A DNA stretch of 49,669 bases from an uncultured Aureispira sp. (GTDB lineage Bacteria > Bacteroidota > Bacteroidia > Chitinophagales > Saprospiraceae). Shown in pieces: positions 1 through 49,669 of the stretch (position 1 is the first letter of the stretch; each line of letters starts with the position of its first letter). The position numbers and the translations under genes are program-made. The stretch spans positions 1 through 49,669 of the forward strand of contig CAJQOX010000130.1 in NCBI GenBank assembly GCA_905480075.1. Direction: 5' to 3'. The notes below the pieces were generated by a model. The model saw nothing but the letters and a program-made list of their open reading frames with translations, searched no databases and was not told where the DNA came from.

Positions 1-916
1 CTTTCTGCAGAAATTTTTGGCATGGAGGGAGCAATCTTTTGTCCTTCGGGGACTATGACCAATCAGATTGCAATAAAAATCAACAGTAATGCCCCCGGCG
101 AGCTTATCTGTGATAAATTATCACATATATATAAATATGAAGGAGGGGGTATTTCTTATAACTCCGGGCTTGCTACAAATCTACTTAGCGGAAATAAAGG
201 ACTTCTGACTGCAACAGAGATAGAAGCAGCAATTCAGCCTGACGATCCTCATTTCCCTGAAACACAACTTGTGAGTCTGGAAAACACCTGTAATAAAGGA
301 GGAGGAACGATCTATGATTTGAAAGAAATTCAAAAGATCGGCGTTCTTTGCAGAAATAAGAACCTGAAATTACATCTCGATGGTGCCAGAGTATTTAATG
401 CCCTAGTTGAATCAGATTATTCAGCCCTGGATTTGGGGAGAGAGTTCGACACTATTTCTGTATGTCTATCGAAAGGACTGGGAGCCCCTGTAGGTTCCTT
501 GTTGCTTGGGTCAAAAGAGGCGATTTATAAGGCTAGAAGAATACGGAAACTTTTTGGAGGGGGCATGAGACAGGCAGGCATTCTTGCTGCTGCAGGAACC
601 TATGCCCTGAAGTATAATATTGAACGCCTCAGAGAAGACCATAAAAAAGCAAGTATCTTAGGAGAAACCCTTCAAGAACTTTCATGTAAAATCAGTTCTG
701 CCTGTATACACCAATATTGTTGTCTTTGAATTACCGGAAGATCTGAACTACAGGGAAGTTATACAAAAATTAGCTGCCAAAGGTGTAAAAACAGCTGCTT
801 TTGGCCCTCAGCAGATTAGACTGGTTACCCATCTTGACATTTCAGACTTTATGCTGGAACAGACTATCAAAGTATTCCGGGGGCTGTCACTTAATTCAAA
901 TTTTTCACAAGCTTAA
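1..916 (+). pseudogene. ltaE: Low-specificity L-threonine aldolase, 5'-truncated by the window and frameshifted
   Basis: PLP enzyme that cleaves L-threonine or allo-threonine to glycine and acetaldehyde. The reading frame is already open at base 1 and runs to a stop at 727-729. It carries the family hallmarks FCPSGTMTNQ, LHLDGARVFNA and LSKGLGAPVGSLL, the last holding the PLP lysine. The normal C-terminus then continues in the next frame (PVYTNIVVFELPED, later FGPQQIRLVTHLD) and stops at 914-916. The frame changes near 685-703 by one extra base or two missing bases. The two parts together give an ordinary aldolase C-terminal half, so this is either a recent inactivating mutation or a sequence error. 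The true start lies upstream of the window. The family call is firm; whether the gene is really broken is open. Confidence 0.85.
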
Positions 917-962
917 CATATAAATTCTATACTTTTTCAGGGTTTTTATGTCTAAATAAGAC

Positions 963-990
963 AAAAAAGGCACTTTTTACCCTTTTTTAT
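963..990 (+). terminator. Probable Rho-independent terminator after the aldolase
   Basis: Eight-base A/U-rich stem (aaaaaagg at 963-970 pairing with cctttttt at 981-988) with a 10-nt loop. It lies 47 nt after the aldolase stop and the 3' arm itself provides the U-run. The stem has few G-C pairs, so it may be weak. Confidence 0.45.
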
Positions 991-1010
991 AAAAAAAACA
1001 GTCTAAGCTC

Positions 1011-1041
1011 TTTGGAAATTATAGATGTTGTTGTACATTTG
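1011..1041 (+). promoter_or_regulatory. Bacteroidota-type promoter of the histone-like gene
   Basis: TTTG at 1011-1014, a 19-nt spacer, then TACATTTG at 1034-1041. This matches the Bacteroidota primary-sigma consensus (TTTG about -33, TAnnTTTG about -7) in sequence and spacing. Transcription would start near 1048, giving a leader of about 64 nt before the ATG at 1112. Confidence 0.75.
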
Positions 1042-1111
1042 ATTTCCTTCAAAAATAATATTTGAAACCATTAAAGTAATATCCAATTATTACTAATAAA
1101 ACTAATTTATA

Positions 1112-1291
1112 ATGAGCAAATTTGATGAATTAAAAGGTATTGTTGACGCTTTAGAAGCTGATTTTGGAAAATTTTACAATGATAGCAACAATGCTGCCGG
1201 AACTCGTGTACGTAAAGGAATGCAGGAAATTAAAACTCTTGCACAAAACATCCGTCTTGAAGTTCAGGAAATCAAAAACAAAAAGAAATAA
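1112..1291 (+). CDS. Histone H1-like (Hc1-type) small basic DNA-binding protein
   Basis: A 59-residue protein beginning MSKFDELKGIVDALEADF and ending in a lysine-rich tail (EIKNKKK). Length, helical heptad-like N-terminus and basic C-terminus match the small histone H1/Hc1-family proteins found across Bacteroidota, which are related to the chlamydial Hc1 fold and thought to act on nucleoid structure. It contains RVRKGMQEIKTLAQNIR, the conserved helical core. The start is the ATG that follows the promoter at 1011-1041, and a strong terminator follows 30 nt after the stop, so it forms a one-gene transcription unit. The family is recognised by eye. A direct role in compaction is inferred from the family, not shown here. 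Confidence 0.85.
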   Translation: MSKFDELKGIVDALEADFGKFYNDSNNAAGTRVRKGMQEIKTLAQNIRLEVQEIKNKKK

Positions 1292-1321
1292 GGTAAGTCC
1301 TTATTATTTTGTTTCCGAAAT

Positions 1322-1360
1322 AAAAACAGTTGCTGACATTAGTCAACAACTGTTTTTTTT
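1322..1360 (+). terminator. Bidirectional Rho-independent terminator
   Basis: Inverted repeat aaaaacagttg (1322-1332) and caactgttttt (1346-1356), 13-nt loop, followed by more T to 1360. The A-run on the left serves as a U-run on the other strand, so it can also end the convergent reductase gene whose stop is at 1383-1385. Confidence 0.85.
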
Positions 1361-1382
1361 ATGCCCTTAATAAAAGGCTTAG

Positions 1383-3473
<2,091 letters not shown>

Positions 3474-3699
3474 AAAATAAACCATGTAATAAATATTTAA
3501 AAATCGCATCTTATAAAAATTAAAAATTTCACTCCAAAACATAAGAACCTATCATACACTACAAATTAATTATACATATAGTTTTAGGTTTTCTCTATTG
3601 CATAGTAATAATTTTAACATCCCTTGTAAAAGGATTATAATGAAATGCAGAGATTTTTATGTACATTTAGCAACATTGTTATTAACAAAAAAAAGAAAA

Positions 3700-4626
3700 A
3701 TGAGATATAGCATATTATTACTTTTAGTTCTGACCTTTTCATTTACGGCCTGCGATACCACGCCCGACAATGCAAATGAAGCCAAGCTGATCATAAAATT
3801 TAAACTAGACAGCACACAGGCCCGGCTTGATGCCTTCGGACAACCTGTTTCTGTTCCCTCCGGCAATGCAGCCCAACATCCACAATTTAATGGTTTGAGT
3901 GCACACAAGATAGAATTAGTTCCTAATGCACTGACAGCAGTGAACGCCGGGCCGATTATTTACCATGGTTCAGAGACAACGACCGGAGGAAATAATGCAA
4001 TAAATTTTGATGAAGCAATTATTAAAAATGACGGTGAAATTTTTCTGGAAGTTCCCCTGAAGGACATAACTACAGGCAGTTATGAATACATCCGGGTATC
4101 GGTCAGTTACCAGAATTTTGATGTTTACTATAACATTATCAACATACCTTTTAACAGTTCGACCATCGATTTGAATAATCAAACCGGTACTTTGGCATCC
4201 TTTGTAGGTTTCAATACTTATATTGGCAATTTAACTCCCAAAAACGTAACAGAGGTTATAAACTTAAATCAACTACAGGGCTATTGGGCCTTTGAGACCA
4301 TTTTGTCAAGTCCTTATGAAAGCTTTAATGATGTATATACAGGGCAGGCTGCAGGAACCACTGTTGTCAACCCAATAAGTTCAAGTACTCCAACTCCTGC
4401 GGGGTCATGTCTTGTAACAGGCACTTTCGGCAGCACGCCATTGGAAATCACAGGAAGTGAGACAGATGATATCACATTAACCTTATCATTTTCAACAAAC
4501 AACAGCTTTGAGTGGACCGACAGCAATGGTAACGGCGAATTGGATATAAACGCTGACACCTCTTCTGCTACTTTAGAAACAGTGATAGACATGGGGCTTC
4601 GAGGACTGAATGCAAGTTTTCAATAA
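3700..4626 (+). CDS. Lipoprotein of unknown function with a C-terminal Ca-loop-like motif
   Basis: 308 residues. The N-terminus is a lipoprotein signal (MRYSILLLLVLTFSFTAC) with the lipidated cysteine at about residue 18, so it should be anchored in the cell envelope. After the signal comes a beta-rich region (EAKLIIKFKLD, EIFLEVPLKDI, YIRVSVSYQNFDVYYN). Near the C-terminus DSNGNGELD (about 274-282) resembles an EF-hand/dockerin-type calcium loop. The ATG at 3700 is preferred over an in-frame start 34 codons upstream because it puts the signal peptide at the N-terminus. I do not recognise a named family. It stands alone and is followed by a terminator. Confidence 0.75.
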   Translation: MRYSILLLLVLTFSFTACDTTPDNANEAKLIIKFKLDSTQARLDAFGQPVSVPSGNAAQHPQFNGLSAHKIELVPNALTAVNAGPIIYHGSETTTGGNNAINFDEAIIKNDGEIFLEVPLKDITTGSYEYIRVSVSYQNFDVYYNIINIPFNSSTIDLNNQTGTLASFVGFNTYIGNLTPKNVTEVINLNQLQGYWAFETILSSPYESFNDVYTGQAAGTTVVNPISSSTPTPAGSCLVTGTFGSTPLEITGSETDDITLTLSFSTNNSFEWTDSNGNGELDINADTSSATLETVIDMGLRGLNASFQ

Positions 4627-4643
4627 AAGAATACCTATTTCTT

Positions 4644-4678
4644 TAAAAGGCCTTTTGAGATAATCAAAGGCCTTTTTT
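4644..4678 (+). terminator. Rho-independent terminator
   Basis: Near-perfect palindrome with arms aaaaggccttttga (from 4645) and tcaaaggcctttt (to about 4676), a very short loop and a T-run to 4678. It lies 17 nt past the stop of the lipoprotein gene. Confidence 0.85.
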
Positions 4679-4808
4679 AATTCCAAGGAGCATACAGTAA
4701 TCTTATAAAAAATCATTAAAATTAATTCAATTATGGTAGTGAATAAGTAGATAAACTTATACATTTAGATTACCCTAAGTAATGAGGCAATAAATTAACA
4801 AAACAGTG

Positions 4809-5447
4809 ATGAACAACATTAAAATAATCCCCTTCCTATTTTTTATATTACTTACAGGATGTCAGCATTCTCCCTCCGGGGCAATGAATGATGATGAGAC
4901 TATAGTTGAAGTATCACAAATCACTTCAGAATCCAAGAAGGATACAAAAGAGAAGAATCCTTCAAAAACCACCTCTGTTGACTATCTAACATACCGTGAA
5001 GCCGATTTTTTTTCTATAGAATACCCTGAAAATTTTATAGTATCAAGAGATACAATGAGAGAAAAAAACAACCCTTCCAAAATCTCATTTCCGGAAGATG
5101 AAGCCTATTTTCGTTCTCCGGACGGGTTGGTTGAATTTTATATTTTTTCGCCACAATGGGGTGGCGACCCTGAAAGATATCTTGACACAGGGGAGAATGA
5201 GGAAGTGGTAGCAGAGGACACAAAAACAATAAATAAAAAGTATGACAAGGATATTCACAAATATGTGACAGTAAAAGCAAAGGATGGGGCCTATCTACGT
5301 TCCTGGGTATCTATAGAAACGGATATAGAATCAGGTAACAACTTGCATCATGTTTTTGGATTTCAATACTCAGACAAGGATGCTTATAAAAAATACCGTG
5401 AACAATATCTGAAGTTCAAAAAATCCTTAAAGCAATATGCTGATTAA
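4809..5447 (+). CDS. Lipoprotein of unknown function
   Basis: 212 residues. Signal MMNNIKII... ending LLTGCQH gives a lipobox with the cysteine near residue 18. A Ser/Lys/Glu-rich linker follows (about 25-55), then a compact domain containing YREADFFSIEYPENF, EFYIFSPQWGGDP and a C-terminal YKKYREQYLKFKKSL. The pattern of 'sits on the sequence as a Tyr/Phe-rich beta domain ending in a helix' recalls small stress-type lipoproteins, but I cannot name a family. The ATG at 4809 is chosen over the overlapping GTG at 4806. The acyltransferase that follows starts 51 nt later and is probably cotranscribed. Confidence 0.7.
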   Translation: MNNIKIIPFLFFILLTGCQHSPSGAMNDDETIVEVSQITSESKKDTKEKNPSKTTSVDYLTYREADFFSIEYPENFIVSRDTMREKNNPSKISFPEDEAYFRSPDGLVEFYIFSPQWGGDPERYLDTGENEEVVAEDTKTINKKYDKDIHKYVTVKAKDGAYLRSWVSIETDIESGNNLHHVFGFQYSDKDAYKKYREQYLKFKKSLKQYAD

Positions 5448-5498
5448 TTGATTTCAGGATTAATAATAGATATATCAAACCCAGCAGCAGAAAAGGAT

Positions 5499-6659
5499 AT
5501 GCTAAAAATATTTAAAATAAACCTGAGTAAAGACAGGACATTTGGTCTTGATGTATTGCGGTTTCTGGCAATAACGATGGTCCTTATAGAACATGGACGT
5601 ACTTTATTAAAGCCTCTTACAGAGAAGACAGAAATATTGAAACTGGGTGGATTCTGGGGGGTGGAATTATTTTTTGTACTCAGTGGATTTTTAATAGGGA
5701 GAATACTTCTGAGATTATATGAACCGGAGGCTGACTTTGATCTTAAAAAATTATATTCTTTCTGGAAAAGGCGTTGGTACAGAACCCTTCCGAATTACTA
5801 TATAATATTGATTATCAATCTCATTATTGCCTATTCCCTGTCCTCAGCGCAGCTTCCTTTTTCTGAGTATATCCCCTTCTTTTTCTTTTTTCAAAACATG
5901 TATACTGAACATCCCCGTTTTTTTGGAGAGGCGTGGAGTCTTGCCGTGGAAGAATGCTTTTATATATCTTTTCCTATGTTACTGTTTCTGACAAACAAAA
6001 TAGTTGGTAAAATAATATCTGAAAAAAGGATGTTTGTTGCATGTATATTGATCGTCTTGTTTTTTTCCAATAACATGCGAATGATCGTCGTTTGGGGGTC
6101 CGACCCTTTGTGGGACCAAGGCATACGAAAAATAGTACTATTGCGACTTGATTCTATATTGACAGGGGTACTTTTTGCCTGGTTCAATTTATATTACAGG
6201 GAGATTTTTTACAGGTACAGATACAAAATGTTTTTTATTGCTTTGGTTCTTCTATCAATGTCTTTTTACAATTATTATGCAGATAAGCTATATATCGAAG
6301 AACAGCATTCCTTTTACAGTAAAACCTTTTACTTTTTGCTGACAAGTACAGGCTTTGCATTATGCCTCCCCTTTGCAGATTCTGTCAAAAAAATGAAGAA
6401 ACGTTCATTTTCAGGAAAATTTATTACTTTAATATCAATAATTTCCTATTCCATTTATCTGACACATTATTCTTTGGTACTACGTATACTCAGGCAGTTC
6501 GACCCTCTTAACAACAATATCTACACCAGCATAATACTCTATTTACTTTATCTTTTACTCAGTATTATAATCTCTCTTTTGTTATATAAATTTTTCGAAA
6601 AACCATTTATGGAATTGCGTGACAGGCTGAAGACAAAACAGGGCAATTCCAGAGGATAA
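5499..6659 (+). CDS. Acyltransferase-3 family membrane protein (OafA/YrhL-like)
   Basis: 386 residues, polytopic. Family 3 acyltransferases move acetyl or other acyl groups across the membrane onto surface sugars or lipids. Visible landmarks are the N-terminal FGLDVLRFLAI followed by IEHGRT (the conserved helix-1 histidine), GVELFFVLSGFLIGR in helix 2, KRRWYRTLPNYY and AWSLAVEECFYISFP. About ten hydrophobic segments follow, and the C-terminus has the family ending FEKPFMELRDR. The ATG at 5499 is preferred; an upstream in-frame TTG directly abuts the previous stop. Neighbour genes give no clue to the acceptor. A second member of the family lies in the glycan operon at 40429-41577. Confidence 0.88.
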   Translation: MLKIFKINLSKDRTFGLDVLRFLAITMVLIEHGRTLLKPLTEKTEILKLGGFWGVELFFVLSGFLIGRILLRLYEPEADFDLKKLYSFWKRRWYRTLPNYYIILIINLIIAYSLSSAQLPFSEYIPFFFFFQNMYTEHPRFFGEAWSLAVEECFYISFPMLLFLTNKIVGKIISEKRMFVACILIVLFFSNNMRMIVVWGSDPLWDQGIRKIVLLRLDSILTGVLFAWFNLYYREIFYRYRYKMFFIALVLLSMSFYNYYADKLYIEEQHSFYSKTFYFLLTSTGFALCLPFADSVKKMKKRSFSGKFITLISIISYSIYLTHYSLVLRILRQFDPLNNNIYTSIILYLLYLLLSIIISLLLYKFFEKPFMELRDRLKTKQGNSRG

Positions 6660-6792
6660 TTAACTGTAGAAAACAATATTTGTAACTTATTCAAAAACCC
6701 ATTTCTGATAATTTCTGTTTAATAACTTCAGTAAAAGCAGAAGAAATACTTAACTTAAAAAAAACTACTTTAATAAATAAAATTTCAGAGGA

Positions 6793-7278
6793 GTGAAAAT
6801 CATTGCAAAACTGGCATTATTAGTAACCCTGGCAGCCGTGGCTGTTAAGTCACGCAAAAGAGACCCACTTTTGTCGGTATTCAAGATCAGGCAACAATAT
6901 GGAATGTGGATGTTGCATATACAACTAAACAGGAAGGCGCTTGAAGATGCTATGGACCAATATAATAAAGAATCTGCTGACGAGAAGATAAATGACAATA
7001 AGGCCTGCCTTTCCTATATAAAAAGCACTATAGAGTTAAAGGCAAATGGTAAAAAAATAGAATTGCATGCTGCAGATTTATTACTAAAGGATAAAAATGC
7101 AGATATTATGTGGACATTGGGTGGCGTACCTGATAATCTATCAACGCTAAACATAAAGATTGAAACCTTTTCAGAGAACATAGATCAAACTAACATGCTT
7201 CATTTTTATTACTCGGGGACAAAATATCAATATATACTTTCCAGAGAAAATGATTTCAGGGCATCAATTGAGTTATAA
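6793..7278 (+). CDS. DUF6702-like exported protein
   Basis: 161 residues starting with GTG (agaggagtg; a purine-rich stretch overlaps the start). An N-terminal signal-like segment (MKIIAKLALLVTLAAVAVKS) precedes a beta-rich domain. The pattern is LHIQLNRKALEDAM, then YIKSTIELKANGKKIEL, then NMLHFYYSGTKYQYILS. It resembles the DUF6702 family of Bacteroidota, exported proteins of unknown function of about this length. No in-frame ATG would keep the signal segment, hence the GTG. The family assignment is by remembered pattern only. It appears to be a single gene with no close partner. Confidence 0.65.
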   Translation: MKIIAKLALLVTLAAVAVKSRKRDPLLSVFKIRQQYGMWMLHIQLNRKALEDAMDQYNKESADEKINDNKACLSYIKSTIELKANGKKIELHAADLLLKDKNADIMWTLGGVPDNLSTLNIKIETFSENIDQTNMLHFYYSGTKYQYILSRENDFRASIEL

Positions 7279-7665
7279 AATCCTATACAATTCAAAAAGG
7301 GACTTTATCCTTTCATGAAACAGCCCCTATAATTTGAACACCTTTCCGGAGTCCATATTGATAATAACAATAATTCATAAAACAGATTGTGAAGAATAAT
7401 TCCATTTTGTGCTTAGAAAGAAAAATCACCACATCAACTATTCATCCTGAGTATCGGCACATCAGGGGTCAGAATATTTATATAATGGTTGAATAAACAA
7501 ACTAAATTTATTCAATATCATTTGAAAACGAAAATGAGTTTTTGGCAGTTAATATTCATGAAAATAGAAAAAAAGTGATATCTTACTATGCGTAATTCAA
7601 TCAATGTCCTGAGTGTTTGAAAATTATATCAGGCAAAACACATCAGCAGCTATCAGAAAACATCA
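7279..7665. other. Intergenic region, no gene seen
   Basis: 387 nt between the DUF6702-like gene and the OmpA-family gene. It is AT-rich. The only structure I see is a short imperfect hairpin near 7297-7315 without a clear U-run. No ORF longer than 14 codons with an ATG is evident and no consensus promoter is clear. Confidence 0.5.
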
Positions 7666-8616
7666 ATGATCAGATTTTTTACAGGTTTTTTTATTTTTAT
7701 TATTTGGATAGTTTTTGCCCGCAACTATTATTTTTGTGAAATAAAAGGCGAATGTGGCCCACCCCTAACAGATGTTGATTCTACATTTCTGAAAAACATT
7801 CCGCATACACTTGACCTCACATCAGGGGATTATATTATTTTGGAGAATTACCCACAGTTTACCTTCGACTACGCAAGTCATTCCTGTATTTATACAGCAG
7901 GTAATGAAGAATTTTTAAAGCTTACGGCCACCTTTCTTTTGGAACACAAGGAGGAATCTGTCTGGATGGCATTAACAGGGCGATTTTCTGAACAAGAAAA
8001 AGAATCACTAAAAAACAGCAGTATATATATTGACCTTGGACTTTCAAGAGCACAAAGCATTATTGACAAACTTGTAAATGAGTACAATATAGATGAAAAC
8101 ATCTTAACTGTCAGCTCTGAAATACTAATAAAGGGGTCCACTGAGGAGATAATCAGTTTCAATATAGAAGGATATACCCCGAATATTGAAATTGATAATA
8201 ATCAAGAAGATACTGCTTTATTGGAACAAATTAAAACTTCTGTAAGGGATATTACGTACACAGATAAAAGTGCAAAATTTGATTATAATTCCGGTGCTTT
8301 TGACCCTCATAGTTCTTTTGATGTTTATATTGATTCATTAAATAGTTATTTTGAAAGGAATCCTGAAGATTATTTAGTTGTAACAGGACATACAGATAGT
8401 AAAGGGAATGATTCTTATAATAACCGGCTTGGATTAAAACGTGCTGAATCAGTAAAAAAATACCTAATTGAACACAATGTAAAGGTCAATATTAAAACAC
8501 AGTCAGGGGGCCGTAAGAACCTTCTTGTTGAGGATAAAAATGCTGATGGAACTTATAATCAAGAAGCTATGTCTAAAAACCGACGAGTAAATATAAAAAT
8601 TAAAAGTTTAAATTAA
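7666..8616 (+). CDS. OmpA-family peptidoglycan-associated protein with a degenerate second OmpA-like domain
   Basis: 316 residues with one N-terminal hydrophobic helix (about 3-18). Residues ~200-314 form a canonical OmpA/MotB domain: GHTDSKGNDSYNNRLGLKRA at 241-260 carries the Asp and Arg that bind diaminopimelate, and KNRRVNIKI closes the fold. Residues ~60-165 look like a decayed copy of the same fold (FDYASH..., ALTGRFSEQEK, DLGLSRAQSIIDKL aligning with NRLGLKRAESVKKYL) without the TD and NRR residues. The protein should tie the cell envelope to peptidoglycan. It precedes the coiled-coil/HhH gene by 52 nt, which suggests an operon. Confidence 0.88.
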   Translation: MIRFFTGFFIFIIWIVFARNYYFCEIKGECGPPLTDVDSTFLKNIPHTLDLTSGDYIILENYPQFTFDYASHSCIYTAGNEEFLKLTATFLLEHKEESVWMALTGRFSEQEKESLKNSSIYIDLGLSRAQSIIDKLVNEYNIDENILTVSSEILIKGSTEEIISFNIEGYTPNIEIDNNQEDTALLEQIKTSVRDITYTDKSAKFDYNSGAFDPHSSFDVYIDSLNSYFERNPEDYLVVTGHTDSKGNDSYNNRLGLKRAESVKKYLIEHNVKVNIKTQSGGRKNLLVEDKNADGTYNQEAMSKNRRVNIKIKSLN

Positions 8617-8668
8617 TCAACAAATTATAAACCCTGTTAACACCCTGATAATCTAAATAAATTTTAAT

Positions 8669-10387
8669 ATGCAAGAAGCATTTTTCAAGTTATGGTCAAC
8701 CGGCAATTTTGATCAGACTGTTGCCCTTTTAATACTTCTCGGACTATCTTTTCTGCTGGGATTATTACTGTGGGCCCTGTTGGCACATTTGCCATCTGCC
8801 CGAAAACACAAAAAAAGAATTTCTAAACTTGAGGAGAACAACAAGTTGATAAAGAAAGATTATACTGATGTTTCTGAGCGATATAAAGTCGTCAATGCCA
8901 AATACAACCGTTTGAGTTCTGACCTTCAGAATGCGGAAGCCAAGCTCAAGGAAAAAGTTCAAAAAACAATAGATCAACAGGAAAACATAAAAATGATTTC
9001 AAGTCAATTGGAATTATATAAAGACCATGCCCGTAATTTTAAGGAATCAAAAGAAAAGTTGATGATAGAATTTCAGAGACTTTCAGAAGTTAACAAAAAA
9101 TTAAAAATAAAGACGGATGGCCTGAAAAACATTGTGGAGGATATAGAAGCAGAAAAAGTAGATTTGCTGATCGAGAAGCAGGAAAGTATTGATGCCGGCA
9201 TTGAATTAAATAAACAGATCAAAGTCATATCTGAAAAAATGACGGAATCTGAAAAACAGATTTCGATGTTAAAAACAGACCTTGAGGAGGCAATGACAAA
9301 AAAGGCTAAATACAAGAAAATGGTCTTTGAACTCGAGGCCTCAGAAGAACTTGAGGGTGTAGGGGATCAGGAATTAAAAAATCAGCTGGTCGACCTAAAA
9401 TCTCATATTAATGACCTGGAACAGGAGTCTTCTGATTTGATGAAAAGACTTGCTCCCTTTCTTGAGAAGGAAAGTTCCTTATTACTAAAAGAGAGGGAAA
9501 TTGATGAGATGATGGATATTACATTGAGTGAGGTGGCTGATAATATGGAAAAGGACGGTTTTTATGTAGACTATCTTGAAGATGACCTTATTGAAGACAA
9601 AAACTATCTTGAAAAAGCACTGACAGAAGAAAGCGTTCAGGAATCACCTGATAATAATAAATTTGAATTAATATCCTTTGATGAAGAAGAAGAAATCGTG
9701 CTTGATGATGCTTTGGTAATGTCTTCCGAAGCGCTGAACAGAGAGGGATTTTATGCCGACATTGACAAAGCTTCTTTAGTGGAAAGCATGGATATACCGG
9801 GAGATACGTTGACGGAAACCAAGCTGAAGGAGATTAACAACATCATGAAAGACTCCTTATTTTTTAATGAAAAGGCATTAGAAAAAGGATTTATAGATGA
9901 CGAAAAAAAACTGACAGCAGAACTAAAAAAAATAACTACAGTGGTGCAAGCGGAAGAATTATCTGAAGCGCCTGTTCAAATAATAGACAGTGAACATGAT
10001 GAAATGGACGCTGCCCTTGAATCATCAAATAAGGCAATGTCTGTGAGTTCGCTTTATTCTCCTTCAGAAACAAAAAAGCCTTTATCTTCTTCCGTGATTG
10101 ACGATAAGACCGAACAACCAAGTTCCGAATTAGAATCTGCTGTCATGCAGGAGATTGGCCGTTCTGTCCCTCAGGCACTTGAAGAAGATAAGGATGACCT
10201 TAAAAAGATTGATGGTATTGGTCAGTTTCTTGAACAAAAGCTAAATCAATTCGGGATTTACACCTATAATCAAATAAGTCAATTTGACGAAAATTTCATT
10301 GATAAACTAGGTGCTGCACTTGGCTTTTCAGAAAAAACTATTTTAAGGGATAAATGGGTAGAACAGGCCGGAATATTATTAAATTGA
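8669..10387 (+). CDS. Membrane-anchored coiled-coil protein with acidic repeats and a C-terminal helix-hairpin-helix domain
   Basis: 572 residues. One transmembrane helix at about 17-41, then a basic patch (RKHKKR) and a long coiled coil (about 50-275). A strongly acidic central region holds what I read as four copies of a short repeat, at about 278-301, 344-364, 389-411 and 443-465. Three share a (K/E)(D/E/K)GF(Y/I)x(D) ending (EKDGFYVD, NREGFYAD, LEKGFIDD). The C-terminus (about 508-570: LKKIDGIGQFLEQKLNQFGI, YTYNQISQF) is a helix-hairpin-helix fold of the kind common in DNA-associated proteins. Bacteroidota proteins combining TM, coiled coil and this C-terminal domain are known, but I know of no proven function. 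Likely cotranscribed with the OmpA gene. Confidence 0.8.
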   Translation: MQEAFFKLWSTGNFDQTVALLILLGLSFLLGLLLWALLAHLPSARKHKKRISKLEENNKLIKKDYTDVSERYKVVNAKYNRLSSDLQNAEAKLKEKVQKTIDQQENIKMISSQLELYKDHARNFKESKEKLMIEFQRLSEVNKKLKIKTDGLKNIVEDIEAEKVDLLIEKQESIDAGIELNKQIKVISEKMTESEKQISMLKTDLEEAMTKKAKYKKMVFELEASEELEGVGDQELKNQLVDLKSHINDLEQESSDLMKRLAPFLEKESSLLLKEREIDEMMDITLSEVADNMEKDGFYVDYLEDDLIEDKNYLEKALTEESVQESPDNNKFELISFDEEEEIVLDDALVMSSEALNREGFYADIDKASLVESMDIPGDTLTETKLKEINNIMKDSLFFNEKALEKGFIDDEKKLTAELKKITTVVQAEELSEAPVQIIDSEHDEMDAALESSNKAMSVSSLYSPSETKKPLSSSVIDDKTEQPSSELESAVMQEIGRSVPQALEEDKDDLKKIDGIGQFLEQKLNQFGIYTYNQISQFDENFIDKLGAALGFSEKTILRDKWVEQAGILLN

Positions 10388-10483
10388 TTCAATAATTTAT
10401 TAAATTTATATAATCCTTTTTTTTATAAGCTGTCCTTTTTCAAGTCTACAATCAAGTTATAAGCTGTTTACAAAAAAAACAAG

Positions 10484-11506
10484 ATGTTTACAAACCGAAG
10501 ATTCACTTTGATTCAATCAATTGCCTGGACCTACAGGGACTTGCTTATGTTTGCATTACTCAGTGCATACCCTGTTTGTATATATGAATTTATGGAATGG
10601 AAATGGTTGGGAATTCCTCCACTTCCAATAGCTTTAATGGGTACAGCAGTAGCTTTCAACCTGGGTTTCAAAAACAATAATGCCTATAACAGGGTATGGG
10701 AGGCCAGAAAAATATGGGGAGCAATTACCAATATCAGTCGTTCCTGGGGAATGATCTGTCTTGATTTTATCAGCAATCAATACACCTCCGAAAAATACAG
10801 CGAAGCAGAACTTAAGGAAATTCATCAACTACTTATTTACCGTCACATTTCATGGGTGACCGCTTTGCGATATCAATTAAGAGAACCAAAGGAATGGGAA
10901 CTTCAGACTTCGGCTGCTGCTATTCGTTTTCGTGAAAAATTCTTTGTTATTGCCGAACACCAGAAATCCTGCCGGGACGCCTTATCGGGATTCACAGAAG
11001 AAAATGAGCTGAATGATATACTTGGCCATTCCAATCCTGCATTACAGATTCTCAGATTACAATCAGCTACCATGAAAGATCTTAATAAAAAAGGATTAAT
11101 AGATAACTTCAGACATATTGCCATGCAAGATATGATTCATTCCATGATTAATCAACAGGGAGGTGCTGAACGAATAAAGAATTTCCCGTTTCCAAGGCAG
11201 TATGCTTCTATGAGCTTCTTTTTTGTAGCCATTTTTATTACCGTTCTTCCCTTTACTTTATTGACTCCTTTAGCCGCTTTGGGAGAAGGCTTTGTATGGC
11301 TCACAATTCCTTTCAGCATTTTGGTTTCCTGGATATTTTACAGTATGGAAAAAGTGGGCGATTTGAGTGAGAACCCCTTTGAAGGAAGAGGAACGGATGT
11401 TCCTATTACCACAATTTGCAGAAGCATAGAGATTTCACTTAAAGAAATGCTGAAAGAACAAGACCTGCCAGAAAAACTATCTCCTGTCAACCATATTGTC
11501 ACCTGA
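10484..11506 (+). CDS. Bestrophin-family anion channel
   Basis: 340 residues with paired membrane helices near the N-terminus and at about 240-290. Family landmarks are FTLIQSIAWTYRDLLMF, PIALMGTAVAFNLGFKNNNAYNRVWEARKIWG and, near the C-terminus, MEKVGDLSENPFEGRGTDVP. This last acidic loop binds calcium in eukaryotic bestrophins. Bacterial members (YneE/UPF0187) form pentameric ion channels in the inner membrane. The S41 peptidase gene starts 26 nt after the stop, and the CtlX gene follows that, so the three may be one transcript. Confidence 0.92.
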   Translation: MFTNRRFTLIQSIAWTYRDLLMFALLSAYPVCIYEFMEWKWLGIPPLPIALMGTAVAFNLGFKNNNAYNRVWEARKIWGAITNISRSWGMICLDFISNQYTSEKYSEAELKEIHQLLIYRHISWVTALRYQLREPKEWELQTSAAAIRFREKFFVIAEHQKSCRDALSGFTEENELNDILGHSNPALQILRLQSATMKDLNKKGLIDNFRHIAMQDMIHSMINQQGGAERIKNFPFPRQYASMSFFFVAIFITVLPFTLLTPLAALGEGFVWLTIPFSILVSWIFYSMEKVGDLSENPFEGRGTDVPITTICRSIEISLKEMLKEQDLPEKLSPVNHIVT

Positions 11507-11532
11507 TTTACTGACTTTCTTTTTTCTATATC

Positions 11533-12894
11533 ATGCGACAGTTTATTGCAATTCTTTTAGTTCTTTTTTCCAATTTATGTACAGCACAGAAAATTTCTGA
11601 ACTGAGCCCTGAACAATTAAAAAATGATTTGACCTACCTCGAAAGGGAGCTTGAAACACATAATCCTACTTTGTACATTTACAATTCCAAGGAAGAAATA
11701 AAAAAACATTTTAATACAATAAGAAACTCGGTAAAAGAAAAAACAGGAGCCATTCAATTTCATAAATTGCTTTCCCTTTTTGTGGCCTGTGCCAACGAGG
11801 GACATATTACAACAGGAAGTAAAGACGATGAGTTTTACAAAGGATTTTTTAGTGAAGAGTTCAAAAGCCTGCCACTGGAGGTAAGATTTATAGAAAACAG
11901 GATTTTTGTATGGCGAAACTTCAGTAGTGATACTGTATTGCAAAAAGGGGATGAAATTTTATCGATAAACGGCTATACCCCTACTGAAATAAGAAACACA
12001 ATTTTCCGGTATACAGCTTCTGATGGTTCTATTGAAACTTACAAGCAATCAAGATTAAGCAAAGAATTGTCTGCAAGGTATTTCTGGTTTATTGAACAAC
12101 CCGACTTATTTTTACTGGAATACCGAAAGAGAGGTTCTGAAGGAACAAAAGAAGTTCAATTGCCTGCACTTTCAAGACCCGAAATGTCTAGATGGTCTGT
12201 GTTGAAAGGCTATGAAAGTAATAAACCTATGGGAATTGACAGGTTATATAATCTGAATATCGATAAAAGTACTGCAATACTGACCCTTCGGGATTTTGAT
12301 GAAAAAACGGTGGAGGAATATGCTATTCAAGCCTTTGATTTCTACCTTAAAATTTTCAGAAGACTCAGACAAAACAAAATCAAAAACCTTATAATAGATG
12401 TGAGGGATAATATAGGTGGTCTGAAAGAATTTGGCGATGACATCCTTCCCTTTGTTCTGAAAAAAAACAGAAAAGAGGTTTTCAGAGAACTTATAAACAG
12501 GGAAGGCAAAATACACCAATCTTATTTACCAAAACGGAACCGGTGGTTTTTTAAAGGTAATTTATATGTTTTAGTTAATGGGGCTACTTTTTCAACTGCT
12601 GCCCATATTGCAAAATACCTGCGGGAATTTGCCAATGCCATAACTATCGGAGAAGAAACAGGCAGCAGATATGAAGGCTTTGCAGCAGGGACTATTCACT
12701 ATTGTGTTTTACCACATTCCAAAATAAAAATCGGCATTCCCAATTTATGGGTAAGGAATATTATCTCAGAAAAACAAGACACAAAAAATCGTGGTTTAAT
12801 TCCAGATTATCCCGTCAATTCAGAAATCATTGATTTACTACACAACAAAGACAAGGCTAAACTAAAGGCCTTAGAATTGATATCTGAACAATAA
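11533..12894 (+). CDS. Secreted S41-family (C-terminal-processing/tricorn-like) serine peptidase
   Basis: 453 residues. Signal peptide 1-19 (ends LCTAQ). An N-terminal helical region is followed by a PDZ-like piece (VLQKGDEILSINGYTP, about 135-150), the S41 core LIIDVRDNIGG at about 286-296 and the nucleophile region LVNGATFSTAAHIA with Ser354. ITIGEETGSRYEG and a closing GIPNLWVRN follow. The chemistry should be serine hydrolysis with a Ser/Lys-type dyad. The lysine partner is not in a pattern I can assign, so activity is inferred from the family. It is exported and probably works in the periplasm. Spacing of 26 nt and 11 nt to its neighbours suggests cotranscription. Confidence 0.9.
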   Translation: MRQFIAILLVLFSNLCTAQKISELSPEQLKNDLTYLERELETHNPTLYIYNSKEEIKKHFNTIRNSVKEKTGAIQFHKLLSLFVACANEGHITTGSKDDEFYKGFFSEEFKSLPLEVRFIENRIFVWRNFSSDTVLQKGDEILSINGYTPTEIRNTIFRYTASDGSIETYKQSRLSKELSARYFWFIEQPDLFLLEYRKRGSEGTKEVQLPALSRPEMSRWSVLKGYESNKPMGIDRLYNLNIDKSTAILTLRDFDEKTVEEYAIQAFDFYLKIFRRLRQNKIKNLIIDVRDNIGGLKEFGDDILPFVLKKNRKEVFRELINREGKIHQSYLPKRNRWFFKGNLYVLVNGATFSTAAHIAKYLREFANAITIGEETGSRYEGFAAGTIHYCVLPHSKIKIGIPNLWVRNIISEKQDTKNRGLIPDYPVNSEIIDLLHNKDKAKLKALELISEQ

Positions 12895-12905
12895 ATTATA
12901 AAATC

Positions 12906-13808
12906 ATGCAAACTACAAATTCTATATTCCTGGTCCGTCCGGCTTCTTTTTCCTATAATACACAAACTGCCTTGTCCAATACTTTTCAAGAACAAGTTGT
13001 TTCAAAAAGTGATATAAAACAACAAATTGTCCTTAAAGAATTCGATACCTTTGTTCAAAAATTAATCGCAGCAGGAATTGATGTTCAGGTTTTTGAAGAC
13101 AGCCCCTCCCCTCCTAAACCGGATGCAATTTTCCCGAACAACTGGATATCGGTACATGCCGATAAAACAATGGTCCTGTATCCGATGTGCACAGAAAACC
13201 GACGTATTGAACGCCGTGAAGATATTATTGAAAAAATTACAACAGATTCAAATATAAAAAAGCAGATCGATCTGACATTTTTCGAAAAAGAAGGACGATT
13301 TCTTGAAGGTACAGGTTCAATAGTATTTGACCATATCAACAGGATTGCCTATGCTTGTTTTTCTGTAAGAACAGATAAAAATATTTTTGAGGACCTGTGT
13401 CAAAAACTAGACTATAAAGCCGTAGGATTTAACGCCTTTGACAATCAGGGGGTTAAAATATATCATACTAATGTGATGATGAGTATAGGAAAAGGTTTTG
13501 CTGTTATTTGTTTAGAATGCATTGCTGATAAGAATGAAAAAAATATAATCAGGGAATCTCTGATCAATTCAAATCTTGAAATAATAGAAATATCATTCGC
13601 TCAGGTCATTAATTTTGCCGGAAACATGCTTTCACTTGCTGCGAATAGCAGTCAGATTATTGTCTTATCTCAAAGAGCATTCGACTGCCTGTCTGTTTCT
13701 CAGCTTACGAAACTTAAAAACCATGGGGTCTTGCTTCCTGTTTCTATTCCAGTTATTGAAACAACAGGGGGAGGTTCAGCCCGCTGTATGATTTGTGAAT
13801 TATTTTAA
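12906..13808 (+). CDS. ctlX: CtlX-type amidinohydrolase (arginine deiminase-related, citrulline-utilisation family)
   Basis: 300 residues of the amidinotransferase/arginine-deiminase superfamily. The catalytic set is visible: Asp in PDAIFPNNW (~73), Glu in LEGTGSIV (~134), His in YHTNVMMSIG (~187) and the nucleophilic Cys in the C-terminal GGGSARCMI (~294). FPNNWIS and GGGSARCM are typical of the ctlX family, which is annotated as acting on citrulline or related guanidino/ureido compounds. The exact substrate is not settled for this subfamily. It starts 11 nt after the S41 peptidase stop. No other arginine-pathway gene is nearby. Confidence 0.88.
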   Translation: MQTTNSIFLVRPASFSYNTQTALSNTFQEQVVSKSDIKQQIVLKEFDTFVQKLIAAGIDVQVFEDSPSPPKPDAIFPNNWISVHADKTMVLYPMCTENRRIERREDIIEKITTDSNIKKQIDLTFFEKEGRFLEGTGSIVFDHINRIAYACFSVRTDKNIFEDLCQKLDYKAVGFNAFDNQGVKIYHTNVMMSIGKGFAVICLECIADKNEKNIIRESLINSNLEIIEISFAQVINFAGNMLSLAANSSQIIVLSQRAFDCLSVSQLTKLKNHGVLLPVSIPVIETTGGGSARCMICELF

Positions 13809-13999
13809 TTCATTCTAACATTCCATTCCATTTCAATCATAATGGGATTCTTTATGAGGTAGTAATGAAAACAAAGATTTCTATCTTTTTCTTTCAATGC
13901 ATACCCTTGTTATTCATTATATAAACCAATTAGTATAACTATTTCCCCTTTCAGCCGTAAAACATAAGAGAATAATTGCTATCAGATTTAACATTACTT

Positions 14000-14614
14000 A
14001 TGAAAAAGATACAGGAACAATTCGGCAATATTGATATATATTTGTTTGACCAATTGTTGAAACGAAGGTTCGATGACTGTGATTCTGTTCTTGATGCCGG
14101 TTGTGGCAATGGCAGAAATATGGTGTATTTTCTTCAGCATGATTTTGAAGTTTATGGGATTGACAAAAGCATTTCAGCTATTGATGAAGTAAAAAAAATG
14201 TCAGCCACTTTAAATCCGGAGAACCCTGTAAATAATTTTGTTATAGGTGAAATTAGTGATATGCCCTTCGAGGATGAATTATTTGATGTGATAATATGCA
14301 ATGCCGTTTTACATTATGCACATAATAAACAGCACTTCGAAAAAATGTTGTATTCATTATGGCGCGTTCTTCTTCCGGGGGGACATCTTTTAATCCGTCT
14401 TGCATCAGACATTGGGATAGAACATTTGGTAAAACCTCTTGATGATGGAAGGTACCGACTTCCTGATGGTTCTGCCCGGTATTTGGTTAATTTGAAAATG
14501 CTAATGAATTACACAAAGGAATTGGAAGGGAACTTATTTGAATCTATAAAAACTACAAATGTTCAGAATCTAAGAAGTATGACAACCTGGTGCATTCAAA
14601 AAAACAAAATATAA
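14000..14614 (+). CDS. Class I SAM-dependent methyltransferase
   Basis: 204 residues from the ATG at 14000; an in-frame TTG eight codons earlier is a weaker choice. SAM-binding motif I is VLDAGCGNGRNM (about 30-41), the acidic end of strand 2 is YGIDKS, and motif IV-like FDVIICNAVLHYA and LLPGGHLLIRLAS follow. The substrate cannot be told from the sequence; the 'bad-match' loop YRLPDGSARYLVN is the likely selectivity region. The next gene begins 3 nt after the stop, so the two form a pair. Confidence 0.85.
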   Translation: MKKIQEQFGNIDIYLFDQLLKRRFDDCDSVLDAGCGNGRNMVYFLQHDFEVYGIDKSISAIDEVKKMSATLNPENPVNNFVIGEISDMPFEDELFDVIICNAVLHYAHNKQHFEKMLYSLWRVLLPGGHLLIRLASDIGIEHLVKPLDDGRYRLPDGSARYLVNLKMLMNYTKELEGNLFESIKTTNVQNLRSMTTWCIQKNKI

Positions 14615-14616
14615 AT

Positions 14617-15288
14617 ATGAATATTCTGGATGACGGGACAACCCAACCTTTTTCTTCATGGAAAAAAAAACGTAAAAAGGGTAAAACAAGATACATTCTG
14701 ATTGAGGGAGTTCTTGGTTGGGGCCTGACAATATTTGTTCTTTCCTTTATTTTCATTGCACTCTTTGACAGTCCGTCAAAATTTGACATCATTTTATCTT
14801 TAATTTCTTCATTATCAATTGGAGGAATATGGTCTGTTATTTTGTGGAATAAAAAAGAGAAAATATTTCTCTCCATAAATCAAGAAAAAAACATTTTAAA
14901 TAATAATGCCGCTCCTTTGGGAACTTTAAAAAGGACGAAAGACTACGAGGAAAAATTCCCCGTATCGAACCTTGAATCTTCAGAAAACCCCAACAATATG
15001 GATATAAAAACGTATCAGGGAAAACTGGTGGATGTCCCTTTTGTCAACAAGGCAGGACGAAAAATTGAGGGGGCTTCCAACATGTTTTTTGAAACAGAAG
15101 AAGACAGGTACTTTATCAAATCCTATGAAGATAAAATATCCTATAGTGACCTGAGAAAACACATAGGAAAACCCATCAGAATTAAGGCAAGAAAAACCTT
15201 TGGCTTATGGGATACAGACGACCCCGGAGTTCAGAGCAGGATAGGAGAATTCTTTAAAATTATAGAAATCCTTGAGAAGGATAAATAA
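14617..15288 (+). CDS. Small membrane protein of unknown function
   Basis: 223 residues. A lysine-rich N-terminal stretch (KKKRKKGKTR) precedes two hydrophobic helices (GWGLTIFVLSFIFIALF and IILSLISSLSIGGIWSVIL). A soluble C-terminal domain follows, with KLVDVPFVNKAGRKIEGAS, YFIKSYEDK and KHIGKPIRIKARKTFG. The C-terminal part reads like a small beta-barrel, OB-like or SH3-like, but I do not recognise the family. The ATG at 14617 is chosen because it lies directly after the methyltransferase stop; an upstream GTG would overlap that gene. It is followed by the GC-rich element at 15324-15442. Confidence 0.7.
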   Translation: MNILDDGTTQPFSSWKKKRKKGKTRYILIEGVLGWGLTIFVLSFIFIALFDSPSKFDIILSLISSLSIGGIWSVILWNKKEKIFLSINQEKNILNNNAAPLGTLKRTKDYEEKFPVSNLESSENPNNMDIKTYQGKLVDVPFVNKAGRKIEGASNMFFETEEDRYFIKSYEDKISYSDLRKHIGKPIRIKARKTFGLWDTDDPGVQSRIGEFFKIIEILEKDK

Positions 15289-15323
15289 TACTTCTTATAA
15301 TTTAATATATATATTATTTATTT

Positions 15324-15442
15324 GGGCGCCCGGGCGCTACGATCCGCAGCTCGCTTTCCGCTCGGCCCACCGCAGCTGTAAAAAAAACAGCTACGGCGGT
15401 CTGTGGCCAAAGGCCACACTGCTGCTCATCGCTGTCGCAAAA
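15324..15442. repeat. GC-rich compound palindromic element (REP-like), non-coding
   Basis: A ~120-nt GC-rich island in a strongly AT-rich intergenic gap. It has a perfect 12-nt palindrome gcgcccgggcgc (15326-15337). A second hairpin pairs ccgcagctgt (15370-15379) with acagctacgg (15387-15396), one mismatch, across a loop of seven A. A third, perfect hairpin pairs tgtggcc (15402-15408) with ggccaca (15412-15418) over an AAA loop. The octamer ccgcagct occurs twice (15344-15351 and 15371-15378 region). It does not code for protein in an obvious way and lacks a U-run that would make it a standard terminator. This is the architecture of a dispersed extragenic palindromic repeat, but only one copy is present in the window. 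Confidence 0.7.
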
Positions 15443-15498
15443 AGATGATTGGATAAATAGATTGATAAAATATATTGATGGATTAGGATGGAAATAAT

Positions 15499-16320
15499 TT
15501 ACTGCAATATAAAAAACTCCTTAACGGGTTTATACAAAAAATCATAGCGCACTGATTTTGTTTTGAACTTAGAATCTTTAGTTATGGTTTTCTCTGTTTT
15601 ATTTTCCGGAATCAACCATTCTCCCGACAATCGGATATCATTAAACCCATCATCATCAATATCCAAAATCTGTGGTTTAAGTGTATTATTCTTAAACAGA
15701 CCAGAAAACGGATTACAATCATAAGTTTTAGGGCTGTCATTCATCAGAACATTAAAGACATCAATTATTTTACCATTTTCATACCGGTAAAAATGATGTT
15801 GGCCATTCCCTTTACAATCACGTTCCACACACATAAACAAAGGCACAGAGTCTTTCATTACAGGAACAAAGGCAGCAATTTGGGCATGATTTTTAAAAAT
15901 CAATCTACCCTCAGCACTAAATAAAAACTGAGTATAGTCTGCCGGGTAATCACAATTATCATCCTTATAAACAGACTTGCAATTGACAAACCATATAGCT
16001 TCATCACTTCCAAACAAGGCTTTTTTACCACAAAACTCAATACTTGTATTATCAATCTTATCAAGCCGGTAATACTCCCCTAGTTTTTTTACAAATTTAT
16101 CTGGATTTTTTATAAAGGTATTGTTGAGGACATAGGGAAAAACCTGATTATAAACCTCTTGTTCCGGAGAGGATTTTTCATCAAAAATATTATATTTTAC
16201 AACTTGATTTTCATTAGTGTCCGAAATTTCGGCAAATTTATTTTCTGAATTGAAGTTACTGCCGCAATTCTGAAAAACAAGAATAAAAAAAGATAAAATA
16301 AGGGGATATAATTTCAACAT
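15499..16320 (-). CDS. Lipoprotein of unknown function
   Basis: 273 residues from the internal ATG at 16320, which places a lipoprotein signal at the N-terminus (MLKLYPLILSFFILVFQNC, Cys about 19). The mature part has a beta-rich pattern with IEFCGKKALFGSDEAIWFVNC and ILDIDDDGFNDIRLSGEW. The DIDDDGFNDIRL segment looks like a calcium-binding repeat of the FG-GAP/dockerin style. Several cysteines could form disulfides. No family name can be given. It starts 29 nt after the stop of the PBP-like lipoprotein gene and is probably in the same transcript. Confidence 0.7.
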   Translation of the reverse strand: MLKLYPLILSFFILVFQNCGSNFNSENKFAEISDTNENQVVKYNIFDEKSSPEQEVYNQVFPYVLNNTFIKNPDKFVKKLGEYYRLDKIDNTSIEFCGKKALFGSDEAIWFVNCKSVYKDDNCDYPADYTQFLFSAEGRLIFKNHAQIAAFVPVMKDSVPLFMCVERDCKGNGQHHFYRYENGKIIDVFNVLMNDSPKTYDCNPFSGLFKNNTLKPQILDIDDDGFNDIRLSGEWLIPENKTEKTITKDSKFKTKSVRYDFLYKPVKEFFILQ

Positions 16321-16349
16321 AACAAAACAAGACAATTTAAATATAAAAG

Positions 16350-17903
16350 TTAATTTATCCTTTGTAACTTATAATCATCAAACTTTAAAAAATTGAGAAA
16401 CTTGTTCTCGTAGTTTCTCAAAACAGATTGACCTTCCTGCCCGGTATTGCCATCGAGAGGGACAAGGGCCTCATACGTAGGCTCAATTTGAAATTTAGTA
16501 TGTTTATACTGAGCACTTTCTTTCCAGAGATGTGCGGGAAAATTTGTTCCGTATTTATTAACAATCCTACCAAAATACAACATTATATCAAACCCGACAA
16601 ACCCAAACTCTCTTGTACCTATACCATAAACAGCTTTGTAATCCTGTTTAAATTTCTGGACTTCGTCAGCATTAATATCTGTAAAATACTGACTGGAAAG
16701 ATAGAGGTTCATAGATTCAAAATATTCAAAATTTATCCGGTTGTAATATTTCCATCTGTCCATCCCTACAATAACAATCTGATGCCCTTTTTTAGGTTCA
16801 ACCTTATCTACAAGTTTTTGAATTTCCCTGAGCGCATTATAGATAAACCCCTCATCCTGATAGGAGGGAATAAGAATTATATTGAGCTTGGACTTTGTAA
16901 GAAAAGGTTCAATATCTTCAATATCTATTGTTGGGTTATTTCTTATCAATTGAGCCAGATGAGCAGAAGTATCATTTTTGTAGGCAGAATAGCTACTCTG
17001 TAAATCGGCAATTCTTGAAGAATCTCTTTGAAGTCCAAGAATGAGCATATTTTTTTCCAGGGGTGTTCTGAAAAGTTCAGGATCACTTTCAATTTTGTGA
17101 ATATGTTGAACAATGAGGTCAGCATGTACCTTAAAAGAAGGATTTACCTGAATATAATAGGGGTTGTCAGTAGTCAGGTCAGAACGGGAGTTAAAAGGAG
17201 AAATAAGGCTTTTTTTGTTATTTTTGGCAAATTCGGCAACAATTCTGATGCTCTTTGAACTAACCGGGCCGATAATAATATCAGCCTCCTGCAATTCTCT
17301 TTTAAGCAAGAGACTTTCAACAACTGCGGAATCTTTCTGCGTGTCGAAGACATCAACAAACAAGCTGATGCCTTCAGATTTCAGGCTATCGAGCGCAATC
17401 ATTACCCCTTCATAAAATTCTACAGCCTTGATGGATCGTGAAGGAATCTCCTTGGTAGGTGCAGGCACAAAGTTCTTACTCATAAAAGGCATCAGAACAA
17501 CTACTTTATAAGCGAGCTTAAGATTGACAGAGGAATCTACTTCCGTTACTGAAAAAATGGCATTTTTGTTTATTTCCAGCACGTCAACAGTATCCGCTTT
17601 TATTTTATTGTTGCCCACCTTTTCGAAACAAACCACTATACTTCTGAACTCACTTTGCTTTAGGGTGTCGCACCATGTAATCGTATCTCCCGGATTACTG
17701 TCATTTACCTTTTCGGAGTTGGTAACTGCTGTAAAACTACCTGTCTTTGCCGTATCTTTCGGGTTTGTATTTTTACCGGTTACAGGGTCTAAATGAGTCG
17801 TATTATTCGTAGTACGACTGCTTGTACTACATGAATAAAATGCAGTAAGTAGAATAAGAAAAAAAAACAGAATACTTACATTAAATAAATTTGAATTTTT
17901 CAT
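16350..17903 (-). CDS. Lipoprotein with a periplasmic-binding-protein type 1 (Leu/Ile/Val-binding-like) domain
   Basis: 517 residues. Lipoprotein signal ending LLTAFYSC, then a Thr/Asn-rich low-complexity linker (about 25-75). The rest reads as the two-lobed PBP1 fold: VVVLMPFMSKNF, AVEFYEGVMIALDSLKSEGI, VFDTQKDSAVVESLL, ADIIIGPVSSKS, SLISPFNSRSD and, in lobe 2, YFTDINADEVQKFKQDYKAVYG with EFGFVGFDIMLYFG. Bacteroidota have a family of such proteins, some with LysM domains, annotated as amino-acid ABC substrate-binding proteins. No permease or ATPase gene is nearby, so a transport role is not supported here. LysM is absent in this copy. Confidence 0.8.
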   Translation of the reverse strand: MKNSNLFNVSILFFFLILLTAFYSCSTSSRTTNNTTHLDPVTGKNTNPKDTAKTGSFTAVTNSEKVNDSNPGDTITWCDTLKQSEFRSIVVCFEKVGNNKIKADTVDVLEINKNAIFSVTEVDSSVNLKLAYKVVVLMPFMSKNFVPAPTKEIPSRSIKAVEFYEGVMIALDSLKSEGISLFVDVFDTQKDSAVVESLLLKRELQEADIIIGPVSSKSIRIVAEFAKNNKKSLISPFNSRSDLTTDNPYYIQVNPSFKVHADLIVQHIHKIESDPELFRTPLEKNMLILGLQRDSSRIADLQSSYSAYKNDTSAHLAQLIRNNPTIDIEDIEPFLTKSKLNIILIPSYQDEGFIYNALREIQKLVDKVEPKKGHQIVIVGMDRWKYYNRINFEYFESMNLYLSSQYFTDINADEVQKFKQDYKAVYGIGTREFGFVGFDIMLYFGRIVNKYGTNFPAHLWKESAQYKHTKFQIEPTYEALVPLDGNTGQEGQSVLRNYENKFLNFLKFDDYKLQRIN

Positions 17904-18306
17904 AATCTTTTAATCTTTATTTATATAAATGCCCCTTCAAACAAAAAACCGGACATAATCTGCAGGAATACCGCAAAGGTAATTAATTTTGTGTTAGAGA
18001 ACTAATTAAGTCTGGCGAAAAATAATGTTGATTATTATTTGGTCTGTTTCCTGAGTATTTGACTAATCAGATTCAGAATTAATAGCATTGCCTGTAAACC
18101 AAAGTTCAGGTTGGAGGAATTCACCTACTTTTAAAGCAAAAAAAATATATTCTTTATGATTTCAATTAATTAATTGAAAAATCTATTAGTTTTTATAACT
18201 TTACATAATACCAAAAACACGGTTGATAATAATAAATTCTTCAGAAATAAATTGTGAAACTTAATATAGTTTCAAAAGTTTTCATTACACAATATAAATA
18301 TTCAAT
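17904..18306. other. Divergent intergenic region between the PBP-like and DUF445 genes
   Basis: 403 nt, AT-rich, separating genes read away from each other, so it should hold two promoters. The only good element is TACCTTTG on the minus strand at 17974-17981, a match to the -7 box about 70 nt before the PBP-like gene; a TTTG at the right distance is not clear. No ORF or hairpin with a U-run is seen. Confidence 0.5.
17974..17981 (-). promoter_or_regulatory. Candidate -7 element for the PBP-like lipoprotein gene
   Basis: TACCTTTG (followed by C) on the minus strand matches TAnnTTTG. A matching -33 TTTG is not evident 19-21 nt upstream, so this is a half-supported promoter. Confidence 0.35.
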
Positions 18307-19557
18307 GTGCAGGAAATATTAAACTATCTGAGCTCGCATCTTTTCATTGTCTTTTTACCATTTATTTCTGCCATAATTGGATGGGGGACGAATGTACTTG
18401 CCCTGAAAATGACCTTTTATCCACTGGAGTTTATCGGGTTCACATTTAAAGGGTTCAAAGCAATAGGCTGGAGTGGGTTTCCTCCTATCGGATGGCAGGG
18501 AATAATTCCTTCAAAAGCCGAGACTATGGCCTCTAAGGCCACGGATATGATTACAACAAAATTGATAGATGTTGAGGATCAGTTTTCAAAGATAAACCCG
18601 GCAATAGTTGCCAAAGAGATGGAATCGAGCATACTCAGGCTGGCCCGTGAGATAACAAATGAGGTGATGACAGAACATGTGCCCCTTTGGAAAGTGTTGT
18701 CAAATAAACAAAGAGAAAAAATTTATTCCCGTGCTGCCGAGGAAATTCCTGCCGTTATTGAAGAAATCATGGAGGAGGTCAAGATCAATATTACTGAAGT
18801 ATTTGATTTGAAGGCTATGGCTGTGGAACATTTGAAAAACAATAAAGAATTACTCAATAGAATATTTCTTGAAGTCGGAGACAAGGAATTTTCTTTTATT
18901 GAAAAGTCAGGCTTCTATTTCGGCTTTCTTTTCGGATTGGTACAGGCAGTAATATGGGTAAAATGGGAAGCGGGGTGGACCCTTCCTGTCGGCGGTTTAC
19001 TTGTAGGATATCTGACGAATGTGCTGGCATTGAGGATGATTTTTTCTCCCACGAATCCGATAAAAATTTTCAAATGGAAGATACAGGGATTATTTATCAA
19101 ACGTCAGGTAGAGGTTTCGAGTGGTTATGCCAAATTAGTATCAGATAACATCATGACGATGGATAATGTGTTCACACAGATGTTTAATGGTGAGGGTGCA
19201 GACAAGCTTATAAAGATCATTACAAAACACTCACAGGAGGGGATAGACAAAACGGCCGGATTCAACAGTTCAATAATAAAATTCACTTCAGGAACTGAGA
19301 CTTACGACAAAATAAAGACAATAGCAGTCAATCGTTTTATAGAAGCGGCTCCTGACCAGATACATATAGTTTTTGATTATGCCAAGCAGGCACTTGATAT
19401 CGAGGAAACAATGGTTAGCCGGATGACAAGTCTGCCCCCTGATGAATTTGTGGATTTCCTCAGGCCTGTTTTTCAGGAGGATGAGTGGAAATTGATACTT
19501 ACAGGTGCAATATTGGGAATGGTGGCCGGTTTTTTACAGTTGCTTACTACAATATAA
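18307..19557 (+). CDS. DUF445-family membrane protein
   Basis: 416 residues starting with GTG at 18307; the overlapping ATG at 18305 is out of frame. DUF445 hallmarks are present: IIGWGTNVLALKMTFYP at the N-terminus, PPIGWQGIIPSKAE and ATDMITTKLIDVEDQF. A second copy of the motif lies in the middle (GGLLVGYLTNVLALRMIFSP). Hydrophobic helices are near the N-terminus, at about 197-240 and at the extreme C-terminus (ILGMVAGFLQLLT). Family members (YheB/YjiN-like) are inner-membrane proteins of unknown function. It forms a single-gene unit. Confidence 0.88.
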   Translation: MQEILNYLSSHLFIVFLPFISAIIGWGTNVLALKMTFYPLEFIGFTFKGFKAIGWSGFPPIGWQGIIPSKAETMASKATDMITTKLIDVEDQFSKINPAIVAKEMESSILRLAREITNEVMTEHVPLWKVLSNKQREKIYSRAAEEIPAVIEEIMEEVKINITEVFDLKAMAVEHLKNNKELLNRIFLEVGDKEFSFIEKSGFYFGFLFGLVQAVIWVKWEAGWTLPVGGLLVGYLTNVLALRMIFSPTNPIKIFKWKIQGLFIKRQVEVSSGYAKLVSDNIMTMDNVFTQMFNGEGADKLIKIITKHSQEGIDKTAGFNSSIIKFTSGTETYDKIKTIAVNRFIEAAPDQIHIVFDYAKQALDIEETMVSRMTSLPPDEFVDFLRPVFQEDEWKLILTGAILGMVAGFLQLLTTI

Positions 19558-19615
19558 AACAAAAGCCATCCGGTATAAATTTCGGAAAGCATATAATTAT
19601 ATTACAGAACAGGAA

Positions 19616-19912
19616 TTAATCAGTCGATGATCTTTTGGGAGATAATTGTCTTTTGTAAGCTTTCAGTGCTTCTAGGAGTGCATTTTTTCTAAGAGGATAT
19701 TGGGCATGTAAGTCTCCTGAGGCCTGTTGAAAATAGGCGTAAAAGGGATCATTATACATTTGATTCCCTGCAGCACTATCTTTTGAGACGGCATATTCTT
19801 TGGAGATTACCATAGCCTGTAATGCAATACCGACATGTCCTGCCGAAGTAGTAGTCTCACTTAATAATTGGATCAGCTCATCAATTTCCTCAATTAATTC
19901 TGTTATTGTCAT
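19616..19912 (-). CDS. Short helical protein of unknown function
   Basis: 98 residues beginning MTITELIEEIDELIQLL, mostly helical by composition, with no signal peptide or membrane segment. The C-terminus is basic (KAYKRQLSPKRSS). It contains NDPFYAYFQQASGDLHAQYP. I do not recognise a family. The good codon-like composition, the ATG start and the isolated position between two genes support a real gene, but this is not certain. Confidence 0.55.
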   Translation of the reverse strand: MTITELIEEIDELIQLLSETTTSAGHVGIALQAMVISKEYAVSKDSAAGNQMYNDPFYAYFQQASGDLHAQYPLRKNALLEALKAYKRQLSPKRSSTD

Positions 19913-20033
19913 CTTAAATAAATTTAAGCGTTATAAATTATACTAAATATAATTATTAAAACTGAATTGTAAATTTTTAAGACCATTTAAATCATCTATT
20001 TACAAAGACTGATTAATACTAAAGATAAAATTA

Positions 20034-21038
20034 TTATTCTTTAATTATTTTAATTGATTCACTCTGCCCCATATCCGATTTGAGGATAATTGTTTTAAAT
20101 CCGAATTCCCTTTCTACAGAAATTGCTGCAGTATTAGGAGGTATATCACCAAGATTATGAGCAATCATGGTAATAATATTTTCGCCGGCGGCAAGCGAAA
20201 TTTTAATTGATTTGGGAATAGAAGTCAAAGAATGTTCCTTAAGGATATTTACACCGTTCAATTCCAAAGAAATGATATCACCGTCTACCCTGTTGGAATC
20301 CCATATCTGCAACAAGATAGAGTCTTTAGGAACATGCATGGTTTCTTTGGTAATAAGTTTTCTGTTCTTGTTGATTACTTCTTCCACCAGCAGATCTGAA
20401 TTTCCCTCCTCCACAGTTTCGGTTTCAATGTTCATTTCAACCACAGTATCAACTTTTTCAACAGCAACAATTTCCGGTTGCACAAGGGTGTCTTCAATTT
20501 CTTCTTTGACCGGCGGGTCCGGTTCTACATAGCCTGGTTTTTTTCTACGCACTCTGACATGTGCAGGTGCGCAGGTCTTAGATTGGTCATTCCATCCCCT
20601 CCACTCCCCTTCTAGGTATTCATAGCCAATATCCTCAGAGTATGTTAAGGTAGCGGCACTATGGCAAAAACTGGTATTGAGGGTATTTTGAGTTTCAAAG
20701 AGTTTATTAGTAGTCGTATACCGGGCTTTCTTATCAGTAAAAGTAGAGCGGAAATCAAATTTGGCATAATGTGCCTTATTGACCGTTTCATTGATGTAGT
20801 ATTCCCCGGTATAATTTTTTTTCTTTTCGTTATATTTAAAAGTCAAACGGAGTACATGCGTTTTCTTTCCTTTTTTCCATAAGCCATTATCCCAGTACAT
20901 TTTATATTCTTTCATCTTTGAGGCCTCCTTAGACTGATCGAGGTATCCTGTCCATACTCCTGTAAGGTCCTGTGAAGAAACTTCAAGGTTACAAAAAAAA
21001 CAAAAAAATAAAAAAAAGATAAATTTGTATGCTTTCAT
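20034..21038 (-). CDS. Secreted protein with an N-terminal lipocalin-like part and a C-terminal beta-sandwich
   Basis: 334 residues. Signal peptide 1-22 (ends VSSQ). The N-terminal domain (DLTGVWTGYLDQS, YKMYWDNG, FKYNEKKKNYTGEYY) has the 'GxWxG' opening typical of small beta-barrels of the lipocalin type. A Pro/Glu/Val-rich linker follows (EPDPPVKEEIEDT, about 165-205). The C-terminal domain is ILLQIWDSNRVDGDIISLEL, SLAAGENIITMIAHNLGDIPPNTAAI. This last pattern (WDxxxxDGDxxSLxLNG ... GxNxxxxxAxNxGxxPPNTA) recurs in exported Bacteroidota proteins. The function is unknown. It is a single gene. Confidence 0.7.
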   Translation of the reverse strand: MKAYKFIFFLFFCFFCNLEVSSQDLTGVWTGYLDQSKEASKMKEYKMYWDNGLWKKGKKTHVLRLTFKYNEKKKNYTGEYYINETVNKAHYAKFDFRSTFTDKKARYTTTNKLFETQNTLNTSFCHSAATLTYSEDIGYEYLEGEWRGWNDQSKTCAPAHVRVRRKKPGYVEPDPPVKEEIEDTLVQPEIVAVEKVDTVVEMNIETETVEEGNSDLLVEEVINKNRKLITKETMHVPKDSILLQIWDSNRVDGDIISLELNGVNILKEHSLTSIPKSIKISLAAGENIITMIAHNLGDIPPNTAAISVEREFGFKTIILKSDMGQSESIKIIKE

Positions 21039-21196
21039 TCCTGATAATTTACTGCTTTAGACAAGGTCCTTTCTAATTTTTTCATAAAGATATAAAAAAA
21101 CGAAAAGAAATAGGTTTATCTTAATAAAAGCAAGTAATATACCAATTTCAATCTATCAGATAAAGTTTAAATCGGAAACTTATGCCTGAAAAAAAG

Positions 21197-21346
21197 TCAA
21201 GGATAGTTAATCCAGGTTCTGACAAGAATTCTTTTCTTTTCCTGTTCTTTAAAATCTTCAAAGGCCGTACGGTTATGACATAAAAACCGATTGTTCACAA
21301 AAAATAAAGGTAAATCTTTCTTTGGCCCCCAAAAACAAAGGACCAT
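21197..21346 (-). pseudogene. C-terminal remnant of a TauD/TfdA-family Fe(II)/2-oxoglutarate dioxygenase
   Basis: A 49-codon open stretch in an otherwise gene-free gap. It reads DLPLFFVNNRFLCHNRTAFEDF and ends KKRILVRTWINYP. This is the C-terminal end of clavaminate-synthase-like TauD/TfdA enzymes: NNR followed by the distal iron-binding His and an Arg (HNRTAFEDF), then the RxLxRxW strand. Everything N-terminal, including the HxD pair, is missing, and a stop codon lies four codons before the ATG. It is therefore a decayed or truncated gene and not a functional protein. Confidence 0.7.
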
Positions 21347-21452
21347 AAAAAGGTGTTCTTAGTTTATACTTACATAATTTTTATTGGGGTTATAATTTTT
21401 TTATTATGACAATAACACCTACAGAAAGAGGTAGCCAAATTAAGCAGCAAGA

Positions 21453-22307
21453 TCAACTTTCTGAATAGTCAATTTTATGGAGCATACAGATTTCTTTCAG
21501 GAAAGCTCGCAAAGTTACAAAGCTTTCATGATTTCTGATTAAATAGCGATAGGGTGTATACCTTTCATCCGGATTTACATAAGCATGGCATCTTATTTTT
21601 TTAATATTTTCCTTACCGTTATCCATGAATGTTATTTTCAAATATTTAAAATCACTGCTTATCTGTTCTTCTTTTCCCAGGCCCTTTGCCTCTATCTGAA
21701 GAATATCTTTAATTTCAATTCTGCAGATTAGAAGTTTGGGAGGGAATATTCTTCTGAACTCTATTATATCCGGCCGAATAACAAGACTACAGTTTGTGAG
21801 TTGCAGGTATAGCAAAACAATAAACACAAAACACATCACTACACAAAAAACACCTGACATAAATAATAATAAAGGAAAATAGGAATCCATTATCTTTGAA
21901 ACAATATACATCCCCACAGGCAATCCACAGGCAATTGCATAAAACAAGACCATTCCATCAAATCCCCTTTTGCTGGGCTGGAATTTTTTTTCAGATCCAC
22001 TTTCAACAATTTCCTTAAAGCTCATAACAGAAGGACCATCAAGAATATTCTCAACTAAATGAGGAAGGTTTTCAAAGGAGGTCAGATAAAAAAAGGAAAG
22101 GTCTTTTAATATTCTTAGATTATTGTCTTCCGATATACTATCAATAAGGTCATCTTCTATGAGATTCAAAACATCATTTTCATCATTGACATCAAAATCT
22201 GACAATTTCAGATAGCCTTTCAATATTGCAATATCAAAAATATCCTCTACCCTTAATAACTGCTGTTCTTCTTCCAGTATTTTTATAGCTAATTCAAGAT
22301 ATGACAT
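21453..22307 (-). CDS. Membrane protein with an N-terminal winged-helix-like region
   Basis: 284 residues from the ATG at 22307; an in-frame start ten codons earlier adds no recognisable residues. The N-terminus, MSYLELAIKILEEEQQ then RVEDIFDIAILKGY, resembles the HARE-type winged-helix pattern (VLEEAGxPLxxxEIxxxAxxxG) found in RNA-polymerase delta-like and restriction-system proteins. This reading is tentative. Two hydrophobic helices sit at about 127-165 (VLFYAIACGLPVGMYIV and LLLFMSGVFCVVMCFVFIVLL). The C-terminal ~110 residues are beta-rich (IEFRRIFPPKLLICRIEIKDI) and may be a PH-like fold. No close gene partner. Confidence 0.65.
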   Translation of the reverse strand: MSYLELAIKILEEEQQLLRVEDIFDIAILKGYLKLSDFDVNDENDVLNLIEDDLIDSISEDNNLRILKDLSFFYLTSFENLPHLVENILDGPSVMSFKEIVESGSEKKFQPSKRGFDGMVLFYAIACGLPVGMYIVSKIMDSYFPLLLFMSGVFCVVMCFVFIVLLYLQLTNCSLVIRPDIIEFRRIFPPKLLICRIEIKDILQIEAKGLGKEEQISSDFKYLKITFMDNGKENIKKIRCHAYVNPDERYTPYRYLIRNHESFVTLRAFLKEICMLHKIDYSES

Positions 22308-22833
22308 TGAAAGTAGTTTTATTAAGTTTAGAAGCAATATAACCTCCTGCTACTATTTAAATTATAAATAGAATGCCTAATCCGTGTTACTTAAATTAAC
22401 AATAATCCAATTCAAATTGTTCCCAGGTCAAAATTGCAGCACAGCAAAAGAGGACAATAAAAAAAAGAGAAACCAGTCTTTCCTTTGATTATCCTGATGT
22501 TCTATTAAGATATTCAGCATTTCATCAATATTATTATTCTTTAGTTTAATCTCTAACCAATTTTGATTATACCCTTCAAAAGCACGTACTCTTTAACCAT
22601 TTTCATCAGCTGAAATACAAAACATTTACTGTAACCTTCATTAAATCAAGGTAGTAGAGGTTGAGGCATTTTGAGCGATTGGTATTGAAAGAGGTTCAGA
22701 GACAAGCTAGTTAATTGCAGACATTTTTTCAATTATTGAATCCAATTTCATTCTTTCATATTAAATGAATGTATATTTGACTCTCTCTAAATTAAACTAA
22801 TTTTTTATTATTTCCTGCATTAAACAATATATT
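22308..22833. other. Intergenic region with an interrupted short reading frame
   Basis: 526 nt between divergently read genes. The only structure seen is the minus-strand open stretch at 22428-22625 listed separately. No consensus promoter or terminator is clear. The part nearest the DUF1697 gene is AT-rich. Confidence 0.5.
22428..22625 (-). pseudogene. Possible remnant ORF with one in-frame stop
   Basis: On the minus strand an ATG (22625) opens ten codons, meets TAA at 22593-22595, and then stays open for 54 codons to TGA at 22428. After the stop the translation looks protein-like: RAFEGYNQNWLEI, a helical acidic part, then a hydrophobic C-terminus (DWFLFFLLSSFAVLQF). It resembles a short protein with a C-terminal membrane tail that acquired a stop. 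No family is recognised and chance is not excluded. Confidence 0.3.
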
Positions 22834-23382
22834 ATGGTGAAGACAAAATATATCGCATTATTAAGGGGTATAAATGTTAGCGGTAAAAACAAAATAAAAA
22901 TGGTAGAATTGAGAGCGATGTGCCAAGAAATGGGCTTTCACAATGTAAAGACCTATATACAATCGGGAAATATTGTTTTTGAATCGGAAGAAAACAATCC
23001 TGGTAAGCTGGAGAATAAACTTAAATCAAGATTATTTACAACATTTGGCTATGATGTAAAAGTAATGGTACGGAGGCAGGATTATTTTCAGAAGACAATA
23101 GAAGGCAATCCTTTTATCAATCCTCAGGTTGACATTAAATACCTTCATGTTACCTTTTTGGATAAAATACCTGACTCAGAACTTGCAGAAAATCTTGAAC
23201 ATGCTGACTATGGGACAGATGAGTTCAGGATAGTAGAGGATAAAGTGTATTTGTATTTCCCAAATGGATACGGACGTACAAAGCTGACCAACAGAGTATT
23301 TGAAAAGAAATTAAAAGCAGAGGCCACTACACGCAACTGGAAGACCGTCAGCAAGCTTAATGAAATAGCAGCAGAAGGATAG
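22834..23382 (+). CDS. DUF1697-family protein
   Basis: 182 residues, the usual length. The N-terminus IALLRGINVSGKNKIKM and the following YIQSGNIVFES are diagnostic of DUF1697, and KLTNRVFEKKLKAEATTRNWKTV is its conserved C-terminal segment. It is cytoplasmic with no signal peptide. The biochemical role is unknown for the family. It stands alone and converges with the SdiA-regulated-like gene, with 10 nt between the stops. Confidence 0.9.
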   Translation: MVKTKYIALLRGINVSGKNKIKMVELRAMCQEMGFHNVKTYIQSGNIVFESEENNPGKLENKLKSRLFTTFGYDVKVMVRRQDYFQKTIEGNPFINPQVDIKYLHVTFLDKIPDSELAENLEHADYGTDEFRIVEDKVYLYFPNGYGRTKLTNRVFEKKLKAEATTRNWKTVSKLNEIAAEG

Positions 23383-23392
23383 CACTCAAAAT

Positions 23393-24358
23393 TCAGGATT
23401 CAGGGAAATATTTAAACTTATAAATCCTGGCTTTTTTCTTCTGCCCTTCCGATGAAATAAACAAATCACCATTAGATGTAAAAGTGAGTCCTTCAGGTTG
23501 TTCAAACTTTTTTTTGGAAAGCCTTTTTACATGTTTGATCTCATTATTTCTGTCCATCACAACCAAACTGTTACTGATTGCAGAAAGAATATAATAATTT
23601 TTAGTGATAGGGTGAACAGCAATCGCGGAGGGCTGAATAATAATGTCTTTTTTTGCCTTCTTCATTTCTTTTTTGTAGGGCTTATATTCAGGATATTTGC
23701 TCAGGTTATCCTTTATAAACTTCTTAAATTTTTTGCGGGTAATGGTACAAACAGGTAGGGAATTAAAGGCTGAAGAGTCAAGGTCATAAGAATAGACAGA
23801 CCGGGATTTATGTTTTTGTTCTCCTATTAAAGAAGATCCTTTACAGGCAATAATCAGGTCATTGCTGAGCGGATCATATGCCAAACCTTCCGTATCATTT
23901 ATTTTCCCCAGGCTAGTCTCAATAACTTTAGTTTTAATGGTCTTCTTTTTATGCCAGTCTTTAATCCTGAATAAAACACCATCTGCTCTCAGTGCATAAA
24001 ACACATTATCTTTGCAGGCCATTCCTTCATAGTCGCCGTCAGCAGAAAATTTAATAATATCTTCAATTTCACCCGATTTAATATCTATGGTATATAAGGC
24101 CCCTTTTTCATCCTGAACTGCTATTAGCCATTTATCATCATAACAGGCTAATCCGGAAATTTCCTTCAGTTTTTTTGTGAGTTTAAATTTATTATCAGGT
24201 TGATCCAGGTTGTACCGAAAAGAACTATCAGGAAGAATGTATTCGGTATCTAAAGCAACATCTTTGCCCTCAACATTATTATTGCACCCAGAGATACTAA
24301 GTGAAATAAAAAACAACAAAGGGAAGAGCATTATCATTGAGGAGAGAAAATTTAGCAT
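23393..24358 (-). CDS. SdiA-regulated-domain (YjiK-like) lipoprotein
   Basis: 321 residues from the ATG at 24358. This start sits just after the upstream gene's stop and gives a clean lipoprotein signal (FFISLSISGC). The body is a beta-propeller-like series: LKEISGLACYDDKWLIAVQDE, GEIEDIIKFSADGDYEGMAC, INDTEGLAYDPLSNDLIIACKG and a closing FEQPEGLTFTSNGDLFISSEG. This 'EGLA...' periodicity marks the SdiA-regulated family. The role is unknown, but family members are thought to bind or report on small ligands. It starts 7 nt after the acyltransferase gene stop, so the two are probably cotranscribed. Confidence 0.8.
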   Translation of the reverse strand: MLNFLSSMIMLFPLLFFISLSISGCNNNVEGKDVALDTEYILPDSSFRYNLDQPDNKFKLTKKLKEISGLACYDDKWLIAVQDEKGALYTIDIKSGEIEDIIKFSADGDYEGMACKDNVFYALRADGVLFRIKDWHKKKTIKTKVIETSLGKINDTEGLAYDPLSNDLIIACKGSSLIGEQKHKSRSVYSYDLDSSAFNSLPVCTITRKKFKKFIKDNLSKYPEYKPYKKEMKKAKKDIIIQPSAIAVHPITKNYYILSAISNSLVVMDRNNEIKHVKRLSKKKFEQPEGLTFTSNGDLFISSEGQKKKARIYKFKYFPES

Positions 24359-24365
24359 AAAAAGA

Positions 24366-24983
24366 TTATTTATTATTTTCCTCAATGTTTTTAGCATTGG
24401 CAACACTAGTGAAGCGTTGGTCAAGACTGAATTTTTCTTTTTTCTTAGGAACTTTATCTTCGTAAAACTTCATAATCAAATCCATATCTTTTTCAATATC
24501 CCCTGAAGGGTAAATAACCATACCAAAACCACCTTCTTTAGTTTCGTAGTTGAGGTAGCCAAGACAGATCGGCACTTTTGCTTCAAGAGCAATATAGTAA
24601 AAGCCTGTTTTCCATTCGGTGCGCAAAGACCTTGACCCCTCAGCGGCAATCATCATACACAAACTATCATGTTCTTTAAATAAGTTGGCAATTACCTTGA
24701 CGGTACTTGGGCGTTCTTCCCCCTCTTTTCTCTTGCTTCTATCAATAGAAATGCCACCAAGAGACCTGAATAAAGCTCCTAAAGGAAAGCCCATTAGTTC
24801 TTTTTTAATAGCATACCTTGCCTTAATTCCTAACTGAGACATAATAGAGAGTGCAATAGGATAGTCCCAATTCGAAGTATGTGGAGCACAGATCATTACA
24901 CATTTATCGAATATTTCTTTGGGAGGTTCTGCTGCTAGTTTCCAACCATTCATCTTCAAAAATGCCTTACTAAACAATTTCAT
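24366..24983 (-). CDS. PlsC-like lysophospholipid acyltransferase
   Basis: 205 residues. The catalytic HX4D is in APHTSNWDYP (His35, Asp40) and the second motif is AAEGSRS (the usual FPEGTRS box). GFPLGALFRSLGGISIDRS is motif III. There is no clear membrane helix; the first 30 residues are amphipathic. Members of this family put a second acyl chain on lysophosphatidic acid or ornithine-type lipids. The acceptor is not evident. It lies directly upstream of the SdiA-regulated-like lipoprotein gene. Confidence 0.85.
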   Translation of the reverse strand: MKLFSKAFLKMNGWKLAAEPPKEIFDKCVMICAPHTSNWDYPIALSIMSQLGIKARYAIKKELMGFPLGALFRSLGGISIDRSKRKEGEERPSTVKVIANLFKEHDSLCMMIAAEGSRSLRTEWKTGFYYIALEAKVPICLGYLNYETKEGGFGMVIYPSGDIEKDMDLIMKFYEDKVPKKKEKFSLDQRFTSVANAKNIEENNK

Positions 24984-25036
24984 AAAATAAGTATTAGCTT
25001 AAAAATCTCTGACTAAAGTCAATTTAAAAAGAAAAG

Positions 25037-25060
25037 TTCTCAAATTTTCAAAAATGAGAA
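25037..25060 (-). terminator. Weak hairpin downstream of yidD
   Basis: Minus-strand stem ttctca...tgagaa (arms 25037-25042 and 25055-25060) followed by cttttctttttaa. It lies 5 nt past the yidD stop. The six-base-pair stem is weak but correctly placed. Confidence 0.4.
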
Positions 25061-25064
25061 TAAT

Positions 25065-25316
25065 TTATGGAACGGGATCATGCCCGTGTCTCCCCCAGGG
25101 ATTGCATCGTAAGATACGACGAATTGACAAAAAACTTCCTTTAAATGGTCCATATTTTTTTATCGCTTCAAGGCTATACTGAGAACAAGTAGGAGTATAC
25201 CGGCATGAAGAAGGGAGAATGGGAGAAATTGCCAGCTGATAAAAGCGTATCAATCCTACAAAAACAAAGGATAAAAGCCGAAGGGGCAAATAAAGTATCT
25301 TTTTAATCAAATTCAT
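25065..25316 (-). CDS. yidD: Membrane protein insertion efficiency factor YidD
   Basis: 83 residues from the ATG at 25316; the longer in-frame alternative would overlap rnpA. The family core is intact: [24 protein letters not shown] with its two cysteines, [22 protein letters not shown] and [12 protein letters not shown]. YidD is an amphipathic inner-membrane-associated protein that helps YidC-dependent insertion. It follows rnpA by 14 nt in the conserved order rpmH-rnpA-yidD. Confidence 0.95.
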
Positions 25317-25330
25317 ATAATTGCATAAGT

Positions 25331-25723
25331 CTATAATTTTGCAATAAATTTGTCCATAAGCTTCAGGTAACATTTTTCGAGCTTGGAATAATCGAATTCT
25401 TCTTTTCCTACATACAACAACATCAGATTGACAGATTTGGTTTCTTTTTTCAAATTACCATACAAATGATGCTTGTGAAGTCTGTAAATTTCCTTCATCA
25501 ATCTTTTGTATCTGTTCCGGTTCACTGCCTGTTTGAATGTTTTTTTTGAAACAGAAAAAGCCATTCTTGCCGGAAAATCACATTCTGTATTTTCAGTATC
25601 TGCCCAAAACAACCTTAAAGGATAAACAGCAACACTCTGTCTGTTTTTGAACAACAAACCAATTTGCTTTCTGCTTTTCAAACGTTCAGCCTTATTAAAG
25701 GTGAACTTCAGATTACCATCCAT
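25331..25723 (-). CDS. rnpA: Ribonuclease P protein component
   Basis: 130 residues. The RNA-binding RNR motif is present ([20 protein letters not shown]), and the N-terminus [17 protein letters not shown] and central [11 protein letters not shown] match the family. RnpA is the protein cofactor that helps the catalytic RNA trim 5' leaders of tRNA precursors. It sits between rpmH and yidD. A hairpin terminator lies between it and rpmH, so it may depend partly on its own promoter. Confidence 0.95.
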
Positions 25724-25783
25724 TTTACCTAAAGTTATATTTTACAAGGCTTTACCCTGATAAACAATGTTAATTTCTAACAA

Positions 25784-25822
25784 TAAAAATTCGTCTAGCC
25801 TCATAAGGAGACTAGACGAAAT
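25784..25822 (-). terminator. Rho-independent terminator or attenuator between rpmH and rnpA
   Basis: Perfect stem (arms tcgtctag 25791-25798 and ctagacga 25812-25819, extended by flanking A/T pairs) with a 13-nt loop. Reading on the minus strand it is followed by tttttattg. It lies 33 nt after the rpmH stop and about 60 nt before the rnpA start. Confidence 0.75.
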
Positions 25823-25855
25823 TATATATAATACTGTAAAAATAGTATTATAAGA

Positions 25856-26014
25856 TTATTTTAAACCACGTTTCTCGTCAGAGACAGTTAATTGTTTACG
25901 TCCTTTTTTGCGACGTGCTGCCAATACTCTGCGTCCGTTTTTGCTGCTCATACGCTCGCGGAATCCGTGTTTGTTTTTACGTTTGCGGTTTGATGGTTGA
26001 AATGTACGTTTCAT
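25856..26014 (-). CDS. rpmH: Ribosomal protein L34
   Basis: 52 residues, [18 protein letters not shown] then [20 protein letters not shown], an unmistakable L34 with a slightly extended C-terminus ([12 protein letters not shown]) as in other Bacteroidota. It is a component of the large ribosomal subunit near the exit tunnel. A textbook promoter lies 43 nt upstream. The dnaA gene that neighbours rpmH in many other bacteria is not in this window. Confidence 0.97.
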
Positions 26015-26056
26015 TATATTATTCTATTTTATAAAAGGTCTGTTTAAAAGCGAGTA

Positions 26057-26087
26057 CAAAGATAGGAATAAAAAAATAGTATTCAAA
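26057..26087 (-). promoter_or_regulatory. Bacteroidota-type promoter of rpmH
   Basis: On the minus strand TTTG (26084-26087), a 19-nt spacer, then TATCTTTG (26057-26064). Sequence and spacing match the phylum consensus exactly. Transcription should begin near 26050, about 36 nt before the rpmH start. Confidence 0.85.
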
Positions 26088-26144
26088 GCTATCCCCTGTG
26101 TTTTTTAAAAGAGTTTTAATATTTGCTTTAAATTGCTCAAAAAA

Positions 26145-26567
26145 TTAATCCTGAAAGACCTCAATAGTCTTTTCCTTTAGGATCAAATCTGTAAATTTAC
26201 CTTTAAAACGGGTAGCCTTAACAAGATGATTATCTATCCAATGATAATTGCCGCCACGAGGCTTGCCCATAAGCAAACTATGATACTTAAAGCCTGTTTT
26301 CTCCAACCACTGTTCCGTAATCTCTCTGTGTGCTTCAGTTCTTGAAGTAAAAAAACAGATACGATGTCCTTCATAATACCATTTATTCAGGGTTTCCAAG
26401 GCATCGGGATAAGGCACACAGGTTCCCATACGTTCAGGTTCTTCATTGGGAATATCTTCTGTAATTGTTCCATCTATATCAATAAGGTAATTCTTGACAT
26501 CTTCAGGGAGGATTGGGCTAATAAGATTTCCGTCCTTATCCTGAAGTTCATTAAGTTGATTATCCAT
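26145..26567 (-). CDS. HAD-superfamily phosphatase-like protein
   Basis: 140 residues. HAD motif I is YLIDIDGTITEDIPNEEP, the nucleophile being the first Asp of DIDGT. Motif II is CFFTSRTEAHREIT and the acidic motif IV region is NYHWIDNHLVKATRF. There is no cap domain, so it is a minimal HAD of the kind that acts on phosphosugars or proteins; the exact substrate is unknown. Orthologues in Bacteroidota are often labelled as phosphoheptose isomerase, which the motifs do not support. It has its own promoter. Confidence 0.82.
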   Translation of the reverse strand: MDNQLNELQDKDGNLISPILPEDVKNYLIDIDGTITEDIPNEEPERMGTCVPYPDALETLNKWYYEGHRICFFTSRTEAHREITEQWLEKTGFKYHSLLMGKPRGGNYHWIDNHLVKATRFKGKFTDLILKEKTIEVFQD

Positions 26568-26645
26568 AATATTATTTAGGTTGATTAAAATATCTTAAAC
26601 TATTTATTCTCTGCTTATTAAGCACAATTTTTACCATTAAAAGAA

Positions 26646-26676
26646 CAAAGGTAAGGCTATAAAATGAAATTTCATA
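26646..26676 (-). promoter_or_regulatory. Promoter of the HAD gene
   Basis: Minus-strand TACCTTTG (26646-26653) with TATG (26673-26676), three of four matches to TTTG, 19 nt upstream. Predicted leader is about 70 nt to the ATG at 26567. Confidence 0.6.
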
Positions 26677-26809
26677 CCTTTTTTGAAATTATGAAAATTT
26701 TGTAACGAACATTCATTCGGTTTTTGGGCTATACCCCTTAGCCAGGTTAAGATAATAAATAATTAAAAAATCATATTGCTTTGGGTTTCATCAGTCCAAC
26801 AAATTCTTT

Positions 26810-27448
26810 TTAATTGAGTAAAGGGTCAGCAATATGAAGGGTATCGAAGGGGGTAGGTTCCACAATATTATTCTGTACTTCGAAACGCCAACCGGCCTGT
26901 TCAACCAATAATTTTATAATTTCCAGGCTTTCAATACCTTCTTCCCTTGCCTGTTCTATCAGGGGTCCATTAAGGGCCGCTTTCTCCAGCTTTTTTTTGG
27001 CTACAGCACCAATACTTGTCAACTCATTTTCAGTAAAACTGTTAAAAATACCCTCCTGTATATCATAATACTGTAAATTATGGTCAATCGATAAAATTTC
27101 AGGGTCAGGGAGGTTCCTTACCAACAATAATTTATTTTCAGAATCCAGTTCGAAAGAGGCTTTTTTCAAATCATAACCAACAGAAACCTTTGCGTCTACT
27201 TTAATGATCGCCTTTTTACGCAAGATAGATATATCGGACCAATAGGAATCATTGTATTGATGAATATTCGAAAACTCTCCTTCTACAGTTATTAGTTTTG
27301 CAACCTTCCTTACCCGTTCAAGCAGAATCTTCTGATTTACATCAGGCATAGGATCTTTAAACTCTTGATTTGAAAAATAATTTGCATAAATTAACGCACC
27401 GGCAAAAGCACCAAAAAGAAAAAAACCGAATGAATCTAATAATTTCAT
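26810..27448 (-). CDS. DUF4230-family membrane-anchored protein
   Basis: 212 residues. One N-terminal hydrophobic helix (FGFFLFGAFAGALIYANYF) anchors the protein. The remainder is the DUF4230 domain: ERVRKVAKLITVEGEFSNI, IKVDAKVSVGYDLKKASFELD, LPDPEILSIDHNLQYYDI and AKKKLEKAALNGPLIEQARE. The GxDL motif (VGYDLKK) is typical. The function is unknown. It is a single gene. Confidence 0.88.
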   Translation of the reverse strand: MKLLDSFGFFLFGAFAGALIYANYFSNQEFKDPMPDVNQKILLERVRKVAKLITVEGEFSNIHQYNDSYWSDISILRKKAIIKVDAKVSVGYDLKKASFELDSENKLLLVRNLPDPEILSIDHNLQYYDIQEGIFNSFTENELTSIGAVAKKKLEKAALNGPLIEQAREEGIESLEIIKLLVEQAGWRFEVQNNIVEPTPFDTLHIADPLLN

Positions 27449-27781
27449 TTATCTGATTATAATTAAAATGATTTTCAAAAAGCTTACTACAATTTAAATT
27501 TATCATTAAAAAACTAAAAAACATTATTTGATCAATAATTCCGAAGAATCAAGCCATCAGAAAACACTAAAATCGGATCCAAAGTTCATTTACATTATTA
27601 TTTTTTGAACAATCAGTTAACTTTTTTTTATAATTTAAGAAACATTAAATAAATTATTATTACTTTTACTTCTGATCATAATAAATCACTAAAATCATTC
27701 CATTTTCTATAATTATTTCAATATAATATGATTTTAAATTGAATAACACATTAGAAAAAAGAACATCGTAAGACATTAACT
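27449..27781. other. Divergent intergenic region, no gene seen
   Basis: 333 nt, very AT-rich, between the DUF4230 gene and the SDR gene, which are read away from each other. No ORF, hairpin with U-run or consensus TTTG/TAnnTTTG pair was identified, although both genes must have promoters here. Confidence 0.5.
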
Positions 27782-28603
27782 ATGAGCACATTTAAAGGAA
27801 AAACAGTATTTATCACCGGTTCAAGCAGGGGAATTGGTAAAGCAATGGGACTTAAACTTGCTTCTGAAGGGGCAAACATTATTATTGCTGCCAAGACAAC
27901 AGAACCACATCCTAAATTGCCGGGTACTATTTATACTGCTGCAGAGGAAATGATTGCAGCAGGAGGCAATGCACTGCCTGTGGTAGTTGACATCCGCAGC
28001 GAGGAATTGGTGCAGCAGGCGGTTGACAAGGCTGTTGCTGAGTTTGGAGGCATTGATATTCTCATCAATAATGCGAGTGCCATCAACCTCTCTCCTACCG
28101 AACATGTAACAATGAAGCGTTATGATCTGATGCATTCAGTTAATACAAGGGGCACCTTTTTGTGTACCAAGCTATGTCTCCCGCACCTGAAAAAAGCAGC
28201 TAACCCACACATTCTGAACCTTTCTCCTCCCCTCAACATGGACCCTAAATGGTTTTGCAATCACGTTGCCTATACTATGGCGAAATACGGCATGAGTATG
28301 TGCGTACTCGGACATGCAGAAGAATTTAAAGAAGATGGTATTGGGGTAAATGCTTTATGGCCCCGCACAACTATAGACACGGCTGCAGTTCGTAATTTAT
28401 TAGGCGGGGAGGCATTATCTAAACAATCCCGTACGCCGGATATTATAGCAGATGCAGCCTTTTATATTCTAAGGAGGGATAGCAAGACCACTACAGGCAA
28501 CTTTTTCATAGATGATGAAGTACTGGCAGAAGAAGGAATTACGGACCTGGACCAATATGCTGTTGATCTTTCCTGTGACCTGATGCCTGATTTCTTTGTC
28601 TGA
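27782..28603 (+). CDS. Short-chain dehydrogenase (HSDL2-like)
   Basis: 273 residues. The Rossmann motif is ITGSSRGIGKAMG. DIRSEELVQQAVDKAV, INNASAINLSPTEH and the active-site YTMAKYGMS (YxxxK) follow. The inserted KTTEPHPKLPGTIYTAAEEM and the ending ALWPRTTIDTAAVRNLLGG are typical of the hydroxysteroid-dehydrogenase-like protein 2 group. Ser of the classic triad would be at LNLSPPLN. The cofactor is probably NADP(H) because of the basic/Lys-rich end of strand 2 (AAKTTE). The substrate is unknown and the gene stands alone. Confidence 0.88.
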   Translation: MSTFKGKTVFITGSSRGIGKAMGLKLASEGANIIIAAKTTEPHPKLPGTIYTAAEEMIAAGGNALPVVVDIRSEELVQQAVDKAVAEFGGIDILINNASAINLSPTEHVTMKRYDLMHSVNTRGTFLCTKLCLPHLKKAANPHILNLSPPLNMDPKWFCNHVAYTMAKYGMSMCVLGHAEEFKEDGIGVNALWPRTTIDTAAVRNLLGGEALSKQSRTPDIIADAAFYILRRDSKTTTGNFFIDDEVLAEEGITDLDQYAVDLSCDLMPDFFV

Positions 28604-28628
28604 GATAACAGAATGATTATTTGACTTA

Positions 28629-28796
28629 ATGAAAAAAAATCTTGCAACATACACCAAAAACTCAAAAAAGGACATCTATCCGGTTATTGGCTTATTTTCT
28701 TTCCCCGGCTTCTGTTTTTTGTTGTGTATAGTTAATTTATTTGGCAACAGATTTAATTTTGTTACTCCCCGTCAAAAAATGACTCTCTGTTTTTAA
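28629..28796 (+). CDS. Possible small membrane protein
   Basis: A 55-codon ORF beginning MKKNLATYTKNSKKDI, with one hydrophobic segment (VIGLFSFPGFCFLLCIVNLFG) and a basic end. It starts 25 nt after the SDR gene stop and could be translated from the same transcript. Homology is unknown, there is no Shine-Dalgarno sequence, and composition alone cannot separate it from chance. Confidence 0.3.
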   Translation: MKKNLATYTKNSKKDIYPVIGLFSFPGFCFLLCIVNLFGNRFNFVTPRQKMTLCF

Positions 28797-29011
28797 GTGG
28801 ACAAAACAAATTCTATTTAATCTTCCTTCTTATCGAAATAATTGAATAATCCTTTTTTTACTGAAGAGCAATAAGAGATTTTTTATTACAAACCCTAATA
28901 AAAACCTCTAAATAAAAAGAGAAAAAATTGTAATGAGAATGCATTTAAGCATGATTAGGTCTTTTATTATTCAATTACTTTAAAAATAATAGTATAATAG
29001 CAAGTGAAAAT

Positions 29012-29042
29012 TTTGTAAAGTCCTATTTATTTACAATTTTTG
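29012..29042 (+). promoter_or_regulatory. Candidate promoter of tRNA-Ser
   Basis: TTTG at 29012-29015, a 19-nt spacer, then AATTTTTG at 29035-29042 (one mismatch to TAnnTTTG). The tRNA starts 48 nt further on. Confidence 0.45.
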
Positions 29043-29090
29043 TGCTTCGGGTAGAAAAGCTACTACGAAATATTTGAAAATGCAATATCA

Positions 29091-29180
<90 letters not shown>

Positions 29181-29306
29181 ATTTTCAAACTCTCAGAGTT
29201 TGACTATTTTTATCTGCTTAGTCTCTGATTCAATCAGTACTTTGCAAAATGAGCTAATTGAAACTAATTTTTTTGTTTAAAACTTTCGCAAACCATCCTT
29301 AGAGTT

Positions 29307-30155
29307 ATGAAAAAGGTTTTCGTTTTATTTTTCGCACTTTTACTAAGTGTATGCACTTACAACAATGTTATTGTCGCACAAGGACCAGATAGTCCTGAAG
29401 ACACTTCTCAAAATGCAACTGTCGAACCGGTTACTACCCCTGAAGTAGATCCTGAAGTTGAGAATTTGCCTGTATCAGGTGATCCTGTTATTGAGCGATC
29501 AGCGCATCAGGTAGTTAAGAAAAACTTCATTGATGGTGGTTGGATATTTATGTCTATCGTTTTGGTATGTCTTATTTTGGGTCTTGCTATCGCTATTGAG
29601 CGTATCATTACACTTAGTCTGGCAACTGTCAACACCAAGAAACTGGTTGCTGAACTTGAAGGAGCTATTGTTAATGGTGACATTGCAGAAGCTCAGAACA
29701 TCTGCAAAGCTACACCGGGCCCTACTGCTGAGGTTTTAGGTGAAGGCCTTAAACGTGTTGACGACGGCATTGATGCTGTTGAAAAAGCTATTGTTTCCAA
29801 TGGCTCAGTTCAGATGGGACTTTTGGAAAAAGGTTTAGTGTGGCTGGCATTATTTATTGCCCTGGCACCGATGCTTGGTTTTATGGGTACAGTATTAGGT
29901 ATGATCGACGCTTTTGATTCTATTCAAAAAGCAGGAGATATTCAACCTTCAATGGTTGCGGGTGGTATTAAAGTTGCCCTTTTGACTACTGTATTCGGAC
30001 TGATCACTGCTATTATCCTACAGGTTTTTTACAACTATATCACTTCTAAAGTAGATAGTCTTGTAAATTCAATGGAAGATGCTACAATCAGCCTTGTGGA
30101 TATTCTTATCGACAACAGGAAACTGCCTGATAACAAAACTGCTGTTGCAGAATAA
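29307..30155 (+). CDS. exbB: ExbB/TolQ/MotA-type proton channel subunit
   Basis: 282 residues. An N-terminal signal-like helix and an acidic Pro/Glu-rich spacer (about 25-60) precede three membrane helices: IFMSIVLVCLILGLAIAIERI, GLVWLALFIALAPMLGFMGTV and VALLTTVFGLITAIILQVFYN. The APMLGFMGTVLGMIDAF stretch and the AGGIKVALLTTVFGL helix are the conserved channel-forming elements. ExbB pentamers couple proton flow to ExbD/TonB or Tol-type energy transfer. It opens a five-gene cluster with a four-helix protein and three ExbD genes. Confidence 0.93.
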   Translation: MKKVFVLFFALLLSVCTYNNVIVAQGPDSPEDTSQNATVEPVTTPEVDPEVENLPVSGDPVIERSAHQVVKKNFIDGGWIFMSIVLVCLILGLAIAIERIITLSLATVNTKKLVAELEGAIVNGDIAEAQNICKATPGPTAEVLGEGLKRVDDGIDAVEKAIVSNGSVQMGLLEKGLVWLALFIALAPMLGFMGTVLGMIDAFDSIQKAGDIQPSMVAGGIKVALLTTVFGLITAIILQVFYNYITSKVDSLVNSMEDATISLVDILIDNRKLPDNKTAVAE

Positions 30156-30186
30156 TTTTTTTGATTAATTAAAAATCTCGAATATT

Positions 30187-30699
30187 ATGACCGGAGCATA
30201 TCAGTTTCTGAAAAAATACGGCGTTTCAATTGGTTTTACAACCGGAACCGTGCTATGCCTTATAATGTATGCTATTATTATAGGTGGCTATCCTGAATTC
30301 AATCCTACAGAAAAAGAGTTGTATGGCTCTTCAATTTTTGATTTCGGTATCTTCACTACTTATTTTTTGATTTTCATGGGAGTTATTCTTGTAGCAATAT
30401 TTTCATTGTTATATGTAATAAAAAACCCTAAGGAATCAGTAAAAGGCCTTATTGGTTTTGGTCTGATTGTAGTCCTTTTCTTCGTCACCTATTCAATGGG
30501 AGATGGTTCATTGACAACCGAATTGGTAAACAGTGACCCTACCTTATTGCCTTTAGATGTAAAATATGAAGAAGGTGTGACGCAATCTACAGGGGTTAAG
30601 TTTGCAGATGGCATGATAAAGTTTGGATATATCATGATGATTCTTGCAATTATCTCTATGTTATTGGCTGCAGGCCGTGATTTTATTAAACAATCTTAA
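30187..30699 (+). CDS. Four-helix inner-membrane protein of the Exb cluster
   Basis: 170 residues with four predicted membrane helices (about 14-33, 52-74, 86-105 and 146-164). The soluble loop between helices 3 and 4 contains TTELVNSDPTLLPLDVKYEEG. I do not recognise a named family, but its position between exbB and the exbD genes and the tight spacing (31 nt and 10 nt) point to a component of the same complex. Confidence 0.8.
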   Translation: MTGAYQFLKKYGVSIGFTTGTVLCLIMYAIIIGGYPEFNPTEKELYGSSIFDFGIFTTYFLIFMGVILVAIFSLLYVIKNPKESVKGLIGFGLIVVLFFVTYSMGDGSLTTELVNSDPTLLPLDVKYEEGVTQSTGVKFADGMIKFGYIMMILAIISMLLAAGRDFIKQS

Positions 30700-30709
30700 G
30701 CTAAAAAAG

Positions 30710-31249
30710 ATGGCTAAAAGAGACTTACCGGAAATCAATGCGGGTTCTATGGCAGATATTGCCTTCCTGCTTTTGATATTCTTTTTGGTTACAACAACGA
30801 TACAGACCGATTCGGGGCTGAGTGTTTTGTTGCCTCCCTATGTCGAGGAACCTCCTCCACCGGAAAAGAAGAACAAAAGGAATGTATTTGCTGTACAGAT
30901 AAATGGTAATAATGATTTGTTGATACGAGGGCGTCAGTGTCCTGATGTTAACTCAATTAAAGAAAAGGCAATTACATTTATTACTAACAGAGGTAAAGAC
31001 CCAAATTCGTCTGACTCTCCTAATAAGGCAATCATTTCCTTGTTAAATGATAATGGGACATCATACGAAATGTATGTTGCTGTATACAATCAGCTGAAAG
31101 CTGCCTATAATCAGTTATGGGAAGAAACATCTATGGAAAAATATGGTCGTTCCTACGATGATTTGAACAAAGAGGAAAGAAAGGCTGTCCGTAATGAATA
31201 TCCTTTGGTAATTTCGGAAGCAGAACCTTCTGATTTACTGAAAAGTTAA
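30710..31249 (+). CDS. exbD: ExbD/TolR-type protein (first of three)
   Basis: 179 residues from the ATG at 30710. The single N-terminal helix is preceded by INAGSMADIAFLLLIFFLV, with the proton-pathway Asp at residue 16. A periplasmic domain follows (VFAVQINGNNDLLIRGRQ) with the C-terminal YPLVISEAEPSDLL. This copy has an Asn/Asp-rich insert (RGKDPNSSDSPNKA). The start is chosen because it gives the family N-terminus; an upstream in-frame ATG lies inside the previous gene. Confidence 0.92.
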   Translation: MAKRDLPEINAGSMADIAFLLLIFFLVTTTIQTDSGLSVLLPPYVEEPPPPEKKNKRNVFAVQINGNNDLLIRGRQCPDVNSIKEKAITFITNRGKDPNSSDSPNKAIISLLNDNGTSYEMYVAVYNQLKAAYNQLWEETSMEKYGRSYDDLNKEERKAVRNEYPLVISEAEPSDLLKS

Positions 31250-31336
31250 TTGAAATAAAACAATTAAGTTTGGCCTGAGAACTTCTGTCCGGCAACCTGA
31301 TAGAATAATTTTTATTCATCAATAAAAGAAGTTCTT

Positions 31337-31855
31337 ATGAAAAAACGAAAATTACCGCCCTTGGGGGCGGGGTCGATGGCTGATGTAGCCTTCTTGCTGT
31401 TGGTATTTTTTTTAATAGCAACTACCATTGAAACCGATGCAGGATTAAATCTGGTTTTACCTCCCTGGACGGAGAATGAAACTATTCAACCTGTCCCTGA
31501 ATACAATGTTCTTAGCATTCAATTAAATGCTCTAGACGATTTGTATGTTGAAGGGGAAAAAGTCAGATTGAGTGACCTTAATCAAAGAACAAAACAAATG
31601 GTTTTGTCAGAGGCAAAATCGCCGGAAGAGGCGATAGTATCTATACAAATTGACAATGCTACTACCTATGAACACTATATTGCTGTTTTTAATGAGGTAA
31701 AAGCCGGATATAAGGAAATATGGAACGATACTGCCCTTAAAAAATTTGGTCAGAAATACGATGATCTGGAGACGGAAAATCAGAAAGTAATTTTGAAAAC
31801 TTATCCTCTTGTTATTTCAGAAGCAGAACCTTCTGATTTTGCTATGAAGAAATAG
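31337..31855 (+). CDS. exbD: ExbD/TolR-type protein (second of three)
   Basis: 172 residues. GAGSMADVAFLLLVFFLIATT holds Asp16, the same position as in the first copy. The periplasmic domain shares the C-terminal motif YPLVISEAEPSDFAM with the first copy, so these two arose by duplication; the middle parts have diverged (VLSIQLNALDDLYVEG against VFAVQINGNNDLLIRG). Confidence 0.92.
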   Translation: MKKRKLPPLGAGSMADVAFLLLVFFLIATTIETDAGLNLVLPPWTENETIQPVPEYNVLSIQLNALDDLYVEGEKVRLSDLNQRTKQMVLSEAKSPEEAIVSIQIDNATTYEHYIAVFNEVKAGYKEIWNDTALKKFGQKYDDLETENQKVILKTYPLVISEAEPSDFAMKK

Positions 31856-31897
31856 TATTATTTGAATTGAAAATTTATTTTATTTATACATATAATT

Positions 31898-32374
31898 ATG
31901 TCTAAGTTTAAGAAAAAAGGTAAAAAGGGTGCACCGGGAATAACAACTGCCTCTTTGCCCGATATTGTTTTTATGTTGCTGTTCTTTTTTATGGTAGTAA
32001 CCAAGATGAGAGATAGTGAGATGAAGGTAAAAATACAGGTACCTGCTGCAACTGAATTACAGAAGTTAGAAAAGAAATCTTTGGTAAGCCATGTATATAT
32101 TGGTTCTCCTATACCAAAATATGCTGCTGTAATGGGTTCTGCACCTCGTATTCAGTTGAACGATCAGTTTGCAGATCCTTCACAGATACCTTTCTTTATT
32201 GCTAATGAGATCGAAAAGTTATCGAATCCTAAATTAAGAAGGGCAATGACCTGTGCTATGCGGGTAGATAAAGAGGTTAAAATGGGTATTGTTACGGAGG
32301 TAAAAACGGAGTTGCGTAAGGTCAACTTCCGGAAAGTCTCCTACCTTGCCTCGGATGCAGGAGAATTGGAATAA
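31898..32374 (+). CDS. exbD: ExbD/TolR-type protein (third, divergent)
   Basis: 158 residues. The N-terminus is lysine-rich (KFKKKGKKGAP), followed by TTASLPDIVFMLLFFFMVVT with the conserved Asp at 22. The periplasmic part (VYIGSPIPKY, RIQLNDQFADPSQIPFFI, RKVNFRKVSYLAS) does not carry the YPLVISEAEPSD ending of the first two copies, so it is a separate ExbD lineage. It closes the cluster; a strong terminator follows 22 nt after the stop. Confidence 0.9.
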   Translation: MSKFKKKGKKGAPGITTASLPDIVFMLLFFFMVVTKMRDSEMKVKIQVPAATELQKLEKKSLVSHVYIGSPIPKYAAVMGSAPRIQLNDQFADPSQIPFFIANEIEKLSNPKLRRAMTCAMRVDKEVKMGIVTEVKTELRKVNFRKVSYLASDAGELE

Positions 32375-32395
32375 ATAATTATTCTACTTTCTTAA

Positions 32396-32433
32396 CAGAA
32401 AAAGCCTTTTCCTTCAGGAAAAGGCTTTTTCTG
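32396..32433 (+). terminator. Strong Rho-independent terminator of the Exb cluster
   Basis: A 17-bp perfect stem with a four-base loop (ttca). The arms are 32396-32412 and 32417-32433, with the U-run inside the 3' arm (ggcttttt). It is symmetric, so it could act in both directions. Confidence 0.93.
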
Positions 32434-32512
32434 TTTATTGAATTATTTTATTATTTTTGATTTTCAAAATAAAACATGCTGATTTAAGCATTAAATCATA
32501 GACACCATTTTT

Positions 32513-35080
32513 ATGGCAAAGAAGAAAAAAACATCAAAGTCCGGGAAAAACAAAGGACAGCAGAAAAAAACCAAACAAGTTGAGGAAACTGTAAAGAAAA
32601 AAAAACCGGTAATCAAGACAAATAAAAAATCTTCAAAGCCTGCAATCATAATTGATTTTTTTGAAGATACTTTGGGTAAAAACTCCGTCTATCTGCTTTC
32701 AGGTCTTTTGGCGATGATCGCTTTTATGGTATATGGAGGATTTTGGTTTACAGATAATGTTTTTTTATTTAAAGATATAGGTTCAGACACTATCAATGTT
32801 TTTTACCCTAATTACTATTGGAATGCCGAAATCTGGGAGCAGGAAGGGGTATTTCCCAGCTGGTCCTTTACATCCGGACTGGGTCAGGATATAATGATTG
32901 GATCTAAGGGCGATCCATTTATCTGGTTGCTTTATTTAGCCGGCAAGGAATCAATTTTAGGTGGTCTTGCCTATATAGAAGCTTTGAAGGTGGTGCTTTC
33001 CGGCCTTTGTTTCTATGCTTTTCTGAGAACGATAGGAACTGCCTATCTAGCTTCTGTTGCTGGAGGGCTGCTATATGCCTTCAGTGGCTTTATGATGGTG
33101 GGTAGCGGATGGTATGTATTTACTATTGAAGGACTATATTTTGCCATGATGCTTTTGGCCTTTGAACGATTTCTGGTCTTGGGAAAATGGGGTTTATTTC
33201 CCTTTACATTGATGCTTGTTGCAATTTACCAACCACTGGATGTCTACATCATGGCTATATTGATCGGTACATATGGAACGGTCCGAATTCTTCAGATGAA
33301 TGATTTTGACTGGAAGGATCTTTTCAAAAAATATATGCAGCTTCTGGGTTTAGGTGTATTGGCATTGGCAATGGGTGCATTTATATTTTTACCTTCAATA
33401 GAACTGATGCTGAACAGCCCGCGTGTATTGGGAGATTCTTCTTTCTTTACTCAGTTGCAATCCACTAATCCTTTCGAATTATTATGGAGTACAACCGGCC
33501 CTGAAAACGCTTATGCAGGATCAGATTTATGGGAAACTACAAAAGGAAGGTTATTATCAACAAATCTTTTGGTAGACAATGAAAACATATACCGTGGGTC
33601 TATGAATTATCTGGAAGCCCCGGCTATTTATTGTGGCCTCGGCACCCTGATACTTATACCTCAGGCCTTTGCATTTTTCAGCAAAAAAGAAAGAATACTT
33701 TTCGGAAGTCTGTTGGGCATTTATCTACTTCCTTTAATTTTTCCATATTTGCGCTATTCCTTCTGGCTCTTTGCAGGAGATTACTTCAGGTATTATTCCC
33801 TGTTTGTAATTTTTATTCTACTGTATCTTGCCATCAGGTCCCTACATTTAATTTTCAAAGAGAATTCATTCAGCTGGATAGCATTTGGAATAGGTACCTT
33901 ACTGACTTTTTATCTTTTATTATCTGTCGGCAATACAGAAAAAATAGTTGTGAATGAATCTACCAGAAACTTTTTGATGTTTCTTTCGGGATTAAACGTG
34001 CTTGTAATTGCGGCAGCATCAATGAAATCTTTCAGAACAATTGCCGGAATGGCCTTTCTGGGAATTTTAATTGTAGAACTGATATCTGTTGCCAAGCCTA
34101 CTCTTAACAATCGTACAATTGCAACAGCAAGTGAATTTACCAAAAACAAAGTCGGATATAATGATTATACAATGGATGCTGTTGACTATATAAAATCCAC
34201 AGATGCCGGCTTTCACAGAATAGAAAAATACGGTTATCATTCCGGCCTTGCAATTCACAGTAGCATGAACGATGCCAAGGTGCAGGGATTTATGGGTTCA
34301 AAGAACTACCACTCTTTCAATCAGCTCAACTATATTCGTTTTTTGGGAGCATTGAACATCATAGACATGAGCAATGAAAATCAGACCCGTTGGGCACCCG
34401 GAGTGGGAATGAGACAATTGCTTAGCATGCTTGTGAGCAATAAATATGTACTTACCAAATCAGGGGCTGACAAACCTGTTGGGCTTGGTTATAAACATAT
34501 CAAAACGGTTGGAGATGTTTCCATCTTTCAGAACCAACATTTTTTACCTTTGGGATTCACCTATGACAAAATGATCTTAAGGTCTGATTTTGACAAAATA
34601 AAAAACGACAATATTTCAAAAGACATAACATTGATGAAAGCTGTTGTATTAGAGGATGAGAACACTGAAACAGTCCAAAAACTTTCTAAGTTTGACACTA
34701 CTTTAGTTCAGCCAAAATTTTACTCAGAGGCCGTTCTTACCGAAGATGTAAACAACAGAAAACAGGAAGCATTTGAGATGGAGGCATTCAAAAATTCAAA
34801 AATAAAAGGAAAAATAAGCGTATCAAAAGACAAAATGTTGTTCTTTTCCATTCCTTTCGACAAGGGCTGGTCAGCCATCGTGGATGGTAAGGAGGCGGAG
34901 ATACATCAGGTTAACATTGGCTTTTCGGGTATTATGTTGTCCAAGGGTGCACATACTGTAGAGTTGATTTATGAGACTCCCTATGCAAGTATTGGATTTT
35001 GGATAAGTTTATTTGGGTTTATTTTATTTGGACTTGGAATGTGGGTATGGAAAAAGAATGAAAAAGAGGTTTTGATATAA
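32513..35080 (+). CDS. YfhO-family multi-pass membrane protein (GT-C-like)
   Basis: 855 residues. A lysine-rich cytoplasmic N-terminus (about 1-45) is followed by about 12-13 membrane helices and a C-terminal soluble domain with a last helix. YfhO landmarks are DIGSDTINVFYPNYYWNAEIW, PSWSFTSGLGQDIMIG, GDPFIWLLYLAG and SIPFDKGWSAIVDGKEAEI near the C-terminus, then PYASIGFWISLFGFILFGLG. Some YfhO proteins transfer sugars onto lipid- or wall-linked polymers (for example lipoteichoic acid glycosylation), so surface glycosylation is plausible. The gene converges with wecE with nine bases between them. Confidence 0.88.
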   Translation: MAKKKKTSKSGKNKGQQKKTKQVEETVKKKKPVIKTNKKSSKPAIIIDFFEDTLGKNSVYLLSGLLAMIAFMVYGGFWFTDNVFLFKDIGSDTINVFYPNYYWNAEIWEQEGVFPSWSFTSGLGQDIMIGSKGDPFIWLLYLAGKESILGGLAYIEALKVVLSGLCFYAFLRTIGTAYLASVAGGLLYAFSGFMMVGSGWYVFTIEGLYFAMMLLAFERFLVLGKWGLFPFTLMLVAIYQPLDVYIMAILIGTYGTVRILQMNDFDWKDLFKKYMQLLGLGVLALAMGAFIFLPSIELMLNSPRVLGDSSFFTQLQSTNPFELLWSTTGPENAYAGSDLWETTKGRLLSTNLLVDNENIYRGSMNYLEAPAIYCGLGTLILIPQAFAFFSKKERILFGSLLGIYLLPLIFPYLRYSFWLFAGDYFRYYSLFVIFILLYLAIRSLHLIFKENSFSWIAFGIGTLLTFYLLLSVGNTEKIVVNESTRNFLMFLSGLNVLVIAAASMKSFRTIAGMAFLGILIVELISVAKPTLNNRTIATASEFTKNKVGYNDYTMDAVDYIKSTDAGFHRIEKYGYHSGLAIHSSMNDAKVQGFMGSKNYHSFNQLNYIRFLGALNIIDMSNENQTRWAPGVGMRQLLSMLVSNKYVLTKSGADKPVGLGYKHIKTVGDVSIFQNQHFLPLGFTYDKMILRSDFDKIKNDNISKDITLMKAVVLEDENTETVQKLSKFDTTLVQPKFYSEAVLTEDVNNRKQEAFEMEAFKNSKIKGKISVSKDKMLFFSIPFDKGWSAIVDGKEAEIHQVNIGFSGIMLSKGAHTVELIYETPYASIGFWISLFGFILFGLGMWVWKKNEKEVLI

Positions 35081-35089
35081 AAAATTAAA

Positions 35090-36214
35090 TTATTTAAAAT
35101 AATTAAGAATTGTATTTACGATAAATTGTAAATTGCTATCAGAGAGTTCGTAAAACAAGGGGAGTCTTACTAAATTATCTGCATACCTATCGCACTCAGA
35201 CAAGGTTCTTCCATCGTGTTTATCAGCATAAAAAGAACTTTTATGCAAAGACAGATAATGAAAAACTGCAAGAATATCATTATCCCTCAGATGTTGTATT
35301 AACTTTTGTCTTTCTTTTAAAGAATTACAAACCATATAAAACATATGACCGTTATTAGTAGCATAATCAGGAATTAAAGGCAGATTGATCTTACCTTCTG
35401 ACTCAAGCTGCTTCAAATTTTGATAATAATAATTCCATATTTTTTTTCGACGTCTTTGAATATCCTCCAGGTTCTCAAGTTGTGCATACAGGAAAGCAGA
35501 AACGATTTCAGCAGGCAGGAAAGAAGACCCTACATCCACCCAACCGTATTTATCAACATCCCCTCTGAAAAATGCAGCTCTGTTCGTCCCTTTCTCCCAT
35601 ATAATTTCGGAGCGTTCCACAAATCTTTCATCATTAATAACCAGCATTCCACCCTCTCCAGAAATAATATTCTTGGTTTCATGAAAGGAAAATGCAGCTA
35701 AGTGGCCAATACTTCCCAAAGGATTACCTTTGTAAAAAGAATCAATTGCCTGTGCAGCATCTTCTACAACAAACAAATTATTTCTGTTTGCAATGTCCAT
35801 AAGGACATCCATATCACAAGCGATGCCAGCATAATGCACTACGACAATAGCCTTCGTTTTGGGAGTTATCAGTTGCTCTATTAATTCTGGATTAATATTG
35901 GGATTATGAATGCAACTATCAGCAAAGCGAATCACTGCCCCCCGAAGAACAAAAGCATTAGAAGTTGACACAAAGGTGTAGGAAGGCATAATTATCTCAT
36001 CTCCTTCTTTTATATCGAGAAGGATAGCACACATTTCGAGCGCATCTGTACAGGAAGTTGTCAGCAGTGTTTTACGGAATCCATACTTATTTTCAAAAAA
36101 ATCCTGGCACTTATTAGTATATAAACCATTCCCTGATATTTTACCGGAATATACCGCCTGATATAGATAATGTGCTTCTTTGCCAGTGAGGTAAGGTTTG
36201 TTGAATGGAATCAT
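35090..36214 (-). CDS. wecE: dTDP-4-amino-4,6-dideoxygalactose transaminase
   Basis: 374 residues, DegT/DnrJ/EryC1 family. It is very close to RffA/WecE in remembered blocks: MIPFNKPYLTGKE, TTSCTDALEM, MPSYTFVSTSNAF, VEDAAQAIDSFY, FSFHETKNIISGEGG (PLP lysine about 181) and GTNRAAFFRGDVDKYGWVD. It turns dTDP-4-keto-6-deoxyglucose into dTDP-4-amino-4,6-dideoxygalactose for a surface glycan. It is the last gene of the minus-strand glycan operon, 71 nt after the acyltransferase gene. Confidence 0.92.
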   Translation of the reverse strand: MIPFNKPYLTGKEAHYLYQAVYSGKISGNGLYTNKCQDFFENKYGFRKTLLTTSCTDALEMCAILLDIKEGDEIIMPSYTFVSTSNAFVLRGAVIRFADSCIHNPNINPELIEQLITPKTKAIVVVHYAGIACDMDVLMDIANRNNLFVVEDAAQAIDSFYKGNPLGSIGHLAAFSFHETKNIISGEGGMLVINDERFVERSEIIWEKGTNRAAFFRGDVDKYGWVDVGSSFLPAEIVSAFLYAQLENLEDIQRRRKKIWNYYYQNLKQLESEGKINLPLIPDYATNNGHMFYMVCNSLKERQKLIQHLRDNDILAVFHYLSLHKSSFYADKHDGRTLSECDRYADNLVRLPLFYELSDSNLQFIVNTILNYFK

Positions 36215-36285
36215 TATAAAAATTAAATTATTTAATATTAAAGATAAATATAATATACCTGTTTAATTTTAAAAATCAATAAAAA

Positions 36286-36936
36286 TCATCTGATAAATCG
36301 TGCCGGAGAACCAACATACAGTCCCGGTTTATTGATATTATTAATAACAACAGCCCCGCCGCCCAACTGACAATTGTCAACAATTGTAATATTATCTATA
36401 ATGGTACAATTGATTCCAAGGTTACAACATTCCCCAACTTCAATAAAGCCGGCCATAGCTACTCTTGGTGAAAGAAATGAATGATTTCCAACGGAAGAAT
36501 CATGAGCAATCGTACAGCTTGTATTCAACAGTACATTATCACCGATGCAAACATTAAAGTCAAGGGTTGAACCAGGCAACATAAAAATCCCTTCTCCTAG
36601 TATACAGGATTCATCGACGAAGCAGGTACTGTGAATAATATTTGCAAAGGGAATTTCATCCTTAAATCTATCAAATGACCCTTTTCGAAAAGAAAAATGT
36701 TTATAACCAATACCAATCATCAGGCAATCGAAGAGTCCTTTGTTATACAGATAAGAAACATCATCAAGTCCTCCTAGTACAGGAATCCCATTAACATTTT
36801 CTCCGGTCTCAAGAAAATCGTTAAAAAACCCTGCTATTTGCATACCGGAATCGATGCTTGCATGATAAGCAATAAGCTGTCCCAGATCACCTGAACCTAT
36901 TATAGCCAGCTTTTTATCTTTCAGATTTTTTTTCAT
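36286..36936 (-). CDS. NeuD/PglD-like sugar O/N-acyltransferase (left-handed beta helix)
   Basis: 216 residues from the ATG at 36936; a TTG six codons earlier is weaker. The N-terminal Rossmann-like part is KLAIIGSGDLGQLIAYH. It is followed by left-handed beta-helix hexapeptide repeats (about 105-205: CILGEGIFMLPGSTLDFN, CIGDNVLLNTSCTIAHDSSVGN) ending GLYVGSPARFI. The NeuD/PglD family acetylates amino sugars; the His in CTIAHDS is the usual catalytic base. Next to wecE, the simplest job is N-acetylation of the 4-amino-dideoxy sugar. Confidence 0.88.
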   Translation of the reverse strand: MKKNLKDKKLAIIGSGDLGQLIAYHASIDSGMQIAGFFNDFLETGENVNGIPVLGGLDDVSYLYNKGLFDCLMIGIGYKHFSFRKGSFDRFKDEIPFANIIHSTCFVDESCILGEGIFMLPGSTLDFNVCIGDNVLLNTSCTIAHDSSVGNHSFLSPRVAMAGFIEVGECCNLGINCTIIDNITIVDNCQLGGGAVVINNINKPGLYVGSPARFIR

Positions 36937-36962
36937 AACAGTAAAACGCTTCAAATGAAATA

Positions 36963-37910
36963 TTATTCCTTAAAGTTGGTAAACTCTTTAATAGAAAAAA
37001 GGGGTCTGCCTTTAGATTCATTATATATTTTGCCTACATAAATTGCAGCGATACCAATAAAAAATATTTGCAGGCCGGCACAAAAAATAATAGTGCTTAT
37101 GATAGATGGCCAACCGGCTTGAAATTCAATAAGAAAAACTCTGGAGAAGATAATAGCAAGCAAGGCCAAGAAGCCTGTCAAAGCAAGCATCAAACCAAAT
37201 CTTACCACAAAAAGCAGGGGCAATTGTGAAAAATCGAAAATAGCATTAAAAGCCAGTTGCATTTTTCTTTTAAAGTTAAATTTTGTTGTTCCGGCAAACC
37301 TTTCACGTTGTTTTATTGTAATCTGACCCCGCTTCATACCGATATGCATAAACATGCCTTCAATAAATCGGTTATGTTCTCCGTACTCCTTGAATTTTTC
37401 TGCAAATTTTCTGTTAAAGATACGCATTACTGCTAAACCTGTAGGAATTTTCAAACCAGTAAACTTATTCAAAGTAGACCAGAATATTCTTGAGAATAAT
37501 TTATTTATCCACGAGTCCATTTTTTCTTCTCTGATTCCAAAAACTAAATCATACCCTTTTTCAATTTCATTCACAAAACGTGGAATTTCGACAGGAGGGT
37601 CTTGTAAATCCGGGTCCATATACAAAAGATAATCACCGGTAGCATGAAAAATACCGGCTGTTACAGCTCCCTGTTTACCGTGATTATAAGAAAGTTCAAT
37701 TAATTTTATCTTTGAGTTTTCAAATGCTTTTTCTTTAATAAGTTCAACTGTTTTATCCTGAGAACCGTCATCAATAAAGACAATTTCATAATCCAGATTG
37801 AGTGTTAGAAGAACAGCTGTAGTTTCTTTAATAAACTGAAAGATACATTCCTGTTCAAAATAGACAGGAACAATTAAGGATAATTTTTTTATGTTTTCAG
37901 TTTCACTCAT
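36963..37910 (-). CDS. Family 2 glycosyltransferase with C-terminal membrane helices (polyprenyl-phosphate type)
   Basis: 315 residues. The GT-A core has SLIVPVYFEQEC, VFIDDGSQDKT and the metal-binding LLYMDPDLQDPP (Asp99 and Asp101). Two C-terminal helices (about 235-260 and 272-297) place it with the DPM1/GtrB/ArnC group, which moves sugars to undecaprenyl phosphate at the cytoplasmic face. KRGQITIKQRERFAGTTKFNFKR is the conserved helix-linker. It overlaps the HAD gene by four bases (ATGA), showing cotranscription. Confidence 0.9.
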   Translation of the reverse strand: MSETENIKKLSLIVPVYFEQECIFQFIKETTAVLLTLNLDYEIVFIDDGSQDKTVELIKEKAFENSKIKLIELSYNHGKQGAVTAGIFHATGDYLLYMDPDLQDPPVEIPRFVNEIEKGYDLVFGIREEKMDSWINKLFSRIFWSTLNKFTGLKIPTGLAVMRIFNRKFAEKFKEYGEHNRFIEGMFMHIGMKRGQITIKQRERFAGTTKFNFKRKMQLAFNAIFDFSQLPLLFVVRFGLMLALTGFLALLAIIFSRVFLIEFQAGWPSIISTIIFCAGLQIFFIGIAAIYVGKIYNESKGRPLFSIKEFTNFKE

Positions 37911-38557
37911 AATATAATTTCAGATAATTCTGTGAGTGAATTTATACGATATGGACAGGATGGGAAATAATTATCCCTGTCAATCAATAAAGGGTTCATG
38001 CCTGTCTGAAGAGCTGGCTTAATATCCAGTTTCATTGAATCTCCAACATATAAAATATTTTCAGCAGGACAATCAATAGCATTTTCTGCTTTCTGATAAA
38101 ACTCCAATTTGGGTTTAGCTACACCTAATACTTCAGAAATAAGAACATCAACAAAAATATCCCCGAAAAAACGATTCAACAGATCATTAAGGCCTGAATT
38201 AAAATTAGAAAGTACGCCTATTGGAATATCAGACTTAAGCAAGAAATTCGTATCATCAAATTTTTCCCAGGGCAAATAGGTGCAGGCATTAAAAATCTCT
38301 TCCAGTAAATTTTCTTCAGGAACAATACCCAAAGCAAATAAAACTTCAGCATTAAAATTAAGATAAAACTCTTTAGAGGTTCTGTCCGGAAAATGAATAC
38401 ACTCAGAGATTATTTTATGCTTTTTCTTCAACTCATCCAATTCTACATCAAAACCGTGATTCTGAAGTACAATTAACATTTTATCCCAAAGAGCAGGTTT
38501 ATGAATTAATGTCCCTGAAGCATCGAAAAGTATATATTTAACAGGTTTTTTTATCAT
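37907..38557 (-). CDS. HAD-superfamily hydrolase with a helical cap
   Basis: 216 residues from the ATG at 38557. Motif I is ILFDASGTLIHKP, an altered form of the usual DxDGT with Asp-Ala-Ser-Gly-Thr. Motif II is IGVLSNFNSGL, motif III KPKLEFYQKAE and motif IV VGDSMKLDIKPA. A helical cap lies between motifs I and II. The second Asp of the DxD is replaced by Ser, as in dehalogenase-like or phosphonatase-like members, so phosphatase activity is uncertain. It sits between an ATP-grasp gene and a GT2 gene in the glycan operon. Confidence 0.82.
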   Translation of the reverse strand: MIKKPVKYILFDASGTLIHKPALWDKMLIVLQNHGFDVELDELKKKHKIISECIHFPDRTSKEFYLNFNAEVLFALGIVPEENLLEEIFNACTYLPWEKFDDTNFLLKSDIPIGVLSNFNSGLNDLLNRFFGDIFVDVLISEVLGVAKPKLEFYQKAENAIDCPAENILYVGDSMKLDIKPALQTGMNPLLIDRDNYFPSCPYRINSLTELSEIIL

Positions 38558-38570
38558 TATCAAAATAGGT

Positions 38571-39551
38571 TCAAAATAAATAATGAGGGGAAGAATTATC
38601 TTTTAATGTATTCATTTCTGTTTGTTCCGGATAGATTACATCCATTAAAACGCGAACAGCAATACCCTTGGTCAAATTTATTGAATCCGGCAAGGTATTG
38701 TATAGCTGTTCCTGCAAGGTATATTTTACATCCATAAAACCAAAATTAGAGCGTATAGAATTGGTTCCGGAAATACGGCAATTAATCTCAAATGGTTGTA
38801 TTTCACCCGTTTCAGTAACAATAGCCTGCAGGTTTGCTGCGCCTCTGAAATTACAATTATCCATCATTTTATGAATGATTCCCAATAGTCGATCATCGTA
38901 TTTATCGACAACGATGCAACGGTTGGTAGCACCATTTTCCAATTCCCGTTCAAAGGTAATCATACCATGCAAACTCCTTGATTTATCAATATAAAAAGCA
39001 CAGGTAATTTCCTGACCTCTGATGAGTTGCTGAACCATATATTCTTTATCGCTAAAAACAGTCAAGTCTTTTGGATTTATATGAAGGCCCCTCGAACCTC
39101 TTCCTTTTCTGGGTTTAAGGATGTATTCCTTATAGGTTGCATCAAATTCAGAGGGTAGCTGAGCCTCAGCAAAAGGGATATCATGTAATTTGTGATGTAA
39201 AAATGTTTTATACTTGTCTATATAAATTGAAGTAGTTTCTAAATCTGAACAGGCTAATTTACAAGGAAGTACTTCTTCCTTTTCAGATAAAAAATAAGCT
39301 TCATAGTCTGTAGAAGGTATGATGAGGTCTATCTTTTCTACTTTTATAATATCAAGAATAACAGAAATATATTCAGCATCATAAGCATAGGGAACCTTGT
39401 AAAAAACATCACATAAATGATTGCCTGCAGAAAAATCCACAATATTGCATCCGACAACTTTAATATCAAAGTCTGTTGAACGGATATTTCTGATAATTCC
39501 CTGACCGACATTACCTCCTATTCCGGTAACTAAGACATTTTTTTTATCCAT
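38571..39551 (-). CDS. ATP-grasp ligase-like protein
   Basis: 326 residues. An N-terminal pre-ATP-grasp Rossmann-like part (NVLVTGIGGNVGQGIIRNIR) precedes the ATP-grasp core: YILKPRKGRGSRGLHIN (phosphate-binding Lys and Gly-rich loop), EYMVQQLIRGQEITCAFYID and the metal-binding FEINCRISGTNSIRSNF. This layout matches the PylC/CarB-like ATP-grasp group that joins a carboxylate to an amine. Here it could attach an amino acid or similar group to a sugar, but the substrate is inferred only. The gene overlaps the upstream SDR gene by 22 nt. Confidence 0.85.
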   Translation of the reverse strand: MDKKNVLVTGIGGNVGQGIIRNIRSTDFDIKVVGCNIVDFSAGNHLCDVFYKVPYAYDAEYISVILDIIKVEKIDLIIPSTDYEAYFLSEKEEVLPCKLACSDLETTSIYIDKYKTFLHHKLHDIPFAEAQLPSEFDATYKEYILKPRKGRGSRGLHINPKDLTVFSDKEYMVQQLIRGQEITCAFYIDKSRSLHGMITFERELENGATNRCIVVDKYDDRLLGIIHKMMDNCNFRGAANLQAIVTETGEIQPFEINCRISGTNSIRSNFGFMDVKYTLQEQLYNTLPDSINLTKGIAVRVLMDVIYPEQTEMNTLKDNSSPHYLF

Positions 39552-40393
39552 TTAATTAAATCTTCTATATCCTTCTTTATTGATTTATGTTTAATAACTC
39601 CCAATTTATTAAGAGTATATTGATTATTATAATAAAAAGAGGTCGAATTGTCTTCTCCTGAAAATATAATTTCCGATCTATAAATATCAGCTACAATTTC
39701 AGCAATTTCCTTATTAGAAAAAGATTGAGAATTTACTGCTAAAAAAGTGCTGTTGATATCTGAAGTGGAAGCAGCAATCATATAATCCGCTACAGAAACT
39801 ACAGAGATGTAATTCTGCCTTCTGCAACCTTCTCCCCACAAGGTAATTTTATTCTGTTGAATTGCCTGATTAATGACTTTTGGCAAAAAAGTAGACAACT
39901 TCATTCCCTTACCATACATAGAAGAAATTCTAACTATGGCAAAACTGCCTGCATTTCGAACAACTTGTTCTGCCCAAAGTTTACTTAATCCATAGGCACC
40001 GGGTATCAAAGAAGGACTGAATTCATCCATTATTTTATCCTGATTGCCATAAACAGAAACGGAAGAGGCGAGAACAATTTTAGCTGAAGGAAATTGCCTG
40101 ACAATTCTTTCCGTGACCGCTACATTTGTTTCATAAAGTTTTTCATTGGTGTCATTGCAAATATGTTCCGGTATAAAAGCACTGATGATGAATACGGAAT
40201 CATATACATCTTTAAGGGTTTTTAATTCATTGGTTTGATAATATTTTACCCCTTCAATCAATTTATCTGTGTTTCGATTATACACCCCCTCTACAGACAA
40301 ATTACTTTCAAGTAACTTGATCGTAATAGTTCTTGACAGAAAACTATTGGCACCAATAATAAGATGATGAAAAGACTTTTTCAATTTTTCCAA
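39530..40393 (-). CDS. NAD-dependent epimerase/dehydratase (extended SDR)
   Basis: 287 residues. The N-terminus LIIGANSFLSRTITIKLL is a modified nucleotide-binding loop (GANSFLS in place of GxxGxxG). Downstream are VLASSVSVYG, the catalytic AYGLSKLWAE (YxxxK) and VRISSMYGKGMKLSTFLP with a substrate-binding segment WGEGCRRQNYISV. This is the standard scaffold of sugar-nucleotide epimerases and reductases. The substrate is unknown. The ATP-grasp gene begins inside its last codons. Confidence 0.87.
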   Translation of the reverse strand: MEKLKKSFHHLIIGANSFLSRTITIKLLESNLSVEGVYNRNTDKLIEGVKYYQTNELKTLKDVYDSVFIISAFIPEHICNDTNEKLYETNVAVTERIVRQFPSAKIVLASSVSVYGNQDKIMDEFSPSLIPGAYGLSKLWAEQVVRNAGSFAIVRISSMYGKGMKLSTFLPKVINQAIQQNKITLWGEGCRRQNYISVVSVADYMIAASTSDINSTFLAVNSQSFSNKEIAEIVADIYRSEIIFSGEDNSTSFYYNNQYTLNKLGVIKHKSIKKDIEDLIKWIKKMS

Positions 40394-40428
40394 AAAGTTT
40401 ATAAATTAAGTAAAGGGTGAATTAGTAA

Positions 40429-41577
40429 TCATTCTTCCTTTTGGCCACTTGGAATTACTGTATATTTTTTATTCTTATATGAAACAAATTTTTTCTCAAA
40501 ATAAGAGTAGGAAAACTGACTGATCAACAGAGTAATGGCAACAACTAAAAAATAAATGACTATATGGTAAAATATTCCTTCTTTTTGAATATCAAGAACA
40601 GAATGAACAAAAGTAAAAACAAAATACATAACTAAAGGATGATACATATACACACCATAAGATATCTTACCAATTTTATCCAATATTTTATTCCTGAGGT
40701 TAAATTTAAATTTCTCCTCTGTTACAAAAAGCAATTCTAAAGCTACTATAAAACCTAAAATAATTTTATTTAACGGTAAAAAAAAAAACAGAATCAACAT
40801 TAAAGTATTAAAAAAAAACAAAAGTTTATTATTGCGAATTTTTTGGATTTTATCAGGAAAATAAAATAATAAATAACTTGCAACCCCTCCAATAGCCATA
40901 AAATGAATTGGAAAAAAAGTGGCCATTATTTCAATATATTTTTCAGATCCGGGAACGATCAGTTTTGACAATTTACTCCAATATGGCAAAACAGAAATAG
41001 CCAGGAGAAAAAAGATCAAATATTTTTTTGATATCCTTTGTATGATCTGAGGCCAGATTAAATAAAACTGTTCTTCAACACCTACAGACCATGCCTGTGA
41101 TGCCCCTACTACATATTTTTTTAATGAGACAGCTAAATTAGGTAGAAATAATAGAAATAATAAAAGAGTAGGATAGAAGTGATTATCTAATTGTAGAATC
41201 AAAGAATAGTAATGTTTCTCTTTTTCAAAAGCAGCAATATTAAGAGAAAAATAAGGGACAATCAAGAAAGATAAAAAAATTACAAGATAATATAAAGGCC
41301 AAATCCTTAAAATACGTCTGATATAAAATTTCTTCATGTTAATGGATTGCATTTTAGTTTTTTCAGCCAAAAGCAAATAGGTAATCAGAAAACCACTCAA
41401 GACAAAAAAAACAAAAACACCATTTTTTCCGAGTGCGGAGATAAAGTTTAAGAATCGGGTGTTATACAAACTTTCTATATTATCTCTGTATTTATAAAGT
41501 TCAATATGATGAAATAACACAGAGAGTGCTGCAAGAGACCTTATTTCATTTAATCCTTTAAAATAGATTCTTTTCAT
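40429..41577 (-). CDS. Acyltransferase-3 family membrane protein
   Basis: 382 residues. LNEIRSLAALSVLFHHIELY (conserved His in helix 1), GKNGVFVFFVLSGFLITYLL, FYIRRILRIWPLYYLVI and AWSVGVEEQFYLIWP all match the family, and about ten helices follow. It probably O-acylates the glycan built by the operon. Its closest landmarks (VGVEEQFYLIWP) differ from the copy at 5499-6659, so the two are not a recent duplication. Upstream spacing to the HTTM gene is 21 nt. Confidence 0.9.
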   Translation of the reverse strand: MKRIYFKGLNEIRSLAALSVLFHHIELYKYRDNIESLYNTRFLNFISALGKNGVFVFFVLSGFLITYLLLAEKTKMQSINMKKFYIRRILRIWPLYYLVIFLSFLIVPYFSLNIAAFEKEKHYYSLILQLDNHFYPTLLLFLLFLPNLAVSLKKYVVGASQAWSVGVEEQFYLIWPQIIQRISKKYLIFFLLAISVLPYWSKLSKLIVPGSEKYIEIMATFFPIHFMAIGGVASYLLFYFPDKIQKIRNNKLLFFFNTLMLILFFFLPLNKIILGFIVALELLFVTEEKFKFNLRNKILDKIGKISYGVYMYHPLVMYFVFTFVHSVLDIQKEGIFYHIVIYFLVVAITLLISQFSYSYFEKKFVSYKNKKYTVIPSGQKEE

Positions 41578-41598
41578 AAATAAATAGGTAAATTATAA

Positions 41599-43521
41599 TT
41601 ATTCAGGACCTCTACTAAAAATATATTGATAGTCTTCTTTTATATCCATTTCAAATTTATTTTCATTCCAATTAATAGTTCCTAAATCCACCCAGGGTTT
41701 ATTTCGCTGTTTCTGCAGGAAATCTTTTTCAAAATGTTCAGGAATATCTATTAATTTCAAATGAAGTTTAAATTTAATTTTCTTCTTTGTTTTTATATCA
41801 TTTTTATGAGCCCAAAAGGCGGTGTATTTCTTTAACCCTGAAGCAAAGGAAGAATAGGGAATAATGCCGGGGTAATTTACTCTAAAGGTCCAATTCACCC
41901 AATTACAGCCATAAATATAAAATTGCGGGGACCCTTGTTTATCGATTATAGGCAACCATACATCTTCTCCATTTTCATTAATATAGCTAACAGCAACTAT
42001 ATGGTCATACCCCTTAAGATGGGCATCCATAAATACAGGATGATGTGTCAACCCTAAAAGTGGCTTGAAAACTTTATTTGAAAATTTTGAAATCTCTACC
42101 ATCCTGTTATCTAATGAAGTACCTTCTATACCTAATCTTTTACGTGTTGAAGCAATAGCAGAAGAATCATAGGAAATAAATGATTGTATAGTTATAATAG
42201 ACAATAGACCTATAGTTGTAAACACCACTCTTAAATTCAAAACTGTCAAATTCCTTAGAATTTTTATATTATCAACATTCTGTGGCAAAGTCGGCGGAGT
42301 GTAACCACAATTATCTTCTGTACACCTTTCTACTACCCGGTTTGCAGCAAAATATTTATAGCATATATTAGCCAGATGGTAAATTCCAGGAATACGTAAT
42401 AATATGGCCAACGGGATTAAATATCGAATAGAGAAGAAGACCCTTATATAGGTATCCAGACCTGAAAAACGTTTCCCCTTATGATTTATTGAATAAACAG
42501 AATTCAACAATTCTTCTGTTTCAATTCCCTTTATTTCCTCATCGTCATGATGACTTTGAACTCCCTTAAAAGTAATTTTTGAAAAAATATCGAAATGCTT
42601 AATAACAATAACAGTCCGCATACATAAAGGACATTCTTCATCGTAATAAAATGTAAGTAATTTTTTCTTTCCCCTCTTAAATAAAACACCTGTTTTCTTC
42701 CACCATTTCACAGGTACTAACAGAATATAAACAGTGGCTACTGAAAGGGCAAACCAAGGTATTGGAAACACAAAGAAAATTCCTAAGTGAAGACCAACTC
42801 CAATAATTAAACAGATAACTCTACATTTCCTGAACCAAAAAACAAATAAAAACAAAGTTTCAAATACCAGGGTAAGATACCCCATAAACTTTATTATATA
42901 AAAATTATTATTCAAAAGATTAACAACAGAACCGTCCTCAATAATTGAAAAATGCGGGTATACAGAAGGAAACCAGGAACCAAGTCCTGACATCCAAAAA
43001 GAAGAAGTTACCTTATAAAACACAGAATCTGTATAGACAAAAGCAACTCCAACAAACAGGGGTAGATAATAACTCAAAACAGTCGTCTTGGCAGGAGGAT
43101 TGTACTGAAATCTGGTGTTGGAGTACCTTAGTTTCATAATCAAACGATCCAAAGACAATTGTTGAGAAACAGGTAAAAACAATAAAAAAAAGTTAACAGT
43201 CGTATACGTATAAAAAACATGGTATTCAAAACTGGAAATAGTAGAGATAAATACCAATGTAAAAGCATAGTTAATAATAGTCATATACCTGGTAAACAAT
43301 CCAAATACAAGAAAAAAACAACATATTATCCATGCCATCAGAGGCAAGCCTAAATTTATTTCATAGGGTGATATATAAGGAACTTTATCAAAAATAAGTT
43401 GCCTGAAATAAAACATATGACTTAAATCACAAATCAAAACCAGCATATAGAATATCCTGAATACTGCAAGACCTGTAGAATCAATTTTTTTGTTATATAA
43501 AGCTTTAATTAGCTTAAACAT
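41599..43521 (-). CDS. HTTM membrane domain fused to a DCC1-like thiol-disulfide oxidoreductase domain
   Basis: 640 residues. The N-terminal ~270 residues are a polytopic HTTM domain, related to the membrane part of vitamin K-dependent gamma-carboxylase (GLAVFRIFYMLVLI, VFYTYTTVNFFLLFLPVSQ, VGLHLGIFFVFPIPWFA). Next comes a DCC/DUF393 domain starting FYYDEECPLCMRTV, with CPLC at 297-300, extending to about residue 390 and followed by Cys400 and Cys405. Then come a further helix (about 433-450) and a ~190-residue soluble tail. DCC proteins are thioredoxin-like and use the CxxC. It is the first gene of the operon on the minus strand. Confidence 0.85.
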   Translation of the reverse strand: MFKLIKALYNKKIDSTGLAVFRIFYMLVLICDLSHMFYFRQLIFDKVPYISPYEINLGLPLMAWIICCFFLVFGLFTRYMTIINYAFTLVFISTISSFEYHVFYTYTTVNFFLLFLPVSQQLSLDRLIMKLRYSNTRFQYNPPAKTTVLSYYLPLFVGVAFVYTDSVFYKVTSSFWMSGLGSWFPSVYPHFSIIEDGSVVNLLNNNFYIIKFMGYLTLVFETLFLFVFWFRKCRVICLIIGVGLHLGIFFVFPIPWFALSVATVYILLVPVKWWKKTGVLFKRGKKKLLTFYYDEECPLCMRTVIVIKHFDIFSKITFKGVQSHHDDEEIKGIETEELLNSVYSINHKGKRFSGLDTYIRVFFSIRYLIPLAILLRIPGIYHLANICYKYFAANRVVERCTEDNCGYTPPTLPQNVDNIKILRNLTVLNLRVVFTTIGLLSIITIQSFISYDSSAIASTRKRLGIEGTSLDNRMVEISKFSNKVFKPLLGLTHHPVFMDAHLKGYDHIVAVSYINENGEDVWLPIIDKQGSPQFYIYGCNWVNWTFRVNYPGIIPYSSFASGLKKYTAFWAHKNDIKTKKKIKFKLHLKLIDIPEHFEKDFLQKQRNKPWVDLGTINWNENKFEMDIKEDYQYIFSRGPE

Positions 43522-43770
43522 ATCATTTCATTATTAAATTAATGTAATAATTTTTTGTTAATATATTTAATCTCCAAAAATCCAAAATAAATAATAGACA
43601 GTATTTAGCATAAACTCTATTTTGATTAATTATGGTAACAAATAAATAAAAAATTAGTGAATGAGCGCATTAATCTGATAAAATACTTATATTTATATTG
43701 AAAATAAAGAAATAATTCAAACTCATTCCCTTTTAAGCAGTTGTAGTTAATTAGACCTTCTGCCAAAAAA

Positions 43771-44616
43771 ATGACAATGGAACAAGATACACAATTAAGA
43801 AAATACCTATTCCTGGCATTCATCATTTCATGCACCTTCAGTTCATGCTTTCTCAGCAATCCCTTTGAAGACGAAACACTCATTCAGGTATACCCTGATA
43901 CAGCTGTCGGGATAAATTCTTTAATGCCGCAGATTTGTGAGGTCACGATCAAAAGTACTGACAGCACCTATCATATCAGCAAATACTGGACAGATGAACA
44001 TACCGGAAGAATAATTTATAAAATGGACGACGAACCCTACAAAAATAGTCGCCTGCATGGAGTTAAATATAAATATGGTAAAAACGGAGACACACTGCTG
44101 ATTGCTCATTTCGAAAACGGTGTCCGTATTGATTCTACAGTCTATCGCTGGGATAATGGAAATCCTAAACACAAGTATTACTATTCGCCGGCAAAAGATG
44201 GAAATATTGTTTTTACCATTGAATACCACGAAAATGGTATGCGTAAAACGGATCTGATTGCCTTTGAAAAGGGTCAGATTAATGGCGCTGTTGATTATTA
44301 TGATGATTCTAAACAGAATAAACGTTCTGAAACTTTCTATTACAGAGAAGGCGAACTGATTGGCATTAAAATCTATAATGAAAGATATAATGAACTTGAC
44401 AGAAGAACTGCTTCAATGCTGAGAGCTTATAGAGAAGACTCTACAAGAATTGCTCAGGAATTGCTCGCAGAAGCCAACCTTGACGGTAGTTCTAACGAGG
44501 TACCTGTTTTTTACATAGGTACTGAAAGAGATGCAATGTACGATGTAGGAGATCCCGACAATTGGGATATCATGAAAATTGACCCTGCTTTTATGTTAAG
44601 ATATTATAATCGTTAA
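43771..44616 (+). CDS. Lipoprotein with MORN-like/YwqK-like repeats
   Basis: 281 residues from the ATG at 43771; the alternative ATG at 43777 removes only two residues. The lipobox is CTFSSC, Cys about 29-30. The body has repeated Tyr/Gly-rich strands: VKYKYGKNGDTLLIAHFENG, DSTVYRWDNGNPKHKYYYS, TIEYHENGMRKTDLIAFEKG and FYYREGELIGIKIYNERYN. They are spaced about 25 residues apart and resemble MORN/YwqK-type antitoxin-like repeats that form a beta sheet. The function is unknown. It converges with the helicase gene, with 12 nt between the stops. Confidence 0.75.
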   Translation: MTMEQDTQLRKYLFLAFIISCTFSSCFLSNPFEDETLIQVYPDTAVGINSLMPQICEVTIKSTDSTYHISKYWTDEHTGRIIYKMDDEPYKNSRLHGVKYKYGKNGDTLLIAHFENGVRIDSTVYRWDNGNPKHKYYYSPAKDGNIVFTIEYHENGMRKTDLIAFEKGQINGAVDYYDDSKQNKRSETFYYREGELIGIKIYNERYNELDRRTASMLRAYREDSTRIAQELLAEANLDGSSNEVPVFYIGTERDAMYDVGDPDNWDIMKIDPAFMLRYYNR

Positions 44617-44628
44617 TTCCAAAGCCCT

Positions 44629-45867
44629 TTACCGTTTTTTACCTGAATAAAAACGCTTTTTCTTCTTATAGTGCTTTTTACCTTTTGATTTTTTCTGGTT
44701 CTCCGCTTTTTTAACCGGTACATCAGCACTGATTTCCACAAAGGGATGATCACTAAGCACCGGTATCTTTTGGCCGGTCAGCTTTTGAATACTGTTTAAG
44801 TATGGTTTCTCCTCAGAATCGCAAAAAGAAAGCGCAATGCCACTTGCATTTGCCCTTCCGGTTCTTCCTATTCTGTGTACATAGGTTTCAGGAACATTCG
44901 GAAGGTCGTAGTTGATTACATGTGAAAGTTCATCAACATCTATCCCCCGTGCTGCAATATCTGTAGCCACCAAAACTTTTGTCCTTCCGGCTTTGAAATT
45001 ACCTAAAGCTCTTTGACGGGCTCCCTGTGATTTGTTGCCGTGAATAGCCTCTGAGTTGATTTCAGCTCTTTTTAATACCTTAACAATTTTGTCTGCACCG
45101 TATTTTGTCCTGGAAAAAACCAGGGTGGAACCAAAATTTTCTGTCTTTAAAAGATGCAGTAATAATTTTTTCTTATTTGCCTTACTGACAAAATACAAGG
45201 CTTGACTTACCCGTTCTGCCGTTGCCTGTTCGGGTTTGATCGTAACACGTTCAGGTTTATTGAGAATAGTATCAGAAAGCTTAACTATATTTTTGGGCAT
45301 TGTTGCCGAAAAAAACAGGGACTGACGCTTTTCAGGTAGTTTTGCTATAACTTTACGAATATCGTGAATGAAGCCCATATCCAACATGTGGTCTGCCTCA
45401 TCAAGGACAAAATACTCGATTCTTTTGAGAGAAATAAACCCCTGCCCCATAAGGTCAAGCAAACGCCCCGGAGTAGCAACAAGAATATCCACCCCCCTCC
45501 GCAATGCCTGAGTTTGTTGCCCTTGCTTAACTCCACCAAAAATTACCGTATTTCTGATTCCTGTAAATTTGCCGTAGGCAGTAAAGCTGTCCGCTATCTG
45601 TATAGCCAATTCACGGGTAGGTGTGACAATCAATGCCTTTATTTTACGGGCCCCCTTGTGATTTCTGTTGTCCAGAAAAATATGCTGCAGTATGGGAATT
45701 GCAAAAGCTGCCGTTTTCCCTGTGCCTGTCTGTGCACATCCCAACAAATCTTTTCCTCTCAGAAGAATTGGAATTGATTCTTCCTGTATAGGTGTAGGGT
45801 TTTTATATCCTTCTGCATCGAGGGCTTTTAGTATCGTGTCGGTTATTCTTAAATCCTTAAATGTCAT
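44629..45867 (-). CDS. rhlE: DEAD-box RNA helicase (RhlE type)
   Basis: 412 residues. The Q motif NPTPIQEESIPI, Walker A AQTGTGKTA (45-53), PTRELA, DEAD at 156-159 (VLDEADHMLDMGF), SAT at 187-189 and HRIGRTGRA are all present, in order. The basic C-terminal tail (KKSKGKKHYKKKKRF) is typical of RhlE-like enzymes acting in ribosome assembly or cold-shock RNA remodelling. It is a single gene. Confidence 0.93.
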   Translation of the reverse strand: MTFKDLRITDTILKALDAEGYKNPTPIQEESIPILLRGKDLLGCAQTGTGKTAAFAIPILQHIFLDNRNHKGARKIKALIVTPTRELAIQIADSFTAYGKFTGIRNTVIFGGVKQGQQTQALRRGVDILVATPGRLLDLMGQGFISLKRIEYFVLDEADHMLDMGFIHDIRKVIAKLPEKRQSLFFSATMPKNIVKLSDTILNKPERVTIKPEQATAERVSQALYFVSKANKKKLLLHLLKTENFGSTLVFSRTKYGADKIVKVLKRAEINSEAIHGNKSQGARQRALGNFKAGRTKVLVATDIAARGIDVDELSHVINYDLPNVPETYVHRIGRTGRANASGIALSFCDSEEKPYLNSIQKLTGQKIPVLSDHPFVEISADVPVKKAENQKKSKGKKHYKKKKRFYSGKKR

Positions 45868-46180
45868 TATTTCGATTGAAAAATGGTGAAGATAGCAGAA
45901 TTGTTTGGTTGTTTTTCTTTTAATGCAATAAAAATGATCTTAATAATATTAACCGTTGTCTTTTTTGTTCTCTTTTCAGTTCATCATTTTATTTACATTT
46001 ATAATATTCCGAACAAAAACAACTTTTAAACTGTTCTTTTTACTATATTTATACTCTGTTATTATTTAAACTACATTTTGATTTATTTAATTAAATAATA
46101 TTTTTTTTCATTTTAAGCTCCCCCAAACATTAATTTCTTTATTTACATGTCTTTGCAGACCTTAAATAAACTATCTGAAT
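45868..46180. other. Divergent intergenic region, no gene seen
   Basis: 313 nt, very AT-rich, between genes read away from each other. The stretch TGTCTTTG at 46148-46155 is one base away from TAnnTTTG and lies 26 nt before the next start, but there is no TTTG 19 nt upstream. No ORF or terminator is visible. Confidence 0.5.
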
Positions 46181-46699
46181 ATGACTCTGGATCTGGACTT
46201 ACTTGAAGTCATTTTTACAAATGAGGGGAATGACCTCAGAACACTTACAGAAAATAAAACCGTCATGCTGGTTTTTCTGCGACAATTCGGCTGTATATTT
46301 TGCCGGGAAACCCTTGATGATTTTTCTAACGTCAAAGCCGATTTGGACAAAAGGAATATTAAGCTTGTTTTTGTTCATATGTCTGAAGAGAAATACGGCG
46401 ATGAATACCTGGAAAAGTTCGGATTGGCTGGTGAAGAACATGTTTCAGACCCGGATATGTCTCTCTACGAATATTTCGGTCTTAAAAAAGGTGGGTTCAG
46501 AGAACTGTACGGATTAAAAATGTGGTCCAGGTTTATTAAATTGAAACATGGCAATGAACATAAACCTGAATTTGGAAGCATCAGACAGATGCCTGGAATT
46601 TTTCTTATTCAAAAAGGAAAAATCATAACTTCTTTCATTCACAAAACTCCTGCTGATCGACCAGATTATTTGGCTATAGCTGATTGTAAGTGTAAATAA
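46181..46699 (+). CDS. Thioredoxin-fold redox protein (AhpC/TSA-2-like)
   Basis: 172 residues. Active-site VFLRQFGCIFCRETL has a CxxC at 38-41, followed by KLVFVHMSEEKYG, VSDPDMSLYEYFGL and SIRQMPGIFLIQKGKI (the cis-Pro loop MPGIF). This layout matches the AhpC/TSA-2 (peroxiredoxin-like, SelL-related) group. The CxxC and not a lone peroxidatic Cys suggests thiol-disulfide exchange. There is no signal peptide. The sulfatase gene follows after 24 nt. Confidence 0.82.
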   Translation: MTLDLDLLEVIFTNEGNDLRTLTENKTVMLVFLRQFGCIFCRETLDDFSNVKADLDKRNIKLVFVHMSEEKYGDEYLEKFGLAGEEHVSDPDMSLYEYFGLKKGGFRELYGLKMWSRFIKLKHGNEHKPEFGSIRQMPGIFLIQKGKIITSFIHKTPADRPDYLAIADCKCK

Positions 46700-46723
46700 C
46701 GGCTTTTTCTTTTTAAATTAAAT

Positions 46724-48352
46724 ATGAAAAAAACCATGAAAAAATGGATAGGATTAGCTTTGATTATTCTCACTCCTATCTTGATATTTGGCTTATGGCC
46801 ACTGGAAAATCCTGAATACAAAATTGTTTTTAATCAGAAAAAAATTGACTACAGAAATAATTTCCTGAATCAGAAGCAATTGACTTCCGATTCTGTACCT
46901 CCTCCAAACATCGTCATCATTCTGGCCGACGACCTGAGTCTGATGGATGTTTCCTCTTATGGTGGCAAAAATGTAAAGACCGAAAACATAGACAGGATCG
47001 CTGCAAATGGCGTGCGCTTTGAAGAAGGCTATATCAGTTCGCCTATCTGTGCCCCTTCAAGGGCAGGGTTGATAACCGGCAGATATCAGCAACGTTTTGG
47101 CTTCGAAATAAACATTCATGAACGCTATCCAAAAAACCGGCTGGAATACTTTGTCTATGCCAACCTGATGAATACCGGAAACTGGCTGGTAGCAAAACAC
47201 GATGAATGGGCCGTCCCCTCCTTTGAAGATATGCACAAACAAGGCTTACCTCCTACTGAATTTACTCTCTCCGAGCTCCTGAAAACCAAAGGCTACAACA
47301 CAGCTGCGCTGGGAAAATGGCATATGGGTTACAACAAAACGGCTATTCCGGTCAACCGCGGTTTCGATTATCACTATGGTTTTTATGAGGCCTTTAGTCT
47401 CTATGCACCGGTAGACAAAGAGGATATTGTCAATCAGAAACTTCAGGACTTTTCGGACCCTCATATCTGGGGAAAGGGCCGGTCCGGCAATTGTGCGATC
47501 CGAAAAAATGACAAGGAGATCCAAGAAGATGGCTACCTGACTAACAGGATAGCTGAAGAGACCAATAAATGGATAAAAGAACACAAAGATGAGCCCTTTT
47601 TTGTCTATGTCCCCTTTTCAGCTCCGCATACTCCTTTTCAGGCTACCAAAGAATATTACGATCAATATGCTCATGTAAAATCTCCGGAAAAAAGAATTTA
47701 CTATGCCATGATTCATGCCCTTGATGATGCAGTGGGCAGTATTATGAAAAATCTGGAAGAACTGGAACTGGAAGAAAACACTTTGGTCATCTTTCTGAGT
47801 GATAACGGTGGGGCCACTTATACCACAGCAGCAGACAACAGTCCACTGAAAGGAGGAAAAATGTCAAATTTTGAAGGAGGTATCCGGGTGCCTTATTTGA
47901 TGCAATGGAAGGGTAAAATACCGCCCGGCAGTATTTACAGCAAACCGGTGAGTGCCCTGGATATCTTTGCCACTTCAAGCGAAATATCAAAATTAAAATT
48001 ACCCGATGACCGCGAATATGACGGGGTCAACCTCCTACCCTATCTGATCGATTCTTCCTATGTCGACAAAACTCCGCACGAGGCACTTTTCTGGCGCTCA
48101 GAATACCACAAGGCTATCCGCAAGGGTGACTGGAAATTGATCCGGGATGATATGTCTGACCAAACGGTTCTTTACAACCTGAAAAAGGATTTTGAAGAAA
48201 AGACAAACCTGGCAAAAAAACATCCGGAAATTGTCAAAAGCCTGCAAGCAGATTTCAAAGTCTGGGAAAAAAAGCTGATAAAAAGCAACTGGCCAAGAGT
48301 GATGGATTTAGAAATGCAGGACGGGAAAGCTGTTTATTATTTTCCACTTTGA
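46724..48352 (+). CDS. Type I sulfatase (arylsulfatase family)
   Basis: 542 residues with an N-terminal membrane anchor or uncleaved signal (IGLALIILTPILIFGLWP). The metal-binding IILADDLS (Asp69, Asp70) is followed by ICAPSRAGLITGR, the sulfatase modification signature with Cys109 in C-x-P-S-R, so it should be converted to formylglycine by a maturase that is not in this window. Later motifs are LGKWHMGY, PFFVYVPFSAPHTPF, DNGGATY and KAIRKGDWKLIRDD. It removes sulfate esters, probably from marine polysaccharides, but no substrate is evident. It lies 24 nt after the redox gene. Confidence 0.92.
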   Translation: MKKTMKKWIGLALIILTPILIFGLWPLENPEYKIVFNQKKIDYRNNFLNQKQLTSDSVPPPNIVIILADDLSLMDVSSYGGKNVKTENIDRIAANGVRFEEGYISSPICAPSRAGLITGRYQQRFGFEINIHERYPKNRLEYFVYANLMNTGNWLVAKHDEWAVPSFEDMHKQGLPPTEFTLSELLKTKGYNTAALGKWHMGYNKTAIPVNRGFDYHYGFYEAFSLYAPVDKEDIVNQKLQDFSDPHIWGKGRSGNCAIRKNDKEIQEDGYLTNRIAEETNKWIKEHKDEPFFVYVPFSAPHTPFQATKEYYDQYAHVKSPEKRIYYAMIHALDDAVGSIMKNLEELELEENTLVIFLSDNGGATYTTAADNSPLKGGKMSNFEGGIRVPYLMQWKGKIPPGSIYSKPVSALDIFATSSEISKLKLPDDREYDGVNLLPYLIDSSYVDKTPHEALFWRSEYHKAIRKGDWKLIRDDMSDQTVLYNLKKDFEEKTNLAKKHPEIVKSLQADFKVWEKKLIKSNWPRVMDLEMQDGKAVYYFPL

Positions 48353-48565
48353 TTGATTCAGAAAAAATCACCAACCCATACTTTTTTATTCACCCAGCCA
48401 AAAAAGATAATCGCCGGATTATTTGGACAGGTCGGGTTTGCTCCCTCCCTGCAATACCTGTCGAAACTATGAGTTGATTCTATAAAAGAACTGCCTGATT
48501 TCAAACGCACAAAGTAAAACCCCTAGAAAAATATAGCACAAAAAATCATAAAACTCAGCAAAAAC

Positions 48566-48596
48566 TTGGAATTGAGCATAAGGCAACATAGCTTTG
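48566..48596 (+). promoter_or_regulatory. Promoter of the SAM-riboswitch leader
   Basis: TTG at 48566-48568 (within CTTGG), a 20-nt spacer, then TAGCTTTG at 48589-48596, a match to TAnnTTTG. Transcription would start near 48603, directly at the beginning of the aptamer at 48604. Confidence 0.6.
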
Positions 48597-48603
48597 TGGC
48601 AAC

Positions 48604-48686
48604 ACTTATCGGGAAAGGTGGAGGGACTTGCCCTTTGAAACCTTAGCAACCTACTTTTGTAAGGTGCTAACTCAAGACAGATAAGT
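48604..48686 (+). ncRNA. SAM-I (S-box) riboswitch aptamer
   Basis: P1 pairs acttatc (48604-48610) with gataagt (48680-48686). Inside are the conserved S-box strings: aaaggtggagggac, gccctttgaaacc, agcaacc and aaggtgctaac. These match the SAM-I consensus (GAGGGA, GCCC, GAAACC, GCAACC, GGTGCTAA) in order. High S-adenosylmethionine should stabilise the aptamer and allow the downstream terminator to form. The expression platform lies at 48685-48766 and the controlled gene starts at 48814. Confidence 0.95.
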
Positions 48687-48724
48687 TGGAAGAAATCTCT
48701 TGGTTAGTCAATAACCTGCAGCAT

Positions 48725-48766
48725 AATCTCTTCTGACGGTCCTGTCAGAAGAGATTTTTTCTTTTC
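48725..48766 (+). terminator. Riboswitch-controlled intrinsic terminator
   Basis: 13-bp perfect stem (arms aatctcttctgac 48725-48737 and gtcagaagagatt 48744-48756), loop ggtcct, then a U-run (ttttt, cttttct). The 5' arm can alternatively pair with gttggaaga at 48685-48693, which overlaps the end of P1. That gives a 9-bp antiterminator with two G-U pairs. It lies 47 nt before the start codon. Confidence 0.88.
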
Positions 48767-48813
48767 TGTCTTTCCTGTATTATTTTATTGTTTAAGCGAT
48801 ATAAAATATTACT

Positions 48814-49669
48814 ATGAAAATTAACTTGAAAAGACAGAATGACTACTTCCATTTTATTGCAGAAAACGAGTCAGGGGCACAGCTGCATTTGGATGCCTCC
48901 CCTTCTATAGGAGGACAAAACAAGGGCTTCCGACCTATGGAATCTCTGCTTGCCGGATTGGCCGGTTGTTCTGCCATTGACATTATCAATATTCTCAAAA
49001 AACAAAGACAGCAGATCGAGGACTTCAATATAGAAGTGGAGGCAGACCGTAAAAAGGACAGCATTCCTTCCCTTTTTAATACGATTGACCTGAAGATCAT
49101 TATCCGTGGCGAGGTCAGCGAAAAAAGATTGCAGAAGGCCATTAAGGTGACCAAAGAAAAATACTGCTCGGTCTACCATATTCTCAAAGAAACAGCTACG
49201 ATCAATTACAGCTATGAATTGCTGCCTGCACTGACAAAGACTGCTGCAAAAACTCTGGCAAAATTTGAAACCCTGGCCATACGCACCCAAACAAAGCGCA
49301 GCAAAAACAGAGAACATTCGGCACCCTTGTACCTGACCTCGAGTTTCACCTTCGAGGATGCAGAACAGGCGAGGGCGGTATTCGCCGGAGAAGAGGACGC
49401 ACACATCTATTCACGCTTTTCGAATCCCAATGCCTCGGAATTCATAGAAAAAATGTGTTTGCTCGAAGGCACGGAAGACGGCTTTGCCACTGCCTCGGGC
49501 ATGTCGGCTATCTTTGCCTCCTTTGCCCCCTTTCTGAAAAGCGGCGACCACCTGATCGCCTGCCGTTCGGTCTTTGGCAACACCCACCGCATCATTGCCG
49601 AAATCCTTCCTGCCTGGGGCGTGGAATATACCTATGTAGACATCGACAAGCCGGAGACCTGGGAAGGGG
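48814..49669 (+). CDS. OsmC-like domain fused to an O-succinyl/acetylhomoserine sulfhydrylase-type PLP enzyme (3' partial)
   Basis: The frame is open from the ATG at 48814 to the window end (285 codons read, no stop). Residues ~1-136 form an OsmC/Ohr-like domain. The conserved GFRPMESLLAGLAGCSAIDI has Cys52, and KYCSVYHILKETATINY has the second Cys at 118. From ~150 the frame continues into a Cys/Met-metabolism PLP enzyme: FETLAIRTQTKRS, PLYLTSSFTFEDAEQAR, YSRFSNPNASEFIEK and ATASGMSAIFASF, the start of the MetB/MetZ/CGS fold. The PLP lysine and C-terminus lie outside the window. The PLP half therefore belongs to methionine synthesis, matching the SAM-I riboswitch upstream. The first half likely reacts with peroxides or persulfides. 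GC content rises here; one 60-nt row (49501-49560) has 34 G or C. Confidence 0.85.
   Translation, partial: MKINLKRQNDYFHFIAENESGAQLHLDASPSIGGQNKGFRPMESLLAGLAGCSAIDIINILKKQRQQIEDFNIEVEADRKKDSIPSLFNTIDLKIIIRGEVSEKRLQKAIKVTKEKYCSVYHILKETATINYSYELLPALTKTAAKTLAKFETLAIRTQTKRSKNREHSAPLYLTSSFTFEDAEQARAVFAGEEDAHIYSRFSNPNASEFIEKMCLLEGTEDGFATASGMSAIFASFAPFLKSGDHLIACRSVFGNTHRIIAEILPAWGVEYTYVDIDKPETWEG

Follow-up and report, generated by a model that had tools for sequence, protein, structure and literature searches.

At the 3' end of a 49,669-nucleotide contig from an uncultured Aureispira sp. (contig C130 of a 408-contig draft genome; hereafter the window, meaning the whole stretch that was analysed), an OsmC-like domain is read in the same frame as the beginning of a PLP enzyme of methionine synthesis. 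This arrangement raises two questions: is the fusion a genuine gene, and what would an OsmC-type domain contribute to the incorporation of sulfide?

The fused reading frame and its distribution

The frame extends from 48814 to 49668 on the forward strand, encodes 285 residues and is still open at the contig end. Pfam analysis placed an OsmC domain (PF02566, E 4e-20) at residues 34-132 and a Cys_Met_Meta_PP domain (PF01053, E 7e-31) at residues 152-284, the latter covering profile positions 1-131 of 381; both matches were above cut-off. The OsmC part contains Cys52 and Cys118, and further cysteines follow at positions 215 and 250. The ORF and Pfam analyses thus confirmed the initial annotation, which had described one uninterrupted frame with a two-cysteine OsmC domain followed by the start of a PLP enzyme. 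On the forward strand, the frame comprises a predicted YhfA-type OsmC domain (residues 1-138, 48814-49227), for which NF008009 was the best NCBIfam model but stayed under its cut-off, a fast-changing linker (residues 137-149, 49222-49260) and the N-terminal third of a putative MetZ-like, PLP-dependent O-acylhomoserine sulfhydrylase (49261-49668), truncated by the contig end.

The remainder of the gene was found on contig C58 (L003) of the same draft genome. The C58 frame begins 18 residues beyond the window end and shares 84-89% identity with the fused relatives described below across 233-234 residues. It contains the PLP lysine motif HSATK and the stop codon, both of which the initial annotation had proposed to look for further downstream, and metX comes next. 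The ends of C130 and C58 share no exact overlap, and we infer their junction from the comparison with the fused relatives.

A sequencing or assembly artefact that merged two genes could be imagined in a 408-contig draft genome in which the gene runs off its contig. However, the same fusion in four other genomes of the genus, two of which are assembled in just 2-3 contigs, has already refuted this explanation, to which we attach practically no weight. The window's own genome included, the fusion was present in five of the nine same-genus genomes searched. In the four others (L010-L013), the frame is uninterrupted over 536-537 residues and a metX homologue is located downstream (E 1.2e-111 or lower). 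As L011 and L013 are near-identical, the four relatives provide three independent fused genes. Their stop-free frames also ruled out a lost stop codon and restart around 49210-49260, an error that had been envisaged at the outset.

Codon comparison of the window with L010-L013 indicated that both domains are conserved (pN 0.04-0.17, pS 0.61-0.95, the near-identical pair excepted); the 13-codon linker displays pN values of 0.41-0.80 (0.04 for the near-identical pair) and is free of stop codons. As an ATG or GTG is absent from residues 133-158 in all five sequences, it is improbable that a second translation product is initiated between the domains, although three of the five have TTG codons in this stretch. 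Of the four genomes of the genus that lack the fusion, two possess an unfused OsmC protein (60% identity in G002, 37% in G007), and no sulfhydrylase adjoining either gene was recognised.

Outside the genus, candidate fusions were rejected, as the merged frames of 530-609 residues returned by the genome search proved to be two separate ORFs in all fetched cases (which include G371, G277, G200, G269, G296, G149, G123, G159, G436, G099, G540, G568, G624, G585, G618 and G589). No fusion was present among the 26 loci L187-L212, 21 of which hold both genes, or among 64 loci with osmC and a sulfhydrylase gene, drawn from the best 80 of at least 547. The question of how widespread the fusion is, raised in the initial annotation, thus receives a double answer: among the loci inspected, the fusion itself is confined to one genus, while the two genes, when separate, frequently lie next to each other throughout the phylum.

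The riboswitch and the two protein halves

A SAM-I riboswitch aptamer (S box) at 48603-48687 on the forward strand matched Rfam RF00162 with 68.1 bits (gathering score 44.4), which bears out its earlier recognition ahead of the fused gene, and a SAM-I element precedes this gene in all four fused relatives L010-L013. A terminator-like hairpin with a 14-bp stem and a T run, at 48725-48760 on the same strand, is the probable expression platform of the riboswitch. The fold z-score was -5.0 for 48672-48775 and, as judged by eye in the same-genus relatives, the stem varies in sequence yet keeps its pairing. No clear antiterminator was seen in the folds of the riboswitch region. We infer the direction of the switch, in which low SAM would probably turn on the methionine operon osmC::metZ - metX. 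Just 5' of the riboswitch, at 46724-48352, lies a sulfatase-like gene, which we take to be such from its CAPSR motif.

The SAM-I element was rejected as a constant companion of the osmC-sulfhydrylase pair: an Rfam match was present in only 12 of 30 loci, four of them being the fused ones. It was also found in one of ten further chosen osmC loci, and a model built here (R1) matched 8 of 95 loci.

In the full-length relative L012, residues 152-533 span positions 1-381 of PF01053, and the lysine of the HSATK motif, the same as on C58, is at position 351. The best NCBIfam models for L012, PRK08133 (512 bits, cut-off 522) and TIGR01325 (491 bits, cut-off 510), were both just under their cut-offs, and the best solved relative of the enzyme half is an O-succinylhomoserine sulfhydrylase (9iqh). 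Judged by these best family models, the second half is a predicted MetZ-type O-acylhomoserine sulfhydrylase; the enzyme had first been labelled as one of trans-sulfuration, and this label has to give way to direct sulfhydrylation. Because metX lies downstream, O-acetylhomoserine is the probable substrate. The sulfhydrylase part has cysteines 215, 250, 328 and 454 in common among the four full relatives.

For the OsmC half, the best solved relatives by sequence (phmmer) were 2e8c, 1vla and 1ml8. In a structure comparison, the AlphaFold model of the domain (pLDDT 96.5) showed the OsmC fold across the whole domain and came closest to 1ml8 and 2egt, both with Z 17.7 (rmsd 1.3-1.4 over 127-128 residues), followed by 2pn2 (Z 15.7), 1vla (15.6), 2onf and 1lql (both 15.3); chains titled Ohr or OsmC, from E. 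coli and others, gave Z values of about 10 to 13.7. PRK10738, the NCBIfam YhfA-type model, was the best of the two models matched, with 87.6 bits against a curated cut-off of 138. From sequence and predicted structure together, the OsmC part is assigned to the YhfA type.

Cys52 and Cys118 are invariant in two alignments of 56 and 48 sequences. Two cysteines in a member of the same superfamily are what an active lipoyl-dependent organic hydroperoxidase of the Ohr/OsmC type would also have. The position ten residues before Cys52 is occupied by Met42 in the window, and by Met in 53 of the 56 and in all 48 sequences; E. coli OsmC has a Glu aligned there, which we take to be its catalytic Glu49. 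Since Met nearly always replaces the catalytic Glu of Ohr/OsmC, a peroxidase function is unlikely for the OsmC part. In this comparison, which is an alignment-based one, the stretch bearing the catalytic Arg of E. coli OsmC, presumably Arg39, falls in a gap. Directly after the Met42 position, nearly all sequences have Glu or Gln (Glu in the window, in 21 of the 56 and in 27 of the 48), so that a shifted carboxylate might be possible. Against a hydroperoxidase, the OsmC part of the window had no match at E<=1e-5 to the OsmC/Ohr subfamily models TIGR03562 and TIGR03561, unlike E. coli OsmC, the positive control, which matches both, TIGR03562 above cut-off. Published passages place YhfA in a subfamily of its own, the third within the Ohr/OsmC superfamily, and call it uncharacterised, note that it lacks Arg and Glu, or exempt it from the peroxidases (PMC8945050, PMC4069020, PMC3469484); the lack of the peroxidase Arg and Glu is stated in a passage of PMC8945050, and the subfamily is set apart from the peroxidases in passages of PMC4069020 and PMC8945050. 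An active hydroperoxidase of the Ohr/OsmC type is thus a very improbable identity for the OsmC part.

Gene neighbourhoods of the YhfA-type OsmC proteins

GTDB genomes were scanned with OsmC sequences alone, and the best 80 of at least 547 loci were taken. A sulfhydrylase gene is located at most 1.5 kb away in 64 of these 80, with osmC first in 56 cases, the reversed order in 5 and convergent genes in 3. Pedobacter contributes 39 of the 80 loci; among the 41 others, a sulfhydrylase is present in 30 and another sulfur gene lies in the flank in 17. As a control, 40 stretches of the same nominal size, taken at arbitrary places in 20 genomes of the phylum, gave a sulfhydrylase in 0/40 and another sulfur gene in 1/40, bearing in mind that the sulfur-gene queries were picked after viewing the loci, which favours them, with the exception of the sulfhydrylase query, which was not so chosen. 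The pair is also found in records titled Calditrichota, Melioribacteraceae, Spirochaetia, Armatimonadetes and Gemmatimonadales, although the titles of draft genomes may be wrong. The window protein itself had matches at E<=1e-20 in 151 of the 395 genomes of the class sample and in 174 of the 296 genomes of the phylum sample, many of them to one half only.

A gene-order tree, built on few columns and with many forks open, requires at least two changes to the reversed order on its well-supported branches and therefore suggests more than one inherited gene arrangement. In many relatives, the osmC and sulfhydrylase genes are closely spaced or overlapping, and a single SAM-I element stands ahead of the fused gene, as would be expected if the coupling were structural or regulatory only. 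The OsmC domain would then sense the thiol or sulfide state or aid assembly, and the fusion would reflect co-expression from one SAM-controlled operon. We hold this explanation to be unlikely, since osmC has become re-associated in other arrangements and with further sulfide enzymes, which suggests a chemical role, as do the invariant cysteines.

Such other enzymes are found in several loci. In a Mucilaginibacter record (L085), one cluster comprises cysH, cysD, cysN, osmC, a sulfhydrylase gene, a sulfite reductase gene and a siroheme gene; similar sets were observed in Pontibacter (L086 and L099) and in L158, the latter without sulfite reductase in the stretch fetched. Some osmC loci without a sulfhydrylase display the orders osmC-cysE-cysM (L184) and osmC-cysE (L173), and in L113 a sulfite reductase gene adjoins osmC where the sulfhydrylase is missing. 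Likewise in the absence of a sulfhydrylase gene, the order is siroheme genes-sulfite reductase-metX-osmC in L179 and cysK-sulfite reductase/rhodanese fusion-osmC in L093. In L206 (638-3499), a cysteine desulfurase-like gene, osmC and a sulfhydrylase gene follow in tandem with overlapping open frames. Rhodanese (three) or ThiF-type (three) genes are present in the flanks of 6 of the 64 pairs, and rhodanese also in L193, L194 and L199. Neither a sulfhydrylase nor any other tested sulfur gene was present in 14 of the 80 loci, and several further loci, such as L169, L170, L171, L172 and L183, contained none of the tested genes either.

Sulfur handling is the most likely task of the OsmC part, given its two invariant cysteines, the loss of the peroxidase Glu and partners that produce, transfer or consume sulfide. 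Of the functions first suggested for this domain, sulfur handling thus gains from the association with sulfur genes, and hydroperoxide reduction in the Ohr/OsmC manner finds no support on the grounds given above.

Some features of these loci are recorded here for themselves. In L093 (Sunxiuqinia indica, 3625-5997), the sulfite reductase-like protein carries a C-terminal rhodanese-like domain (residues about 685-791) and its gene stands directly before the YhfA-type osmC; a second OsmC-family gene, whose nearest model, OsmC_like_Se, was matched under cut-off, is found with cysK on the 5' side. The desulfurase-osmC junction of L206 carries a low-complexity repeat (SSQQPEA/SSPKPAA). In the sulfate-assimilation cluster of L085, a Mucilaginibacter MAG, siroheme-synthase N-terminal domains are fused to a TauE/SafE sulfite exporter domain (9837-11336). 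The Bacteroidota-like sulfur locus L113 is in a MAG titled Bifidobacterium breve, probably by an error of binning or naming. In L178 (1970-5816), a YhfA-type osmC adjoins moaE, with TauE upstream, in an apparent molybdenum-cofactor cluster.

Among 60 relatives, a sulfhydrylase was present in 15 of the 16 genomes with NIR_SIR, a family that also takes in nitrite reductases, versus 12 of the 44 without it (Fisher p 4e-6, kinship ignored). Because the sulfhydrylase accompanies NIR_SIR, we rejected the general form of the idea that the sulfhydrylase pair is an alternative sulfur route where sulfite reductase is absent. At the threshold applied, the OsmC type was present in 24 of the 27 sulfhydrylase genomes, and two of the remaining three gave a weaker OsmC match.

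Several observations count against a sulfur accessory. No sulfhydrylase lies in the flank of 16 of the 80 loci (five of them in Pedobacter), and the OsmC type occurs in 8 of the 33 genomes without a sulfhydrylase, two of which belong to the window's genus (G002 and G007). The yhfA gene of E. coli adjoins crp and prkB, not sulfur genes, and NIR_SIR had no match in the window's own genome (92% complete). The control genome of Bacteroides ihuae has no match to the OsmC family although PF01053 is present. Moreover, free sulfide is already produced in genomes with sulfite reductase, where a carrier would not be indispensable.

Peroxiredoxin genes beside methionine genes, in L138 (4419-5051; of the 1-Cys type according to Pfam, between homoserine dehydrogenase and osmC) and L167 (11355-11987), fit protection equally well. 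The OsmC part would in that case be a local thiol-disulfide or peroxide/polysulfide reductase which keeps sulfide, homocysteine or enzyme cysteines reduced in air, and no sulfur atom would pass through it. The OsmC fold with its two invariant cysteines, the several cysteines of the sulfhydrylase part (those common to the four full relatives included) and the Bacteroides control are in agreement with such a guard. On the other side, Met replaces the catalytic Glu in nearly all sequences aligned, the catalytic Arg is without counterpart in the alignment, and the recognised neighbours make or use sulfide more than they are stress genes, the stress search having covered one peroxiredoxin type. We hold local redox protection to be less likely than sulfur delivery through the two cysteines, the mechanism that we favour and of which it is the main rival.

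Proposed role and comparison with known systems

Our leading reading, put forward tentatively, is that the YhfA-type OsmC part is a dedicated accessory which handles sulfur for the sulfhydrylase step, delivering it as a persulfide via Cys52/Cys118, within a SAM-I-controlled operon. The OsmC and sulfhydrylase parts would work together, the direction and chemistry of the sulfur transfer being put forward as follows. When SAM is low, the SAM-I riboswitch would permit transcription of osmC::metZ - metX. MetX would activate homoserine, and the sulfhydrylase part would form homocysteine from sulfide and O-acylhomoserine (probably O-acetylhomoserine). Cys52 and Cys118 would take up sulfur as a persulfide, with sulfane sulfur as the source or with sulfide captured by a Cys52-Cys118 disulfide, and the OsmC part would release sulfide beside the PLP site. 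In this way, a scarce, volatile and easily oxidised compound would be delivered instead of reaching the site by diffusion. The fusion would lock in the 1:1 partnership which is seen elsewhere as neighbouring genes.

A broader proposal is possible, though more speculative: YhfA-type OsmC proteins in general may form a cysteine-based sulfide relay, in which sulfite reductase, rhodanese or cysteine desulfurase would supply the persulfide sulfur and the PLP enzymes of homocysteine and cysteine synthesis would receive it, with the fusion as the channelled form of the relay. The proposal thereby assigns a concrete and testable place in metabolism to an uncharacterised branch of a large superfamily of redox proteins. 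If it is true, it is misleading to annotate YhfA-type proteins as "hydroperoxide resistance" proteins, and many Bacteroidota incorporate sulfide with the help of a protein partner that is absent from the textbook pathway.

The OsmC part shares its fold, two cysteines, the KYCSV motif and the absence of Glu at the peroxidase position with the YhfA subfamily (E. coli YhfA, 1ml8; Aquifex Aq_1549, 2egt/2e8c; Thermotoga TM0919, 1vla). It differs from this subfamily in that it is fused to or beside a sulfhydrylase, whereas E. coli yhfA is beside crp, and in that it matches the NCBIfam YhfA model under cut-off. The enzyme half resembles MetZ (PRK08133, TIGR01325; 9iqh) over the whole domain, in its PLP lysine and in sequence, but bears an N-terminal OsmC domain and is slightly under both curated cut-offs.

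In Ca. Pelagibacter ubique, osmC, bhmT, metY and mmuM are all preceded by SAM riboswitches and jointly increase when sulfur is limiting, OsmC being interpreted as a peroxidase in the passages concerned (PMC5069961). An osmC gene under a SAM riboswitch is thus shared with the window; according to the same passages, the riboswitch is there SAM-V, one locus also having SAM-II, and osmC is next to bhmT and ordL and not fused (PMC5069961). Both halves and the riboswitch are of known kinds; the PMC literature searched yielded no paper that describes the fusion or the gene pair, the Pelagibacter case being the nearest.

The sulfur carriers ThiS, CysO and HcyS have a beta-grasp fold with a C-terminal Gly-Gly, and HcyS-MetY of Wolinella is a case of carrier-dependent sulfhydrylation. 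CysO-CysM and the ThiS/MoaD-E1-SirA systems likewise combine a small protein with a PLP enzyme that incorporates sulfide; as described in a passage of PMC1779556, ThiS/MoaD, E1 and SirA share sulfate-assimilation operons with O-acetylhomoserine sulfhydrylase and sulfite reductase. Here, an OsmC fold with cysteines takes the place of the beta-grasp with its C-terminal thiocarboxylate, so that the OsmC part could only work like a carrier, the transfer being a proposal.
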